From NCBI GenBank assembly GCA_017448105.1, contig JAFSMC010000001.1:1-64000 (forward strand): 64,000 nt of DNA, written 5' to 3'. A program made the translations under genes and the position numbers. Every line of letters starts with the position of its first letter. Within the stretch, counting starts at the first letter, position 1. The notes beneath the pieces are model-generated. The model ran no database searches and was not told the origin of the DNA. It saw nothing but the letters and a program-made list of their open reading frames with translations. Of this stretch, positions 1-64,000 are shown piece by piece. Source of the stretch: a bacterium. GTDB lineage: Bacteria; Bacillota_I; Bacilli_A; Mycoplasmatales; Mycoplasmoidaceae.

Positions 1-90
1 CCCACAAGCAAGAAACCTAAATTTGGTAAGGGAATTTTTAAGCAAGAATTGAATTGCTTAAAAGAGAATGTTGCATTAGCAATATTTTAG
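1..90 (+). CDS. 3' end of an unidentified protein (partial)
   Basis: Frame 1 is open from the window edge to a TAG at 88-90, giving 29 residues rich in Lys with a KKPKFGKGIF stretch. A terminator-like hairpin follows at 133-158, which supports a gene end here. Too little is visible to name a family. It could also be chance open frame in A+T-rich DNA. Confidence 0.4.
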   Translation, partial: PTSKKPKFGKGIFKQELNCLKENVALAIF

Positions 91-132
91 ATAAATAATT
101 AGTCTTGACAGAACATGGGTTATTTAGGCAAG

Positions 133-158
133 AAAAAACACCTTATGGTGTTTTTTTT
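133..158 (+). terminator. Rho-independent terminator upstream of mnmG
   Basis: The arms AAAAAACACC (133-142) and GGTGTTTTTT (147-156) pair around a TTAT loop and run into a T tract. It separates the partial gene at the left edge from the mnmG promoter. Confidence 0.75.
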
Positions 159-176
159 ATTATCAAATGTTAAGAA

Positions 177-182
177 TATAAT
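177..182 (+). promoter_or_regulatory. -10 box of mnmG
   Basis: TATAAT ends 9 bases before the mnmG ATG. Transcription starting about 7 bases after the box would leave almost no leader, so mnmG is probably leaderless. No clear -35 box is visible. Confidence 0.6.
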
Positions 183-191
183 TACTAATAA

Positions 192-2024
192 ATGAAAAAA
201 TTTGATGTTGTTGTTATTGGTGCTGGTCATGCTGGATTAGAAGCATGTTTTTGTTGTGCAAAATTAGGTTTTAAAACAGTACTAGTAACTTTGAATAATG
301 AATTTATTGCTGACACACCATGTAACCCTTCAATTGGTGGACCGGCTAAAGGAATTGTTACAAGAGAAATTGATGCTTTAGGTGGAATGCAAGCTAAAGC
401 TGCTGATGCTTGCCAACTACAAATGAAACTATTAAATTCTGCTAAAGGGGCAGGAGTTTGAGCACTACGTGCTCAAATTGATAAAAAAAAATATCATCAA
501 TGATTTTTAAACCAAATAAAAAAACAAAAAAATCTTTCTTTGCTTATTGATGAAGTTTGTGAATTGATTATTAAAAATAAACAAGTTGTTGGAGTAAAAA
601 CTAAATCACAAACTTTATATTGCAAAGCAATTATTGTAACTACTGGTACATATTTAAAATCAATTTGTCATTATGGCTATGAAAAAATTAAATCTGGTCC
701 TAATTTTCAAAAAAGAGCTGAATTATTATCTAATTCTTTACGAAAACATGGCTTTAAACTTATCCGTTTAAAAACAGGAACTCCACCAAGAATTTTAAGA
801 AGTTCAGTAAATTTTAAAAAAATAGAATTACAATTAGGAACAAATCAAAAGCTTGCTTTTGAACACTATCATCCTAAATATAAACCTTTTTCTCTTCAAA
901 CTCCATGTTATTTAACTTTTACTAATCAAAAAACTCATCAAATTATTAGAAAAAATATTAAAAAGTCAGCTATGTATGCTGGAAGAATTCATGCTATTGG
1001 GCCAAGATATTGTCCAAGTATTGAAGATAAGATTATGAAATTTCCTGACAAATTGCGTCATCAGTTATTTGTCGAACCAGAGTCATTACAAATGCCAACA
1101 GTATACCTACAAGGTTTTTCTACAAGTTTTGACAAAAAAACACAATATAAAATGCTTCATACTATCAAAGGATTTGAAAAAGCTAAGATTTTAAAATATG
1201 CTTATGCTATTGAATATGATGCTATAGATCCTATGCAGTTAAAACTATCTTATGAATCTAAAAGAATAAAAGGTTTATTCTTTGCTGGTCAAATTAATGG
1301 CACTTCTGGTTATGAAGAAGCAGCTGGCCAAGGCCTTTTAGCTGGTATTAACGCTTGTCAACTATTAAGAAATAAACCCGCATTAATTTTAAAAAGATCT
1401 GAAAGTTATATTGGAGTAATGACTGATGACATTATTACCAAGGGAATAACTGAGCCTTATCGTTTATTAACATCCAGAGCAGAACATCGTTTATTTTTGC
1501 GTAATGATAATGCTCAAGACCGTTTAATCAATTATGGTTATAAAGTGGGTTTAATTGAAGGCAAAGTAATGAAACAATATCAAAAGGAAGCAGATATTGT
1601 GCAAAAAACCATTTCTTTGCTCAAAACTAAACATGCTCATTTATATCCGAAGATATTTAAAAAATATAAGTGCAAGAATGTCTCTATCTATCAATTAATT
1701 AAATGTCCAGGGGTTAAAACAGCTGACATTATGAAAATTCTTAATAAGAAAATAGATAATAAACTAAGTGATAAAATTGATATCTTAATTAAATTTGAAG
1801 GTTATATTAAAAATCAACAAAAAAACATTAAGAAATTAGCTAATTTATTTAATGTTAAATTAAATAAAATTAGCAACTATAAACAAGTGCCTCATTTATC
1901 AATTGAAGCAATAGATAAATTAAACAAAATTAAACCAGAAAATCTAGACCAAGCCTCAAGAATTAGTGGAATCAACTTAGTTGATATTGCTATAATAAAA
2001 AACTACATTGATCATAAAAAATAA
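192..2024 (+). CDS. mnmG: tRNA uridine-5-carboxymethylaminomethyl modification enzyme MnmG
   Basis: This FAD-dependent partner of MnmE installs the (carboxymethyl)aminomethyl group at wobble uridine 34 of tRNAs reading split codon boxes. The 610-residue product opens with the Rossmann motif [12 protein letters not shown] and continues with the family motif [10 protein letters not shown]. The C-terminal part has the all-helical tRNA-binding region typical of GidA. Two in-frame TGA codons (459-461 and about 500) must be Trp; without that reading the gene looks split in two. Length is normal for the family. rsmG follows after 2 bases, so mnmG-rsmG is an operon, as in many bacteria. The ATG is set by the conserved N-terminus and a -10 box 9 bases upstream. 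Confidence 0.97.
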
Positions 2025-2026
2025 TT

Positions 2027-2746
2027 ATGGATTTTGATGCTTTTATCTTAGCTATTGGAAAAGTTTTTAAGCTTAGCTTAAATAGTGGTCAAAAACAACA
2101 ATTTAGTGCCTATTATCAAAAACTAATTAAAAACAACCAAGAAATGAACTTATTTGGTTTCGATAACCAAGATTTATGGTTAAAATACTTCTTTCATTCA
2201 GTTTTTGTCTATAGAAATGTAAATTTTCATGAATTAGAATCTTGTTTGGATTTAGGTAGTGGTTCAGGGATTCCTAGCATAGTTTTAAAAATTATCTTTC
2301 CTCACTTACATTTAACTATTGTTGAAGCAAACAGTAAAAAAACTACTTTTATGACTAATTTAGTTAAAGATCTTAACTTAGACAATGTAGTCATCAAAAC
2401 TTCAAGGATTGAAAACATTAAACCAACCCAAATACCCCAATTTGACTTTGCTACAGCAAGGGCTGTAGCTCCATTAGAGCAACTATTAGAATTAACAGCT
2501 CCATACGTTAAAGTTGGTGGTTTATTAGTTTTACCAAAATCAAAAAAATATTTAGAAGAAGTAAAAGATCTTAACAAAGAACTAAAGATTTTAGGTTGCA
2601 AATTAACTGATGTTGATCGTCAACTTGATCATGATTACACTTTTTGCACTTTGTATATTAAAAAAATAAGTAAAACTCCAAGTATTTTTCCCAGAAAATT
2701 TAGTCAAATTGTTAAAGGTTTTGATTATGGAAATAAGTCAAAATAA
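2027..2746 (+). CDS. rsmG: 16S rRNA (guanine527-N7) methyltransferase RsmG
   Basis: SAM-dependent methyltransferase of the GidB family that modifies G527 in the 530 loop of 16S rRNA. The 239-residue protein contains the motif CLDLGSGSGIPSIVLKI, the acidic end of the next strand (VEANSKK) and ATARAVAPLEQLLE, all typical of RsmG. It begins 2 bases after the mnmG stop and overlaps the next gene by about 20 bases, so all three are probably cotranscribed. The methyltransferase core is complete. Confidence 0.96.
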   Translation: MDFDAFILAIGKVFKLSLNSGQKQQFSAYYQKLIKNNQEMNLFGFDNQDLWLKYFFHSVFVYRNVNFHELESCLDLGSGSGIPSIVLKIIFPHLHLTIVEANSKKTTFMTNLVKDLNLDNVVIKTSRIENIKPTQIPQFDFATARAVAPLEQLLELTAPYVKVGGLLVLPKSKKYLEEVKDLNKELKILGCKLTDVDRQLDHDYTFCTLYIKKISKTPSIFPRKFSQIVKGFDYGNKSK

Positions 2747-3191
2747 GCAAATCTTGGTTTGTGATTTGTCAAAAAAAATACAAACCCATCTTTATGATTT
2801 TATCCAAATGGTATTAAAAGACTTTTTATATGTCTATCGACCAGTTAGTTATCCTTTTAACAAATTAGATGCCAGTGAAATTTTAATTAATTATGACTTA
2901 ATTTATAAAGCACAGCCATTAATGACCGAATTTAATAGTTTTAATATCTTAGCAATTTCTGTTAATGATTTAGAACAAACCCATTTTATGAAATTACTTT
3001 TAAACCATAAAGTTCGTTTTGATCAAAGCTTTGTTATTTTTTATGATTATTCAAATAATAATCAACATCATAAACAAATTATTAACTTTTTAAAAATGAT
3101 TAAAAATCATAACTATATCATTTTGGAAGATATTAAAGCAAATTTACTGCCAAACAGTTTATTGTATTGAAAAATTGTTTCTTTGCTTTAA
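2727..3191 (+). CDS. conserved mollicute protein of unknown function (MG381 position)
   Basis: A 154-residue protein from the ATG at 2727; an in-frame TTG at 2709 would add six residues. It starts inside the end of rsmG. The TGA at 3168-3170 is Trp and the real stop is TAA at 3189-3191. I do not recognise a domain. It is hydrophobic-aromatic and Asn-rich, with no clear membrane span. In M. genitalium a small hypothetical protein (MG381, from memory) follows gidA-gidB, so this is probably the positional counterpart. It ends 6 bases from the convergent lipoprotein gene. Confidence 0.8.
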
Positions 3192-3197
3192 AGAAGA

Positions 3198-6100
3198 TTA
3201 CTTATTGTAAGTTTTTCTATTTCAGTCTTTAACTCAAGTACCATTTAAAAGGTTGTAAATAATTGCATCATAAACTTGCAATTTATCACCATGATAACAA
3301 ACTTTAATCATTTCAGTCAAAGCAATTTTTTGAATTGATTCATCCATGGCTAAAGAAATCATTAAACTGTAGAATTCATTACGATTGATTTCACCATCAA
3401 CTGTAGCAGATCGAGGATGAAGAGTTTTTTTAATAACATCTTCATGATTGATTTGGGTAATAATCATTTTATACCCATCACCATTTTCATTATTAATAAA
3501 ACTGTAGTTTAAATTGTTTTCGCCCTTATTAGAATGTAATTGAATATTGGTTAAACGTTCAAAACAGTTGTAGTCAATACGGTTAGTTTGTGTAGTTGTA
3601 GGATCAGTTGGTAAAGCATTTAAAAGAGCAATTTTTAAATCATCTAAACTTATTAGTGACTTAGTGTCATTATCTAAAATTACTTTAAATGGACATTCTG
3701 AATTGTAATATTTTTTAATTAAATCGTTAATAAATAATCGAAGTGATTCTTTTGAACTCATATTTGCTATTGTTTTAGCCAAACCTAAAACTTTAGGGGT
3801 TTTTGCAAATTTCGTCTCATCTATTTTTTCATCTTTAGTTTCAATATTAAATGTGATTGGCTTTCCATTTTCATCAGTTTCACTACTATAAGCAAACCAA
3901 ATTCCTTGATTATTTCTTACTTTTTGATTATTATTACTATCTAAAGAAAGCGAACTATTACATGTATGTTCAGCTAGTTCTTCAAATAATGCTATCTTCA
4001 AATCACTATTATCACTGATAATACCAGGATCAATTTCAGTTAATAAACCAGTGAAACCAGTCCATTGTTTAGTGATACCATCAACATTTTTGTTAATTAC
4101 TGATGTCCAATATTCACTGTCAACATCTGCTTGCTCTTTTAATGGTTGTTCATCATGATAGCCAATACTATGATAGTTGTGTTGGTCATAAATATTCCCA
4201 ACCTCTGATTGTCAATCATAAATAATTTTTTTGCTTGGATTATCAGTATATCTTTCTTCATGATCGTATTCTGAATATAACAAGTCATGGACTTTAGCAA
4301 GATAACCAATATAAGCTATTTTGTTAGCATTAATTTTGTTTGAAAGGATGTTGTAGAAGTTTTTCAAATAATCTTGATTTTTAGCATCAGTTGTTGACAT
4401 TAATCAAGCTAAAGTTGCTTTTACTTTATTTAAGGCAACAATATCATCATTGTCTAAAGTATAGTTATTAATAATTTGCATGTTTTGTTTAGTATCTCAT
4501 GCATCCCTAATATTATTAATATATTCTTCTCTATCACCATCATTTTTTACTAAACAACTATAGTTGTTTTCATTAGTTAAAACTTTGCTTGCTAAATATT
4601 TACTAGTTAATACATCACCAGTTAATTCTTTCCAAATATTGTTATTTTGGTCAAAATTAATATTAGTAAAATAATCGTTATATGTGTCGTTATAGATTCG
4701 ATTAAGGATATAGCTACTAACTTTTGTACTTTGCATAAATTTAGTAACTAATGGTGATTTGTATCAGAAACTATTTGAACCAGCATTTTTAGCATTAATA
4801 GTTTGTGGACTAAAACCATCCTCATCACTATTAACTGGTACATTATCAATATTTTTAATAAATGCACTATTTTGTAAAGCTTTTATTTTTTCAGAAAGCT
4901 CACTGTATTGTAGTGGTTGTGGTTTATCACTTTTATCAAGAAGCCTCTTAAAGTTTGAATCATAAGGGATAGTACAAGCTACTAACTTGTTATCACAATA
5001 GTCATAACCATTTTCCATAACACTATATTTAAAACCAATTGGGCCTAAAACACCATTAGCATATTTTGTTTTATCTCAATTAACAACATGTTTGCTATTT
5101 GACACTGCATCATTTTTATAACTGTAAATACTTGTATTAGCATCTTTGTAGTGACCTAAAGCTTTTTTGTATCAATCAATAATGATTGTTTCATTTAAAT
5201 AATCACAGAAACCCGGATAAGTATAGAAATTATTTTCACTTCAAAGCTCATTAAGATAGTTTGTTCCTTCATTACCAAGAGAATTACCAAAATTACTACA
5301 GAAAATATTATTTGTAGTGTTACCGCTTGTTCAAGTGCCAAGAGCCATTTCTAGAATGATATTGGCATAGTGTTTTTTGAAATATACATCTAATCTTGTT
5401 CCAGAATCAAAAACATTTGTTGGGCCAAAAATATCATTTTTTATATTATTTTTGTGTTGAAGCAAACGATATTTGAGTATATTTTTAGCTACATGTTGTT
5501 TGTCATTCAAAGTTTTTTGTTTTTTAATTGCTTCATATCCATCAATAGTTAAAATATGCAGACCAAATTGATTTAATACAAAATACCATGGTTGAGATAA
5601 ATTTTCTTCTGCATCAGTCTTAGTTAAATCTACTTGAAAGTTACTAGTGACATAACGTGCACCATACTGTTCACCTTCTCTTCCATAGAAATCGGTAAAA
5701 TCTTTGTTATTTTTGAAAATGTCATAATTATGAGTCTTGGTTGTATTTTGAGTATTGTCAACATACAAACTTTTTAAATCAATGTAAGATTTAATCGTTT
5801 CTGGACGCACTTTAAGCTTGCTTTTAACTGATCCATCTTTTTGGACTGCTTCTTCAGTGGTATAGATGAAATTTTTTAAAATAAAAGTGTTGTTACTTTG
5901 CACTTCATTTGTCCAGTCTTCACTAGTGGGGGTAACTAATTCGTCTTGAGTTAATTGATTGTTAACATCTTCTGCATCACAATATCCAAACATTTGACTA
6001 TATAAAGAACCATCACCTATAGCATAAGGTGCGACTAAGTCTTGGTAATTTGTTGAACCAACACATAAAAGTAAAGTTTGACTATCTTCAGTAAATTTTC

Positions 6101-7148
6101 TATCAATTGAAATTGTACCATTACTTTCATGCTTTACATTTTTATCATCAGTGTACCCAGTTAAAAAACCAGTTTTTAACAATTCTTGGTATCATTGATA
6201 AAAACCAGAAGTACCTTTTTTTCTTTCTTTCGTAATATCTATTGGACCAAAGAAAGGAAAAGCTTCGGTTGGAGTTTCGGGAACATTTTCTCTAATTTTG
6301 TAGATATCATCAACTTTATAGTCACCAGGTTTATCACCAAGATCTTTTGGATTAGAATATTTAAATAATGAGGCAGCTGTAAAGAAAGGTTGTTCAGTAG
6401 CAAATCAACGATCAAAAACATAATTTTGAAGGGTAGCATAGTCACCAGCAGGATTTTTCTTAATGTATTCAAGACATTCATCACTAGTTTTTGGTGGTTT
6501 AAAACTGTCATCAGTTTTAGCAAAGAAACCAATTCTATCTCAGTTATCAGGGTTATCTAAAACACTTTTTGATATGGAAGAAACAACATCACTTTGAATA
6601 ACTGGCATATCAACTTGTTTATTGACTTTAAAACCAAAGTAACTCTTTTCAAAAACTTGTTTTTGAAAGAATTCTTTTACTTTAGCAAGTAGTTGGTTGT
6701 GCTTGTAACTTTCTTCAGTCCCACCATTTGGAGTTAAATATTCATTTTGTAAATAAAAATGATAATTTGCTCCATATTTATCTCGACATTCTTGAACAAT
6801 TTTGTCATAATCGCGATTAATTGTAGCAATCATTTCATCATATTGGTCTCTAAAACTAACATTACCACTTTGGCCACTTGAATCAGCCATTTTGTTCTTG
6901 AACCATTTCAAAACAACTTCATCAGCTAAAGCTGATTTAAAATCTTGATAACTTGTTGGGTTAGACAAAGCAGCTTTAATTGCATCTTTGTAAGTAAATT
7001 CATTGACAAGTCTTCCACCAACATCAATATTAATTTTATATTTTTCATCAACAAGACTAGTACTGCAACTAGTAGTACCTAAAACTAATGGACATGAAAC
7101 TAAGCTAAAGAATATTGATAATAATTTTATTTTTTTGTTTTCAAACAT
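3198..7148 (-). CDS. very large surface lipoprotein, 1316 residues
   Basis: Translated with TGA as Trp, this is one continuous frame from ATG 7148 to TAA 3198-3200; under the standard code it falls into several pieces. The N-terminus is a lipoprotein signal: basic start (KKIK), a hydrophobic stretch, then a Cys-containing cleavage region (GTTSCS, Cys28; another Cys at 19). The rest is hydrophilic, rich in Asn, Asp and Lys, with a repeated style of short aromatic segments. The segment after the signal (FTYKDAIKAAL to KWFKNKM) recalls the SurA-like N-terminal part of some mycoplasma lipoproteins, but I cannot assign a family. It probably faces outward, attached by a diacylglyceryl Cys. lepA lies upstream on the same strand, separated by a hairpin, so it probably has its own promoter. 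Confidence 0.85.
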
Positions 7149-7246
7149 GGCATTTTTTCTAACAATTACTGAATAGCTAAATATACTTAATATTTTATAG
7201 TGAATTATATAAAAAATAGCATATCAAGCATAAGAAAAATATTTTA

Positions 7247-7268
7247 ATTACTTAGTTTCGTAAGTAAT
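7247..7268 (-). terminator. hairpin downstream of lepA
   Basis: Perfect 8-bp inverted repeat ATTACTTA / TAAGTAAT with a 6-base loop, directly after the lepA stop. The following minus-strand bases are A+T rich but not a clean U run, so termination may be weak. Confidence 0.45.
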
Positions 7269-7275
7269 AGATAAA

Positions 7276-9075
7276 TTATTTATTATTTAAAACTTTGATA
7301 AAAACATTAAGTGGGACTTCCACAGAACCAATTGCTTTTAGTTTCTTCTTCCCTTCTTTTTGTTGTTTTAAAAGTTTTTTCTTTCTAGAAACATCTCCGC
7401 CATAACATTTAGCTAAAACATTTTTATATAAAGCTTTGATAGTTTCCCTTGCAATAATTTTAGAACCAATAGTTGCTTGGATAGGAATTTCAAATTGGTG
7501 TCTAGGAATGTTCTCTTTTAAACTACAACAAATTTTACTTGCTTGACTATAAGCGCTGTCTTGATGACAAATAAAACTTAAAGCATCAACCTTCTTACCA
7601 TTTAATAAAATATCAACTTTAACTAATTTTGAGGTTTCATAACCTAAAAGCTCATATTCCATAGTGGCATAACCTTTAGAAATAGATTTTAAAGTATCAA
7701 AGAAGTTATAAACAATTTCAATTAAAGGGATTTTGTAAATAATTTGTTTTCTATTGTTATCAACAGTAATCAGGTCAATGTATTTACCTCGTTTATTTTG
7801 GCACAATTCTAGTAAACCACCAAGATATTCATCAGGGGTGAAGATTGATACTTTTACAAAGGGTTCTTGAATTTCACTAATTTTAGTACGGTCTGGTAAC
7901 AAAGCAGGGTTGTCAATCTCAATAATAGTTTTATCAGTTAATTTAACTTTGATTTTAACAGTTGGCGCAGAAACAATTAAATCGATATTGTATTCTCTAG
8001 AAATTCTTTCTTGAATAATATCCATATGTAATAAGCCAAGAAATCCACATCGTAATCCAAAACCTAAAGTTTGGGATGTTTCATATTCATAAACAAAAGA
8101 AGAGTCAGATAAACTAATTTTTTCTACAGCAGCTTTTAAATCTTCATATTTAGTGTTATCAATTGGAAAGAAACCACAAAAGACCATTGGTAATAGTTTT
8201 TTATAACCAGTTAAAGCTTGCCCGCATGGGTCATCAAAACAAGTAATAGTATCACCAACCGAAACATCTTTTATAGATTTTATTCCTGTTGCGACTCAGC
8301 CTACTGTCCCATCATTTAGTTCACTAGTTTCAATAATTTTAGGTGTTTTAACACCTACATTAGTAGCAATAAAATATTTTTTGCTAGACATGATTAACAT
8401 CTTTTGGCGTTTTTTAAGTTGACCGTTTTTAATTCTTACATAACAAACTACACCAAGATATGGATCATAATAACTATCAAAAATAAGGGCTTGCAGTTTG
8501 TTATGTAAGTTAATTGTTGGTGGTGGAATAACATCTATGACCTTTTCTAATAAAAGATCAATATTTTGTCCAGTTTTGGCAGAAACACAAACAATATCAT
8601 CAATATTCAGGCCCAAAATATCATGAATTTCTTGTTTAGTTTTTTCAATATTAGCATTAGGTAAATCAATTTTATTAATTACTGGAATAATTGCTAAATT
8701 ATTTTCAATTGCTAAATATAAATTAGAAATAGTTTGAGCTTGTACTCCTTGTGCAGCATCAACAATTAATAATGCCCCTTCACATGCAGCTAAACTTCTT
8801 GAAACTTCATAAGTGAAGTCTACGTGTCCAGGAGTGTCAATTAAGTGGAAAATATAATTAGCATTTTTCTTTTTAGAAAAGAAGTTCAGCTGGATGGCAT
8901 TTAATTTAATAGTAATGCCTCTTTCTCTTTCTAAATCCATAGAATCAAGTATTTGGTCTTGGGCGTTTCTAATTTTTTCATTTGTTGATGCTTCGATAAT
9001 TCGATCAGACAACGTGCTTTTACCATGATCAATATGAGCAATAATGCAAAAATTACGAATATTATTGTTAACCAT
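7276..9075 (-). CDS. lepA: elongation factor 4 (LepA), translational GTPase
   Basis: LepA is a ribosome-associated GTPase thought to act on stalled or mistranslocated ribosomes. The 599 residues show G1 with [13 protein letters not shown] near residue 14, G3 DTPGHVDF, G4 NKIDLPNA, and late LepA motifs such as [16 protein letters not shown] and [13 protein letters not shown]. Length matches the family. One TGA (8296-8298) is Trp. The gene is divergent from tRNA-Leu across a 57-base gap that carries promoters for both strands. Confidence 0.97.
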
Positions 9076-9108
9076 ATATTAATATCTTACCAATGAATGT
9101 TTCTTTTT

Positions 9109-9114
9109 TATAAT
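9109..9114 (+). promoter_or_regulatory. -10 box for tRNA-Leu
   Basis: TATAAT lies 18 bases before the mature tRNA 5' end, giving a short 5' leader for RNase P. No obvious -35 box. Confidence 0.5.
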
Positions 9115-9132
9115 AATAATGATTCCAAAAAT

Positions 9133-9218
9133 GCTCGAGTGGCGGAATGGCAGACGCGGTAGACTCAAAATCTACTGAAGGCAACTTCTTATGGGTTCAA
9201 GTCCCGTTTCGAGCACCA
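9133..9218 (+). tRNA. tRNA-Leu (anticodon CAA)
   Basis: Acceptor GCTCGAG pairs with TTCGAGC. The anticodon stem GTAGA/TCTAC encloses CTCAAAA with CAA at 34-36. A long variable arm typical of Leu tRNAs is present, and CCA is encoded (9216-9218). It reads UUG. Confidence 0.95.
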
Positions 9219-9380
9219 TAAAAATAATTTTTTTTAGACAATAAAAAATTCAAAATAAATAATAAGTAGGAATGATCGGTTGTCTTGCAATGAATTTAGC
9301 TTTGGACAATGGACAAACCACTTACATGGTCTTAATCTTAATTTTATTTTTTTGATAAAATTATTTGTAAGCAAACTAAA

Positions 9381-9590
9381 TTAAAGCAAATAGTTCCTTG
9401 TCGAAGACCATCAAATTAGGTTCAAAAATTTTAAATATTTTTTTATATCATTTTTCACCTGGTTAACAAAATCTTTTGCTTTCAGATTATTAACTTTAAC
9501 TATTCGTTCAATTTTATTAATAAGAGATTTATTAAATATTCTTCGTTCGCTTGCAAACCTAATTGATAAATCTCTTATTAATTGTTGTTT
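9381..9590 (-). pseudogene. possible decayed gene fragment
   Basis: On the minus strand the frame is open for about 69 codons between a TAA at 9591-9593 and the TAA at 9381-9383, with no ATG at its head. The peptide has protein-like composition (for example SIRFASERRIFNK, KAKDFVNQVKNDIKK, and a WW pair using TGA plus TGG). It looks like the C-terminal remnant of a basic helical protein. I could not tie it to a transposase or another family, and it may be non-coding. Confidence 0.3.
9516..9582. repeat. 17-bp perfect inverted repeat with 33-base spacer
   Basis: ATTAATAAGAGATTTAT at 9516-9532 is the exact reverse complement of 9566-9582. Twelve bases of the right arm (ATCTCTTATTAA) recur in direct orientation at 9639-9650. 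This exceeds chance even in A+T-rich DNA. It could be the end of a mobile element, a protein-binding site or a long hairpin. Confidence 0.6.
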
Positions 9591-9736
9591 TTAAAAAAGA
9601 AATTGTATCTGACACTATCATTTCATTTAGTGCATATTATCTCTTATTAAAAAGTATCATATTAATATATGAAAAGTAGAAATGAATAAAAATGATAAAA
9701 TAATTTCTAAAGTTTATCTTTAAATACAATTTAGTC

Positions 9737-10447
9737 ATGCCTCGTAAACATTTAGTTGCAAGTCAAACCAATAAAAAACAACAGCTACAAGCCAAGATTT
9801 GGCTAAAAGCTGCTCGTGAAATTAAAGCGGCAGTTAAGATTGGTGGACCCGATCCTCAATCTAACTTTCGCTTACGTGCTGCCATTGATAAGGCAATGGA
9901 AAACAACTTACCAAAAGCATCAATTGAACGTAATATTTTAGGTGCTTCTAAAGAACCAGACAATATGCAATTTTATACTTATGAATGTTATGGTCCGCAA
10001 GGCAGTCAATTTATTGTTCAAGTTTTAACTGACAATGAAAAAAGAACAATTAGTAACCTTAGAGGTTACTTAACCAAATTAAATGGACATTTAGCTAAAA
10101 GTAACAGTGTTTTACACTTTTTTACTAAACGTGGTTTTTATAACATTGCCAAAGGTAATCTAAACTATGATAATGTTTTAGAAACTTTATTAGATTGTCA
10201 AATTATTGATATTATTGAAAATGAAGATTATTTTCAAATCTTAGTTGAACCAGACCAATTCTTTAATGTTAAGAAAACTATTCAAGAAATGAATTTTCAA
10301 ATCCTTGAATCAGGAATAGATTTACTTCCTAATGAAGAAATCAATATCTCTTCTGAAGAAATTATGACTAAGATCTCAAGATTTATTGATAACTGTGATA
10401 ATGATGATGATATTCAGTCAGTAACCACTAATGTGGTTTTGCCATAA
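9737..10447 (+). CDS. yebC: YebC/PmpR family protein (TACO1-like)
   Basis: Members of this family act as transcription regulators or, by more recent work, help ribosomes through difficult stretches. The 236 residues show the typical start (PRKHLVASQTNKKQ in place of the common GHSKWANI form), an RLRAAIDKAMENNLPK segment, and the long C-terminal alpha/beta region. Length is normal. A TACAAT box (9725-9730) ends 6 bases before the ATG and no Shine-Dalgarno is visible, so the mRNA may be leaderless. The next gene starts 20 bases downstream but has its own -10 box. Confidence 0.9.
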   Translation: MPRKHLVASQTNKKQQLQAKIWLKAAREIKAAVKIGGPDPQSNFRLRAAIDKAMENNLPKASIERNILGASKEPDNMQFYTYECYGPQGSQFIVQVLTDNEKRTISNLRGYLTKLNGHLAKSNSVLHFFTKRGFYNIAKGNLNYDNVLETLLDCQIIDIIENEDYFQILVEPDQFFNVKKTIQEMNFQILESGIDLLPNEEINISSEEIMTKISRFIDNCDNDDDIQSVTTNVVLP

Positions 10448-10452
10448 ACATC

Positions 10453-10458
10453 TATAAT
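10453..10458 (+). promoter_or_regulatory. -10 box of the membrane GGDEF/EAL-like gene
   Basis: TATAAT sits just after the yebC stop and ends 9 bases before the ATG at 10468, consistent with a leaderless transcript. Confidence 0.55.
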
Positions 10459-10467
10459 ATTTTTAAG

Positions 10468-12162
10468 ATGCAACTGCAACCTTACTTATATTTAGATTCA
10501 TTAACTTTTTTGTTCCTAACTTTAGAGTTAACTGTTTGTTTAGTTTTACATATTGTTTCCAAAACATTAAATTTATTTTTTTTAAAGAAAAAAAATAGAC
10601 AAACTATTAAATTTCTAATTGCTTTTTTAACTGGTTGCACAATTGCTGGTGCTTTTCTAGGATTGGAGTACTTACAACAATTTATTTTTAACAATAGCAA
10701 GATCTTCTTTTTGCCTCTGGTAACTATAATGTTTATTTACTTTCTAGCAATTAACAAGCATTTTTTAATTGCTTTAATTAGCTATGCTATGTTAACAATC
10801 CAATTGTTTGCTTTTAGTAATTGAACAATCAACATGAATTATATCTTTTGCTTAATTCTAATGGCTGTTAATTTTACTAACATTATTGTTAATATGGTTA
10901 TTAAGAAATATAAAGAACAACACTTGCTTATTAATTATGTTATTAACTACATCACTAGTAGTTTAGTGTTAGTAGTTGTAACTTTAATTAGTAGCCAGCA
11001 GTTTGAAAACATTGTCAATATTTTGGTATTATCATTTGCCGCTATGTTCTTTTTATTAGTTACACATTCTCTTGAGTTATTTTTTATTAAACTTAGTAAA
11101 AAAGTTACTAGCAAATCAAAACAACTTATTTACACGGAAGAATATTTTGTTTTGCCTAAACTTATTCCTAATTATTTCCTTGAATTAGTCAAAGCGAAGC
11201 AATATAAACATTTTTTAATCGTTACTTTTTTTATTGAAAACCTAGATATTGTTAAGAAAAAGATGAATACAAAACAATATGATGAGTTTAAGCAAGATTA
11301 TTTAAGCCAAATTGCTGCTAAATTTGAAGAATTTGGTGGTTTCTTATACAAATCTAAATATGGATATTATGGTGCTGTTTTACCAGTTAATCAATTATAT
11401 TTAAGTAACCTAAATAAAGAATATGAAGGTAATTTATTAAAAAACCGTAGTAATGATGATATTTTGCAAAAATATGAAACCATTTTAGCTAGCTTAGATA
11501 AGTTTTATCAAATTGGCAAAGAAAAAGTCAACATCAGAACTAAAATGATTGTTTCTGTTTATGGAATACATGATGTTGATGTTGAAAAACTTATTAACAG
11601 TAATTTCTTATATTTAAAACAATTTATTGTTTTCAATAGTAATCTTGCTCAAAATTATGTACAATTAATTAACCCAAAATATTTCTTAAAAATTAATGAA
11701 CAAGTTCAAAATTATAACAAAATTTTTAACTTTATTAATCAAGCAGAATTTGATATTGAATTACAGGAAACAGAAATAAATCACAAAATGTATGTAAGAC
11801 CACAGTTCTTTTGACTAAAAAAATTTACTTGTAATTTATCCAAAATTTTATCATATTTCGACCAAAATAGCGCTTGTTTATTACAACGTTATTTAGCCTT
11901 AAAAGCTATTGAAAAATATAGTCTAACTGAAAAACCTCACCAACTTATAGTTGACTTCCCAATTTCTGAGTTGAACAATATTACTTTTTCAGCTAGTAAG
12001 ATCTTAAAGAAAATTCAAATTTTTAATCTAACAAATAAAAATATTGTTTTGTTTTTTAATGGGAAAAACTTTGTTTATGATGAAGTTTTCACTAACAACT
12101 TAAAAGATTTAGACAACCATAAAATTACTTATTTATTTGACAAAAAATCAATTCACAATTAA
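10468..12162 (+). CDS. polytopic membrane protein with degenerate GGDEF- and EAL-like domains
   Basis: Read with TGA as Trp (10822, 11812), this is a single 564-residue protein. The first 210 or so residues hold about seven hydrophobic segments joined by short basic loops. Residues of about 235-320 (HFLIVTFFIENLDIVKKKM, then AAKFEEFGGFLYKSKYGYYG) follow the order of strands and helices of a GGDEF domain, but the GG[D/E]EF signature is absent. The last 170 residues include PHQLIVDFPISELNN, which resembles the N-terminal half of EAL domains without the catalytic EAL or metal ligands. If correct, it is a catalytically dead c-di-GMP-type sensor, or has an altered activity. The diadenylate cyclase gene follows 58 bases later. 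The domain calls are inference from pattern only; the membrane topology is clear. Confidence 0.55.
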
Positions 12163-12193
12163 TATAATCTTAGATAATAAGCTGAGTAAGGAA

Positions 12194-12213
12194 TATAATT
12201 AATAGAATATTCT
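12194..12213 (+). promoter_or_regulatory. -10 box and 10-bp palindrome upstream of cdaM
   Basis: TATAAT at 12194-12199 is followed by the perfect palindrome AGAATATTCT at 12204-12213, which overlaps the expected transcription start. The cdaM ATG is at 12221. The palindrome could be an operator, but it is short and A+T rich. Confidence 0.4.
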
Positions 12214-12220
12214 AACAGTT

Positions 12221-12898
12221 ATGCATAATGCTGATCGTTCTTTAGTCATTGTTCTAGTAGTGGTTATTATTGTTGCCTTTGCACTTATCTTTGCTTTTAC
12301 TTTTGTTTTTATTAAAAAGCAAGATCTACAAAAACAAGGAGTTACAACTAATAAAAAGAGACATTTTCTTTTTAAAAAAAGAAAATCTTTTGATATAGAT
12401 ATTGTTAAAAATTTTGCAATTAATTTAACTAATGCTTTAGCTAAATTAGCAGAAGACAGAGTTGGTGGTTTGATTGTTATTGAAAATAAAGATAATTTAG
12501 AACATTATGCTGGTACAGGTAATAGAATAGATTCACCTTTTTATAGTGAATTTATTTATTCAATTTTCTATAACCACTCTTCCGCTTTGCATGATGGAGC
12601 TATTATTGTTAAAAATTGACGAATTAAAGCTTTATCTGCATATTTACCTATTTCTAAAAAAATGCTTGATGTTAAATATGGGGCAAGACACCGTGCTGCT
12701 TTTGGGATTACTGAAGCAACTGATGCCATTGCTTTTGTTGTTTCAGAAACATATGGCACAATTTTATGTATTTTCAACAACACTATCCACAAATTGGATA
12801 GTAAACCAAGTGTCTTAGTTGACCAAATTTTAGAAATATTATTTAAATCCCACCAAAGTTTGATTGGCCAAGAAATCCCTAAAATTGAAAAGTTTTAA
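12221..12898 (+). CDS. cdaM: membrane-anchored diadenylate cyclase (CdaM type)
   Basis: It makes cyclic di-AMP from two ATP. The 225-residue protein has a single N-terminal membrane helix (residues 8-31), a basic linker, and a DisA_N cyclase domain with both catalytic signatures: DGA at residues 125-127 (LHDGAIIV) and RHR at 156-158 (GARHRAAFG). The TGA at 12617 is Trp. The one-helix architecture is that of M. pneumoniae CdaM rather than the three-helix CdaA. In mollicutes c-di-AMP controls potassium uptake. No phosphodiesterase gene is in the window. The upstream neighbour is the GGDEF/EAL-like membrane protein. Confidence 0.93.
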
Positions 12899-12933
12899 TT
12901 GGTTTTTATTAAACAACACCATTTTTATTTATT

Positions 12934-12956
12934 AAGTTAATTCATGATTTTAACTT
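12934..12956 (+). terminator. hairpin after cdaM
   Basis: AAGTTAA (12934-12940) and TTAACTT (12950-12956) pair around a 9-base loop between cdaM and tRNA-Ser. No long U tract follows, so its role as a terminator is uncertain. Confidence 0.3.
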
Positions 12957-12984
12957 GATATGATAAAATTAATAGTATAGTCAT

Positions 12985-13072
12985 GGAAACGTACTCAAGT
13001 GGTTAAGAGGCGTCCCTGCTAAGGACGTAGACCGGTTTCGGTGCACGGGTTCGAATCTCGTCGTTTCCGCCA
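12985..13072 (+). tRNA. tRNA-Ser (anticodon GCT)
   Basis: Acceptor GGAAACG/CGTTTCC, discriminator G and encoded CCA. The anticodon loop CTGCTAA gives GCU with C32, and a long variable arm is present. It reads AGC/AGU. C32 makes it a candidate substrate of the TtcA encoded at 26891. Confidence 0.95.
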
Positions 13073-13126
13073 TTTAAATAATATTAAAAAAATTTTAAAT
13101 TAGTTTTTTATCTAGTGATAAGAAAA

Positions 13127-13438
13127 TTACTTAACAGATCTTTTGTTAATAATTTTAGTTTTTACTTTTCTAATTTGATCTTCAATTTTTATAAAAGCAT
13201 TATTAATAGCAGTATAAATATTTTCAGCTGCAGCTTCTGCTCTTAAAATCTTTTTGCTAGTTTTAGCAGCAAGATTTATTCTTATTTTAAACACATCTTG
13301 TTTTTGATAATGAATGACTTCAAATTTTATATTTTGATTTAAAAAATTAAAATGTTCAAACTCACTTGCTTTGTCAATAATAAAACTTTCAATAGATTTA
13401 GAACGACTACAAGCTTTCCATCTAAATAAAACTTTCAT
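13127..13438 (-). CDS. hpf: short ribosome hibernation promoting factor
   Basis: Member of the HPF/YfiA family, which binds the 30S decoding region during stress or stationary phase. The 103-residue product has the family's beta-alpha-beta-beta-beta-alpha layout, with FKIRINLAAKTSKKILRAEAA near the middle and a basic C-terminal helix (IEDQIRKVKTKI). It is the short form, lacking the dimerisation domain of long HPF. It starts 2 bases after the DJ-1 family gene and is probably cotranscribed with it. Confidence 0.8.
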   Translation of the reverse strand: MKVLFRWKACSRSKSIESFIIDKASEFEHFNFLNQNIKFEVIHYQKQDVFKIRINLAAKTSKKILRAEAAAENIYTAINNAFIKIEDQIRKVKTKIINKRSVK

Positions 13439-13440
13439 AA

Positions 13441-14001
13441 TTACTTGGCCTTATAACAAATTTCTTTAGCAATCAATTTTGCTTTGGCAGGTGAAATAAA
13501 TTTAGCAATAATAGTTAAAGCAAAATCATAAATAGTTCCACATGCTTTTGTCGAGATAAAGTTTTTATCACAAACTACATCTTTATTAACATAGCATTTT
13601 AAAGCTTTTTCATAACCAGGATAACATGTAGCTTTAGTATGATCAATAATTCCTTTGCATTTAGCAATTACTGATGGAGCAGCGCATGCTGCTAATAATC
13701 AAGTTTTAGGATTTGTAGCATTTTTAATAAGATATTTAACTAATTTTTCGCATTTCTTTTCTAAATAATCTTTGCATCCTTTACCACCTGGTAAATAAAT
13801 GGCATGGTATTTTGAAAGATTTTCTTTGCAAAGTAAATCATCACAAGAAATTTTTACCCCATTTTGCAAAACTAAATTCTTTTTATTTTCTACAGATAGA
13901 AGAGTAACAGATAAACCTACTCTTCTTCATAAATCAGTTGGGACAATTACTTCAGCTTCTTCAGAACCGTTACAAACAATAATAGCTATAGATACACTCA
14001 T
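13441..14001 (-). CDS. DJ-1/PfpI family protein
   Basis: DJ-1 family enzymes act on glyoxal-type damage or work as redox-sensing chaperones. In the 186-residue product the nucleophile elbow LLAACAAPS puts the conserved Cys at residue 106, exactly its place in human DJ-1. The N-terminal EEAEVIVPTDLWRR carries the Glu (residue 17) that pairs with the Cys. The strand end IYLPGGKG is also conserved. One TGA (Trp) lies in the DLWRR segment. It heads a two-gene unit with hpf, and a TATAAT box ends 9 bases before the ATG. Confidence 0.9.
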
Positions 14002-14010
14002 AATTTGTTT

Positions 14011-14016
14011 ATTATA
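14011..14016 (-). promoter_or_regulatory. -10 box of the DJ-1/hpf unit
   Basis: The minus strand reads GGTATAATAAAC with TATAAT ending 9 bases before the ATG at 14001. A leaderless mRNA is likely. Confidence 0.6.
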
Positions 14017-14112
14017 CCACACTTTGCGGAGCAAAAAAATGTCATTTTTGTGTCTAAAAAGTAACAATATTTATAAAAAGACGATAAAAAACATATAAAA
14101 TTAAATATAAAT

Positions 14113-14187
14113 GGTGACTTAGCCAAGTGGAAAGGTCCGAAGCTGCAACCTTCGTATGCGTCAGTTCAAATCTGACAGTCACCTCCA
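14113..14187 (+). tRNA. tRNA-Cys (anticodon GCA)
   Basis: Acceptor GGTGACT/AGTCACC, anticodon stem CGAAG/CTTCG around CTGCAAC, discriminator U and encoded CCA. First gene of a seven-tRNA block. Confidence 0.95.
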
Positions 14188-14190
14188 AAT

Positions 14191-14267
14191 GCGTCTTTAG
14201 CTCAATTGGATAGAGCGTTTGGCTACGGACCAAAAGGCTGTGGGTTCAACTCCTGCAAGGCGCGCCA
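14191..14267 (+). tRNA. tRNA-Arg (anticodon ACG)
   Basis: Acceptor GCGTCTT/AAGGCGC with one G-U pair. The anticodon loop CTACGGA gives ACG, which needs A34-to-inosine deamination to read CGU/CGC/CGA. CCA is encoded. It starts 3 bases after tRNA-Cys. C32 is present, as in TtcA substrates. Confidence 0.95.
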
Positions 14268-14312
14268 AAAAATGCAAAATATTTTTTAGTAAGTCATTTT
14301 ATATTCTACTGG

Positions 14313-14338
14313 TCACTAACTATATAATTACTTAGTGA
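14313..14338 (+). promoter_or_regulatory. -10 box within an inverted repeat upstream of tRNA-Pro
   Basis: TCACTAA (14313-14319) and TTAGTGA (14332-14338) form a perfect 7-bp inverted repeat. TATAAT at 14323-14328 lies in its 12-base centre. tRNA-Pro begins 16 bases after the box. The repeat could be an operator or coincidental. Confidence 0.5.
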
Positions 14339-14344
14339 TTTGCA

Positions 14345-14421
14345 CGGGAAGTAGCTTAGCTTGGTAGAGCACTTGGTTTGGGACCAAGGGGTCGCAGGTT
14401 CAAATCCTGTCTTCCCGACCA
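14345..14421 (+). tRNA. tRNA-Pro (anticodon TGG)
   Basis: Acceptor CGGGAAG/CTTCCCG, anticodon loop TTTGGGA, encoded CCA. It starts a second tRNA transcription unit with its own promoter. Confidence 0.95.
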
Positions 14422-14425
14422 AAAT

Positions 14426-14503
14426 GGCAGGGTATCTCAGTTGGTTTAGAGAACTCGGCTCATACCCGGGGTGTCGTGAGTTCAAATCTCACCCCTGCTA
14501 CCA
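14426..14503 (+). tRNA. tRNA-Met, elongator (anticodon CAT)
   Basis: Acceptor GGCAGGG/CCCTGCT and anticodon loop CTCATAC. The 3' end GCTACCA and first bases match elongator tRNA-Met of Firmicutes, unlike the two other CAT tRNAs in this block. Confidence 0.88.
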
Positions 14504-14505
14504 TT

Positions 14506-14581
14506 GGATCTTTAGCTCAATGGTTAGAGCCCCCGACTCATAATCGGTAGGTTGTAGGTTCGAATCCTACAAGATCCACCA
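14506..14581 (+). tRNA. tRNA-Ile2 (anticodon CAT, lysidine-modified)
   Basis: Acceptor GGATCTT/AAGATCC with the loop CTCATAA. This body fits the minor tRNA-Ile whose C34 becomes lysidine (by TilS) to read AUA. AUA is heavily used in this genome, so the tRNA should be essential. It starts 2 bases after tRNA-Met. Confidence 0.85.
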
Positions 14582-14583
14582 TT

Positions 14584-14619
14584 ATAATAAATAAAGTAAG
14601 TTGCTTTGCTTATTATAAT
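14584..14619 (+). promoter_or_regulatory. hairpin and -10 box upstream of tRNA-Ser(TGA)
   Basis: TATAATAA (14584-14591) pairs with TTATTATA (14610-14617), and an inner AAAG/CTTT extends the stem. The right arm overlaps a TATAAT box at 14614-14619 that ends only 5 bases before the tRNA 5' end. Either the tRNA is transcribed nearly without a leader, or it is part of the upstream unit. Confidence 0.45.
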
Positions 14620-14624
14620 ATTTT

Positions 14625-14717
14625 GGATGCTTACCCAAGTTCGGTTGAAGGGATCGGTCTTGAAAACCGAAAGGTGTCGCAAGACACGCGGGGGTTCAAA
14701 TCCCTCAGCATCCGCCA
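14625..14717 (+). tRNA. tRNA-Ser (anticodon TGA)
   Basis: Acceptor GGATGCT/AGCATCC, discriminator G, anticodon stem TCGGT/ACCGA around CTTGAAA, a long variable arm and encoded CCA. It reads UCN codons. Confidence 0.95.
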
Positions 14718-14723
14718 TTTTAT

Positions 14724-14800
14724 CGCGGAGTAGAGCAGCCCGGCAGCTCGTCAGGCCCATAACCTGGAGGTCAGTGGTTCAAATCCACTCTCCGCAACCA
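14724..14800 (+). tRNA. initiator tRNA-fMet (anticodon CAT)
   Basis: The acceptor has the initiator hallmark of a C1-A72 mismatch (CGCGGAG against CTCCGCA). The loop is CCCATAA after GC-rich stem pairs. CCA is encoded. It is the last gene of the block, followed by a strong terminator. Confidence 0.92.
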
Positions 14801-14810
14801 AATAAATTAA

Positions 14811-14846
14811 AGTTGATATTGTTTTTTAACAATATCAACTTTTTTA
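14811..14846. terminator. strong bidirectional terminator between tRNA-fMet and rpsB
   Basis: A perfect 13-bp stem (14811-14823 with 14828-14840) and TTTT loop are followed by six T on the plus strand; on the minus strand the hairpin is followed by TTTAATTTATTT. It serves the tRNA block from the left and the rpsB operon from the right. Confidence 0.85.
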
Positions 14847-14851
14847 CTTAA

Positions 14852-15967
14852 TTATTGATGGTTTTTAAATTTTCTAGTTACAACAATATTACGTTGTTGC
14901 TTAGGTATAGCTGGCAAAACAATATCATCATCTGCTTTACCAACAACATTTTGTTCTATACCTTTAGCATCATGAATAGCATCAATTAACACAGAAATTA
15001 ATAATCACAAACTCCTTATTGAGAAAGTGTTACCTGGAATAATAAAATCAAGCATATTCGGATCAGCATTGGTATTGGCAATACCAATAACTGGAATATT
15101 TAAAGCTTTGGCTTCAACTACTGCATTGTGTTCAACCACAGGGTCAGTAACAACTAAAACATGTGGTAAACCACCCATGTTTTTAATTCCACCGATAAAT
15201 TTTTCTAACTTATTAATTTTCTTGTTAATTAATAGTTGTTCTTTTTTAGAGTATTTTTCAATATCAGGTGAAGCAATTAAATCAGTTAAACGTTTTAGTT
15301 TATTAATTGAATTAACCACTGTTTTGTAGTTTGTTAATGTTCCACCAAGTCAACGCTGTGTCATATAGTAATAGTTACATTTTTCAGCATTATCTTTGAT
15401 AAGTTGTTTGATGATATCATTTTTAGTACAAACAAAAAGGATTTTGCCACCTTCTTTACTAATTTCTAACAAATAGCTGTAGGCACGATTTAAGAAAACT
15501 AAAATTTTTAAAATATCAATGATTTGACGTTTTTGGTTTTTCTTTTGATAAATAAATGGACACATTTTTGGATTTCATTGTGCTCGTCTTAAACCATTAT
15601 GCACACCAGCCTCCATTAATTTAGCAACTGAAACTAAAGGTTTAATATCAAATTTACCTTTATAGTTTTCACTAAAAAGTTTAATTTTAGCTTCAATTTT
15701 TTTCTTAGCTTCGTCAAAGGTTTTGACTTTTTTGTCTACCATTATTGAATTATTTGAAGCATTTGCAGTAACATTAGTCACTTTTGTAGGTGTGGTAGTA
15801 ACAATTTTTTTACTTGCTAATAATAATTCGTCAACTGATGGTTGACTACTAACATTAGTCTTAGGACTACTTTTCCTTGTTTTAGTAGTTGCAGATCTTT
15901 TTTTAACAATTGATTTTTTGGTTGTCTTTTTTGCTTTTGGTTTTTGAATTTTTTCTTTGTTGTCCAT
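14852..15967 (-). CDS. rpsB: 30S ribosomal protein S2 with long N-terminal extension
   Basis: The S2 core starts at about residue 105 (VSVAKLMEAGVHNGLRRAQW, the canonical start of S2) and carries the usual GGTLTN and DPVVEHNAVVEA motifs. Before it lies a roughly 100-residue low-complexity segment rich in Lys, Thr and Ser (for example KKTTKKSIVKKRS). The 371-residue total compares with about 250 for typical S2. After the core a short basic tail follows. Two TGA codons in the core are Trp. Basic extensions of ribosomal proteins are known from M. pneumoniae. It is the last gene of the secE-nusG-rpsB run, 17 bases after nusG. Confidence 0.95.
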
Positions 15968-15984
15968 ATTTAAACCTTTGTAGA

Positions 15985-16731
15985 TTATAAACTATCAGCT
16001 AACTTTATGTCATTAACACTAATTTCAATAGTATTAGTTCTGCCAAAAAAATCATATTCAATTTGAACAGTACCTTTTTCAGTATTAATTTTTGTGATTG
16101 TGGCTTTAGCACCAGCAAAGCTGCCAGTATTAATCACCACAACATTACCAATTTTATAAGGTATAGTAGTTGGGTTTGACTTAACTTCAACTTTTTGAGT
16201 TAACATTTTTTCTTGATTAATTGGTTGTCGAAGTTGTGATTGACTAACAGTAGTAGATACTTTATTACTATATTCCTCATTAACTTCATTACATAGGATG
16301 TTTTCAAATTCTTGAATATGAATCGGGGTTGGCATAGAACCTTTGCCGGCTGAACCAATAAATCCTAAAACACCAACGGTATTTCTAATGGCATATCAAA
16401 CATCACGTTCTCAATGCATTTTGACAAAAATATAACTAGGGAAACGATTAACAGTTTTGGTTTTGATTCTTTTGTATCTACCATCTGGTAATACCTCTCA
16501 TTTAGTTGTTTTAGTGTTTTTTAATGAAGATGGCAAAGCAGGATCAGTTTTAACAAAAACTTGTTCATCAACTTTTTTAATCATAAACACTCTAATTTCT
16601 TTTACTTGTTGATCCCAATAACCATAGTTAATCATTTTTTCTTTTAAAGCTTCAGCAATTGATTCTTCCTTGCCACCAATAACAGTAATGATGAATCATT
16701 TGTACATAAAATTTTTATTTAGATCTTCCAT
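15985..16731 (-). CDS. nusG: transcription termination/antitermination factor NusG
   Basis: NusG couples RNA polymerase to the ribosome and modulates pausing. The 248-residue protein has the NGN domain (WFIITVIGGKEESIAEAL at the start, RFPSYIFVKM, then NTVGVLGFIGS) and a C-terminal KOW domain (IGNVVVINTGSFAGAKATI). The region between them and an insertion in the NGN domain are longer than in E. coli (181 residues), as is common in mycoplasmas. The ATG at 16731 is preceded by a good Shine-Dalgarno (GGGAGAA); an upstream in-frame ATG at 16746 is less likely. Confidence 0.95.
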
Positions 16732-16748
16732 TTTGTTTTCTCCCATAA

Positions 16749-16973
16749 CTAATGCTTAATGGTAATAACAATCATATCTATACCAAAGAACAAACTTGCT
16801 AAAATGACACAAACTACGATAACAGTAATAAAATCTCTTAAAATTTGTAATCCAGTAGGAAATGTCATCCGACTAAACTCTTTTTTTAAACCAAAGAACC
16901 AGCGTTTCAACACTAAAGAAGTTGGATCTTTTTTCTTTTCTTTTTTTAGAGTTTTCTTTTTTTCTTGCAACAT
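16749..16973 (-). CDS. secE: preprotein translocase subunit SecE
   Basis: A 74-residue single-span SecE. It has a basic N-terminal segment, the conserved amphipathic helix (GLKKEFSRMTFPT) and one membrane helix near the C-terminus. It forms the Sec channel with SecY, encoded at 33242-34657. Its ATG overlaps the stop of the upstream rpmG frame in a TAATG junction. Its place before nusG is universal in bacteria. Confidence 0.9.
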   Translation of the reverse strand: MLQEKKKTLKKEKKKDPTSLVLKRWFFGLKKEFSRMTFPTGLQILRDFITVIVVCVILASLFFGIDMIVITIKH

Positions 16974-17120
16974 TATCTGGTTTCTAAATGCTTGGTAACT
17001 TTCTTACATTTAGGACAATATTTGTTTAAAACAAGTCTAGTTGGAGTCAAAACGTTTTTAGAAACCTTGTAATTTCTGCTTAAACATTCTTCACAAACTA
17101 AAGTAATGGTTTTACGCATT
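16973..17120 (-). pseudogene. rpmG: ribosomal protein L33, copy with a one-base frameshift
   Basis: From the ATG at 17120 the frame begins like L33 (MRKTIT), then a run of four T where three would keep frame (about 17098-17103) shifts it. The remaining L33 sequence (VCEECLSRNY, LNKYCPKCKKVTKHLETR, both CxxC pairs) continues in the +1 frame to the TAA at 16973-16975. No start codon lies in the L33 frame after the upstream stop. It is either a pseudogene, a homopolymer sequencing error, or a frameshift-decoded gene. An intact copy lies at 17208. In Bacillus subtilis 168 the rpmGC copy just upstream of secE also carries a frameshift near its 5' end (from memory). Confidence 0.8.
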
Positions 17121-17138
17121 GTTGTCCTTTTTGTTAAA

Positions 17139-17165
17139 AAAAAAGAGCGGAAAGCTCTTTTTTGA
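17139..17165. terminator. bidirectional terminator between the two rpmG genes
   Basis: AAAAGAGC (17141-17148) and GCTCTTTT (17154-17161) pair around a GGAAA loop. An A run on one side and a T run on the other allow function in both directions. It ends the intact rpmG transcript before the rpmG-secE-nusG-rpsB unit. Confidence 0.75.
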
Positions 17166-17207
17166 TTTAACTTTTTGATTATAGCAAAAAACCTAATTAC
17201 ACAAAAA

Positions 17208-17369
17208 TTATTTTTTCTTAGTTTCTTTGTGTTTTGTCACTTGACGACATCTTGGACAATATTTATTTAATTCAATTTTATCAGGATGCTTTTTAGCATT
17301 TTTAAAAGTAAGGTAATTAATTTCCTTACATTTTTCACATTCTAATCTAATGCTTCGTTTAATTGCCAT
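17208..17369 (-). CDS. rpmG: 50S ribosomal protein L33 (intact, zinc type)
   Basis: A 53-residue L33 with both zinc-binding pairs (CEKC and CPRC) and a basic ending ([10 protein letters not shown]). AAGGAAA precedes the ATG. With the frameshifted copy nearby, this is likely the working L33 in this region. Confidence 0.93.
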
Positions 17370-17398
17370 AATTTTCCTTATATTTTTCTTTTTTTAAA

Positions 17399-17474
17399 TG
17401 GTGGAGTGTGAGGGGATCGAACCCCCGACCCTATGCTTGTAAGGCATATGCTCTCCCAGCTGAGCTAACACTCC
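17399..17474 (-). tRNA. tRNA-Val (anticodon TAC)
   Basis: Acceptor GGAGTGT/ACACTCC, anticodon loop CTTACAA, discriminator A and encoded CCA. Third gene of a minus-strand Asn-Glu-Val trio. Confidence 0.95.
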
Positions 17475-17477
17475 TAA

Positions 17478-17554
17478 TGGTGACCTGTACGGGATTCAAA
17501 CCCATGAATGTACGCGTGAAAGGCGTATGTGTTAAGTCTCTTCACCAACAGGCC
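17478..17554 (-). tRNA. tRNA-Glu (anticodon TTC)
   Basis: Acceptor GGCCTGT/ACAGGTC with one G-U pair, anticodon loop CTTTCAC, encoded CCA. It is separated from tRNA-Val by 3 bases. Its U34 is a target of the MnmG pathway. Confidence 0.94.
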
Positions 17555-17560
17555 ATACAA

Positions 17561-17635
17561 TGGCGGCCACTAGAGGGCTCGAACCTCCGACCAACCGGTT
17601 AACAGCCGGTTGCTCTACCACTGAGCTAAGTGGCC
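17561..17635 (-). tRNA. tRNA-Asn (anticodon GTT)
   Basis: Acceptor GGCCACT/AGTGGCC, anticodon loop CTGTTAA, discriminator G and encoded CCA. First gene of the minus-strand trio. Confidence 0.95.
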
Positions 17636-17741
17636 ACATATATTTACTAATTATATTAGCACAAAAAGAAATCATTATTTTTATTATTGATTTTTGCTTT
17701 TTTCATTTAAAATATTAGACAAGTAAGAAGAGATAATAAAA

Positions 17742-17987
17742 ATGAAAAGCCAAATCCTAGAAATTATTAATGAGCAAATAAAAAACAATAATCTAAAAAT
17801 AACGATCTCAGAAAAATCGCTAGACAAAAACTACCGTGAACTAAATTTAGACTCTTTGTCTTTGCTAAGTTTTATTGTTGCATGCGAAGAAAAGTTAGGG
17901 TACCAACTTCCTGATGAAACTTTCAACAAAATCACTACTATTAACGAACTAATTAAGGCTTTTGAAGATAATAAACCTAAAAAATAA
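17742..17987 (+). CDS. acpP: acyl carrier protein
   Basis: An 81-residue acidic helical protein with the phosphopantetheine attachment motif LDSLS (Ser38). It carries acyl groups, in mollicutes probably for phospholipid or lipoprotein chemistry since fatty acid synthesis is usually absent. It ends in TAA at 17985-17987, directly abutting the stop of convergent ruvB. Confidence 0.9.
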   Translation: MKSQILEIINEQIKNNNLKITISEKSLDKNYRELNLDSLSLLSFIVACEEKLGYQLPDETFNKITTINELIKAFEDNKPKK

Positions 17988-18941
17988 TTATGGTTTATTT
18001 ATCATATTTTTTTCATACCATTCTAATAACTCTTTACCATTTTTCAGTAAAACACGACCATTAGATGTTTTTTGAACAAAATCATTTTTAATCAAATATG
18101 GTTCTATTTTTGTTTCAATATATTTAATGTCAAATTGTGCCATTTGACTAAGAGTTTTTATCCCTAATGTTTTTTGTTGCTTGTTCTTTAAAAAACATCG
18201 CAAATATATTAAGTCATTAACATTTAATCCATCTTTAATAATACCAATTTGTCTTAAAATTCTTTTAATGCTAATTTTGCTATTAATTATTCTAAAATCA
18301 TAAACTCTAGCAAGAATATTCATAGCGATTCTAGGAATCCCTTTAGTATTTAAGGAAATTAGTTCTTGTTCATGCTTGGATAATTCAAATTTAATTCTGT
18401 TACATGTTTGTTGGATGATTTGTTTCATTTCTTCATTTGAATAAGCTTCAAAAAAGAAAGTGATTCCAAACCTTTCTTCTAATGGTTTAGGAATATCTGC
18501 TAAAGAAGTGGTTGCCCCAATTAAAGTAAAGCGTGGTACTTTAATTGTTGTTGTTTTTGCATTAAATTCTTTACCAATAATGACATTAAAGCAAAAATCT
18601 TCCATTAAGTTATAAAACAATTCATAACATTGATAATTGATGGCATGAATTTCATCAATAAACAAAATATCATTTTCTCTTAAATTCAAAACTAGGTTGT
18701 AGACATCAATATTTTTTTGAATACTACTACCTTGAATAATTTTGATTCTAGTTTTTAATTCATTAGCAATTAACATTGCAAGGGAAGTTTTGCCTGTACC
18801 AGGTAGACCATAAAACAAACAATGATCTAAACATTGGTTTTTTAATTTGGCAGCTTTAAGATAAATTTTCAAATTACTCTTAATTTGTGCTTTACCAATA
18901 AATTCTTTTAAATTTCTAGGCCTTAGGCAATGAAGCTTCAT
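17988..18941 (-). CDS. ruvB: Holliday junction branch migration motor RuvB
   Basis: AAA+ ATPase that drives branch migration with RuvA. The 317 residues hold Walker A GLPGTGKTSLA, Walker B ILFIDEIH, sensor 1 GATTS, the arginine-finger region EERFGI, and the C-terminal winged helix. It starts 26 bases inside the end of ruvA, so the two are translationally coupled. It is slightly shorter than B. subtilis RuvB. Confidence 0.96.
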   Translation of the reverse strand: MKLHCLRPRNLKEFIGKAQIKSNLKIYLKAAKLKNQCLDHCLFYGLPGTGKTSLAMLIANELKTRIKIIQGSSIQKNIDVYNLVLNLRENDILFIDEIHAINYQCYELFYNLMEDFCFNVIIGKEFNAKTTTIKVPRFTLIGATTSLADIPKPLEERFGITFFFEAYSNEEMKQIIQQTCNRIKFELSKHEQELISLNTKGIPRIAMNILARVYDFRIINSKISIKRILRQIGIIKDGLNVNDLIYLRCFLKNKQQKTLGIKTLSQMAQFDIKYIETKIEPYLIKNDFVQKTSNGRVLLKNGKELLEWYEKNMINKP

Positions 18942-19524
18942 TTTTTAAACTAATAATTTTAATTGCTGATGAGACAACATCAGAAGTATCTTGTTTAGTA
19001 TCAAGTTGATTAGTTTCAATTAATTTATTAATTGCAAAATTAATATCTTTTTGGTTATAACCAAGGGTTTTTAAAATGTTAATGACATCTGAAACATTAT
19101 CATAGTTAGCATTCTTATCATCACGATATAAACCAGTTAAATAATCGACTAATAAACAGGCATTTTTCTTTGTTATGCCTGGTAATTTTTCCATCGCATT
19201 AATATCTTTTTGGCTAATTAATTTCTTTAAAACTAAAATATCATTTTGTAAGATATTCATAGCAGTTTTAGGCCCAATTCCAGAAATAGCAATACAATTC
19301 ATAAAAAATTGTTTTTCATCTCATGATCTAAACCCATAAAACTCTTCATTTAAACTATTCTTATTGGTAATATTAGTGTATTTATAAAGTCACAATTTAA
19401 TAACTTTGTTTTTAGTAAAGTTATTTAACCCATTGACATTAATCACATAACCTACATAATTATTTTCTAAAGTAATGCTTTTTTTATTAATTGAAATAAC
19501 TTTGCCAACAATATATGAATACAT
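18916..19524 (-). CDS. ruvA: Holliday junction binding protein RuvA
   Basis: The 202-residue protein has the N-terminal OB fold (YIVGKVISINKKSI and YVGYVINV), the HhH region (IAISGIGPKTAMNIL) and a C-terminal domain III that contacts RuvB (DVINILKTLGYNQKDI). GGGAGAGAG precedes the ATG at 19524. Several TGA codons are Trp. It heads the ruvAB unit. Confidence 0.94.
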
Positions 19525-19622
19525 CACTCTCTCCCATCTAATATATGTGGCAAAGAAACAAATTTTTGTTACAAATAATTCTTAAATAAGTCAAATGTAT
19601 ACGATATTGATATGGTTGTGAA

Positions 19623-19628
19623 TATAAT
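19623..19628 (+). promoter_or_regulatory. -10 box for tRNA-Arg(TCT)
   Basis: TATAAT ends 8 bases before the tRNA 5' end. ispG starts 7 bases after the tRNA CCA with no separate promoter visible, so tRNA-Arg and ispG may share one transcript. Confidence 0.55.
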
Positions 19629-19636
19629 ATCAACAT

Positions 19637-19713
19637 GCGCCAATAGCTCAGTTGGATAGAGTACGCGCCTTCTAAGCGCGTGGTCGGAGGTTCGAATCCT
19701 CTTTGGCGCGCCA
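19637..19713 (+). tRNA. tRNA-Arg (anticodon TCT)
   Basis: Acceptor GCGCCAA/TTGGCGC, anticodon stem CGCGC/GCGCG around CTTCTAA, encoded CCA. It reads AGA, the main Arg codon here. C32 makes it a possible TtcA substrate. Confidence 0.95.
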
Positions 19714-19720
19714 TATAAAT

Positions 19721-20803
19721 ATGTTTTGCTGTTTTAAAAAAACCAGAGAAGTTTGCCACCGTACAAATTGCTATCAAGTAGCTGTTGGTGATGTAATCTT
19801 AGGTGGATATCACAATGTGGCTATCCAATCAATGATCAAAATTAAAACTAGTAATGTTGATACTGTTATTAATCAAATTAATAAACTAGTTAATTTAGGT
19901 TGTGATTTAGTTCGTGTAGCAGTTTATGATGAAAAAGATGCACAAGCACTAAAACAAATTTGCATAAAAAGTAAATGTCCAATTATTGCTGACATTCATT
20001 TTAATTTTTTATTTGCAATTAAAGCTATTGAAGCAGGTTGCAAAAAAATTAGAATTAATCCAGATAATATCAGTGATATTGATCAATTAAAACAAATTAT
20101 TGAAAAAGCAAAGGAATATAAGGTTGCTATTCGAATTGGTATCAATGGTGGTTCAGCTTCTAAAAACTCTGGTGTTGAAACCCAAAACCAGTTAGTCAAA
20201 AGAATGCTTAATTGAGTGAATTTTTTTGAAAAACAAAACTTTAAGAATTTAGTGCTTTCTATAAAGCACTCTGATCCACAATTAACTTATAAAGCTAATG
20301 TTTTACTTTCTTCCAAGACTAGATATCCAATTCATATTGGAGCAACTGAAGCTGGTCCAAATGATTTGGCAATTGTTAAATCATGCAGTTTATTACTACC
20401 ATTATTAAACAAGGGCATAGGTTGCACCATCAGAGTTTCTATTAATGGTGACCCAGAACAAGAAGTTTATATTGCAAGAGCGATATTAAACCAAGCAGGG
20501 CTATACCATAACTTTGTGGATATCATTGCTTGCCCACTTTGCGGACGAAACAAATTTAATACTATAAAAATAGTAAACAAAGTGCACCAATATTTAAAAG
20601 ACAAAAAATGCCATCTTTCAATTGCCATTATGGGCTGTGTTGTTAATGGTCTTGGTGAAGCCAATCTTGCAGATATTGGTATTTGTATAGTCTCTACAAC
20701 TAAATCAATTTTATTTATCAAAGGCAAAAAAGTTAAAACAATAAATAATAATAATATTAATAGTGAATTAAAAGCATATATTACTAAGTTTACAAAAAAA
20801 TAA
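19721..20803 (+). CDS. ispG: 4-hydroxy-3-methylbut-2-enyl diphosphate synthase IspG
   Basis: Penultimate enzyme of the MEP isoprenoid pathway, converting MEcPP to HMBPP with a 4Fe-4S cluster. The 360-residue bacterial-type protein keeps the ligands: Cys271 and Cys274 (CPLCGR), Cys306 and Glu313 (MGCVVNGLGEA). The N-terminal TIM barrel has GYHNVAIQSMIK and RINPDNI. The Pro of the usual VNGPGEA is Leu here. A TGA at 20213 is Trp. The start is the ATG 7 bases after tRNA-Arg. rnhC follows after 2 bases. Its partner IspH is at 53572. The MEP pathway is patchy among mycoplasmas. Confidence 0.93.
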
Positions 20804-20805
20804 TT

Positions 20806-21696
20806 ATGGAAAAATCATTTAAAATTTCAAGCAACCAAATAGAAAAGCTAATTAATAAATTCAAAAAATATGCACATAGAACAATAAACAATCCACATTT
20901 ATTGTTTTTTGTCAAACTTAACAATATCACACTATCTATTTTCAAAACAAAATCTCTTTTATTGCAAGGCAATAAAAAAGAAATTGATCAATTTATAAAG
21001 GAAAATTTAAATATTGCTTGAACACCAGCAAAAGCATCTCAAACAAAAAATATTAATGGAATTATAGGTTGTGATGAAGTAGGTGTAGGTGATTATTTTG
21101 GTCCACTAGTAACATGTGCCTGCTACCTTGACAATAGTCAAATTGAAATATTTAAAAAATTAAATATTAAAGATTCAAAAAAATTAAATGATGAATATAT
21201 TTTGCAAATTGCTAACTGAATTAAAAAACATACTATTTTATTTGTTAGTATTTGTGAAAATAATATATACAACAAATTAATTGAAAAGTATAGCAATAGC
21301 AAGTTAGTACTTAGCATTTGTCACAATTTAACCTTACACAAAGTCCAAAGCCAAATTAAAAATAAAAAATACCAAACTGTGATGGATGAATTTGTTACAG
21401 AAACAAAATATTATCAATATTTGAAACAAGCAAAAGAAAGAATTGCCAAAATCGACTGTTTTCTACCAAAAGCTGAAGACAAATATCTTGCTGTAGCATG
21501 CGCTAGTATTGTAGCAAGAGCTACTTTTTTAAATTGCATGAAACAAATGCAACAAAAACTAAAAATCAAAATACCTTTAGGGGCAAGCAATACTAATGAA
21601 ATTGTTAAAGTTGGTAAATATATTAACAAAAGATATTCATTAGATGATTTTGCCAAAGTGCATTTTACACCGATAACTGACAAAATCCTCAATTAA
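20806..21696 (+). CDS. rnhC: ribonuclease HIII
   Basis: It removes RNA from RNA-DNA hybrids. The 296 residues comprise an N-terminal TBP-like substrate-binding domain (1-80) and the RNase H2-fold catalytic domain with GCDEVGVGDYFGP, the HIII signature, and the later acidic MDEFV. KAEDKYLAVACASIVARA is the typical late segment. It begins 2 bases after ispG and ends overlapping convergent truA by four bases (TTAA). Confidence 0.94.
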
Positions 21697-22436
21697 TATC
21701 AAATTTTTTGTAAAGTTAAACCACAAGCTGGAGCTTTATATTTGATTTTACCTTTGGCTGGCTTGGAAAAACAAGCTTTAATTTGATTAATGCTTACTTT
21801 GTTTTCATTGTAAGCAAGAAAACAACCAATAATCATTCTCACCATTGAACGCAAAAAACTATTACCAATGATTTTAAAAGTAACAATATCTTGTTTTTTA
21901 CTAATATTAATTGATTTGATTTCCTTAATGTTCTTTTGAACATTAGGTAAATCAGTAGAAAAACTCAAGAAATTCTTTTTACCTAAAAATAACTTTTTAA
22001 TTTTGTTAATTTTTCATAAATCAATATTTTTGTTATATTGATAAATAAATGATGATTCAATGGGATTATTCTTTTTAGAGACATTGATTTTATAAAGATA
22101 GGTTTTACCTTTAGCATCAAATCTAGCATTAAAAGTTTTAGCTACTTTTTTAATACTCATAATCCTAATATCATAAGGTAAAACAAGATTTAAACATTGT
22201 TTTAACTTATTACAAGTGATTTTAATGTTTGGTTTTAAATCAAAATGAAATACCTGACCACTTGCATTAACTTTTGCATCAGTTCGACTTGCTGCATAAA
22301 TATAAGTGTTAGCTTTTATGGCCACTTTAAAAGCATCATGGATAATTTGTTGAATTGTAATATCTTTGGCTTGCAAAGCTCAACCATGATAATTATTTCC
22401 ATTGTATGCCACAATTGCTTTATAACGTTGAGTCAT
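21693..22436 (-). CDS. truA: tRNA pseudouridine(38-40) synthase TruA
   Basis: It isomerises U38-40 in the anticodon arm. The 247-residue protein has the catalytic Asp in AASRTDAKVNASGQV, then NARFDAKGKTYLY and NSFLRSMVRMIIG. The TGA at 21699-21701 is Trp, so the protein ends IWY at the TAA 21693-21695. Last gene of the ecfA1-ecfA2-ecfT-truA run, an order also known from M. genitalium. Confidence 0.95.
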
Positions 22437-22440
22437 AATT

Positions 22441-23499
22441 CTATCTTACATAACAATCAATAGTAAAGAAGGGTGAAAAGATCACATGCCAGTTGATAAA
22501 CATAATGGTAATAAAGAAAATAACAATAGTAAAAAATAAGAAGATCCAATCAAAAAAATGAATGTTGTAATAACGATATCTAGTTCTTGGTTTTTGAGGG
22601 ATGTAGTTTCTTGCCTCCATTGCATCACTCAACTCATTAGCTTTTTTAAAAGCTACTGAAAACATGGGGATAATCAAAGCAATCATCCCTTGCAATTTAC
22701 CAATAAAATTACCATTTTTAAAATCAACACCTCTTGTAGCTTGGGCTTTCATAATAGTCCCAGCTTCAACAACTAAACTTGGAACAAATCTAATGGCAAT
22801 GGTTATTATCATTGCCCATTCTGAAATCGGAATTTTCAAAAATTTTAGTGGGGCTAAAATACTATCAATCCCAAAAGCTAATTGAATAGAAGTAGTAGTA
22901 ATAGTTAAAATAGTCATAATCGTAATCATAAAGAAGATTTTTAAAGTTACATTTAAGGTAACAAACACTACTTCTGGTGTTAAGGAATATCAAGTAGTAT
23001 GATAAGGCAAATAAAATTTTGAACCAAATTCTTCGATTAGTATAAACAAACTGTCTGGTTTTTTAGTAGTAAGTTCACCAACTCAACCACCTCAAATATT
23101 TTCATGTCAGTAATAACCTTCATAACCATTAACAGGTTTAACAATTCCAAGATTTTCTAATTCTAGCCACGAACTGCCTAATAAACATTTTTTTGAATTA
23201 ATTCCAAAAATGACACTAGGGGTTTTATAAGCAATCCAATTAATGAAAAACATTAATAAAAACATGATGACACATGTGATAACAATATTAAATAGGTCTT
23301 TTAAAGGCAATCTTCCAGCAAAACAAAGTATGACAAAAAACAATAATAAACCAATTTGTCAAATAAAACTACATGGTAAGAAAGTAATAATAAACAAAAA
23401 GATAGCAATAATAATTTTTAGAGATGGATTCATCTTAAATAAAAAACTTTTTTGAATTTGACTAGATCTTACAGAAGTAAAATTTAAATTGCCAATCAT
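22441..23499 (-). CDS. ecfT: ECF transporter transmembrane protein EcfT
   Basis: Scaffold subunit of energy-coupling factor vitamin importers, linking the two ATPases to interchangeable S components. The 352-residue product has an N-terminal pair of membrane helices, an inserted Trp-rich outside loop (around residues 85-160, unusual in length), then the conserved helices. The two coupling motifs appear as KAQATRGVDF and SDAMEARNY (A-R-G type). It follows ecfA2 closely. No S component gene is in the window. Confidence 0.9.
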
Positions 23500-23507
23500 T
23501 ATTCTAA

Positions 23508-24425
23508 CTATCCTTGCGTAAAACTTATTTGTGCTAACATTTTTGCTAGTTCATGAACATTTTTAGGTTGTAGTTTGAAAAGAATATTAAATTTAGGATT
23601 GATTTTAACAAGTTTATTAATTACATCAATAACTTTAGGAACTAAAAGTCTAGATGATGAGTTGATAATTTTCGAATTAGTAAAAATATCATATGGCTTA
23701 GCATGAGCAAAGATTTTATGATCTTTTAAAACAATAATTTCATCACCAATAGCTAAAGCATGATCCATTTTATGTGAAACAACAATAACTGTTTTGCCAT
23801 TTTTCTTTAATTCAGTAATAATGTTTAACATTTCTCTTTCACCATTAGGATCAAGACCAGCAGTTGGTTCATCAAAAATTAAAATATCTGGTTCGATTGC
23901 TAAAATTCCAGCAATAGCAACACGACGTTTTTGCCCTCCGGACAAAGCAAATGGACTTTTTTGCAAATAAGAGTCATCTAAACCCATTTTATTTAAATAA
24001 AATTTAGCTTTTTCTTGGGCAATTTTTTTATCTACTCCTAAATTAACTGGACCAAACATAATATCTTTTTCAACAGTTTCTTTGAATAGTTGATATTCAG
24101 GAAACTGTAAAACCATTGAGATTACTTTGCGAAGTTTCTTAATTTGTTTAATTTTTCTTTTTTTGCCTAAAATAGCATATTCTTTAACAAAAATATCTCC
24201 GAATTTAGACTTCATTATTCCGTTTAAATGCGTAATTAAAGTGGTTTTACCACTTCCTGATTCACCAATAATGAAATAAACTTTGTTTTCATTAAATTGA
24301 AAGTTAATGTCTTTTAACAAAACATATTCAGCACTTGTTTTTGGATTAAAAACAACATCAAGGTGACTAATTGTAATCACATTGTTAGTATTTAAGTTAG
24401 GATTAACTACTTTATTTACATTCAT
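23508..24425 (-). CDS. ecfA2: ECF transporter ATPase EcfA2
   Basis: ABC ATPase of 305 residues: Walker A GESGSGKTT, Q-loop in MVLQFPEYQLF, signature LSGGQKRRVAI, Walker B ILIFDEPTAGLDP and H-loop VVSHKMDH. It pairs with EcfA1. Its ATG lies within the last 14 bases of ecfA1. A C-terminal extension of about 50 residues follows the ATPase core. Confidence 0.94.
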   Translation of the reverse strand: MNVNKVVNPNLNTNNVITISHLDVVFNPKTSAEYVLLKDINFQFNENKVYFIIGESGSGKTTLITHLNGIMKSKFGDIFVKEYAILGKKRKIKQIKKLRKVISMVLQFPEYQLFKETVEKDIMFGPVNLGVDKKIAQEKAKFYLNKMGLDDSYLQKSPFALSGGQKRRVAIAGILAIEPDILIFDEPTAGLDPNGEREMLNIITELKKNGKTVIVVSHKMDHALAIGDEIIVLKDHKIFAHAKPYDIFTNSKIINSSSRLLVPKVIDVINKLVKINPKFNILFKLQPKNVHELAKMLAQISFTQG

Positions 24426-25254
24426 GACTAACCTGCTTGATTAAGACATCAAGATTCATTGTCGGTTTGATATTTTTATTTCTTTCACTTAATAATTGTG
24501 AAAGTTCTAAAACAAAAGGTGCATTCAATGCACTTTTCTTAATTACATCTTGTTGTTTAACAAAAACATCTTGTGGTTTACCAGAAGCAACTAATTTACC
24601 AGAATTCATCACTAGGACTTTATCAGCTTTTATTATTTCATCCATGTCATGAGTAATAGAAATAACAGTTTTTTTGAATTTATTTTTTAATTCCAACATT
24701 AGTTGTTTTAATTCAATGGTTGATTTTGGATCAAGCATACTTGTCGCTTCATCAAAAACAATAATCTTAGGATCTAGTGCTAAAACAGAGGCAATAGCAA
24801 CATGTTGTTTTTGCCCTCCTGACAAAAGCTGTGAATCAAAATCTAAAAGATGGCTAATTCCAACTATTTTGGTAACATTTTTAATAATTGGTCACATTTC
24901 AGTTGGTTCAACTTGTTTGTTTTCTAGACCAAAAGCTATATCATCCTCTACTGATAAACCAATAAATTGATTATCAGGATTTTGAAAAATAACTCCAATG
25001 TTGTTTCGCAAATAATCGATATTATCTTTAGTAATCAATTCACCAAAAAGAGTAAACTGACCGCTTCATGGTTTTAATAAACCATTTAAGATTTTAGAAA
25101 CAGTAGATTTCCCAGAACCATTGTGACCAACAATACAAACATATTCATTTTCTTTTATTTCGAAAGAAACATCCTGTAAAAAAACTTTGTTGGGTTCATA
25201 ACCAAAACAAATTTTAGAAAATTTAATTGCATTTTTAGAAGTTGGTCTTTGCAT
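24412..25254 (-). CDS. ecfA1: ECF transporter ATPase EcfA1
   Basis: ABC ATPase of 280 residues: Walker [11 protein letters not shown]-loop [10 protein letters not shown] (the typical EcfA1 form), signature [11 protein letters not shown], Walker [14 protein letters not shown] and H-loop SITHDMDE. First gene of the ecf operon. An extended -10 box lies 29 bases upstream. Confidence 0.94.
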
Positions 25255-25283
25255 GTTGACAAAATATCTTTTAGCAAAAGTAG

Positions 25284-25289
25284 ATTATA
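25284..25289 (-). promoter_or_regulatory. extended -10 box of the ecf operon
   Basis: The minus strand reads TGTTATAAT (TGn plus TATAAT), 29 bases before the ecfA1 ATG. One of the better promoter matches in the window. Confidence 0.6.
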
Positions 25290-25302
25290 ACATTTAATGT
25301 AT

Positions 25303-25319
25303 CTATAAATTATTTATAG
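25303..25319 (-). terminator. small hairpin between ribF and ecfA1
   Basis: CTATAAA and TTTATAG pair around TTA just after the ribF stop. There is no U tract, so a terminator role is uncertain. It lies just upstream of the ecf -10 box and could instead be an operator. Confidence 0.35.
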
Positions 25320-25330
25320 TTTTAGACATA

Positions 25331-26200
25331 CTAGTTGTAAGAAAAATACTTTTTAGCTTTAACAATTGTCTTTCTAATTTTTGTTTTTAAAATATTTATA
25401 TTTTTGAATTTTTCAACTTTATCTACATAAGCAAATAATCTAACTTTGATATTATTTTGGATTCTTGCACTAAATGATGTTCTTGGTTTAATGTTTTTGT
25501 CAATAACATGTGTTTCAAAAGATGTTTTTTTGCTATTCATTGTTTTACTTTTACCTATAAATGTTACAGAAGGATAAATTGTTTTACCAATTTGAATTTT
25601 TGACAAATAAGAACCAAATGGTAGGTTAACTTTATAATTTGGGATTAAATTAATTGTTGGAAAACCAATTTTACGGCCTTGTTTCACCCCTGAAACTCAT
25701 TTAGAGCAAACAAAAAATGGTTCATAAAGTAATTTATTAGCTTCCTTCATCTTTTTTTGTTCAATAAGACATCTTATTTTGGTAGTTGAATACTTCCTTT
25801 CATACTTAATGACATCAAGAATAAAATATTTTTTTAAAATATCAACTTTGCAGTTGTCCTTGCCAAAGCAAAAGTTGCTTCCAATAACTATTCTTTTAGG
25901 ATTAATTTTTTGTAAATACTTTTCTATGAATTGCTTTCCGTTCAAATTGTCTTCTTCAATGGAAAAAACCAAAATGTTTTGTGGTCGGAATGATTGTAAA
26001 TAAGTTAAACGAGTTCGAAAATCATATAACTCATGGGACTTTTTGATTTTAAATGGTTTAAAAGTCAAAATATTAAATACTTTGTGCTTAGTCAATAATT
26101 CTAAGTGTTTTTTATGAACACAGCCAAAATAGCCAATAACTAATGGTAAAGATGATCGGTAATTTTTAGTTCTATTTAAATCAATTATTTTAGTTGGCAT
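25331..26200 (-). CDS. ribF: bifunctional riboflavin kinase / FAD synthetase, degenerate N-terminal motif
   Basis: RibF makes FMN and FAD from riboflavin. The C-terminal kinase half is intact, with GRKIGFPTINL and a Glu-containing ETHVIDKN. In the N-terminal adenylyltransferase half the usual GxFDGVHxGH reads GYFGCVHKKH (residues 23-32): both His remain but the Asp and two Gly are changed. The ISSTxIR-type loop appears as KYSTTKIRCLIE. FAD synthesis may therefore be weak or altered. The gene is 289 residues long, overlaps the end of truB by 11 bases, and lies just upstream of the ECF transporter, which may import flavins. Confidence 0.88.
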
Positions 26201-26864
26201 AAGAATTACTCAACTTTAGAAAATCATTTAATTTATAGGCATGTTTAAGCTTAAATTTACCACATTTTGTTCTTTGCAATGCACTAACATACCCAAATGT
26301 TCCCAATTTTGCCGCTAAATCCTCACAAAAACTACGCACATAAAAACCTTTTGACACATTCATCCTTAAGATTACTACTTGTTTTGTTTGATCAAAACTA
26401 AGAATCTTAATCTTATTAATTTTAACTTTAACAGCTTTAAGTTCTATATTAGTTTTAGCTCGTGCTAAATCATAAGCTCTAATGCCGTTAACTTTTTTGG
26501 CTGAGAAAATATGTGGTTTTTGCAAATATGGACCTTTTTTAAAGAACCTAATAGCTTGTTTTAGTTGTTTTTTAATGATAGAGCTAGGCTTTGAAGTAAT
26601 AACTTTACCTGTTTTATCACCTGTTTCAGTTTTTGAACCAAAAGTGAAATTGCTAACATACTCTTTATCATCTAAACTTAACTTAGATAATTGTTTAGTT
26701 TGTTCATTACAACCAATGACCAATAAACCTGTAGCCATTGGGTCTAATGTTCCACTATGCCCTACTTTTTTAAAATTAAAATAACTTTTAATTTTAGCAC
26801 ATACATCATGACTAGTTCAGCCAGATGGTTTATCAATTAAAATGATATTGTGATTTGTCATCAT
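26190..26864 (-). CDS. truB: tRNA pseudouridine(55) synthase TruB
   Basis: It forms pseudouridine 55 in the T loop. The 224-residue product has LIDKPSGWTSHDV at the start and the catalytic Asp in GHSGTLDPMATGLLV, then PPxxSAxK in the form QKPHIFSAKKVNGIRAYDLAR. The C-terminal PUA-like part is missing or very short. The first ATG (26864) lies 6 bases after the shared -10 palindrome; a second in-frame ATG is at 26861. Confidence 0.95.
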
Positions 26865-26870
26865 CTGATA

Positions 26871-26878
26871 ATTATAAT
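26871..26878. promoter_or_regulatory. palindromic -10 box shared by truB and ttcA
   Basis: ATTATAAT is its own reverse complement, so a TATAAT hexamer can be read on both strands: minus 26876-26871, 6 bases before truB, and plus 26873-26878, 12 bases before ttcA. Polymerases for the two genes would compete for the same eight bases. Both transcripts would be leaderless or nearly so. Confidence 0.6.
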
Positions 26879-26890
26879 TTAATACATAAT

Positions 26891-27685
26891 ATGAGACAAA
26901 TCATCGGTAATATTATTCAAGCAAACAAAATTTTTGACATGATCAAAAATCATGACAAAATTGCTATCGGTGTAAGTGGTGGCAAAGATTCAATCATTTT
27001 GTTACAAGCCATGCAAATTTATTGTCAAAAACAAAAACAAAATTTTAATTGAAACATAAAAATCAAGGGATTTTGTGTTGATTTAGGTTTCAAAAAAAAC
27101 TCTCTGTCAACATTAGTGAAATGATGTAAAAAACACAAATTACCATTACAAGTAATCAAAAGTAATATTGCTCAAGTTTTAAAAGCTAAAAAAAGAAAAG
27201 GCAAAGTCCAATGTTCACTGTGTACCAAAATGAAAAAAGCTATTTTAATTCGTACAATTAAAAAACAAGGATTTAACAAACTTGCCTTTGGCCATCATGC
27301 TGAAGATGCTATAGAAACTTTATTTATGAATATCTTGTCACAAAGTAGAATGGCAATCTTTCAACCACTTACATTTTTAGAAAGGAAAAAAATATATCTA
27401 ATTAGGCCAATGATTATGTGCCGAGAAAAGCAAATTATTACTTTAAGCAAAAAATTACAAATTCCCATTGCAAAAGGTTTGTGTCCTAATGAACGAATAA
27501 CTCAACGAACATATATGAAAAAATTTATTGAAAAAAACTTTTATCAAAACACAAATTGACCTAATGCCTATACTAACCTTTATCGTTGCTTATTCAACAA
27601 AAAAGGTTGTAATTTGTGAATCTTTAATCCCAAATACAATTTTGATAATTTGCAAGAAGCAATAGTTAGTAAAAAGAAAATCTAA
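26891..27685 (+). CDS. ttcA: tRNA 2-thiocytidine(32) synthetase TtcA family
   Basis: TtcA adenylates C32 of certain tRNAs and adds sulfur using a 4Fe-4S cluster. The 264-residue protein has the PP-loop GVSGGKDS, the CxxC pair in QCSLCTKMKK, GHHAEDAIETLFMN, and a third Cys in GLCPNERITQR, matching the three cluster ligands of the family. TtcA lacks the TilS C-terminal domains, and so does this protein. Known E. coli targets include tRNA-Arg(ICG, UCU) and tRNA-Ser(GCU), all present in this window with C32. The start is the ATG at 26891, 12 bases after the shared -10. It ends against metS with no gap. Confidence 0.85.
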
Positions 27686-29293
<1,608 letters not shown>

Positions 29294-29303
29294 TTATGAT
29301 TTA

Positions 29304-29660
29304 TTAAACCAATTGAACAAGGGCAATTTGACTATTATCACCTTGTCTTGATTCAAAACGAACAACTCTTGTATAACCACCTTTTCTAGTAGCATATTTT
29401 TTAGCTAAATCAGCTAATTTTTTTAGTAAATTTTGTCGACTATATTTTTTATTGTTTAAGATAATAGATAAAATTTTTCTTTTAGCTGGTAAAGTATCTT
29501 TCTTAGCAAGAGTAATTAACTTATCAACATGTTTTTTAACTTCTTTAGCTTGTGCCAAAGTTATTTTAATTTGGCCATAAGCAACAACATCGGTAACTTG
29601 TTGTCTTAACACCATTTTTTTATAAGCTGAATCTTTTCTTTTAGTGATTACAAAAGACAT
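29304..29660 (-). CDS. rplQ: 50S ribosomal protein L17
   Basis: 118 residues with the family core (LRQQVTDVVAYGQI, THxxA-type helix, then YATRKGGYTRVVR). Normal length. It follows rpoA by 5 bases, the standard end of the alpha operon. Confidence 0.95.
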   Translation of the reverse strand: MSFVITKRKDSAYKKMVLRQQVTDVVAYGQIKITLAQAKEVKKHVDKLITLAKKDTLPAKRKILSIILNNKKYSRQNLLKKLADLAKKYATRKGGYTRVVRFESRQGDNSQIALVQLV

Positions 29661-29665
29661 AAACT

Positions 29666-30664
29666 CTATTCTTCACTTTCTTCTTCGTCTTCACTAGCAG
29701 ATTTGAAAGATAAACCATTATCACTAAGTTTCTTTTGAATTTCGCGTAGAGATTTTTTACCAAGATTTTCAATAGTAGCAACTTTCTCTTTAGTCATAGA
29801 AGCTAAATCTTGTAAAGTTTTAATTCCAAATTTCTTTAAACAGTTGTAACTACGTACTGATAATTCAAGATCATCAATAGAAATAGATAATTTGTGAGTT
29901 TTTTGAATTTCTGCTTGTTCCTTCATCATCTTCATTTCTTTGATCTTTTCATTAATGTTAGCAAGTTTATCAAAGTGTTCAAGCAAGATTTTACTAGCAT
30001 AAGCTAAAGCATCTGTTGGACTAATTGCACCATTAGTAGCAATATCTAAAGTGACATAGTCTGCCATTTTATCTCTAGCGATTTTCTTTTCTTCAACATG
30101 ATAGCCAACTTGTAAGATTGGTGAGTAGTTAGAATCAGTAGCAATGATATTTAAAGAGTTAATATCTTCTTGGTTTTGACTAAAAGTAGTGAAACCACGA
30201 CCATTTTTAGCATAAATTTCCATTTCAAAGGCTGGTTTATCAGCAGTTTTGGTTGCAATGTATAAATCTTTGTTGACAATTTCAAAACCAACTGGTAAAT
30301 CAATATCAGCAGCTTGAATTTTCTTTTTACCTTTAACACTTAATTTTAGAGTCGGTCATTTTTCAATAGTGGTTGTTTCACTGATTGCTGTTTCATCAAT
30401 TTTTAAAACTAATTGTTTTAAATTTAAAATAATTTGAGTAACATCTTCTTTTAAACCATCAATGGCTTGGAATTCGTGCTGTACTCCAGCAATTTTAACA
30501 GCAAATACTGATGCCCCAGGAATATTAGAAAGAATCACTCTTCTTAAAGCATTACCAATAGTAATCCCAAAACCTAATTCAAGTGGACCAATAATAAATT
30601 GTCCATGGTTAGGATTAAATTCCTTAATGACTGGTTTAATGTTGTAATTAATAAATTTTTCCAT
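29666..30664 (-). CDS. rpoA: RNA polymerase alpha subunit
   Basis: 332 residues. The N-terminal assembly domain has [20 protein letters not shown]. The C-terminal domain has [18 protein letters not shown] and LGKKSLREI, the alpha-CTD HhH motifs that contact UP elements and activators. It ends in an acidic tail (EDEEESEE). AAGGAG precedes the ATG at 30664, which decides the start over an in-frame upstream codon at 30703. Confidence 0.97.
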
Positions 30665-30675
30665 ATTATTTCTCC

Positions 30676-31095
30676 TTAACGTGGTTTTTTTTGTGGCTTG
30701 CAACCATTGTGAGGAACAGGGGTTGCCTCTGCTAAAGCAGTAATTTGTAAGCCTGCTGCAGCTAAAGAACGAATAGCTGTATCTTTACCTTGACCAGTAC
30801 CATTAATCCGTACTTCTACAGCTTTAAGACCCATAGCCATAACATTTTTTGCTACGGCTTCAGCAGCAAGTCCAGCTGCATATGGAGTTGATTTTTTTGA
30901 ACCTTTATAGCCAATAACTCCAGCTGAAGATCAACCTAAGGTGTTACCTTGTTGATCAGTAATAGTGATGATTGTATTGTTAATTGTTGAATGGATATGA
31001 GCAATACCATTTGGACTAGAAAGTTTTTTCTTTTTTCTTTTAATAGTTGGTTTTTTATTAGCAACTTTACTTGTGGTTTTTTTTGTTTCAGCCAT
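30676..31095 (-). CDS. rpsK: 30S ribosomal protein S11
   Basis: 139 residues. The typical S11 core starts with [18 protein letters not shown] and ends in [10 protein letters not shown]. The N-terminal 25 residues form a Lys-rich extension. It uses one TGA (Trp) in TLGWSSAG. Located between rpsM and rpoA as usual. Confidence 0.96.
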
Positions 31096-31113
31096 AATTT
31101 CTTCCTTACCCTA

Positions 31114-31488
31114 TTATTTAGTTTCCATCTTTTTGTTAGCAACAGTCTTTCTAGGACCTTTTCTAGTTCTAGCGTTAGTTCTAGTTCTTTGACCTCGCAC
31201 AGGAAGACCTTTTTTATGTCTTACTCCGCGATAACAATTAATTTCCATTAAATGTTTAATGTCCATTGCTACATCACGACGTAAGTCACCTTCAATTTTG
31301 TATTTACTAGTAACTTCTCTGATTGCAGCAAATTCATTTTCATTTAAATCGCTAACTTTTTTAGCAGGATCAACTTTAGCAGCAACACAAATCTTAGCTG
31401 CGGTGCTTTTTCCAATACCATAAACATATTGTAATGAGTACATTACTTGCTTGTTATTGGGAATGTCTACACCTAATAAACGTGCCAT
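31114..31488 (-). CDS. rpsM: 30S ribosomal protein S13
   Basis: 124 residues with the start [13 protein letters not shown] and the C-terminal basic [17 protein letters not shown] tail that reaches the decoding region. Standard length and position. Confidence 0.96.
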
Positions 31489-31493
31489 AATTC

Positions 31494-31607
31494 TTACCCT
31501 TGTCTTTGTTTATGCTTAGGATTCTTACAAATTACCATAATTCTACCATGTCTTTTGATAATTTTACAATCCTTACATATTGGTTTTACAGATGCTCTAA
31601 CTTTCAT
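31494..31607 (-). CDS. rpmJ: 50S ribosomal protein L36 (zinc type)
   Basis: 37 residues: [14 protein letters not shown], then [17 protein letters not shown]. The Cys-Cys-Cys-His zinc site is complete. It lies between infA and rpsM, as in most Firmicutes. Confidence 0.95.
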
Positions 31608-31625
31608 CAAACCTCTTTTCCAAAA

Positions 31626-31844
31626 TTAATTTACTCGATAAATTATTCGTCCACATGTTAAGTCATAAGGACTCAACTCAACCTCAACAGTATCACCGGG
31701 TAAAATGCGAATCTTACACATACGCATTTTACCAGATATGTGAGCATTTATTATAACATTGTTTTCTAATTGTACTTTACATAAATTATTAGAAAAAATT
31801 TCTAATACTTTACCTTTCATCTTAATTTTATTACTGTCGTTCAT
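31626..31844 (-). CDS. infA: translation initiation factor IF-1
   Basis: 72-residue OB-fold protein with [18 protein letters not shown] and [18 protein letters not shown], the usual IF-1 signature (TRGRI has Cys for Arg here). AGAGGA precedes the ATG. Between map and rpmJ. Confidence 0.95.
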
Positions 31845-31854
31845 TAATTCCTCT

Positions 31855-32601
31855 TTAATTTGTTAAAATTTCACAACCATTTTCATTGACCAACACCATG
31901 TGCTCATAGTGACAAGTTAGTTGTTTATTGCTGGCACTAACTGTTCATTGATTTTTTGGATCAATAATGTACTTGTCACTACCAGTCATTAGCATCGGTT
32001 CAATACAAATAGTCATTCCTGGGCGCAATAAGCACCCAGTAGCTTTTTTGCCATAACACAAAATGATTGGATCTTCATGCAGTTTTAAACCACAACCATG
32101 GCCACCAAAGTTTTTAATCACTTGATAACCATGTTTCTTTGCTGTTTGTTGAATAGCATAAGAAATATCACCTGTGTAGTTACCAGGTTTTACTTGTAAA
32201 ATAGCTTGGTTTAAACAATCAATAGTCGCTTCATTAATATGGTTGGCTTTTTCATTGTTAGGATCTAATACTACACTAAAAGCCGCATCACAAACACAAC
32301 CATTGTAAGTTACTCCCACATCAAAAGTAACAAGATCTTTAGATTTTAGTTTGTAATGAGAAGCAACACCATGAATAATTTGTTCATTTACACTAATACA
32401 AATGTGACTTGGAAAACCATCATGTTGATAAAAACTTGCTGTAGCATGATTTTTTAAACAAACATCGTTAGCTAGTTTATCTAATTGTAAAGTGGTCACA
32501 CCAGGTTTACAATGGGTTAACAGTGCATGCTTAACTTTTTTTCAAATCATGCAAGCTTGTTTAATCCTTTCAATTTCTTGTTTAGATTTAATGTAAATCA
32601 T
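31855..32601 (-). CDS. map: methionine aminopeptidase
   Basis: 248 residues of type I MetAP. The five metal ligands are visible: Asp in [16 protein letters not shown] (two), His in NFGGHGCG, Glu in CIEPML, and Glu in HYEHMV. It removes the initiator Met after deformylation. It lies 4 bases after adk. Confidence 0.95.
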
Positions 32602-32605
32602 GTAA

Positions 32606-33232
32606 TTAACCAATTATTTTTTTAATTTCCCCAATTGCTTTGTCCAAATTTTCATTAACAATTGGATAATAAATTTTTTGTTGCTTGTAATACTCCACAA
32701 GTGGAGTATTTAGAGCTAAATAAGTTTTAAAACGTTCCACAACTACATCTTCTTTATCATCATTTCTTTGAACTAATAATGATCCATCATAGTCACAAAC
32801 ACCTTCTTTTTGTGGTTTGTGATAATAAATGTTGTAAATACTTTTACAAACTGGACAAGTTCTTCTTCCTGTTATACGTTTCATGATTTCTTGTTCATCG
32901 ACTAAGATATCAAAGACATAATCAACTTTGACAATTTTAGACAAGAAGTTAGCTTGATTAATGTTTCTTGGGTAACCATCTAAGACAATGTTTAAATTTT
33001 TATTAGATAGTTCCATCAATTCATTTTTAACAATTTCATTAGTAGTGTCATCATCGATTAATCCACCACTTAACATAATTGATTTTAGTTTTTTAGCGAT
33101 ATCAGTACTAGCATTAATAACTTTTCTAAAGATTTCACCAGTAGAAATGTGAAAGAAATGGTATTTTTCTTTCAAAATGTTGGATATACTTCCTTTTCCT
33201 GCACCAGGAGCACCTAATAATAAAATAATCAT
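32606..33232 (-). CDS. adk: adenylate kinase with zinc-finger LID
   Basis: 208 residues. The P-loop is GAPGAGKGS, the AMP-binding LDGYPRN is present, and the LID has CPVC, a later Cys and Asp (VCDYD), the Cys-Cys-Cys-Asp zinc site of Gram-positive enzymes. AAGGAGATAAG precedes the ATG. It sits between secY and map as in B. subtilis. Confidence 0.96.
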   Translation of the reverse strand: MIILLLGAPGAGKGSISNILKEKYHFFHISTGEIFRKVINASTDIAKKLKSIMLSGGLIDDDTTNEIVKNELMELSNKNLNIVLDGYPRNINQANFLSKIVKVDYVFDILVDEQEIMKRITGRRTCPVCKSIYNIYYHKPQKEGVCDYDGSLLVQRNDDKEDVVVERFKTYLALNTPLVEYYKQQKIYYPIVNENLDKAIGEIKKIIG

Positions 33233-33241
33233 CTTATCTCC

Positions 33242-34657
33242 TTACCATAATTGTGCCACTTTATCATTTTTAAGATTGTTAACATAATTAGCATTTTTAA
33301 TTGATTTTTTCACCACATTATAACCACTAGTAGTACTAGTTGATTTAAGAGCATATCAGAATTCAAGACTAGCACTAACCATGATAATAATTCCTGTTCC
33401 CCCTAAAGCCATTCCACTAGGAATATGAGTAGTAATAGACAAAATAAATGGTAAAACCGCAATAGCAGCAAGCATTGGTCCACCGATTCAGTTAACTCTA
33501 TTTAAAACTTTAGTAATATGTTTAACAGTATCTTCACCCATTCTAACTCCTAAAATGAAACGACCACTTTTTTGGAAATTTTCAGCCATTAATTCCGGAT
33601 TAATTTGAACATATGAATAAAAAAAAGTAAAAAGGATAGTAGCAAGAAAATATAAAGCAATTCCTGCTCAACTGTCTAAAGTTAATCATTGTTCAATAAA
33701 CCACCTAGTTTCATTGTTAGGAAAAAATTGGGCAATAGTCCCTGGAATCGTTAACAAACTACTAGCAAAAATAATAGGAATAACACTAGCAGAAATTAAT
33801 TTAATTGGTAAGAATGGTAATTCTTTTTGGTCTTTAATTAATCCTTCCCCAACTTGTTGAACAGGAATTTTTCTAACTGAACCGTTAATTCAAATCAAGA
33901 CTACAATTAAGATCACAAAGAAAGCTGTATAAAGAATCAAAGAAAAGACCATGCTAAATCTTTCACCTTGATCACTTAATTGCATAATGATAATTTGATA
34001 AACATAATTAAAGTTAGGCACAATATTACTAATAATCCCAATTAAAATTAATGATGAAATACCGTTACCAATTCCTCGTTTAGTGATAATGTCACTAAAG
34101 AAAATAGCAATATAAGTTCCTGCTGACAAAAGCAACATTAATAAAAAGATTTTATCAATTCCTAATTGAGCTAGTTCAGTAACACCAAAAATTTTAATTC
34201 CTGTGGAGCTACCATCTTTGCCTGAATGAAGTAATAAAGCAATAGTAGTATATGATTGGATCAAGCAGAATGGCAAAGTAGCTAAACGAGTCACAATTTC
34301 TAGTTTTCTTTTACCTGCTTCACCAGACTTAGCCATATTGGTTAATGGTTTAATCAAATCTGATGATAAAAGTTGAACAATAATTTGAGTAGTAATGTAG
34401 GGCCCTAGACCAATAGCAAAAATACTCATGTGGTCTAAACCACCAGCAGATAATAAATTTAGCATACTAGTAAAAGAAGAGTGATTAATTTGATAACCTT
34501 CGGGCAATTCTACCCCTGGTAGAGATAACATTGTTCCTAGATGATAAAGTAATAAAATAAAAATCGTTAAAAATAATGCCGATAAAACTCGTTTGTTAGT
34601 AAAAATTGAACGAATAGTTTTTAAATTATCACTTTTCTTTTTTAGAGCAATGTTCAT
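33242..34657 (-). CDS. secY: preprotein translocase subunit SecY
   Basis: 471 residues with about ten membrane helices. The plug region and [10 protein letters not shown] (SecY signature) are clear, as is [13 protein letters not shown] in an early loop. The TGA at 33888 or so and several others are Trp; the protein ends QLW. It makes the channel with SecE (16749). Start ATG 34657, just after rplO. Confidence 0.95.
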
Positions 34658-34658
34658 A

Positions 34659-35114
34659 TTATTTGTTTAAGATAGTTACTTTCCCACCATTATCGATGAT
34701 CAATTTCTTAGCACTCTCACTAAATTTATGTGCTGAAACAGTTAAACTTTCTTTAAGTGGTTTTTTACCAGCAATAATTTTGATCTTTGCTTTTTGTGAT
34801 TTTTTAATCATTTTTTTAGATAAAAGTATTTTAGGATTAATTTCATCAACCTTAAGACTAGAAAGTTGGTCAGTTGTGAAAACTCAATAGTTTGTTTTAT
34901 AGCTCGTATTGTTAAAACCAACTTTAGGAATCTTTCTATATAAAGGAGTTTGGCCACCCTCAAATCCTTGTCTAACATTACCAGATTTTCTAGCATGTTG
35001 ACCTTTTTGACCTCTTGTAGATCTTTTCCCCATACCAGAACCATAACCGCGCCCTAAAGTTTTGGTTTTGTGTCCTCTTGATCCTTTTGTATATTTCAAA
35101 TTATGTAATTGCAT
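34659..35114 (-). CDS. rplO: 50S ribosomal protein L15
   Basis: 151 residues. The Gly/Arg-rich N-terminal extension ([19 protein letters not shown]) and the [16 protein letters not shown] motif identify L15. A TGA after SYKTNY is Trp. rpmD (L30), which precedes rplO in many bacteria, is absent, as usual in mollicutes. Confidence 0.95.
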
Positions 35115-35129
35115 TGTTAATCCTTTCTT

Positions 35130-35825
35130 TTAAAGTTCTGAAACTTGCTTATCACGCATTTCTGCAATATATTCAGGAGTCATTTGTTGTTTCAAACCAT
35201 TAATAGTTGCTCGGATCATGTTTTGGGCAGTATTTTTACCTAAGTTTTTAGTGTAAATATCACTATAACCTGCAAGTTCTACAACAGCACGGATTGCTCC
35301 ACCAGCCACTAAACCAGTCCCTTTTCTAGCTGGTTTTAATAAGATTTTTGCTGCACATGCTTTACCAATAACATCATGATAAATAGTTCCATGATTAATC
35401 TTTACTTTCACAATATTATTCTTAGCATTCTTAGTTGCTTTAGCCATCGCATTAGGAATTTCTAATGATTTACCAATCCCAAAGCCAACTGAACCTTTTC
35501 TGTCGCCCACTACTACTAGGACAGAGAAACGCATGTTTCTACCACCTTTAGTAGTTTTAGAAATACGTTTAATAGCAACAACTTTTTCTTCAAAACCATC
35601 AGCAGAGATATTCCGCATTTTCTTTGGTTTTATAGGACCTTCTTTATCTTTTTTTGTAAAATTGGGATTTTTGTTATCTTTAGCAGGTTCTTGTTTAGAC
35701 TGCTTAGTAGGTTCATTCTTTGGTTTGTCAACAACTTTAGCAATTTCTTGTTGTTTTTCTGCATCAATTTTTGGTTGTTTTTGATTATTGGTTGTATCAA
35801 CTGGTTTTGTTATATTTCCACTCAT
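35130..35825 (-). CDS. rpsE: 30S ribosomal protein S5 with long N-terminal extension
   Basis: 231 residues against about 165 in most bacteria. The core begins near residue 75 ([20 protein letters not shown]) and includes [14 protein letters not shown]. The first 74 residues are a Lys/Gln/Pro/Asn-rich tail of low complexity, with [19 protein letters not shown] as an example. Similar S5 extensions are reported for M. pneumoniae. Confidence 0.95.
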
Positions 35826-35834
35826 TTTTAACTC

Positions 35835-36194
35835 CTAAAATTTTAATCCTGCTTTTCTGGCTGCATCAGCTAAGGCTGCAACACGGCCATGGTATTTGTT
35901 ACCACCACGGTCAAATGCAACTTCACTAATTTTTTTAGCTAAAGCTTTTTTAGCGATATCTTCGCCAACTTTTTGGCAAGCTTGCTTATTCCCTGATTTA
36001 AGTTTTAATTGAATAGAAGAAGATGAACAAAGTGTCACACCATTAGTATCATCAAAGATTTGTGCAATGATGTGAGCATTAGTTTTTGTCACAATCAAAC
36101 GTGGTTTATCATTATGATTTTGTTTAAGTCTATTTAAAAATCGTCTATGACGAATAACACAGCTTTTCTTTCTAGATATAGTTAACTTTTTCAT
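35835..36194 (-). CDS. rplR: 50S ribosomal protein L18
   Basis: 119 residues. The 5S-binding protein shows [21 protein letters not shown] and a C-terminal [20 protein letters not shown]. Standard length and position between rplF and rpsE. Confidence 0.95.
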
Positions 36195-36204
36195 ATTCTA
36201 TCTC

Positions 36205-36789
36205 CTATTTCTTCGCTTTAGCTGGAGCTGCACCTGCTGAACCTGTAGCAGCTTCAGCAGTCTTACCAACTTTTCTAATAATATGTTCATTTTCATACAT
36301 AATACCTTTACCTTTGTATGGTTCGGGTGGTCTTACTTTTCTTACATTAGCAGCAAATTCACCAACTAAAACTTTATTAAATCCTTCAATAATAATTTGA
36401 GTGGGAATGGGACAAGTAACTTTAAGATCTTTAGGAATAATAAATTCAATCGGGTGTGAATAGCCAATGTTTAAAGATAATTTACTACCACTCAAAGCAG
36501 CTTTATAACCAACTCCAACAATTTTTAATACTTTCTTATAACCATTAGCTACACCATTAATAGCATTAGCAATGTTAGCATTAGTGGTTCCATGAAGCAT
36601 TTTTGAATGTTTCTCTTCATCACTTCTAGATACCTTAATGGTATTATCTTTCTTTTCTACTTTAATAATTTCACTAGGATAACTTACTTGAAGTTGACCC
36701 AGCGGTCCTTTAACATTAACAATATTATTGCTAATGCTTACTTCAACTTTTTCTGGAATGATGATTAATTTATTACCTTTATGACTCAT
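36205..36789 (-). CDS. rplF: 50S ribosomal protein L6
   Basis: 194 residues with duplicated L6 domains and the signature PPEPYKGKGIMYENE (family form PEPYKGKGI). It ends with an Ala/Lys tail of about 20 residues (GSAGAAPAKAKK), longer than usual. Confidence 0.95.
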   Translation of the reverse strand: MSHKGNKLIIIPEKVEVSISNNIVNVKGPLGQLQVSYPSEIIKVEKKDNTIKVSRSDEEKHSKMLHGTTNANIANAINGVANGYKKVLKIVGVGYKAALSGSKLSLNIGYSHPIEFIIPKDLKVTCPIPTQIIIEGFNKVLVGEFAANVRKVRPPEPYKGKGIMYENEHIIRKVGKTAEAATGSAGAAPAKAKK

Positions 36790-36802
36790 TGTTTACTCCT
36801 AA

Positions 36803-37213
36803 CTACCACACATAAGCGATGACTTCGCCACCAAGATTGGCTTTCTTAGCTTGTTTGTTGGTCATGATTCCATGACTAGTAGAAACAATGGCAATACCAA
36901 GACCATTTAAAACAGTTGGCATTTTTTCACAAGAAGCATAAATTCTTAACCCAGGCTTAGAGATTTGTTTTAAACCATTAATGGTTGGAATTTGGTTTTT
37001 GTATTTTAATTTAATTGTAGTAGTTTTGATTTTGCTAGGTTTTTTATCTTTCATTTTGTTAGTTTCATGATAACTAGCAATATACCCTTCATCAAGTAAT
37101 ACTTTTAAGATGTTAGAAGTTAATCTTGAAGTTTGAATACGAATAAATGGCAATCGTGCACGATTAGCATTTTTAATTTTAATTAACAAATCAGCAATTG
37201 GATCCATGTACAT
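36803..37213 (-). CDS. rpsH: 30S ribosomal protein S8
   Basis: 136 residues beginning MYMDPIADLLIKIKNANRA, with the C-terminal signature GIAIVSTSHGIMTNKQAKK. GAGG lies 9 bases before the first ATG; the second ATG at 37207 is possible. Between rpsN and rplF. Confidence 0.95.
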   Translation of the reverse strand: MYMDPIADLLIKIKNANRARLPFIRIQTSRLTSNILKVLLDEGYIASYHETNKMKDKKPSKIKTTTIKLKYKNQIPTINGLKQISKPGLRIYASCEKMPTVLNGLGIAIVSTSHGIMTNKQAKKANLGGEVIAYVW

Positions 37214-37226
37214 AACTAAATACCTC

Positions 37227-37412
37227 TTATCAACTTGCTTTCTTTACACCAGGTAAAGCTCTTTTATAAGCTAATTCTCTAAAGCATAAACGACATAAAC
37301 CATATTTTCTATAAACTGCATGAACACGACCGCATCTAACACATCTTGTGTATCCACGTGATGAAAATTTTGGTTTTTTATTTGCTTTTACTTTTAATGA
37401 TTTTTTTGCCAT
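37227..37412 (-). CDS. rpsN: 30S ribosomal protein S14 type Z (zinc)
   Basis: 61 residues. CVRCG and CRLCF form the zinc site. The final codons read KKASW, with Trp encoded by TGA (37230-37232), then TAA; the family normally ends this way, which confirms the UGA reassignment. Confidence 0.96.
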
Positions 37413-37421
37413 ATTTGTCTC

Positions 37422-37976
37422 CTATTTCTTCTTCATGAATGGTAAGCCAATAGCTACTAACATTGCTCTTGCTTCATCATCTTTATTAGTGGATGTGACA
37501 AAAGTAATGTCAAATCCTCTAATTCTTTTAATGTCATCATAATTAACTTCAAGAAAGATATTTTGTTCCTTGATCCCAAGTGTGTAGTTGCCATGCCCAT
37601 CAAAGCTGTTATTGCTTAAACCACGGAAGTCTCTTACCCGCGGCAAAGCAATATGAATTAATTTTTCAATAAAACTTCACATTTTTTCACCACGTAAAGT
37701 TACTTTCACCCCAATTTCTTGGTTTTCTCTTAGTTTAAAAGTAGCAATCGCTTTTTTACTTTTAGTTTTAATAGGTTTTTGACCAGTAATTAATTGGATT
37801 TCATTAGCCATAGCTTCAATTAATTTTGCATCAGTAGTAGCATCACCAACACCAGCATTAATAACAATTTTTTCTAGTTTTGGCACTTGCATTACTGAAT
37901 CAAAGTTAAGTTCTTTTGTTAAAGCATTAGCTAATAATTCATGATATTTTTGTGATAATGATATTTTTGTTGACAT
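37422..37976 (-). CDS. rplE: 50S ribosomal protein L5
   Basis: 184 residues. L5 features include [29 protein letters not shown] and a late [13 protein letters not shown]. The start at 37976 is set by the GGAG 9 bases upstream rather than an in-frame ATG at 37988. It contacts 5S rRNA. Confidence 0.95.
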
Positions 37977-37993
37977 AATTAACTCCACACTTT

Positions 37994-38335
37994 CTATTTC
38001 TTGGTTGACATAACTATTTCTGTACCAGTTTTTTTCGCAACACGGATTTTCTTTTTAGTTTTTTTATCAATAACATAGCTAACTTTACTAATTCCTCTAG
38101 TTGCTTTTGGGACAACCAAAGCTAATTTAGATAAAGAAATTCATGCTTCTTTATCTTTAATTGCACCTTTTTCTTGGTTTGCAGTTGGTTTAATATGACA
38201 TTTAACTTTATTAATACCTTCAACAATGGCTTTATTACTTTTGCGACATACTTGTAAAACTAAACCTTCTTTACCATAAAGGCCTGCATCACCACTAATT
38301 ATTCTTACTTTGTCGCCAACTTTAATTCTTTGCAT
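37994..38335 (-). CDS. rplX: 50S ribosomal protein L24
   Basis: 113 residues with the KOW motif (KVGDKVRIISGDAGLYGKEG) and NKVKCHIKPT. One TGA is Trp. Normal position between rplN and rplE. Confidence 0.95.
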
Positions 38336-38346
38336 AAAAAACCTTC

Positions 38347-38715
38347 CTATAAGACCTCTGGAGCTAGAGAAATAATTTTACTAAAACCTTTATCTCTTAA
38401 CTCTCTTGCAATAGGACCAAAAATTCTGGTTCCACGAGGAGTTTTATCTTCTTTAATTAAAACACAAGCATTATCATCAAATTTGATCTTAGTACCATTG
38501 GGACGTTTTAAACCTTTTTTAGTACGAACAATAACGGCCAAAAACATTTGTCCATCTTTAACTTGACCAGTAGGACTAGATGATTTAACTGAAACTTTAA
38601 CAATGTCACCAATATTACATTTCTTTTGCCAAGAGTTACCAAGAATCTTGATTACTCCCACTTCTTTTGCACCAGTATTATCAGCAACATTTAATCTTGA
38701 CATGAATTGAATCAT
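38347..38715 (-). CDS. rplN: 50S ribosomal protein L14
   Basis: 122 residues. [18 protein letters not shown] at the N-terminus and [13 protein letters not shown] near the end are the L14 signatures. Standard length. Confidence 0.96.
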
Positions 38716-38727
38716 AACTATCTCCTC

Positions 38728-38985
38728 CTATACAGCCTTCTTAATTACTTTTACTAAATAAAAGTGTTTAGTTTTGGAAATAGGTCTAGTTTCAGAAATT
38801 CTTACCACGTCATTTAATTTAGCAACAGATTTTTCATCATGTACTGCATATTTTTTGTGGTGAATAACCATCTTTTTGTACAAAGGATGGTTAAATTTAC
38901 GTTCTACTTTAACAATTGCAGTTTTAGTGTTTTTAACACTTACTACTACTCCCACTAGACTTTTACGTAATTTTCTGTTGGCCAT
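38728..38985 (-). CDS. rpsQ: 30S ribosomal protein S17
   Basis: 85-residue OB-fold protein: RKSLVGVVVSVKNTKTAIV, the KKYAVHDE loop and VVRISETRPISKTKHF. Its start overlaps the rpmC stop by one base (TAATG). Confidence 0.95.
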   Translation of the reverse strand: MANRKLRKSLVGVVVSVKNTKTAIVKVERKFNHPLYKKMVIHHKKYAVHDEKSVAKLNDVVRISETRPISKTKHFYLVKVIKKAV

Positions 38986-39395
38986 TATTTCTTAACCTCC
39001 TTAGCATGTTCTTCTTTCATTACACTAATTTTTTTAGTTTGATTAATTGTTTCTACTTTGGTAGGTTTGGCAACCGCTATTTTTTTCTTAGCTTCAAGTT
39101 GTTGCTTGGCGATAATTTCTTTGATTTTTTTACCACTAACAATAATTGGTTTATTTTTAGTGTTTTTAAGATCATATAAAATTACACTATCCGTAGATAA
39201 AGAAGCACTATAGCCACGGTTAGTTAATTCACTAAAAATTCTAGCAATTGATTTGCGAATTTGACTAAAGACATTAACTTTAGTTAATTCACCACTTGAC
39301 ATTTTAAATCTAGCTTCGACAAGCTGTGTTTTCAAATTACTGATGATAGCACATAGTTCTTCGTTAGACATATCAGCAAATAATTTCTTACTCAT
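38985..39395 (-). CDS. rpmC: 50S ribosomal protein L29 with C-terminal extension
   Basis: 136 residues, about twice the usual length. The L29 helix pair occupies residues 1-70 (SNEELCAIISNLKTQLVEARF, IRKSIARIFSELTNRG). The remaining part is basic, Lys/Val/Ala rich and unlike bacterial L29. Extended L29 is a known mycoplasma trait. It overlaps rplP by 8 bases. Confidence 0.93.
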   Translation of the reverse strand: MSKKLFADMSNEELCAIISNLKTQLVEARFKMSSGELTKVNVFSQIRKSIARIFSELTNRGYSASLSTDSVILYDLKNTKNKPIIVSGKKIKEIIAKQQLEAKKKIAVAKPTKVETINQTKKISVMKEEHAKEVKK

Positions 39396-39816
39396 GAGCT
39401 ATTTCTCCTTTCAAAACAATTTTAGTTAAAACATTAACTTTATCACCAGCTTGTTTTAAAGCTTTACGCATTTCAGCTTCTGGAATACCAGCCATTTCAA
39501 ACATGATGGTACCTTTTTTCACTACTGCTGACCAAACTTCGGGCGAACCTTTTCCTGAACCCATACGTACTTCTAGAGGTTTTTTAGTACGTGATAAATG
39601 AGGAAAGATTCTAATTCACATTTTTCCAGTTTTATATTTATCTTTAAATTTAGATAACACTACTCTGGCTGCTTCAATTTGGTTAGCATTAACTCAATTA
39701 CCTGTTGTAGCCATTAAACCCATTTCACCAAAAGCAACATATTTGTTGCCTTTAGCTTTACCATCATATCTTGTACGATGTGGTTTACGATATTTTGTTC
39801 TTTTTGGTTGCATCAT
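39388..39816 (-). CDS. rplP: 50S ribosomal protein L16
   Basis: 142 residues. [17 protein letters not shown] at the start, then [13 protein letters not shown] and GTIMFEMAG, are L16 hallmarks. Two TGA codons encode Trp, which is why it appears broken under the standard code. Two adjacent ATGs (39816, 39813) are possible starts. Normal length. Confidence 0.95.
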
Positions 39817-39818
39817 AA

Positions 39819-40619
39819 TTATTTACCCTCAGCTTTAGTTGATTGTTGATTAGTATTACTATCTTCCTTAGGAATACGTAAAACATTTGCTGCATTGTTT
39901 ACTGCAAAATGACGTGGTCTTCTTCGATTATTTTGGTTATGCGATCGTTTTTTAGTGTTTGGAGTTTTTGAAGGTCCATTAACCGTAAAATTTTCACCGC
40001 GGTTAATTCAAACTTTAACTCCGATTTGACCATAAGTTGTATGAGCTTCTTCCAAAGCGTAATCAATATTTGACCTAAAAGTAGATAAAGGAATTACTCC
40101 TTTGGAGTAGCCTTCTTCTCTAGCCATTTCTACACCACCAAGACGACCTGAAACATTAGTTTTAACACCTTTAGCATGAGCTTGCATAACTTTCTTAATT
40201 CCCATTTTTTGAGCAACTCTAAAGCTTACTCTATTTTCGATAGCATCAGCAATTTCTCGTGCAATTACTTTTGCACTTAAAGCAACATTTTCATAATTTA
40301 ATACTGAGAAATGGACTTTGATTTTTCTTCCAACAATTTTGTTGATGGCCAACACGTCTTTCTTTTCATTACTATTTTTGTCACCAAGAATTAAACCAGG
40401 TTGACCAGCATGAACTGTTACTCAGATTTCTTTTTGGTTTCTTTCAATTTCAGTTTCAACAATTTGCGCAGTTTTGTAGGTTTTTAGGAAGTAATTACGA
40501 ATTTTTTCGTCTTCAATAACTCATTTAGCCGCTTGCTTGTTATCAAACGTTTGTCACTTAGAAATTCAATTCCTATTAATTGCTACTCTTAGTGCATTAG
40601 GATTAACTTTTTGACCCAT
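39819..40619 (-). CDS. rpsC: 30S ribosomal protein S3 with C-terminal extension
   Basis: 266 residues against about 218 in Firmicutes. [14 protein letters not shown] at the start, the KH domain, and [24 protein letters not shown] identify S3. After the core, about 50 residues rich in Arg, Asn and Lys ([18 protein letters not shown]) form a tail. Its ATG overlaps the rplV stop in TAATG. Confidence 0.95.
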
Positions 40620-41056
40620 TATTTACCTACCTTTTGACCTTTATCAATCTTTTTTTGACTAGTCTTATTCTTGTTGAACTTTTTTCTATTTTTTATTTCT
40701 CTTAAGTCTAGTTGACGTTGATTAACATCATCTGAAAGTCATATAGTTAAATGACAATGACGTTTTTTAATCATATTGCTTGAACCTTTAGCTCTTGGCA
40801 TAGCTCTTTTTATAGTTCTGGCTTGACCAACTATTGCTTCATAAACATACAACTTGTCAGCATTCATAGCATGATTATTTATTGCATTAGCAATAGCCGA
40901 AGCCAAGAGTTTTTGTAAATATCTTGCTGTTTTTTTGTTAGTGTTTTGCAAAATAGTCAAAGCTTGATTAACTTTTTTATTACGGATTAAACCACAAACT
41001 AAATTAGCTTTGCGGTAAGAAATATGGAGATTTTCAACACGTGCACAAGCTTTCAT
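40619..41056 (-). CDS. rplV: 50S ribosomal protein L22
   Basis: 145 residues. L22 core (RKANLVCGLIRNKKVNQAL, then the tunnel-loop RAMPRAKGSSNMIKKRHCH) followed by a basic tail of about 35 residues after a Trp TGA. TAATG junctions on both sides show tight coupling. Confidence 0.95.
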
Positions 41057-41361
41057 TATTTTTCTCCTTTAGCAGCTTCAGCAGCAGCGTCTTCAGCTTT
41101 ATTATTTGAAGAGTGTTGTTTGAAAATACGGGTTAAAACAAATTCGCCTAGTTTGTAACCAACCATTTCATCAGTGACAAAAACATTAACAAAGTTTTTA
41201 CCATTATGAACAGCAAAAGTCAAACCAACAAATTCAGGGAAAATAGTTGACCTTCTTGATCAAGTTTTAATTGGTTTTTTGCTTCTTTCTTTTTTAGCTT
41301 TTTGAACTTTCTTCATTAAATGTGTATCACAAAAAGCACCTTTTTTATTACTACGTGACAT
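41056..41361 (-). CDS. rpsS: 30S ribosomal protein S19
   Basis: 101 residues. [28 protein letters not shown] and [12 protein letters not shown] are S19 motifs. It ends with a short Ala/Glu extension ([12 protein letters not shown]). Confidence 0.95.
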
Positions 41362-41367
41362 GCTAAC

Positions 41368-42210
41368 CTACTTTCCATTTCTTCTTCTAACAATGTAAAT
41401 GTTTGAAGATTTCTTTTTATTTCTTGTTTTAACACCCATATGTCTTTTGCCTCATGGTGTTCTTGGTGCATCACGACCAACTGGTTGTCGACCTTCACCA
41501 CCACCATGTGGGTGATCATTAGGGTTCATTGCTGAACCTCTAACAGTTGGTCTAATTCCTAAGTGTCTAGAAATTCCGGCTTTACCTAAATTAATAATGT
41601 TGTGGTCGATGTTAGAAATAATCCCAATTGTTGCACGACATTGGTTTTTAATTTTTCTCACTTCACCACTAGATAATTTCACTAACATAAAATTACCACT
41701 TTCATCTTTACCTAAAACTTGAGCATTGCTTCCGGCTGAACGAATAAGTTTAGCGCCTTGACCTGGATTTAATTCAATGTTATGAACAAAGGTACCTTCA
41801 GGAATATTTTGAATTTCTAAGCAGTTGCCAGTTTTAATATCAACATTTGGTCCAGAAACAATAGTTTGACCAACTTTTAAGTCATGAGGAGCTAAAATGT
41901 ATTTCTTAGTTCCATCTTTATAACAAACTAGAGAAATAAAAGCAGTACGATTTGGATCATATTCAATTGTTTTTACTACCGCTTCAATTTTATCTTTATC
42001 TCTTCTAAAATCTATTTCACGGAAACGACGTTTATGACCTCCACCATGATGCCTAGTTGTAATAATTCCACGAGCGTTTCTGCCTGCTTCATTATGAATA
42101 CTTCTAGTTAGAGCTTTTAGAGGTTTACCAGTAGTAAGTTCTTTTTTGTAATCAATAGTTACATATGTTCGCTTACCACTTGATCTAGGTTTTCTATACT
42201 TCAATGACAT
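41368..42210 (-). CDS. rplB: 50S ribosomal protein L2
   Basis: 280 residues. The peptidyl-transferase-proximal signature [17 protein letters not shown] is present, as is [20 protein letters not shown] before the tail is Trp (RTPWGKRHMG). Standard length. Confidence 0.97.
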
Positions 42211-42231
42211 AACTTGTTACTGCCCCTTTCC

Positions 42232-42705
42232 CTAGTAATTCTTATTAGTTGATTTTTGTCAACTGGTTTTCTTATCTTCTGTTTTAACTTTTTCATTAAC
42301 TGGAGCAATAATTGGTTTTTTATCTTTAACTAAAGTAGCAGGAGAAATTTCTTTAGCTTTTTCTTCAACTGGTTTTTTGGTAGAAACTTTAGTACTTTTT
42401 GTTTTTGCTTCTAAATCTTCTTGACTAATAGCAATATCTTTACCTTTTGGCAAAGTAATGTAAGCGATTTTAAAAGTTTTCGTGTAACCAGGATGTAATG
42501 TACCAGTTTTAGTAACCACTGGTTTTCTAATCATTGTTGAAATTTTTAATGGAACAATATTAAAAATATTTTTAAAAGCTAAGGCAATTTCTGATTTATT
42601 AGCTTTAACATCGACAATAAAAGCATATTTCTTTAAAGTTAGTGCTTGGCCAGCATAGCTTTTTTCAGTTAAATACGGTTTAATAATAATGTTAGATAAT
42701 TGCAT
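42232..42705 (-). CDS. rplW: 50S ribosomal protein L23 with C-terminal extension
   Basis: 157 residues, about 60 more than typical. The core (SNIIIKPYLTEKSYA, FIVDVKANKSEIALAFKNIF) ends near residue 95. The tail is Lys/Glu/Thr rich and ends after a Trp TGA at the TAG 42232-42234. Its ATG overlaps the rplD stop (TAATG). Confidence 0.94.
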
Positions 42706-43364
42706 TATTTTTTACTCCTTTCGCAAAAGGCTTTTCATGTTTTTTGATCAAAAATAACAGTTTTAGCTCTTAAAAGATCATTAACAGAAACATTGCCAAA
42801 GGCTCGAGCAATAACTTTTTTAACATTTCTCACACATTGGAAAAGTTTTTGGTTATCTTTTGAATAAACGAATAAAGAATAATGGTCATTTATTTTGTTA
42901 TATTTTAGAATTTTCACTACATCACTAGTCTTTTGAGGATTTTTGTCTAGTAAATAGAAAGCTTTTTCTTTGTTTTTTATAGTTAAAGCTAATCTAAAAG
43001 CAAGATTAGCTGCTTTAACATTGGTCTTTAGACAATAATTTTTGTTTGGTTTGGGACCGAAACAAACACCACCACCTACTCAATGTGGATTACGAATCGA
43101 ACCTTGACGAGCATTACCACTATGTTTTTGTGGACGCGGTTTTTTACCACCACCTCTAACTTCAGCTTTAGTTAAAGTAGAATGAGTTGCTTGTCTTTTA
43201 TTAGCATTTTCTACTAAAATTTGGTCAAATAAAGCTTGTTGACCTTTTTTAATATCAACTAAAAGATAATCTGGAAGGGTAATAGGTTGCAAAATAACAC
43301 TACCACTTACAGTGTTATCTTTTTTATGAAGGTTAACTTTTTTAGTTTCAACTGACTTTTCCAT
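42705..43364 (-). CDS. rplD: 50S ribosomal protein L4
   Basis: 219 residues. The tunnel loop region shows [20 protein letters not shown] and [16 protein letters not shown]. The C-terminal alpha/beta part has [20 protein letters not shown]. Two TGA codons are Trp. In other bacteria L4 can repress its own operon. Confidence 0.95.
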
Positions 43365-43366
43365 AA

Positions 43367-44161
43367 TTATTTATCTTTCTTTTCACTAGCTGGTTGATTC
43401 TTTTGTTGAGCACTTTCTGCTTTGTCAATGACTTCATTAATTTTATGAAGAGCTTCTTTATCACTCAATTTTTCATTAGCAGTTTTAACAGCTTCAAGGT
43501 TTTGTTGAGTGATTAATACAGGAGCAACAATACTCTTTTTGTTCTTAGCAGAATTTTTAATACTTACTACTGAACCATTTGGTCCTGGAACAGCACCCAT
43601 GATAGTTATAGTGTGGTCTTCATTGTTAACAAACAAAACTAACAAGTTTTGAATGGTAACTTTTTCATGACCATAGTGACCAGACATTTTTTGGCCTTTT
43701 TTAACTCTTTGTGCTTGGCTACCACCACGACCCATAGCAATTGAACCTTGATAACGGTGCGGTCAACCAGCACCATGACTTAATGGACCGATTTTAAAGT
43801 TCCAACGTTTAATTGCACCAGTAAATCCACGACCTTTAGTTAAACCTTGAACATCAACATATTCTCCAGGTTTAAATTGACTAACATTGATTTCTGAACC
43901 AGCTTTTAAGTTTCCGTTTTTTTCTATTTCATAAAGAACATTGTAGTTGGTTTCACAATTATGTTTCTTAAAAATTCCTTGTTTAGCTTTGTTATTTTTC
44001 TTAGATTCAATACTATCAAATCCAACAACAACATTGTTGTTATCAGTTTTTTCATAAATAACTTTGTTTGGTTCACAATGAATAACCGTTGCTGGAAAAA
44101 CTTTTCCAGTAACATCAAACACTTGTAGCATACCTATTTTTTTACCTAAAATGTACTTCAT
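43367..44161 (-). CDS. rplC: 50S ribosomal protein L3 with C-terminal extension
   Basis: 264 residues. L3 signatures are [30 protein letters not shown] and SHGAGWPHRYQGS (TGA as Trp). About 50 residues after the core form a Lys/Gln/Glu-rich tail with helical character. Second gene of the S10 operon. Confidence 0.95.
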
Positions 44162-44178
44162 TGTTTACACCCTTTAAA

Positions 44179-44487
44179 CTAGAACTTGATTTTTACTTCA
44201 ATATTATTTGGCATATTAAGACGTTTTAACACATCCAATAAAGTTGGTGTGACATTTTCCAAAACAATTAAACGTTTGTGAGTACGTTTCTCAAATTGTT
44301 CCATTGATGGTTTGTTAACATGTGGAGCACGACAGATAGTGAAAATTTCTTTCCTTGTTGGGAAAGGAATTGGTCCTTTAATATCACAATTGTTGTTGCG
44401 AGCAATTTCAATGATCTTTCTGCAAGTTTGATCTAATGCAGCTTGATCATATGAAAAAATTTTTATTCTAAGTTCTTTGCTGGCCAT
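44179..44487 (-). CDS. rpsJ: 30S ribosomal protein S10
   Basis: 102 residues. LRIKIFSYDQAALDQTCRKI and IKGPIPFPTRKEIFTICRAPHVNK are the S10 motifs. First gene of the cluster of about 28 genes down to rplQ, all on this strand with little spacing. Confidence 0.96.
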   Translation of the reverse strand: MASKELRIKIFSYDQAALDQTCRKIIEIARNNNCDIKGPIPFPTRKEIFTICRAPHVNKPSMEQFEKRTHKRLIVLENVTPTLLDVLKRLNMPNNIEVKIKF

Positions 44488-44602
44488 AAATTATCAATAA
44501 TTCCCAATAATAAACTAACTATTTAAATGCTACAACACTTTTTGGTGTAACATCGCAAATAGTTTTTTTATTTTAATACATTTTTTAAACTTTTTTAAGT
44601 TT
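44488..44602 (-). promoter_or_regulatory. S10 operon promoter and leader
   Basis: On the minus strand TGTATTAAAAT (TATTAA at 44573-44578) is the best -10 candidate, giving a leader of about 80 bases. Within it TACAC and GTGTTGTA form an imperfect hairpin near 44533-44550. Upstream lies AAACTT/AAGTTT around TTTT (44587-44602). A leader hairpin suggests autogenous control such as L4 exerts elsewhere, but this is not established here. Confidence 0.4.
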
Positions 44603-44785
44603 TTTTGAAAACTTATTACAGTTATCATATGAATATAAACACAAAAATATAAGATGAAAAATTCAAATCATTTAGGTTAGAGAAAACCAATTTATACTAG
44701 GACAAACAATCTTTATTAATATACATGTAAAGCATAGTAGTGGCATGTCAATAATTGAACATCCATCACAAAAGGTTCTTAAAAG
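44603..44785. other. intergenic region between rpsJ and sufC
   Basis: No gene is clearly recognisable. A 21-codon ORF beginning at the ATG at 44744 runs into the sufC start region (peptide MSIIEHPSQKVLKRW and a few more) but has no Shine-Dalgarno. The region probably contains the suf promoter. Confidence 0.4.
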
Positions 44786-44802
44786 ATGATATCTAAATAT
44801 TG

Positions 44803-44808
44803 TATGAT
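44803..44808 (+). promoter_or_regulatory. possible -10 box of the suf operon
   Basis: TATGAT ends 10 bases before the ATG at 44819, matching the spacing of other probable leaderless genes in this window. It argues for the 44819 start over the in-frame ATGs at 44786 and 44804. Confidence 0.4.
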
Positions 44809-44818
44809 AATATTAAAA

Positions 44819-45598
44819 ATGAAATTAGTAAAACACAATACTTTACAACTTAAAAATTTATCAGTTGATGTTGGAAATAAACAAATTTTAAAAAACATTA
44901 ACTTAAAAGTAAAAACTGGAGAGGTCGTTGCTATAGTGGGACCAAATGGAGCTGGTAAAAGTAGTTTATTTAAAACAATCTTGCATCATTATGCCTTTAA
45001 AATCACGAAAGGTCAAGTTATTTTTAACAATAAAGTTATCAATAAGTTAGAAACGAATGAAATTGCTAAACTTGGTTTTTACTACTTGCCACAAAATCCT
45101 TTAGAGCTAGAAGGAATTAAAGTTCTTGATTTGTACAAATCAATTTGTAAAGTTAACAACTTAAACTATGACCCATTCGATTTGTATAAAAAAGTTACTC
45201 CTCAATTTAAAAAATTCAACTTAGACTTAGAACTATTAGAAAGAAATAGCAATGTTAACTTCTCTGGGGGTCAAAAAAAGAAAAATGAAATTATTCAAAT
45301 GTCTTTACTTAACCCAAAAATCTTGTTGTTAGACGAAATTGACTCAGGTTGTGACATTGATAGTCTGAAAACTATTGCTAAAGAAATAAACAAAATTAAA
45401 AAAGATAAGATTATTCTTTTGATTACCCATCAAAAGAATTTGATTGAATTTATTAAACCAAACAAATTTATCTTAATTAATGAACATAAAATTACTAAAA
45501 GTAGTGATACTAAAGACCTACTAAAAATCTTAGAACATGGATTTGGTCAAAACATTAAAAATCAAGTAACTGGTGTAACTTTAAAACATGCATTCTAG
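44819..45598 (+). CDS. sufC: Fe-S cluster assembly ATPase SufC
   Basis: ABC-type ATPase of the SufBCD scaffold. From ATG 44819 it has 259 residues: Walker A GPNGAGKSS, Q-loop PQNP, signature FSGGQKKKNEI, Walker B with the SufC-specific LLDEIDSGCDIDSLK, and H-loop LITHQKN. The DEIDSG(L)DID motif separates SufC from transport ATPases. In-frame upstream ATGs at 44786 and 44804 are less likely. sufD starts 11 bases before its end. Confidence 0.95.
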   Translation: MKLVKHNTLQLKNLSVDVGNKQILKNINLKVKTGEVVAIVGPNGAGKSSLFKTILHHYAFKITKGQVIFNNKVINKLETNEIAKLGFYYLPQNPLELEGIKVLDLYKSICKVNNLNYDPFDLYKKVTPQFKKFNLDLELLERNSNVNFSGGQKKKNEIIQMSLLNPKILLLDEIDSGCDIDSLKTIAKEINKIKKDKIILLITHQKNLIEFIKPNKFILINEHKITKSSDTKDLLKILEHGFGQNIKNQVTGVTLKHAF

Positions 45599-46184
45599 TA
45601 TTATTCAAGATGATAAAAAAACATATGTTTTTGATTTAAAGGATAATCAAAAATTTAATCTTTTAATCTTTACTGATAACAAAAAAAATATTAACCTAAA
45701 AATAAAAATCAATTTAGCCAAAAAAAATATTGTTAACATTTATGGTTTAGATTTAAACAAAGAAAAGGAAAAAAAATATTCTATTGATATTTATCACAAT
45801 GACAATCATTCTATATCTAATATTTCTTTCTTAAGTCTAGCTAAAAACCAAGCTAAAACTTGCATTTATTGCCAATCTTACAATAAAAAAGGCAAAATCA
45901 ATAACAAAATCAACCAAAACATTACAGGATTTATTTTAGATGATAAATCATCAATTGTTTCTATACCATCATTAGATATTAATGATAACAATGTGGTTGC
46001 TAACCACATTGTTAATGTTGGACAAATCAACCCAAATACCTTCTTTTATCTAGGTTCAAAAGGTTTTACCAAACAAGAAGTATATTCTTTACTAATTAAT
46101 GGTTTTAAATCACAAATAATAAAAGATTTCCCTAAACAGCAAAAAAGTATAATTTATTCAATTGATAATTTCTTTGTTGGATAA
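45588..46184 (+). CDS. sufD: SufD-like scaffold protein, half size
   Basis: 198 residues against about 420 for typical SufD. The second half has the SufB/SufD C-terminal pattern: PSLDINDNNVVANHIVNVGQ, then FFYLGSKGFTKQEV. What is missing is most of the right-handed beta-helix and N-terminal domain. It overlaps sufC and precedes sufS, so it belongs to the operon. It could still form the SufB-SufD contact that receives the nascent cluster (inference). A Cys pair (CIYCQS) lies in the middle. Confidence 0.82.
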   Translation: MHSSIIQDDKKTYVFDLKDNQKFNLLIFTDNKKNINLKIKINLAKKNIVNIYGLDLNKEKEKKYSIDIYHNDNHSISNISFLSLAKNQAKTCIYCQSYNKKGKINNKINQNITGFILDDKSSIVSIPSLDINDNNVVANHIVNVGQINPNTFFYLGSKGFTKQEVYSLLINGFKSQIIKDFPKQQKSIIYSIDNFFVG

Positions 46185-46190
46185 ATTAAA

Positions 46191-47387
46191 ATGAACTTAA
46201 AAAATGATTTTCCTTGATTAGTTAAAAATAAATACATTTATTTTGACAATGGTGCTACAACATTAAAACCTAATTGTGTAATTGATGCTATCAAAAAGTA
46301 TTATGTTGATTATGGAACTAATGTCCATAATCTTGATTCTAAGTTTTGCTATCAAACTTTTAAAGCTATTCAAAATGCCAGACAAACTATTGCTAGTATT
46401 TTTAATGCTCAAGCAAAAAATGTTGTTTTTTGTTCGGGGGCTACAGAAGGTTTATCATTAATTGCTCATGGTTTAGCTCATGTTCTTCCTAAAAATAGTG
46501 AAGTATTACTAAATGATTTTGAACATGCTAGCAATTTAATCCCATGACAACATGAAACAAAAAGCAAACATTTCAAACTAAAATTTGCTAAATTACAATC
46601 TAAAAAAATTGAGGATAGCATTTTTAATGCCATTTCTAGCAAAACAAAAGTTGTTTCTATTGCTTTAACAAGCAATGTGTATGGTAACATGGTTGATTAC
46701 AAAACATTAGTAACAAAAATTAGAAAAAAATGAAAAGATATTGTGATTATTGCTGATGCAGCGCAATATATTCCATATAAAAATGTTGATACTAAATGTG
46801 GAATTGACTTCGTAGTTTGTTCAGCTCATAAAATGTTAGGACCAACTGGTATTGGAGCAGTATATGTTGCTAATAAATGATTAAACATTCTTCCACCACT
46901 AAGATTTGGTGGAGGAATGAACGAAGTAATTTCACATTCTTCTTTCACTTATGCTCATGAATTTGAAAAATTTGAAGGAGGTTCATTACCTTCTGCCCAA
47001 ATTTTGGGTTGACAAGCAGCAATCAAATATCTAAACAAGGTTGGGAGAGAAAAAATCTACCAGCATGGTTTAGAACTAAAAAAATATTTTGTCAAACGAG
47101 CTAAAGAAATCAAAAATTTAATCATTTTTAACCCAAATACCCCATTATCAATTATCTTAATCAACTATAAGAAAGTACACAGTCAAGATTTTGCTAATTG
47201 ATTAGGATCTAAAGGTTTTATTGTCAGAGCTGGTTTAAGCTGTGCTAAACTATCAAAACACCCTCTGAAGGTAGATAACTTTGTTAGAGTAAGTTTATAT
47301 CTTTACAATACTAAACAAGAAATTGATAAGTTTATCAACACTGTTAAAAAGTTTAAACATGGTGATGAACTTAGTACAATAATTTAG
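46191..47387 (+). CDS. sufS: cysteine desulfurase SufS
   Basis: PLP enzyme that takes sulfur from cysteine. The 398-residue protein reads through many Trp TGA codons. YFDNGATTLKP opens the fold, SAHKMLGPTGIGA carries the PLP Lys, RFGGGMNEV follows, and the persulfide Cys is in VRAGLSCAK. SufU follows 4 bases later, the usual pairing in Gram-positive bacteria. It may also feed TtcA and other thiolation enzymes. Confidence 0.95.
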
Positions 47388-47391
47388 TCTT

Positions 47392-47844
47392 ATGACAATC
47401 CAAGAAAATTTAATTCGCCAAACTATTATTGAACACTATGAACATCCTAAAAATAAGGTGACTAATTCTTTTATCAAAAAGAATAAGGATTATGCTAAAG
47501 GACATAGTGATTCGCCTTCTTGTATTGACAATATTGACAGTTTTGTTAAAATCAAAAATGATAAAATTATTGATGTTAAATTTGCTGGGATAGGTTGTGC
47601 TATTTGCACTTCAAGTACTGATCTAATGGCGATAGAACTAACTAATAAACCACTAAAACAAGCTAAATCTATCATTAATAATTACTTAGCTATGATTAAA
47701 AATGATAAATATCGCGAAAAAAACGTTAAAAAACTTATTTTCTTTAAAAATGTTAACAAACAACCCAACAGAATTAAATGTGCTACAACAGGAATTTTAG
47801 CTATTTCTAAAGCAATTGATAATTATGAAAAAAGCAAAAAATAA
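47392..47844 (+). CDS. sufU: SufU-type sulfur transfer protein
   Basis: 150 residues, with three conserved Cys sites: DSPSCIDN, GIGCAICTSS and IKCATTG. The spacing fits SufU, a zinc-dependent sulfur acceptor of SufS, rather than a scaffold IscU. A TxxL-like segment and YEHPKN near the start are typical. It overlaps sufB by 20 bases. Confidence 0.92.
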   Translation: MTIQENLIRQTIIEHYEHPKNKVTNSFIKKNKDYAKGHSDSPSCIDNIDSFVKIKNDKIIDVKFAGIGCAICTSSTDLMAIELTNKPLKQAKSIINNYLAMIKNDKYREKNVKKLIFFKNVNKQPNRIKCATTGILAISKAIDNYEKSKK

Positions 47845-49168
47845 ACAAAAATTTGCAAAAGGTCTAAGCAAACAAGTAATCATTAACATTTCTAAAATGA
47901 AGAATGAACCTAATTGAATGTTACAAAAACGTTTGCAAGCTTATGAAATCTTTTGCAAACTAAAAAACCCTAAATGAGGGCCTAATTTAGATCATATTAA
48001 TTTTAATGACTACATTTACTATGCTACAGAAACAAATAAAACTGCTTCTAAATGAGAAGATGTACCAAACAAAATTAAAAAAACTTTTAAGAAATTAAAG
48101 ATTGCTGAAGCTGAAGCTAAATTTCTTTCTGGAGTAAATAATCAATTTGATTCAGAAGTTGTTTACAATAAAATCCAAGATGAATTAAAGAAAAATGGAG
48201 TAATTTTTTGCAATATTGAAAAAGCCATTACCATTTGTCCTGATATTGTTAAAAAATATTTTGGTAAACTTGTTCCAGCTTCTGACAACAAATATGCAGC
48301 TTTAAATACTGCCGTTTGATCTGGTGGTAGTTTTATCTATATACCGAAAGGTGTTAAATTATCTAAGCCTTTACAAGCATATTTTAGGATCAACACAAGA
48401 AGTATTGGTCAATTTGAAAGAACCTTAATAGTTGTTGATGACAAAGCAATGCTTTCATATATTGAAGGCTGTACAGCCCCAATATACGATAAAAACAATT
48501 TACATGCAGCAGTAGTAGAAGTGTTTGTCAATAAAGACGCTTATTGTAAATACATTACTATCCAAAATTGATCAGATAATGTTTTGAATCTAGTTACCAA
48601 ACGAAGTATTGTCAAAAAAAATGGAATTATGGAATGGGTAGATGGTAATCTTGGTTCTAAATTAAATATGAAATACCCGTGCACCATTTTAAATGGTGAA
48701 CATGCAAAAGCTAATTGTATTTCAATTGCAATTGCTCATAAAGGTGTTATCCATGATGCTGGCGCTAAGATGATCCATCTAGCAAACAATACTAAAAGTA
48801 ATATCCTAGCTAAATCTATTGCTCATAATGGTGGTAGAGCTGATTATCGTGGTCTGGTCAGAATTAATAGAGGGGCAAAAAACTGTCAAGCAAATGTCAA
48901 GTGTGACACATTACTTTTAGACAACCATTCTTCAAGTAAAACTATTCCATTAGAAATTATTGATGATAATTCATCCTTTATTAAACATGAAGCTAAAATT
49001 ACTCAATTAGACAAAGAAAAAGAATTTTATTTAAGTACTAAAGGTTTTAGTAAAAAACAAATTAAAAATATGCTATCTTTGGGTTTCTTAGAACCATTTA
49101 GTAATGAGCTTCCTATGGAATATGCTGTAGAATTAAACCGCTTAGTTAATGACGATTTCTATTCATAA
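47825..49168 (+). CDS. sufB: Fe-S cluster assembly scaffold SufB
   Basis: 447 residues. [19 protein letters not shown], then the long beta-helix ([33 protein letters not shown]) and a C-terminal [20 protein letters not shown] are SufB signatures. Near-normal length, unlike its SufD partner. It starts within sufU, so translation is coupled. SufBCD builds clusters likely used by IspG, IspH, TtcA and MtaB of this window. Confidence 0.96.
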
Positions 49169-49171
49169 ACT

Positions 49172-50263
49172 ATGGCCAAAAAAAGAAAAAAGAAGAAAAG
49201 AAAAGTTATTTTCCATTTAGATCTTGACGCTTTTTTTGCATCAGTTGAAATGGCTAACAACCCAGAATATAAAAAAGTTCCACTAATAGTGGGAGGGAGA
49301 ACTAAAAAAGCAGTTGTTTCAACTTGCAACTATCTAGCCAGATCTTTTGGTATTAAAGCTGGTATGCCAATTTTCAAAGCATTAGAACTTTGCCCGCAAG
49401 CAACAGTTTTAAATGCTAACTATGAACTATATGAACAATATAGTGATGATTTTATCAAAATCATTAAAAAAACTTTTTGTCGAAAATGCGAACAAATTAG
49501 TATTGATGAATGTTTTCTTGATGTTACTAAATTAATTAAGAAAGATATGTTACCAATTAAGTTGGCAAAAATTATTCAACAAACTATTTTTAAGAAATTA
49601 AAAATAACTGTTTCAATTGGTATCAGCTACAATAAATTTCTTGCTAAGATGGCTAGTGATTGACACAAACCGTGTGGAATAACTGTTATTAACAAGAAAG
49701 ATGTAGAAAAAAAGATTTGGAGTTTACCAATCAACAAAATGTATTTTGTTGGGAAGGCAACTGCCATAGCAATGCATGAACTTGGAATCAAAACCATTGG
49801 TGATTTAGCAAAATATGAAAACTTCAAACTGCTAGAAGCAATTTTTGGTTCTGCTTGATTTGATTATTATTTAAATGCACATGGATTTGGTGATGATTTT
49901 GTTTCAACCAATAATAGTCCCCCAAAATCATTAAGTATTCAATTTACATTGCCTTCCCAAGCAAGCAATATTCAAGAATTAGAAGAATGGCTGAAATATC
50001 TAAGTCAACAATTAAGCCAAAAAACACAATTTCATGGTGTGTTTGGTCATGTTGTTTATGTTTATCTTAAATGTGCCAATAGAAGAATGATTACTAAACA
50101 AATATCAATCAAAGAACCTACTGATAGATACGACATTATTTATCAGCATGCTTCTTTTTTGCTTAATGAACATTATCAAAGAAGTGAAAATGTAAGATTG
50201 ATTGGCATAGGATTAGGTAAGCTAACAACTAAACCATGTATTAGGCAACGAACTATTTTTTAG
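49172..50263 (+). CDS. dinB: Y-family DNA polymerase (Pol IV type)
   Basis: Translesion polymerase of 363 residues. IFHLDLDAFFASVE carries the first metal-binding Asp residues, SIDECFLDVT the Asp-Glu pair, and SIGISYNKFLAKMASDWHKP the finger/palm boundary. HhH and little-finger domains follow. A strongly basic N-terminus (KKRKKKKRK) is unusual. Two TGA codons are Trp. It may use the suf promoter, as only 3 bases separate it from sufB. Confidence 0.93.
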
Positions 50264-50273
50264 TAAAAAATAG
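50253..50273. terminator. A/T-only bidirectional terminator between dinB and ileS
   Basis: CTATTTTTTA and TAAAAAATAG form a 21-base palindrome centred on G50263. The dinB stop TAG (50261-50263) is inside it, and the ileS stop begins 3 bases after it. It could end both convergent genes. Confidence 0.5.
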
Positions 50274-50275
50274 AA

Positions 50276-52984
50276 CTATTTAATTTTAGCTAAGATTTTT
50301 TGACATCTAGGACAAACATCATCTTTAATTTCACTACTAGGGTAGTAGTTTCAACATCTAATACATTTAACATAGTTGCTTTTCTTACAAACTACTTCTG
50401 GATTAGTAATGTTTACATCATTAACTAAATCTACTTTTGCAACATTAAAAATTCTTTTTAATAATTCACCCTCAATTTTGTATTGATTATTAAACTTAAT
50501 AGTAACATCTGCTTCATTACTTTTATTAATTACTTTACCATTTCTTTGTTGTTCAATAGCAGCAAAAACTAAATCTTTTAATTTAAAAATTTGTTTTCAT
50601 TTCGTGTCATTAACTTCGGTAAATTTAATGTCTAACTTGCCAACTCAATTTTCAAAGAAAATGTCTTGTTTTTTAGCATCAGTATTAAAGAACTGATAAG
50701 CCTCACTAGTTGTATGAGGCATGATAGGTTGCAACAACACTAAGTGTGATTTTAAGATGTAGTAGATAACTGTTTGAATTGCTCGACGGTGAACATTATC
50801 TTTATCATCACAATATAAACAATCTTTAATAAGATTGAAATACCAACTTGATAAGTCAATAACAAAGTTATTGACAGTTTTGATAATAGCCATGAAGTTA
50901 TATTGTTTGTAATATTCATTAATAGCTTTGATGTTTTTATCTAAGATATTTAGGACATAAATATCTTCTTCCTCAAAAGCAGTGCTTTTATTTCTAGTAA
51001 AATCAAAATCGTCTAAGTTAGCTAAACAAAAACGGAATAAACTATTTCTAATTCTTCGATAAATTTCTGTAGTTTGGTTCAAGATGTTAGGAGAAATAGA
51101 GATATCGTCTGCATAATTAGAATTGGCAACTCATAATCTTAAAATTTCTCCACCATATTTTTTACAAACATCTAGTGGGTCTACTCCATTGCCTAATGAT
51201 TTAGACATTTTTTGTTTTTGTTCATCAACAGCCATTCCATGGCTGATTAGTTGTTTATATGGCGCACAATTACTAACAACTGTTCCAATAATAGCTGATG
51301 AGTTAAACCAACCACGGTATTGGTCATTTCCTTCAAGATAAAGATCAATTTGCTTGTCAAAAAGTAAGAAACTTGAACCAGAATCAAACCAAACATCCAT
51401 CGTGTCTAAACATTTAGAATATTCATTGTAATTTTTAGCTTTATATTTATCAGTTAAGAAATATTCAACTGGTTGGCTAAACCAAGCATCACAGCCTTCA
51501 TTAGTTAAGATCTTAACAATGTTATCAATTAGTTGTTCGTCTAAGATTGGCTCATTATTTTCATCATAGATGATAGCGATTGGTACACCTCAGACTCTTT
51601 GTCTTGAAATACACCATTCAGCTCTATTTTTGATCATTTCAATCATATGATTTTTAGATGACTGTGAATTGAACTTAACTTTTTCCAAAGAAGAAATGAT
51701 GTTGTTTCGAATACTTGTAATATCAATAAATCATTGTTTAGTTGCACGATAAATGACTGGTTTTTTAGTTCTTCAGTCTACCGCTGCTGTGTGAACAAAT
51801 TCACTTTGGTATAAAAGATGACCGGAAGCTTTTAGATTATCCAGAATAATTTTGTTGGCATCGTCATAAAAGACACCTCGAAGATTTTTGTCGTGGAAAT
51901 CTTCTGCAAATCTACCAAGCTTATCAATATAACATTTTACTGGGATGTTGTATTTTTTACAAGCAAAATAGTCTTCATTACCATGCCCTGGAGCATTGTG
52001 GACTAAACCAGTACCATTGTCTTTGGAAACATAGTTAGCAATAATCACAATGTTATGTTGTTTCTTATACATTGGGTGTTCATAAGTAACTTTCTCAAGT
52101 TCTTTACCTAAGAATTTAGAAACAATTTCATATTTTTTTCAGCCTAATTTTTTTGCAACATCTTCTACTAAATCACTAGCAACAACAAAAATACCTTGAG
52201 AACATTTGACCTGAGCATACTCATAATCACTATGCACAGCAATAGCAATGTTAGAAGGAATAGTTCAAGGAGTAGTAGTTCAAATAATTAATTTTGTCTT
52301 TTGTGTCAATACCTTCTTACCATCCACTACATCAAAACTAACATATATTGAAGGAGAGGTGACATCTTTATATTCAATTTCAGTCTCAGCTAGAGCTGTT
52401 TGGCTTGATCAAGATCAATAAATTGGCTTGTTATCACGATAAACCAATTTCTTTTTAAGCATTTTAGCAAACAATTGGATTTGTCTAGTTTCAAAATCCC
52501 TAGACATAGTACAATAATAATTATCTCAATCAGTAAATAATCCAAAACACTTAAATTGTTGTTTTTGGTTATCAATGTTTTTAAACGCAAAGTTGCGACA
52601 CTTTTCCCTTTTTTGAATTAAAGATAATTCATTGTATTGTTTGCCTTCTATTTTAGCAATAGCATGTTCAATTGGCAATCCATGACAATCTCAACCATAA
52701 ATGATAGGAGCATAATGACCACAAGCATTGTGGTACCGAACAATAAAATCTTTCAAGATTTTATTTAAAGCATGACCTACATGTAAGTTACCATTTGCAT
52801 ATGGTGGGCCATCATGTAAGATAAATTCTTGACCGCCTTTGTTTTGTTCAAGAACTTTCTTATACACTTTATCAGCTATTCATTTATCGTGCCAAGAAGA
52901 TTCTTTTTGTGATAAGTTGGCTTTCATTTCGAAAGCCGTCTTTGGCATGTTTAAGCTGTTTTTAATTCAATTTTTCTTTTCCAT
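50276..52984 (-). CDS. ileS: isoleucyl-tRNA synthetase
   Basis: 902 residues of the bacterial type. HIGH is [13 protein letters not shown], the editing domain has TTTPWTIPSN and APGHGNEDY (both intact), KMSKS is [11 protein letters not shown], and the C-terminal zinc finger has CIRCW and CPRC. Many Trp TGA codons break it under the standard code. The ATG lies 12 bases after a TATAAT box. Confidence 0.97.
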
Positions 52985-52996
52985 TAACAAAAAAAC

Positions 52997-53019
52997 ATTA
53001 TACAGTGAAAGATTATAAT
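52997..53019. promoter_or_regulatory. divergent -10 boxes for ileS and the LemA-like/ispH unit
   Basis: The minus strand has TATAAT at 52997-53002, 12 bases before ileS. The plus strand has TATAAT at 53014-53019 inside a second palindromic ATTATAAT (53012-53019), about 29 bases before the GTG at 53048. Confidence 0.5.
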
Positions 53020-53047
53020 AAATATTAGACCATAAAAGGAATTGATT

Positions 53048-53581
53048 GTGATCAATAATAAGAAAAGAAATTTTGCCCCTTATTTAGCTTTGTGAATATT
53101 TGGATGTTTACTTTTCTTCCCATTTTTCTTTTTTGTTGTTTGAAAAAACAAAATTAACAAAGACAATAAGCAAATTTTACTTATTCAAAATGAAATGGCC
53201 AATATTTGTGGTGTTTATCACAAAAAATATATTGCTCTTTTAGAATCTGAAGTCAAAAAAGAAAATAATGAACCTAAAAGTGTTTTTTCTACTAGCTTTG
53301 AAAAATATTGTTCATTTAAACCAAAAATAGACAACATAAATTCTTTTTTGAAATTGCATAAAACTATTTGTGATCATTTCTTATATTCACAGCAAAACAA
53401 TCTTCCTAGAAAATTAAAGATGGACATTGTCAATCTAAATGATGACTTTAATAATAAAATTTCTATTTATGTTTTATCTATCAATAGTAAAATTATCAAA
53501 AATAGTTACCAATACAAACGATGGCCAAAAAACATCTTTTACTCATATTTAACTAAAGGTAAATGAATTGTATGGTATTAA
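53048..53581 (+). CDS. membrane protein, possibly LemA-like
   Basis: 177 residues from a GTG start with AAAGGA 7 bases upstream. One strong membrane helix (residues 13-32) is followed by a helical domain. The end, NKISIYVLSINSKIIKNSYQ then YKRWPKNIFY, recalls the LemA pattern RxxYNxxVxxYNxxIxxFPxNIFA, and the single-helix topology also fits LemA. The central region is not conserved enough to be sure. The TGA codons near both ends are Trp. It overlaps ispH by 10 bases. Confidence 0.6.
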
Positions 53582-54435
53582 AAAAGGTAAAACCTTTTGG
53601 TTATTGCAAAGGTGTTAACTTTGCAATTCAAAGTCTTCATAAAATTATCAAACAATTTCCTAACAAACAAATCCATTTAATTAATTTGATTACTCACAAT
53701 AGAAAAACTAATAAAGAATTATTAAAAAACAAAAATGTTTTTTTCCATGAAGGCAAAGACAGAAAAAAGATTATTGAAAACATCTTAAAAAAGACTAAAA
53801 ACAGAAAAAAATTGCTTTTTATCTTGCCAGCTCATGGGACTGATCCACAAGTCATCAAATTCATTAAAGAAAATAAATGTCAATATTATGATTTTACATG
53901 TGGTTACATAAAATTTATGATTAATAAAATTAAGAATGCCCTTGTTGAAAACTATGAAGTTTATTTTTATGGCAAAAATAATCATCCTGAAACTCAATGT
54001 ATTAAAGACACCTTTGGTAAAAAGTTAAATGTTTTTTGACAAAAAAAAGATTTAAAGTCAAACAACCACAAAAAGTTTGTTGTTTGTCAAACAACTACTA
54101 ATTACCAAGACTTTTTACAAATAAAGAAATGATTTGTAAATGCAGTGTTTGAAGACACAATCTGTGGTTTTTGCAAACAAAAACAAAAACAAGCATGCAA
54201 TTTAAAAAACTCTAAAAATAGTATTATTGTTATTAGCGATGCTAAGTCAAACAATGGTATAGTTTTGTTCAAATTGCTAAAAACAAATAATAAATATGTT
54301 TACTTGTTGCCACCAAATTTAACTAAACCAATAAAAATTAAGAAAACCAATAAAATTTACGTTTTCACAAGTAGCTCTGTTAGCAAACAACAAGCTAATA
54401 TTGTTTTGGAGAAACAATTCAAATCATTAGCTTAA
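53572..54435 (+). CDS. ispH: 4-hydroxy-3-methylbut-2-enyl diphosphate reductase IspH
   Basis: Last enzyme of the MEP pathway: it reduces HMBPP to IPP and DMAPP with a 4Fe-4S cluster. The 287-residue protein keeps all three cluster Cys: Cys12 (FGYCKGV, the same number as in E. coli when the ATG at 53572 is used), the Cys of DFTCGY, and that of EDTICGFCKQK. NHPETQ contains the catalytic Glu, and QTT the substrate-binding Thr. An extra CxxC-like Cys follows TIC. An in-frame ATG at 53563 is the alternative start. It partners IspG at 19721. Confidence 0.92.
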
Positions 54436-55463
54436 AAAATATGTAACTTAGCAATAAATCAAGGATGAACAATCTGACCATCTTTAGTAATTAGCAAATT
54501 ACTATTTTTAAAACTATCTTTTTGCAACATTTCTAAAAAAATATCAATTGAATAGTTGGAAATACTTTTACTTGCAGTAACAGGAAAGCAATTAGTAAGA
54601 TCACACACTGCAGAGAATAAAATATTGCGATATCTTTTTAATTGGTAAGGTTTACTATAACGACGAATAAAAGTTGCACACAAACCATTTTCACTACTTA
54701 AATCAATTAACATTATTCGTTTATTGAAAATTTTAATTAATTCATTTGTAAATATTTTTCAAGTAATCCTTTCAGGATTTTGACACATATTAACAATGCA
54801 ATCAACTGATTGCAAATCATCATAAAATGTTTCAGGTGTAATGTAATAAATTGATAATTGATTATTGTTTTGGCTAGGAGCAAATTGTTTCTTTAAATGT
54901 TCAAGTTCTAGACCACCATTAAGAACAAATAATTTAACATTGTAGTTTTGCTTCAATAATTTTTTTGTCAAGTCTTGGCAAGCAAACGTGTTATGGATTA
55001 AAGCGATATTTTTAATAGGTTTTTTACTTGATTTTATTAAATCAAAAACATAAGTGTTTTTAAGTTTTTCAAGATCATTAAACAATGCAAATTGTTTTTT
55101 ATCGTTGGTTAGTAATCATTGAAGACTTAAAGTATTTTGACGTACAAAGCATTCAACCATTTTAAGATTGTTTAGCATATTATCTAGACTAATAACAATC
55201 TTATTTGCGAATGTTTTTGTACTTAAGCCTTGGATGTTACTAGTAAGTAAAATGATTTCACTGTGGTTAACAACTTCTTGCGCTGAAGCAACAATTATAG
55301 CTCCAGCTGCAATATATTCTTGATCTGTAATATTAATATGTTTACCATAAGTGACATGACAAAAAACTTGATAGCCTGCTGAAGTAAGTTTTTTTACTTC
55401 TTCTGGCAAAAAGAAAACTTTTTTGTCATTTTTGGAACGAATAAGACCAATTATTTTCCCCAT
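54432..55463 (-). CDS. degenerate alanine dehydrogenase / transhydrogenase family protein
   Basis: 343 residues in the AlaDH_PNT layout. The N-terminal half has LPEEVKKLTSAGYQV and ITDQEYIAAGAIIVASAQEVV, close to the AlaDH start. The C-terminal half has IDLSSENGL and NCFPVTASKSISNY, matching the end of the fold. Where AlaDH has the NAD-binding GGGVVG, this protein has ALIHNTFACQDL, so nucleotide binding is doubtful. The early Arg/Lys substrate residues are also changed. It may be an inactive paralogue with another role. It shares four stop-codon bases with ispH. Confidence 0.65.
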
Positions 55464-55485
55464 AATTGAAAAATCTGTTTTTTTA

Positions 55486-55506
55486 ATTATATATTTTGTA
55501 TATAAT
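55486..55506. promoter_or_regulatory. divergent -10 boxes for the AlaDH-like gene and rpsP
   Basis: The minus strand has TATAAT at 55486-55491, 22 bases before the ATG at 55463. The plus strand has TATAAT at 55501-55506, 28 bases before rpsP. Confidence 0.5.
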
Positions 55507-55534
55507 AGACTAACAAATTAGTTTAACAGATTCA

Positions 55535-56002
55535 ATGGTTAAGATTAGATTTACACGAATAGGGAGAAAGAATTATCCTTGTTATAGGATAGTTTTAGTT
55601 GATTCACGTAAAAAACATGATGGAGCAGCCTTAGAACAATTAGGTACATACAATCCTTTTTCAAAAAAGTTTACCTTAAACAAAGAAAAAACTTTAACCG
55701 CTTTAAAACAAGGTGCACAACCATCTGAAACTATTTTAAATTTCTTAAAAAAAGAAAAAATATGACAAGAATTTACTTCATCAAAACAAAATCAAAAAAA
55801 GAAAAAACACCGTCGTAGCAAAAAAACATTAGCAAAAAAGTTTGCTATGAAAAAAACAAAAAAAGAAAAAGCAACCTTAAATAAAACTAAACAAGTTACT
55901 ATGTCTCAACCAGTAAAACCTGCATCCGAAACCGCTAACCCTGCTATTGCTAAAGAAACAAAAATTCAAGAGCCAACTAAACCAAGTGAAAACAAAGCTT
56001 AA
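55535..56002 (+). CDS. rpsP: 30S ribosomal protein S16 with long C-terminal extension
   Basis: 155 residues, nearly double the usual 80-90. The core is VKIRFTRIGRKNYPCYRIV and LEQLGTYNPFS. After residue 80 comes a highly basic then Pro/Ala/Thr/Glu-rich tail (KKKKHRRSKKTLAKKF). A TGA at the core end is Trp, so the tail belongs to the same frame. It heads rpsP-rplS-trmD-mtaB. Confidence 0.94.
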
Positions 56003-56020
56003 TTATTGTGGGATTTGATT

Positions 56021-56374
56021 ATGAAGATTAAATGTTCAGAGATTATTAAGAAAATTCAAAAAGGGCAAATGCGTAACGACTTGTCTAAATTTAATGTTGG
56101 TGATACTATAGAAGTAAGTGAAAAGATTACCGAAGGCAAAAAGACAAGAATTCAAAAATATATTGGCGTTGTAATCAAAATTAAAGGATTGATGAATGCA
56201 ACATCATTTATTGTCAGAAAAGAATCATATGGAACTTTTGTTGAAAAAACATTTAGACTTCATTCTCCACAAATTGTTAAAATTGATGTTATTAAAAAAG
56301 GTCGTGTTCGTCGTGCTTATTTAACTTACTTACGCAATCGTGTAGGTAAAGCAACTAAAATTGCTAAAGCTTAA
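56021..56374 (+). CDS. rplS: 50S ribosomal protein L19
   Basis: 117 residues from the ATG at 56021; a TTG at 56006 would add five. FNVGDTIEVSEKITEG, VRKESYGTFVEKTFRLHSP and RRAYLTYLRNRVGKA identify L19. In many bacteria the order is rpsP-rimM-trmD-rplS; here rplS precedes trmD and rimM is absent. Confidence 0.95.
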   Translation: MKIKCSEIIKKIQKGQMRNDLSKFNVGDTIEVSEKITEGKKTRIQKYIGVVIKIKGLMNATSFIVRKESYGTFVEKTFRLHSPQIVKIDVIKKGRVRRAYLTYLRNRVGKATKIAKA

Positions 56375-56399
56375 ATAATATTTTAAGTAAAATAATAAT

Positions 56400-57089
56400 A
56401 TGAAAAAAATAACAATTCTAACATTGTTTAAAGATGTTGTTGCTAATGCAACAAATTTTTCTATTTTAAAAAAAGCCAAAGCTAACAAAAAAGTCAAAAT
56501 CAATGTAGTTGATTTTCGTTTATTTTCTAAAAATAAACATAAAAAAGTAGATGACACACCTTATGGTGGCGGTGCTGGAATGGTTTTAAGTTTACAACCT
56601 ATTGTTGATGCTATTAAGGCTTATACTACAAAAAATAGCCATGTTGTTTTATTAAGTCCTCAAGGTAAGAAATTCAATCAGACAACAGCTAAACAATATG
56701 CTAAAAGCAAGAAAGATCTTGTTTTAATTTGTGGTCATTATGAAGGTTTTGACCAAAGAATTATCAACTATGTTGATGAAGTTATTTCTATCGGTGATTA
56801 TGTCTTAACTGGTGGTGAACTACCTGCAGCAATCATTACTGATGCAGTAGTTAGACTACTAAATGGTGTAATTACTAAACAAAGTTTAAATGATGAAAGT
56901 TTTGAAAATAACTTACTAGATTATGACAACTACACCAAACCATTAAACTTCCAAAACTATTCTGTCCCTAAAATTCTTTTAAGTGGCAACCACAAGCTCA
57001 TTAAAGAGTTTCGACAAAAAAATAAAATAACTAAAACTAAAAAACAACGTCCTGATTTATTTAGCAAATATGCCAAAACAAAAAAATAA
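56400..57089 (+). CDS. trmD: tRNA (guanine37-N1) methyltransferase TrmD
   Basis: 229 residues of SPOUT fold. DDTPYGGGAGMVL, LICGHYEGFDQRI and SIGDYVLTGGELPA are the trefoil-knot SAM site and G37 recognition motifs. m1G37 prevents +1 frameshifting, notably in tRNA-Pro(UGG), which is in this window. It overlaps mtaB by 20 bases. Confidence 0.96.
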   Translation: MKKITILTLFKDVVANATNFSILKKAKANKKVKINVVDFRLFSKNKHKKVDDTPYGGGAGMVLSLQPIVDAIKAYTTKNSHVVLLSPQGKKFNQTTAKQYAKSKKDLVLICGHYEGFDQRIINYVDEVISIGDYVLTGGELPAAIITDAVVRLLNGVITKQSLNDESFENNLLDYDNYTKPLNFQNYSVPKILLSGNHKLIKEFRQKNKITKTKKQRPDLFSKYAKTKK

Positions 57090-58359
57090 ATTTTTTTTAA
57101 TTAACATTGGTTGCAAAGTTAATCTTTATGAATTGTCTTGTATTAGAAATGATCTTGTGACTCACAATTATGTAGCAGCGAGTAGTATTAATCAAGCAAA
57201 CATCATTGTTATTAATACATGCTCAGTAACTGCTAACGCTGCTGCTAAGTCTAGAAATATCATTAGCCGATCTGTTAATAGCAAATTAAAACCGATTGTG
57301 ATTGTTATGGGTTGCTATGCACAAGAAGTCAGAAAAATACCAAATAACCAAAATCTACCAATTGTTTTGGGGAACCAAAACAAATCCAAAATAATAACTC
57401 TGTTAAAAAAATATCTTGCTCATAAAAAAACTATTAATTTAGTTAAAGACATTGCACAATGTAAAAAGTATGAAAATATGTCTTTACCTAAATTTACTAA
57501 ACACACAAGGGCTTTTTTAAAAATCCAAGACGGTTGTAATTTAATGTGTTCATATTGCTTAATCCCTTATATAAGAGGACCACAAAGAAGTAAAGACCAT
57601 AAGTTAGTATTAGAAGAGCTAAAACAAATTGTAAGGGATAATTTCAAAGAGATCATTCTAACTGGCATAAATATAGGTAGTTATACTGATGGTTCTTACA
57701 CATTTTATGAATTGCTAAAGGATATTAGCAAAATGCCAGGTGACTGAAGAGTAAGAATTTCCTCTATAGAACCACAATATCTTGATGAAAAAATTATTAA
57801 ACTATTTTCTAAACATCCCCAACGTTTTTGTCATCATTTCCATTTGTCACTACAATCTGCTAACAATAAAGTCTTACATGATATGAGACGACGTTACACA
57901 ATAGAACAAATCATAAAACTAGTAAAAATGATTAGGACATATCTTCCATTTGCTGCTATTACCACTGACTATATTGTGGGTTTTCCTACTGAAAACCAAC
58001 AAACATTTAATAATTCATTAAAAAATCTAGAAAAGATTAAATTTTCTTGAATTCATATTTTTCCTTATTCACGTCGAAAAAGAACAATTGCTGATACTTT
58101 ATATAAAAAGGATATCCAACCAAAGATAATAAAAGAATGAACTAATACTTTATCCAAGTTAAATTCAAAATGTCATGAAGAATTTAAACGGAGTTTAATA
58201 GGCCAACCAGTTAAAATAGTAGTTCAAAAAAGCAAAAATGGCTTTTGTTATGGTTATTCTGGTGAATATATCTATCTAAAAATTAGGCACAAAAAGGCTA
58301 AAAGAAATGACTTTATTAGCACCAAATATACACAAACTATTTTGAACAATGCTAAATAA
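57070..58359 (+). CDS. mtaB: tRNA t6A37 methylthiotransferase MtaB
   Basis: Radical SAM enzyme that turns t6A37 into ms2t6A37, mainly in tRNA-Lys. The 429 residues have an MTTase domain with INIGCKVNLYE (the MtaB form of the first Cys), NTCSVTANAAAKSR and VMGCYAQ, then the radical SAM CxxxCxxC in GCNLMCSYC, and a C-terminal TRAM-like part. Two 4Fe-4S clusters are expected. Three TGA codons are Trp. MiaB has a different N-terminal motif, so MtaB is the better call. Confidence 0.9.
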
Positions 58360-58404
58360 TTTGTTTATTATTGTCTCTAATCAATATATATAATTAAAGA
58401 AATC

Positions 58405-58767
58405 ATGTTGAATAAAGTAATTATTGAAGGTGACCACGTAAGATCGATGTGAGGTTCTAAAAAAGAACTTGGTAGTTTTTTTGTCACTATTAAACAAGAA
58501 AAACGTTTTAATAAGTTTGTTAATTTAAATTATTTTTCACTATATTCAACTCCACCATTAGCAACTAAGTTGGCTGATATTTGTTCAAAACACCCTAACT
58601 GTCATCTTGTTGTTGAAGGCAAGTTAAAAACTTATAAATCAAAAAAAGACAATCTTTATCACACTACGATAATGATTGAAAAAATTTTAAATTGAACTGT
58701 AAACGCAACTACGACCATAACCACGAATAAAGGGCAAACACAAAACAATATCACAACAAATAACTAA
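58405..58767 (+). CDS. SSB-like OB-fold protein
   Basis: 120 residues. NKVIIEGDHVRSMWGSK, FFVTIKQEKRF and CHLVVEGKLKTYKSK follow the single-stranded DNA-binding protein pattern. The tail is Thr/Asn-rich and lacks the acidic SSB C-terminal tip. It is probably a secondary SSB or a primosome-type OB protein. A related small protein also neighbours thrS in M. genitalium (MG376, from memory). Confidence 0.7.
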
Positions 58768-58791
58768 AATAAAAGAAAAAAGGAAATAACA

Positions 58792-60498
58792 ATGAACCAA
58801 AATTTACAAACAGCATATGCTCTAGCATATATTTTAGAAAAAAAATATAATGCCATGATTGCCAACATTAAACAAAGTAATGATAACTTTTATGTTGATT
58901 TTCAATGTAAAAGAAAATTTAATACTAATGATTTATTGTCATTGGAAAAAGAAATTAAACGTTTAAGCAAAAGTAATCCAAAAATTGTTTTTTGCTTAAA
59001 AGATAAAAAAGGATTAGCAAAAGTAAAAAACAAATATCTTAAATATTGAGCAAATAATACATCAAAAACAAAAATTAATTGTTTAAAGATTGATAATTCA
59101 CTTTTTATTTTTGTTGGTAACAAGATTATTTCATTCAAACACATTAATTTTTTAACATTAACTAATGTATCAGGTGCTTATTGACTTGACAGTGCTAAAA
59201 ATGAGCAACTGCAAAGAATTAGTGGTTATGCTTTCCAAAACAAGAATGAATTTAATGCACACCAAAAATTACTAAAAGAAATAGCTGAACGTGACCACAG
59301 AAAAATAGGCCAAGAATTAGAATTATTTACTTTTTCTAATTTAGCTGGTCAAGGTTTGCCTATGTGGCTTCCTAATGGTGTAACCATTAAAAATGAGGTT
59401 GAAAACTACATCCATGATGTTCTCATCCAACAAGATTACAACTTCACTCAAACTCCAGTATTAGGATCAGTTGATTTATATAAAACTTCCGGACATTGAT
59501 TCCATTACAGAAAGAACATGTTCCCAAGTTTTAAAATCGAAAATGAAGAACTTGTTTTACGTCCTATGACTTGTCCTCACCATATGTTAATTTACAAATC
59601 TAAACCAAGAACTTACCATGATCTGCCATTTAGATTAGCAGAACATGCTATCTTACACCGTTATGAAGCTTCTGGAGCCTTACTTGGTCTAGAACGAGTT
59701 AGAGGTATGCAACTAGTTGACACTCACGTAATTATTACTAATGACCAAATCTTAAATGAAGTATTACACTGCTTCAACACTATTTCTATTTGTTTAAAAA
59801 CTTTTGGAATTAAAATTCATAGTATTGATTTATCATTACATGATCCTAAAGACAAAGAAAAATTCTTTGACAATGAAAAATTGTGAAAAGCAGCCGAATC
59901 TGAACTTGAAAAATGCTGTAAGAAACTAAACTTCAAATATAGGAAGATGGTTGGTGAAGCAGCATTCTATGGACCAAAAATTGACTTCCAAATTAAAACT
60001 GCTTTAGGACACATTATTACCATTTCAACTATCCAACTAGACTTTTTGTTACCGGCAAGATTTGAATTGGTTTATCGCGATGCTAATAATAAAGTTAAAA
60101 CTCCAATCTTAATTCATGGTGGTATTATTGGCACTTTTGAGCGTTTCATGTCAATTCTTCTTGAACAAACTAAAGGTGTCTTACCTTTGTGATTAGCACC
60201 AATCCAAGTTATTTTAATCCCCGTAGATGAAAAGAAACACTTAAAACACTGTAAGAAAATTGCTAATGATCTTAAGAAACAATGAATTAGAGTTAAAATA
60301 GATGACTCTGATGAGCGTCTTGGTAAAAAAATCAGAAATGCTCAAATTAAAAAAATCCCATACCAAATTGTGGTTGGTGATGCTGAAATTAAATCTAACT
60401 CTATTTCTTACCGTGAATATGGTAAACAAGTTGTTAATAAATTAGCTTTTAAAGCATTTATTAACAAACTTGTAAAGCAAATAGATGAAAAAAAGTAG
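58792..60498 (+). CDS. thrS: threonyl-tRNA synthetase with degenerate editing site
   Basis: Class II synthetase of 568 residues (E. coli: 642). The catalytic core is intact: MTCPHHM carries the zinc Cys and a His, then [26 protein letters not shown], and the anticodon domain ends the protein. The N-terminal TGS domain is missing. In the editing domain HxxxH reads QTAYA (Gln6, Ala10), and the CxxxH region reads ISFKH, with the Cys lost. It should charge tRNA-Thr but not clear Ser-tRNA-Thr. Several Trp TGA codons. A Shine-Dalgarno (AAAGGAAA) precedes the ATG. Confidence 0.93.
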
Positions 60499-61393
60499 TA
60501 GGAAAAGTTTTGCCAAAACTAAATTAGTCATCTTTGATATTAATTTTGATGATCAAATGTTTTCTACTGCTGCTAAAGAAAATGATCATTTTAAAAAAAC
60601 TATCCAAGTGATAATTAATGCAAGTCTTTACCAAAATCTTGTAATCTTAACAGATAACTTCTTACATGATGTAATCAAATTCTGCAATCGCATTAAAATA
60701 AAACAAGGTTGAATTATTGCTTGTAATAAAACTGTCATTTATGACTTAAGAACTAAAACTTATCTTGCTGTTTCTTATCTTAATGATAGTACTATAAATT
60801 TAGTTATTCACTTAGCATCTTTGTATACTACTAACTTGTTTTTTTATACCAACAAACAAAAAATATTTTATCTAAACAACTTAGTTATTAATGAAGAAAA
60901 AATAAACAAGTGCAGCAAAACATCTATTGTCAAAAGTATTACAGCTTTAGAAAAAAAAATTAAAAATAAAAAAGTTTTTAATGCTTTCTTGACTTTTGCT
61001 GATGGCTTTAAAATTTCTGAGTTTTTTTTAAAAATTAAAGGTTACTTTAATGAATGTAATCAAGATTATTCACATATAGTTAATAAAAAATCTTCGGTTG
61101 AAATTGTTGATAAAAAAACAATTGTTTTTAGAAACCAAATTACTGCTGATGATGCAATATGGATAGTTGCTAATAGGACTAATGTTTTTGCTAAAAGTAA
61201 TATTCTTTACTACCCAATCAACCATTTTAATATGTCAATGTATTTACAATGTCGTCATCATGTACTAGACAAAAGTTTATGAATCTCACCATCATCAGAA
61301 AAGAAACATATTTTTTGTATTGACAAACCTAATACCAGTCTAACTGATGATTTTGGTATGACTACAAATAGTTTTTGAAAGAATGAAAAATAG
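60485..61393 (+). CDS. HAD-superfamily (Cof-like) protein without catalytic Asp pair
   Basis: 302 residues. KLVIFDINFDD occupies the place of HAD motif I (DxDGT), but the second Asp is Asn and GT is lost. LVILTDNFLHDVIKF fits the motif II strand (Thr at its expected place), and IIACNKTVIYD matches the Cof-type IxxNGAxI strand. The cap and the rest are divergent. It starts 14 bases inside the end of thrS. It is likely an inactive or repurposed HAD protein. The call rests on pattern only. Confidence 0.5.
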
Positions 61394-61399
61394 TATAAT
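61394..61399 (+). promoter_or_regulatory. -10 box of rpmE
   Basis: TATAAT begins at the base after the stop of the HAD-like gene (TAG 61391-61393) and ends 9 bases before the rpmE ATG. A leaderless mRNA is likely. Confidence 0.6.
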
Positions 61400-61408
61400 A
61401 CTTCACAT

Positions 61409-61702
61409 ATGAAAAAAGATATTCATCCTAAATCTAAACTAACCACTTTTAAATGTGCAACATGTGGAGCATCATACCAAATTATGTCAACCTGCAAAAG
61501 TGATGTTATCTCTATCGATGTTTGCTCAAATTGCCATCCAATTTTTGTTGGTAAAGTAACTGATAACACTGTTAAAGGCCGTGCCGAAAAACTTGCTAAA
61601 AAGTTTGCTGTTCAAGCTAAACCAACAACAGTTAAATCAACTAAAAAACGTCAAAAAAGTAACAAATCTAAAACTATTTCTTTAGATAAGTTGTCTGCTT
61701 AG
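61409..61702 (+). CDS. rpmE: 50S ribosomal protein L31 (zinc type)
   Basis: 97 residues. MKKDIHPKS at the start and the four Cys at residues 16, 19, 39 and 42 are the zinc-binding L31 form. A Lys/Ser/Thr-rich tail of about 25 residues extends beyond normal L31. Confidence 0.92.
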   Translation: MKKDIHPKSKLTTFKCATCGASYQIMSTCKSDVISIDVCSNCHPIFVGKVTDNTVKGRAEKLAKKFAVQAKPTTVKSTKKRQKSNKSKTISLDKLSA

Positions 61703-61722
61703 CCTTAAAGGCTACAGTTTTT
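61700..61722 (+). terminator. short hairpin after rpmE
   Basis: TAGCC (61700-61704) and GGCTA (61710-61714) pair around TTAAA and run into CAGTTTTTAG. The rpmE stop TAG is the first part of the stem. The stem is only 5 bp, so termination is probably partial before prfA. Confidence 0.35.
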
Positions 61723-61733
61723 AGTTGTGCTTT

Positions 61734-62825
61734 ATGGAATATAACAAACAACTTTACAATTCTATTAATAAAATTGCGTCTAAATATGAAGAATTAAACG
61801 CAAAATTACAAAGTGCTAACATTAGCTTTAGTGAAGAAAAAGAAATTAAAATTCAACTTAAAGGTTATCACCAAGTTGTTAGTGAATTTGAAAAATTTAA
61901 ACATTTAATTAATGAAGGTTTAGAAACTGAAAAGATGCTAAGCAACCAAAATGCATCTCTAGATATAGAATTTGTTGAATTAGCTAAAAAAGAATTAGAC
62001 GAAATTAAAAGTAAGATTCCTTCAATGGAAATTGAACTTAAAAAAATGTTACTACCTGCTGACCCTAATAAAGATAAGGATGTTATCATTGAAATGCGAC
62101 CTGCAGCTGGTGGTGATGAATCAGCTATTTTTGTTACTAACCTTTTTGACACATACAAACGCTATTGTGACTCACAAAAATGAACAATCAGTGTTACTGA
62201 ACTTGTAGCAAATAATTTTGGTTATAACTACATCTCCTTTATTGTCAAAGGTAAAAATGTTTATAGCAAAATGAAATTTGAATCAGGTGTACATAGAGTA
62301 CAAAGAGTCCCTTTTACTGAATCAAAAGGTCGTGTACATACTTCAACTATTACTGTTAGCGTTTTACCTAAATTAGATGAAATTGATTACAAAATTAACC
62401 CAAACGATCTAAGAATTGATGTTTATCGTGCTTCTGGCGCTGGCGGACAACATGTTAATCGAACAGAATCTGCAGTAAGAATAACACACTTGCCTACAGG
62501 AATCGTTGCTAGTTGTCAAGAAGGAAAAAGTCAAATCCAAAATCGTGAAACAGCTATGGCAATGCTAAAATCAAAGATTTGATTCCATTTATCACAGCAA
62601 CAAAAACAAGATCAAGACAAAATGAGAAAAAGTCAAGTTGGAACTGGTGAAAGATCTGAAAAAATCAGAACCTACAACTATCCACAAAACAGAATCACAG
62701 ATCATCGAATTAATCTAACTTTAAATAAATTAGATATGATTATGCAATCTGGTGATTTAAGTGAAATTCACAGCCAACTTCTTGCTAATGAACAAACTGA
62801 ACAAATAAAAAAATTAAATTTTTAA
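61734..62825 (+). CDS. prfA: peptide chain release factor 1
   Basis: RF1 reads UAA and UAG, the only stops in this code; RF2 should be absent. The 363-residue protein has the PxT recognition motif as RVPFTES, the catalytic GGQ in [13 protein letters not shown], and an N-terminal coiled region. Two TGA codons are Trp. The ATG at 61734 is preferred over an in-frame TTG at 61725. prmC starts at the base after its stop. Confidence 0.96.
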
Positions 62826-63635
62826 ATGACTTTTTTAAACCTATTGCTTTGATTCCAAAATAAATATGGTACTAAACATCAAAATGTCTTTTTTGAGCTT
62901 GTTTTCTTCTTATCCAAAAAAGCAAAAACAAAACTGTTTTTTATTGAAAATAAAAACAACAAAATTGACTTTAGTAAACAAAAATTTGATTCATTGTGTG
63001 ATAAATATTTCAATAAAAAAATTTCTCTTGCTCATTTAACTAAGCAAACATTATTTTGTAACCTAACATTTTGTATTGACAAAAAAGTTTTAGCTCCAAG
63101 AGAAATTACTGAACAAATGACTAATGATTTCATCAGATATATTAAGAAAAAAAGCAAAATTAAAGTTTATGACTTATGTGCTGGTAGTGGGAATATCGGC
63201 ATTAGCATCAAAAAGCATTGTCCAAAACATAAAATAGTTTGTCTTGACAAATACCAATATTGCATTAGCAATATTAAAAGAAATTGTCAACTGCATAAAG
63301 TTAAGATTAAAATCATCAAAGGAGATGTATTAAAATTTCTAAACAAAAATAAGCAATTAGACTATATTATCTCCAACCCACCATATGTTGATCAAAAAAA
63401 TGATAAGTATATTGTTAATACCGCTTGGGAAAGCAAAAATGCTTTATTTGCAAAAGAAAATGGACTATATTATTTCAGAAAATATTTTACATGATTAAGC
63501 AAAAACAAATGCAAAGAATGCTGATTAGAATATGGTTTGCTTCAAAAACATAGATTAATCCATTTATTAAAAAAATACCCAAAATTAAAATATAGATTGG
63601 TGAAAAATTATTTAATTATTCGTAAAAAAATATAA
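62826..63635 (+). CDS. prmC: release factor glutamine methyltransferase PrmC
   Basis: It methylates the Gln of the RF1 GGQ motif. The 269 residues show the SAM site DLCAGSGNIGISI and the catalytic NPPY in ISNPPYVD. The N-terminal RF-binding part is divergent. It directly follows prfA (TAA then ATG), the usual pairing. Its stop TAA lies within the -10 box of the next gene. Confidence 0.93.
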
Positions 63636-63636
63636 T
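63631..63636 (+). promoter_or_regulatory. -10 box overlapping the prmC stop codon
   Basis: TATAAT spans the last sense base, the stop TAA and the base after it. It ends 6 bases before the ATG at 63643, so that mRNA should be leaderless. Confidence 0.55.
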
Positions 63637-63642
63637 ATTTGC

Positions 63643-64000
63643 ATGGCACACACACTTATAGTTCTAAATGGCATCTTATTTTTGTTATGCATTGTTTATG
63701 CTGGTTTTTTTGTTGCCAACAAAATAATTTTTAACAAATATATCCAATGTTTACAAAAGTATGATACCATTCTTGGTCAAGTAATGAATATAGCTTTTAC
63801 AAAGGTAAATGCTTTAGCTGAAAAAAACCAGCCGTTAAAAGAAAAAATTGGCATATTAAATATAGCTAGATCACAAATTGTTGACAACTTAAATTGTTGC
63901 AAACAAGACTTTTTTATTTTCGACAACCAATTAAAGAACTTTCATCTTATATATTGCTATAAGTTAATAAAAGAATGCACAAAAAAACTACAAATTTGTT
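63643..64000 (+). CDS. membrane-anchored helical protein (partial, runs off the window)
   Basis: 119 codons are visible. One membrane helix (residues 4-25) is followed by a basic, Gln/Asn/Lys-rich helical stretch such as KYIQCLQKYDTILGQ that looks coiled-coil. The topology is like EzrA-type septation regulators, but no diagnostic motif is visible in this part. Function unknown. Confidence 0.6.
   Translation, partial: MAHTLIVLNGILFLLCIVYAGFFVANKIIFNKYIQCLQKYDTILGQVMNIAFTKVNALAEKNQPLKEKIGILNIARSQIVDNLNCCKQDFFIFDNQLKNFHLIYCYKLIKECTKKLQIC

Follow-up and report, generated by a model that had tools for sequence, protein, structure and literature searches.

A membrane-anchored, degenerate GGDEF-EAL protein family encoded with cdaM and mgtE in mollicutes

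The window analyzed here is a stretch of 64,000 nucleotides from a bacterium of the Mycoplasmoidaceae (GenBank assembly GCA_017448105.1, contig JAFSMC010000001.1, positions 1 to 64,000 of the forward strand). A gene on the plus strand at positions 10468 to 12162 encodes, under genetic code 4, a membrane-anchored degenerate GGDEF-EAL protein of 564 amino acids; the family to which it belongs is labeled FAM. Two TGA codons in the FAM frame are read as tryptophan (W119 and W449). Under translation table 11, the frames of FAM and of the downstream gene, cdaM, were both broken by TGA codons, with FAM falling into pieces of 118, 326 and 63 amino acids. A preliminary description of this DNA had reported a 564-residue frame with about seven membrane segments, separated by 58 bp from a cdaM gene with intact catalytic motifs. 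The frame proved to be intact under code 4, seven segments were recovered by hydropathy, and both the 58-bp gap and the DGA (12593 to 12601, plus strand) and RHR (12686 to 12694, plus strand) motifs were present in the sequence.

The cdaM gene (12221 to 12898, plus strand) encodes a CdaM-type diadenylate cyclase of 225 amino acids, which matched the Pfam DAC model with an E value of 3e-33 (114 bits, against a cut-off of 27). Its best-scoring NCBIfam model was CdaM (NF038327; 1.3e-54), at a score of 184.8 bits, which is below the cut-off of 225 for that model. A single hydrophobic segment at the N terminus is the predicted membrane helix, and a contig scan with this CdaM as the query detected two loci only. 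On the other side of FAM, and 20 bp upstream, lies yebC (9737 to 10447, plus strand; TACO1/YebC family, Pfam 8e-41). This gene is a neighbor in the window and stands outside the conserved unit described below, as upstream neighbors differ between loci. A tRNA-Ser gene follows cdaM, and seven tRNA genes were observed at 14113 to 14800 (plus strand), where antisense open reading frames with GFEPTT-like peptides are not genes. A 1,316-amino-acid protein with a lipoprotein-like start (VLGTTSCS) is encoded at 3198 to 7148 on the minus strand and is probably a large surface lipoprotein. In this AT-rich DNA, scans for promoters and terminators gave no useful signal, with 30 promoter-like sites detected against 23 expected.

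Residues 1 to 221 of the FAM protein (10468 to 11130, plus strand) were predicted from hydropathy, charge distribution and an AlphaFold2 (AF2) model to form seven transmembrane helices, which the model placed at residues 4 to 39, 45 to 73, 82 to 93, 97 to 115, 119 to 145, 152 to 174 and 179 to 221. The positive charges and charged loops around the seven hydrophobic segments predicted an N-out/C-in topology. A GGDEF-like domain (about residues 223 to 402; 11134 to 11673, plus strand) follows and was delimited by AF2, Foldseek and profile alignment; Y365 and G366 are invariant in its VYGIHD strand, for which the family motif is SIYGIHSND. The remainder of the protein is an EAL-like half-domain (about residues 403 to 564; 11674 to 12159, plus strand) that ends after the strand equivalent to DDFG.

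The window protein alone had no family match in Pfam, NCBIfam or a PDB sequence search; its best single-sequence matches, to the beta-2 adrenergic receptor and flavodoxin, were rejected as chance. Nearly full-length homologues, 16 in number and of 21 to 28% identity, were detected in 99 related genomes, and identity to the window protein within the alignments was about 12 to 21%. EAL homology (PF00563) was reached via relatives: the Pfam EAL model, unmatched by the window protein itself, was matched by 3 of 18 relatives and then by 12 of 54 (best E value, 1.7e-22). Among the 54 relatives, NCBIfam models for RimA (11 proteins), LapD (10 proteins) and CsrD (7 proteins) were also matched. The Pfam GGDEF model (PF00990) matched neither the window protein nor any of the 54 relatives at an E value of 0.1, and the 54-row profile likewise retrieved nothing from the PDB by sequence. 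A comparison by hhalign with only three Escherichia coli proteins was weak (probability of 23% and E value of 9e-4 with a large alignment; E value of 0.38 with a small one), and a profile search of Bacilli genomes was used in its place. Applied to 130 genomes of the class, the 54-row profile retrieved canonical GGDEF-EAL proteins of other Bacilli (best E value per genome, 5.2e-20). The alignments were in register through both domains, and three of the retrieved proteins were confirmed as Pfam GGDEF plus EAL.

The AF2 model obtained with the 54-row alignment had a pLDDT of 84.6 and a pTM of 0.69, with values of 87 to 96 for most of the cytosolic part; in the GGDEF-like domain the pLDDT was about 88 to 96, dipping to near 77 at residues 381 to 400. 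An earlier model, based on 18 sequences, led to the same conclusion. In a Foldseek search of the PDB, the top matches of the AF2 model were all GGDEF-EAL proteins (E values of 1.5e-9 to 1e-6, probability of 1.00), with PA0575, DosP, MorA, PA0861 and LapD as the leading tandems. The GGDEF domain aligned to that of DosC (4zvf) with a TM-score of 0.69 by target length, and its fold also matched PleD and WspR. Whole-protein TM-scores were low (0.2 to 0.3), which is to be expected for a query that is one-third membrane and has its domains oriented differently. The domain call of the preliminary description, a degenerate GGDEF and then an EAL domain behind about seven helices, was therefore supported by significant matches in the profile search and structure comparison that it had suggested, with the correction that the EAL domain is not complete and amounts to about half a domain in the window protein.

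The residues required of an active GGDEF or EAL enzyme were then considered. The GG[DE]EF active-site motif is absent, the aligned position reading KYGYY; RP-Q and LFDKK stand where EAL and DDFG would be, and the KxD, GVE and QG motifs lie beyond the end of the protein. A complete eight-stranded EAL barrel was not found in the AF2 model, which contained about half of one, with a last strand at residues 554 to 557. Longer relatives in family f5 have a full EAL domain, but inspection by eye indicated that the E of EAL, the DD, the K and the E of AEGVE are replaced. Judged by these motifs, FAM is catalytically dead as a GGDEF/EAL enzyme. Comparison of six pairs of FAM relatives gave pN/pS values of 0.12 to 0.27 in five pairs and 0.47 in the sixth, indicating purifying selection. 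Decay of FAM as a relic merely inherited in place could account for the very low identity to the window protein (about 12 to 21%), the C-terminal shortening of the EAL part and the pN/pS of 0.47 in one pair. This reading is, however, very improbable given the low values in the other five pairs, the long open frames retained in most of the 86 reduced-size genomes with FAM, and the conserved spacing.

Across the order, FAM was detected in 86 of 298 genomes (41 in f5, 37 in f1, 4 in f11, 2 in f7 and 2 in f8), and one more member, in f10 (L132), was found by its locus. DAC was present in 200 of the 298 genomes, with none in f5, and MgtE in 191. FAM is kept in the absence of a DAC gene by the 41 f5 genomes and, in f1, by genus g11 and part of genus g8, and in genus g33 of f5 it is kept though MgtE is missing too. 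At the g33 loci L041, L045 to L047 and L049, FAM was observed with no DAC or MgtE found, and the neighboring gene reads as a tRNA methyltransferase; a candidate cdaM downstream of FAM in this genus was rejected on that basis. Most f7 genomes have cdaM with no FAM detected by the family profile. Within the genus of the window, two genomes (G000 and G005) carried both FAM and cdaM and four (G001 to G004, which are 66 to 86% complete) carried neither; MgtE had no match in the window's own genome, which is 60.9% complete, or in its genus. At L141 in the f4 genome G080, an EAL-type gene of another kind was observed, which matched Pfam EAL (3.4e-11) but not the FAM profile. The suggestion of a lineage-specific system did not hold, as FAM is order-wide, has both cdaM and mgtE as linked genes, and survives without DAC.

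A GGDEF domain scored over the cut-off in only 1 of the 298 genomes, at 24.9 bits. A diguanylate cyclase is thus essentially missing from the order, and the hosts appear unable to make c-di-GMP. The GGDEF-EAL fold and ancestry of FAM could point to a hidden c-di-GMP system in which FAM acts as receptor or enzyme, and the EAL-like domain of protein U1 of the coral mollicute "Ca. Oceanoplasma callogorgiae" has been taken to indicate that c-di-GMP is used (PMC11535214). U1 resembles FAM, by description, as a reported EAL-like domain in a mollicute. Such a system was nevertheless rejected because no credible diguanylate cyclase exists in the order, and loss of the EAL, DDFG and AEGVE residues even in the full-length relatives (by eye), together with the missing half of the EAL domain in the window protein, makes it an extremely remote prospect. 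For the EAL domains of the FAM family in mollicutes, a reading other than c-di-GMP use is favored.

Flanking regions were fetched and annotated for the non-f5 FAM members. In 24 of the 34 scorable non-f5 genomes with both genes, FAM and cdaM shared a strand and FAM was the gene immediately before cdaM; a further three genomes had this context cut by contig ends. The pair was present in f1 (g1, g3, g6, g7 and g9), f7, f10 and f11, with gaps of -8 to 119 bp (median, 28 bp), and the linkage seen in the window therefore recurs in relatives of many genera. These counts come from mutually related genomes and are not independent events; the spread over f1, f7, f10 and f11 is. About 12 unrelated groups made up the upstream side of the pair over 23 loci; this grouping took the longest open reading frame within 1.5 kb and, in the window, picked lepA instead of yebC. 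The two genes were apart in ten genomes (G014, G037, G043, G049, G052, G144, G187, G251, G066 and G072); in G066 and G072 the distance was about 3.4 kb. By genus, the separated arrangement occurred in genus g10 of f1 and in part of genera g6 and g9. Upstream of the pair, rnr-like genes were observed in f11 (L120 to L123) and at L095. At L140, FAM is absent from this position and an rnr-like gene lies about 8 bp upstream of cdaM, which looks like loss of the middle gene.

The gene downstream of cdaM was often mgtE. Direct FAM-cdaM-mgtE order was found at L111, L114, L116, L124 and L132, and the four f11 loci L120 to L123 have this order with one gene inserted between cdaM and mgtE; the three-gene order is thus retained in several families. 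At L019, from another collection, mgtE also follows cdaM directly. Among the 81 genomes scored, which are those among the matches listed for both genes, cdaM and mgtE were adjacent in 77 and lay on the same strand within 3.2 kb in the other four. The two genes were also observed as neighbors at L126 to L129, L131 and L135 to L137, and their adjacency extends to genomes in which FAM is absent. In genomes without DAC (f5 and f1 g8/g11), mgtE usually comes directly after FAM; of the 30 EAL loci examined in f5, 25 showed this arrangement, and so did six loci of f1 g8/g11. In a gene tree of FAM, sequences clustered by genus and by family, and the cdaM context appeared at scattered positions; several branches of this tree are long and its deep nodes unsure. 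The pattern fits an ancestral FAM-cdaM-mgtE unit with vertical inheritance and later losses, and the reading preferred below takes this order as ancestral. One f1 locus (L139, 3669 to 4652, minus strand) encodes a membrane-less version of 327 amino acids that consists of the cytosolic part only, overlaps cdaM by 10 bp and scores 1.4e-18 on a FAM profile with its own sequence left out. This version suggests that FAM needs no more than its cytosolic part to function.

Two explanations of this linkage do not involve control of CdaM by FAM. FAM may have a membrane function of its own, as a sensor or scaffold, and be linked to cdaM and mgtE through shared expression only. Survival of FAM without either neighbor (f5 g33) and away from cdaM (f1 g10), along with purifying selection, is consistent with such a function, but the genes recur in the same order, with no such constraint on the upstream side, and we regard this explanation as unlikely. 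Alternatively, FAM could be a downstream receptor whose dead pocket binds c-di-AMP, another adenine nucleotide or Mg2+ and which controls an ion transporter, MgtE above all, and not CdaM. The position of FAM directly before mgtE in the f5 and f1 g8/g11 loci would agree with this, and a dead GGDEF-EAL protein acting as a receptor has a precedent in LapD (PMC3032553). However, no source of c-di-AMP is known for the lineages that have FAM and mgtE and lack DAC, and the window protein has not conserved the EAL motifs for catalysis and ligand coordination, so that a receptor of this kind is possible yet rather doubtful.

We tentatively prefer, at somewhat less than even odds, a reading in which FAM is a dead membrane GGDEF-EAL signaling platform that belongs with cdaM and mgtE and regulates CdaM and/or MgtE. 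Published work links the second messenger to magnesium: MgtE of Bacillus subtilis binds c-di-AMP, which tracks Mg2+ during osmotic adaptation (PMC8844918), and a cdaA-null clone of Borrelia (B. turicatae) carried an mgtE mutation (PMC8316131). Because FAM stands in a unit with CdaM and MgtE and such links between c-di-AMP and Mg2+ exist, it would most simply be a regulator acting by contact. The seven-helix domain may sense a membrane, osmotic or ion cue, which the cytosolic dead GGDEF-EAL module would pass on by direct contact, thereby setting how much the membrane-tethered CdaM produces and/or how active MgtE is. In this putative relay the contact, the cue, any bound ligand and the direction of regulation are inferred. 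A DHH-family gene and a TrkA_C protein are also present in the window's genome, and the rest of a c-di-AMP circuit is therefore plausible there. A role as receptor or regulator of c-di-AMP, as raised in the preliminary description, is plausible but not the whole story given the cdaM-less lineages: since FAM is kept without DAC in f5 and f1 g8/g11 and without MgtE in g33, it must function there without c-di-AMP. A more ambitious version, that a former c-di-GMP module was reassigned to c-di-AMP and Mg2+, with FAM as the CdaM regulator and FAM, CdaM and MgtE as one unit of sensing, synthesis and transport, is conceivable though improbable as a whole.

Under the preferred reading, FAM would fill for CdaM the role that CdaR has for CdaA in Firmicutes, with the logic of LapD or CsrD. 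CdaR (YbbR) is the partner of CdaA, and the likeness to FAM lies in the proposed role of a membrane partner encoded beside a diadenylate cyclase; CdaR differs in its fold, which is unrelated and made up of extracytoplasmic YbbR repeats, whereas FAM has a cytosolic GGDEF-EAL part and is encoded upstream of the cyclase. LapD, which was among the Foldseek matches, is likewise a membrane protein with a tandem dead GGDEF-EAL output. Unlike FAM, it has a periplasmic sensor in place of a seven-helix N terminus, and FAM has a truncated EAL domain without kept EAL motifs in a host that appears unable to make c-di-GMP. CsrD of E. coli shares the membrane anchor and the dead GGDEF and EAL domains, and its model was matched by the seven relatives noted above, but it acts on RNA decay, has no c-di-AMP link and is only weakly similar to FAM in sequence. 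The c-di-AMP phosphodiesterase GdpP also combines membrane helices with a degenerate GGDEF domain in a c-di-AMP context. Identity of FAM with GdpP was rejected because FAM has no DHH-DHHA1; in addition, FAM has an EAL-like domain and does not match the Pfam GdpP-like GGDEF model.

To our knowledge, the regulation of CdaM in mycoplasmas is not known. Studies of CdaM in Mycoplasma pneumoniae and M. bovis have dealt with potassium control (PMC5508000, PMC13022847), and the purpose of the single membrane helix of mycoplasma CdaM has only been speculated on (PMC5508000). No description of a FAM-cdaM-mgtE unit was found in the open-access literature searched. Dead GGDEF-EAL proteins are already a known kind; what is new is a mollicute family with a seven-helix anchor, in a cdaM/mgtE unit and in bacteria without diguanylate cyclases. 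Gene order across families thereby names a candidate partner of CdaM, and across the whole order it links cdaM with a magnesium transporter. The link from c-di-AMP to magnesium that is indicated by the adjacency of cdaM and mgtE, which occurs also without FAM, is worth a study of its own. If the proposed role is true, a fold that served one second messenger would have been taken over for a different one, and this in minimal-genome bacteria.
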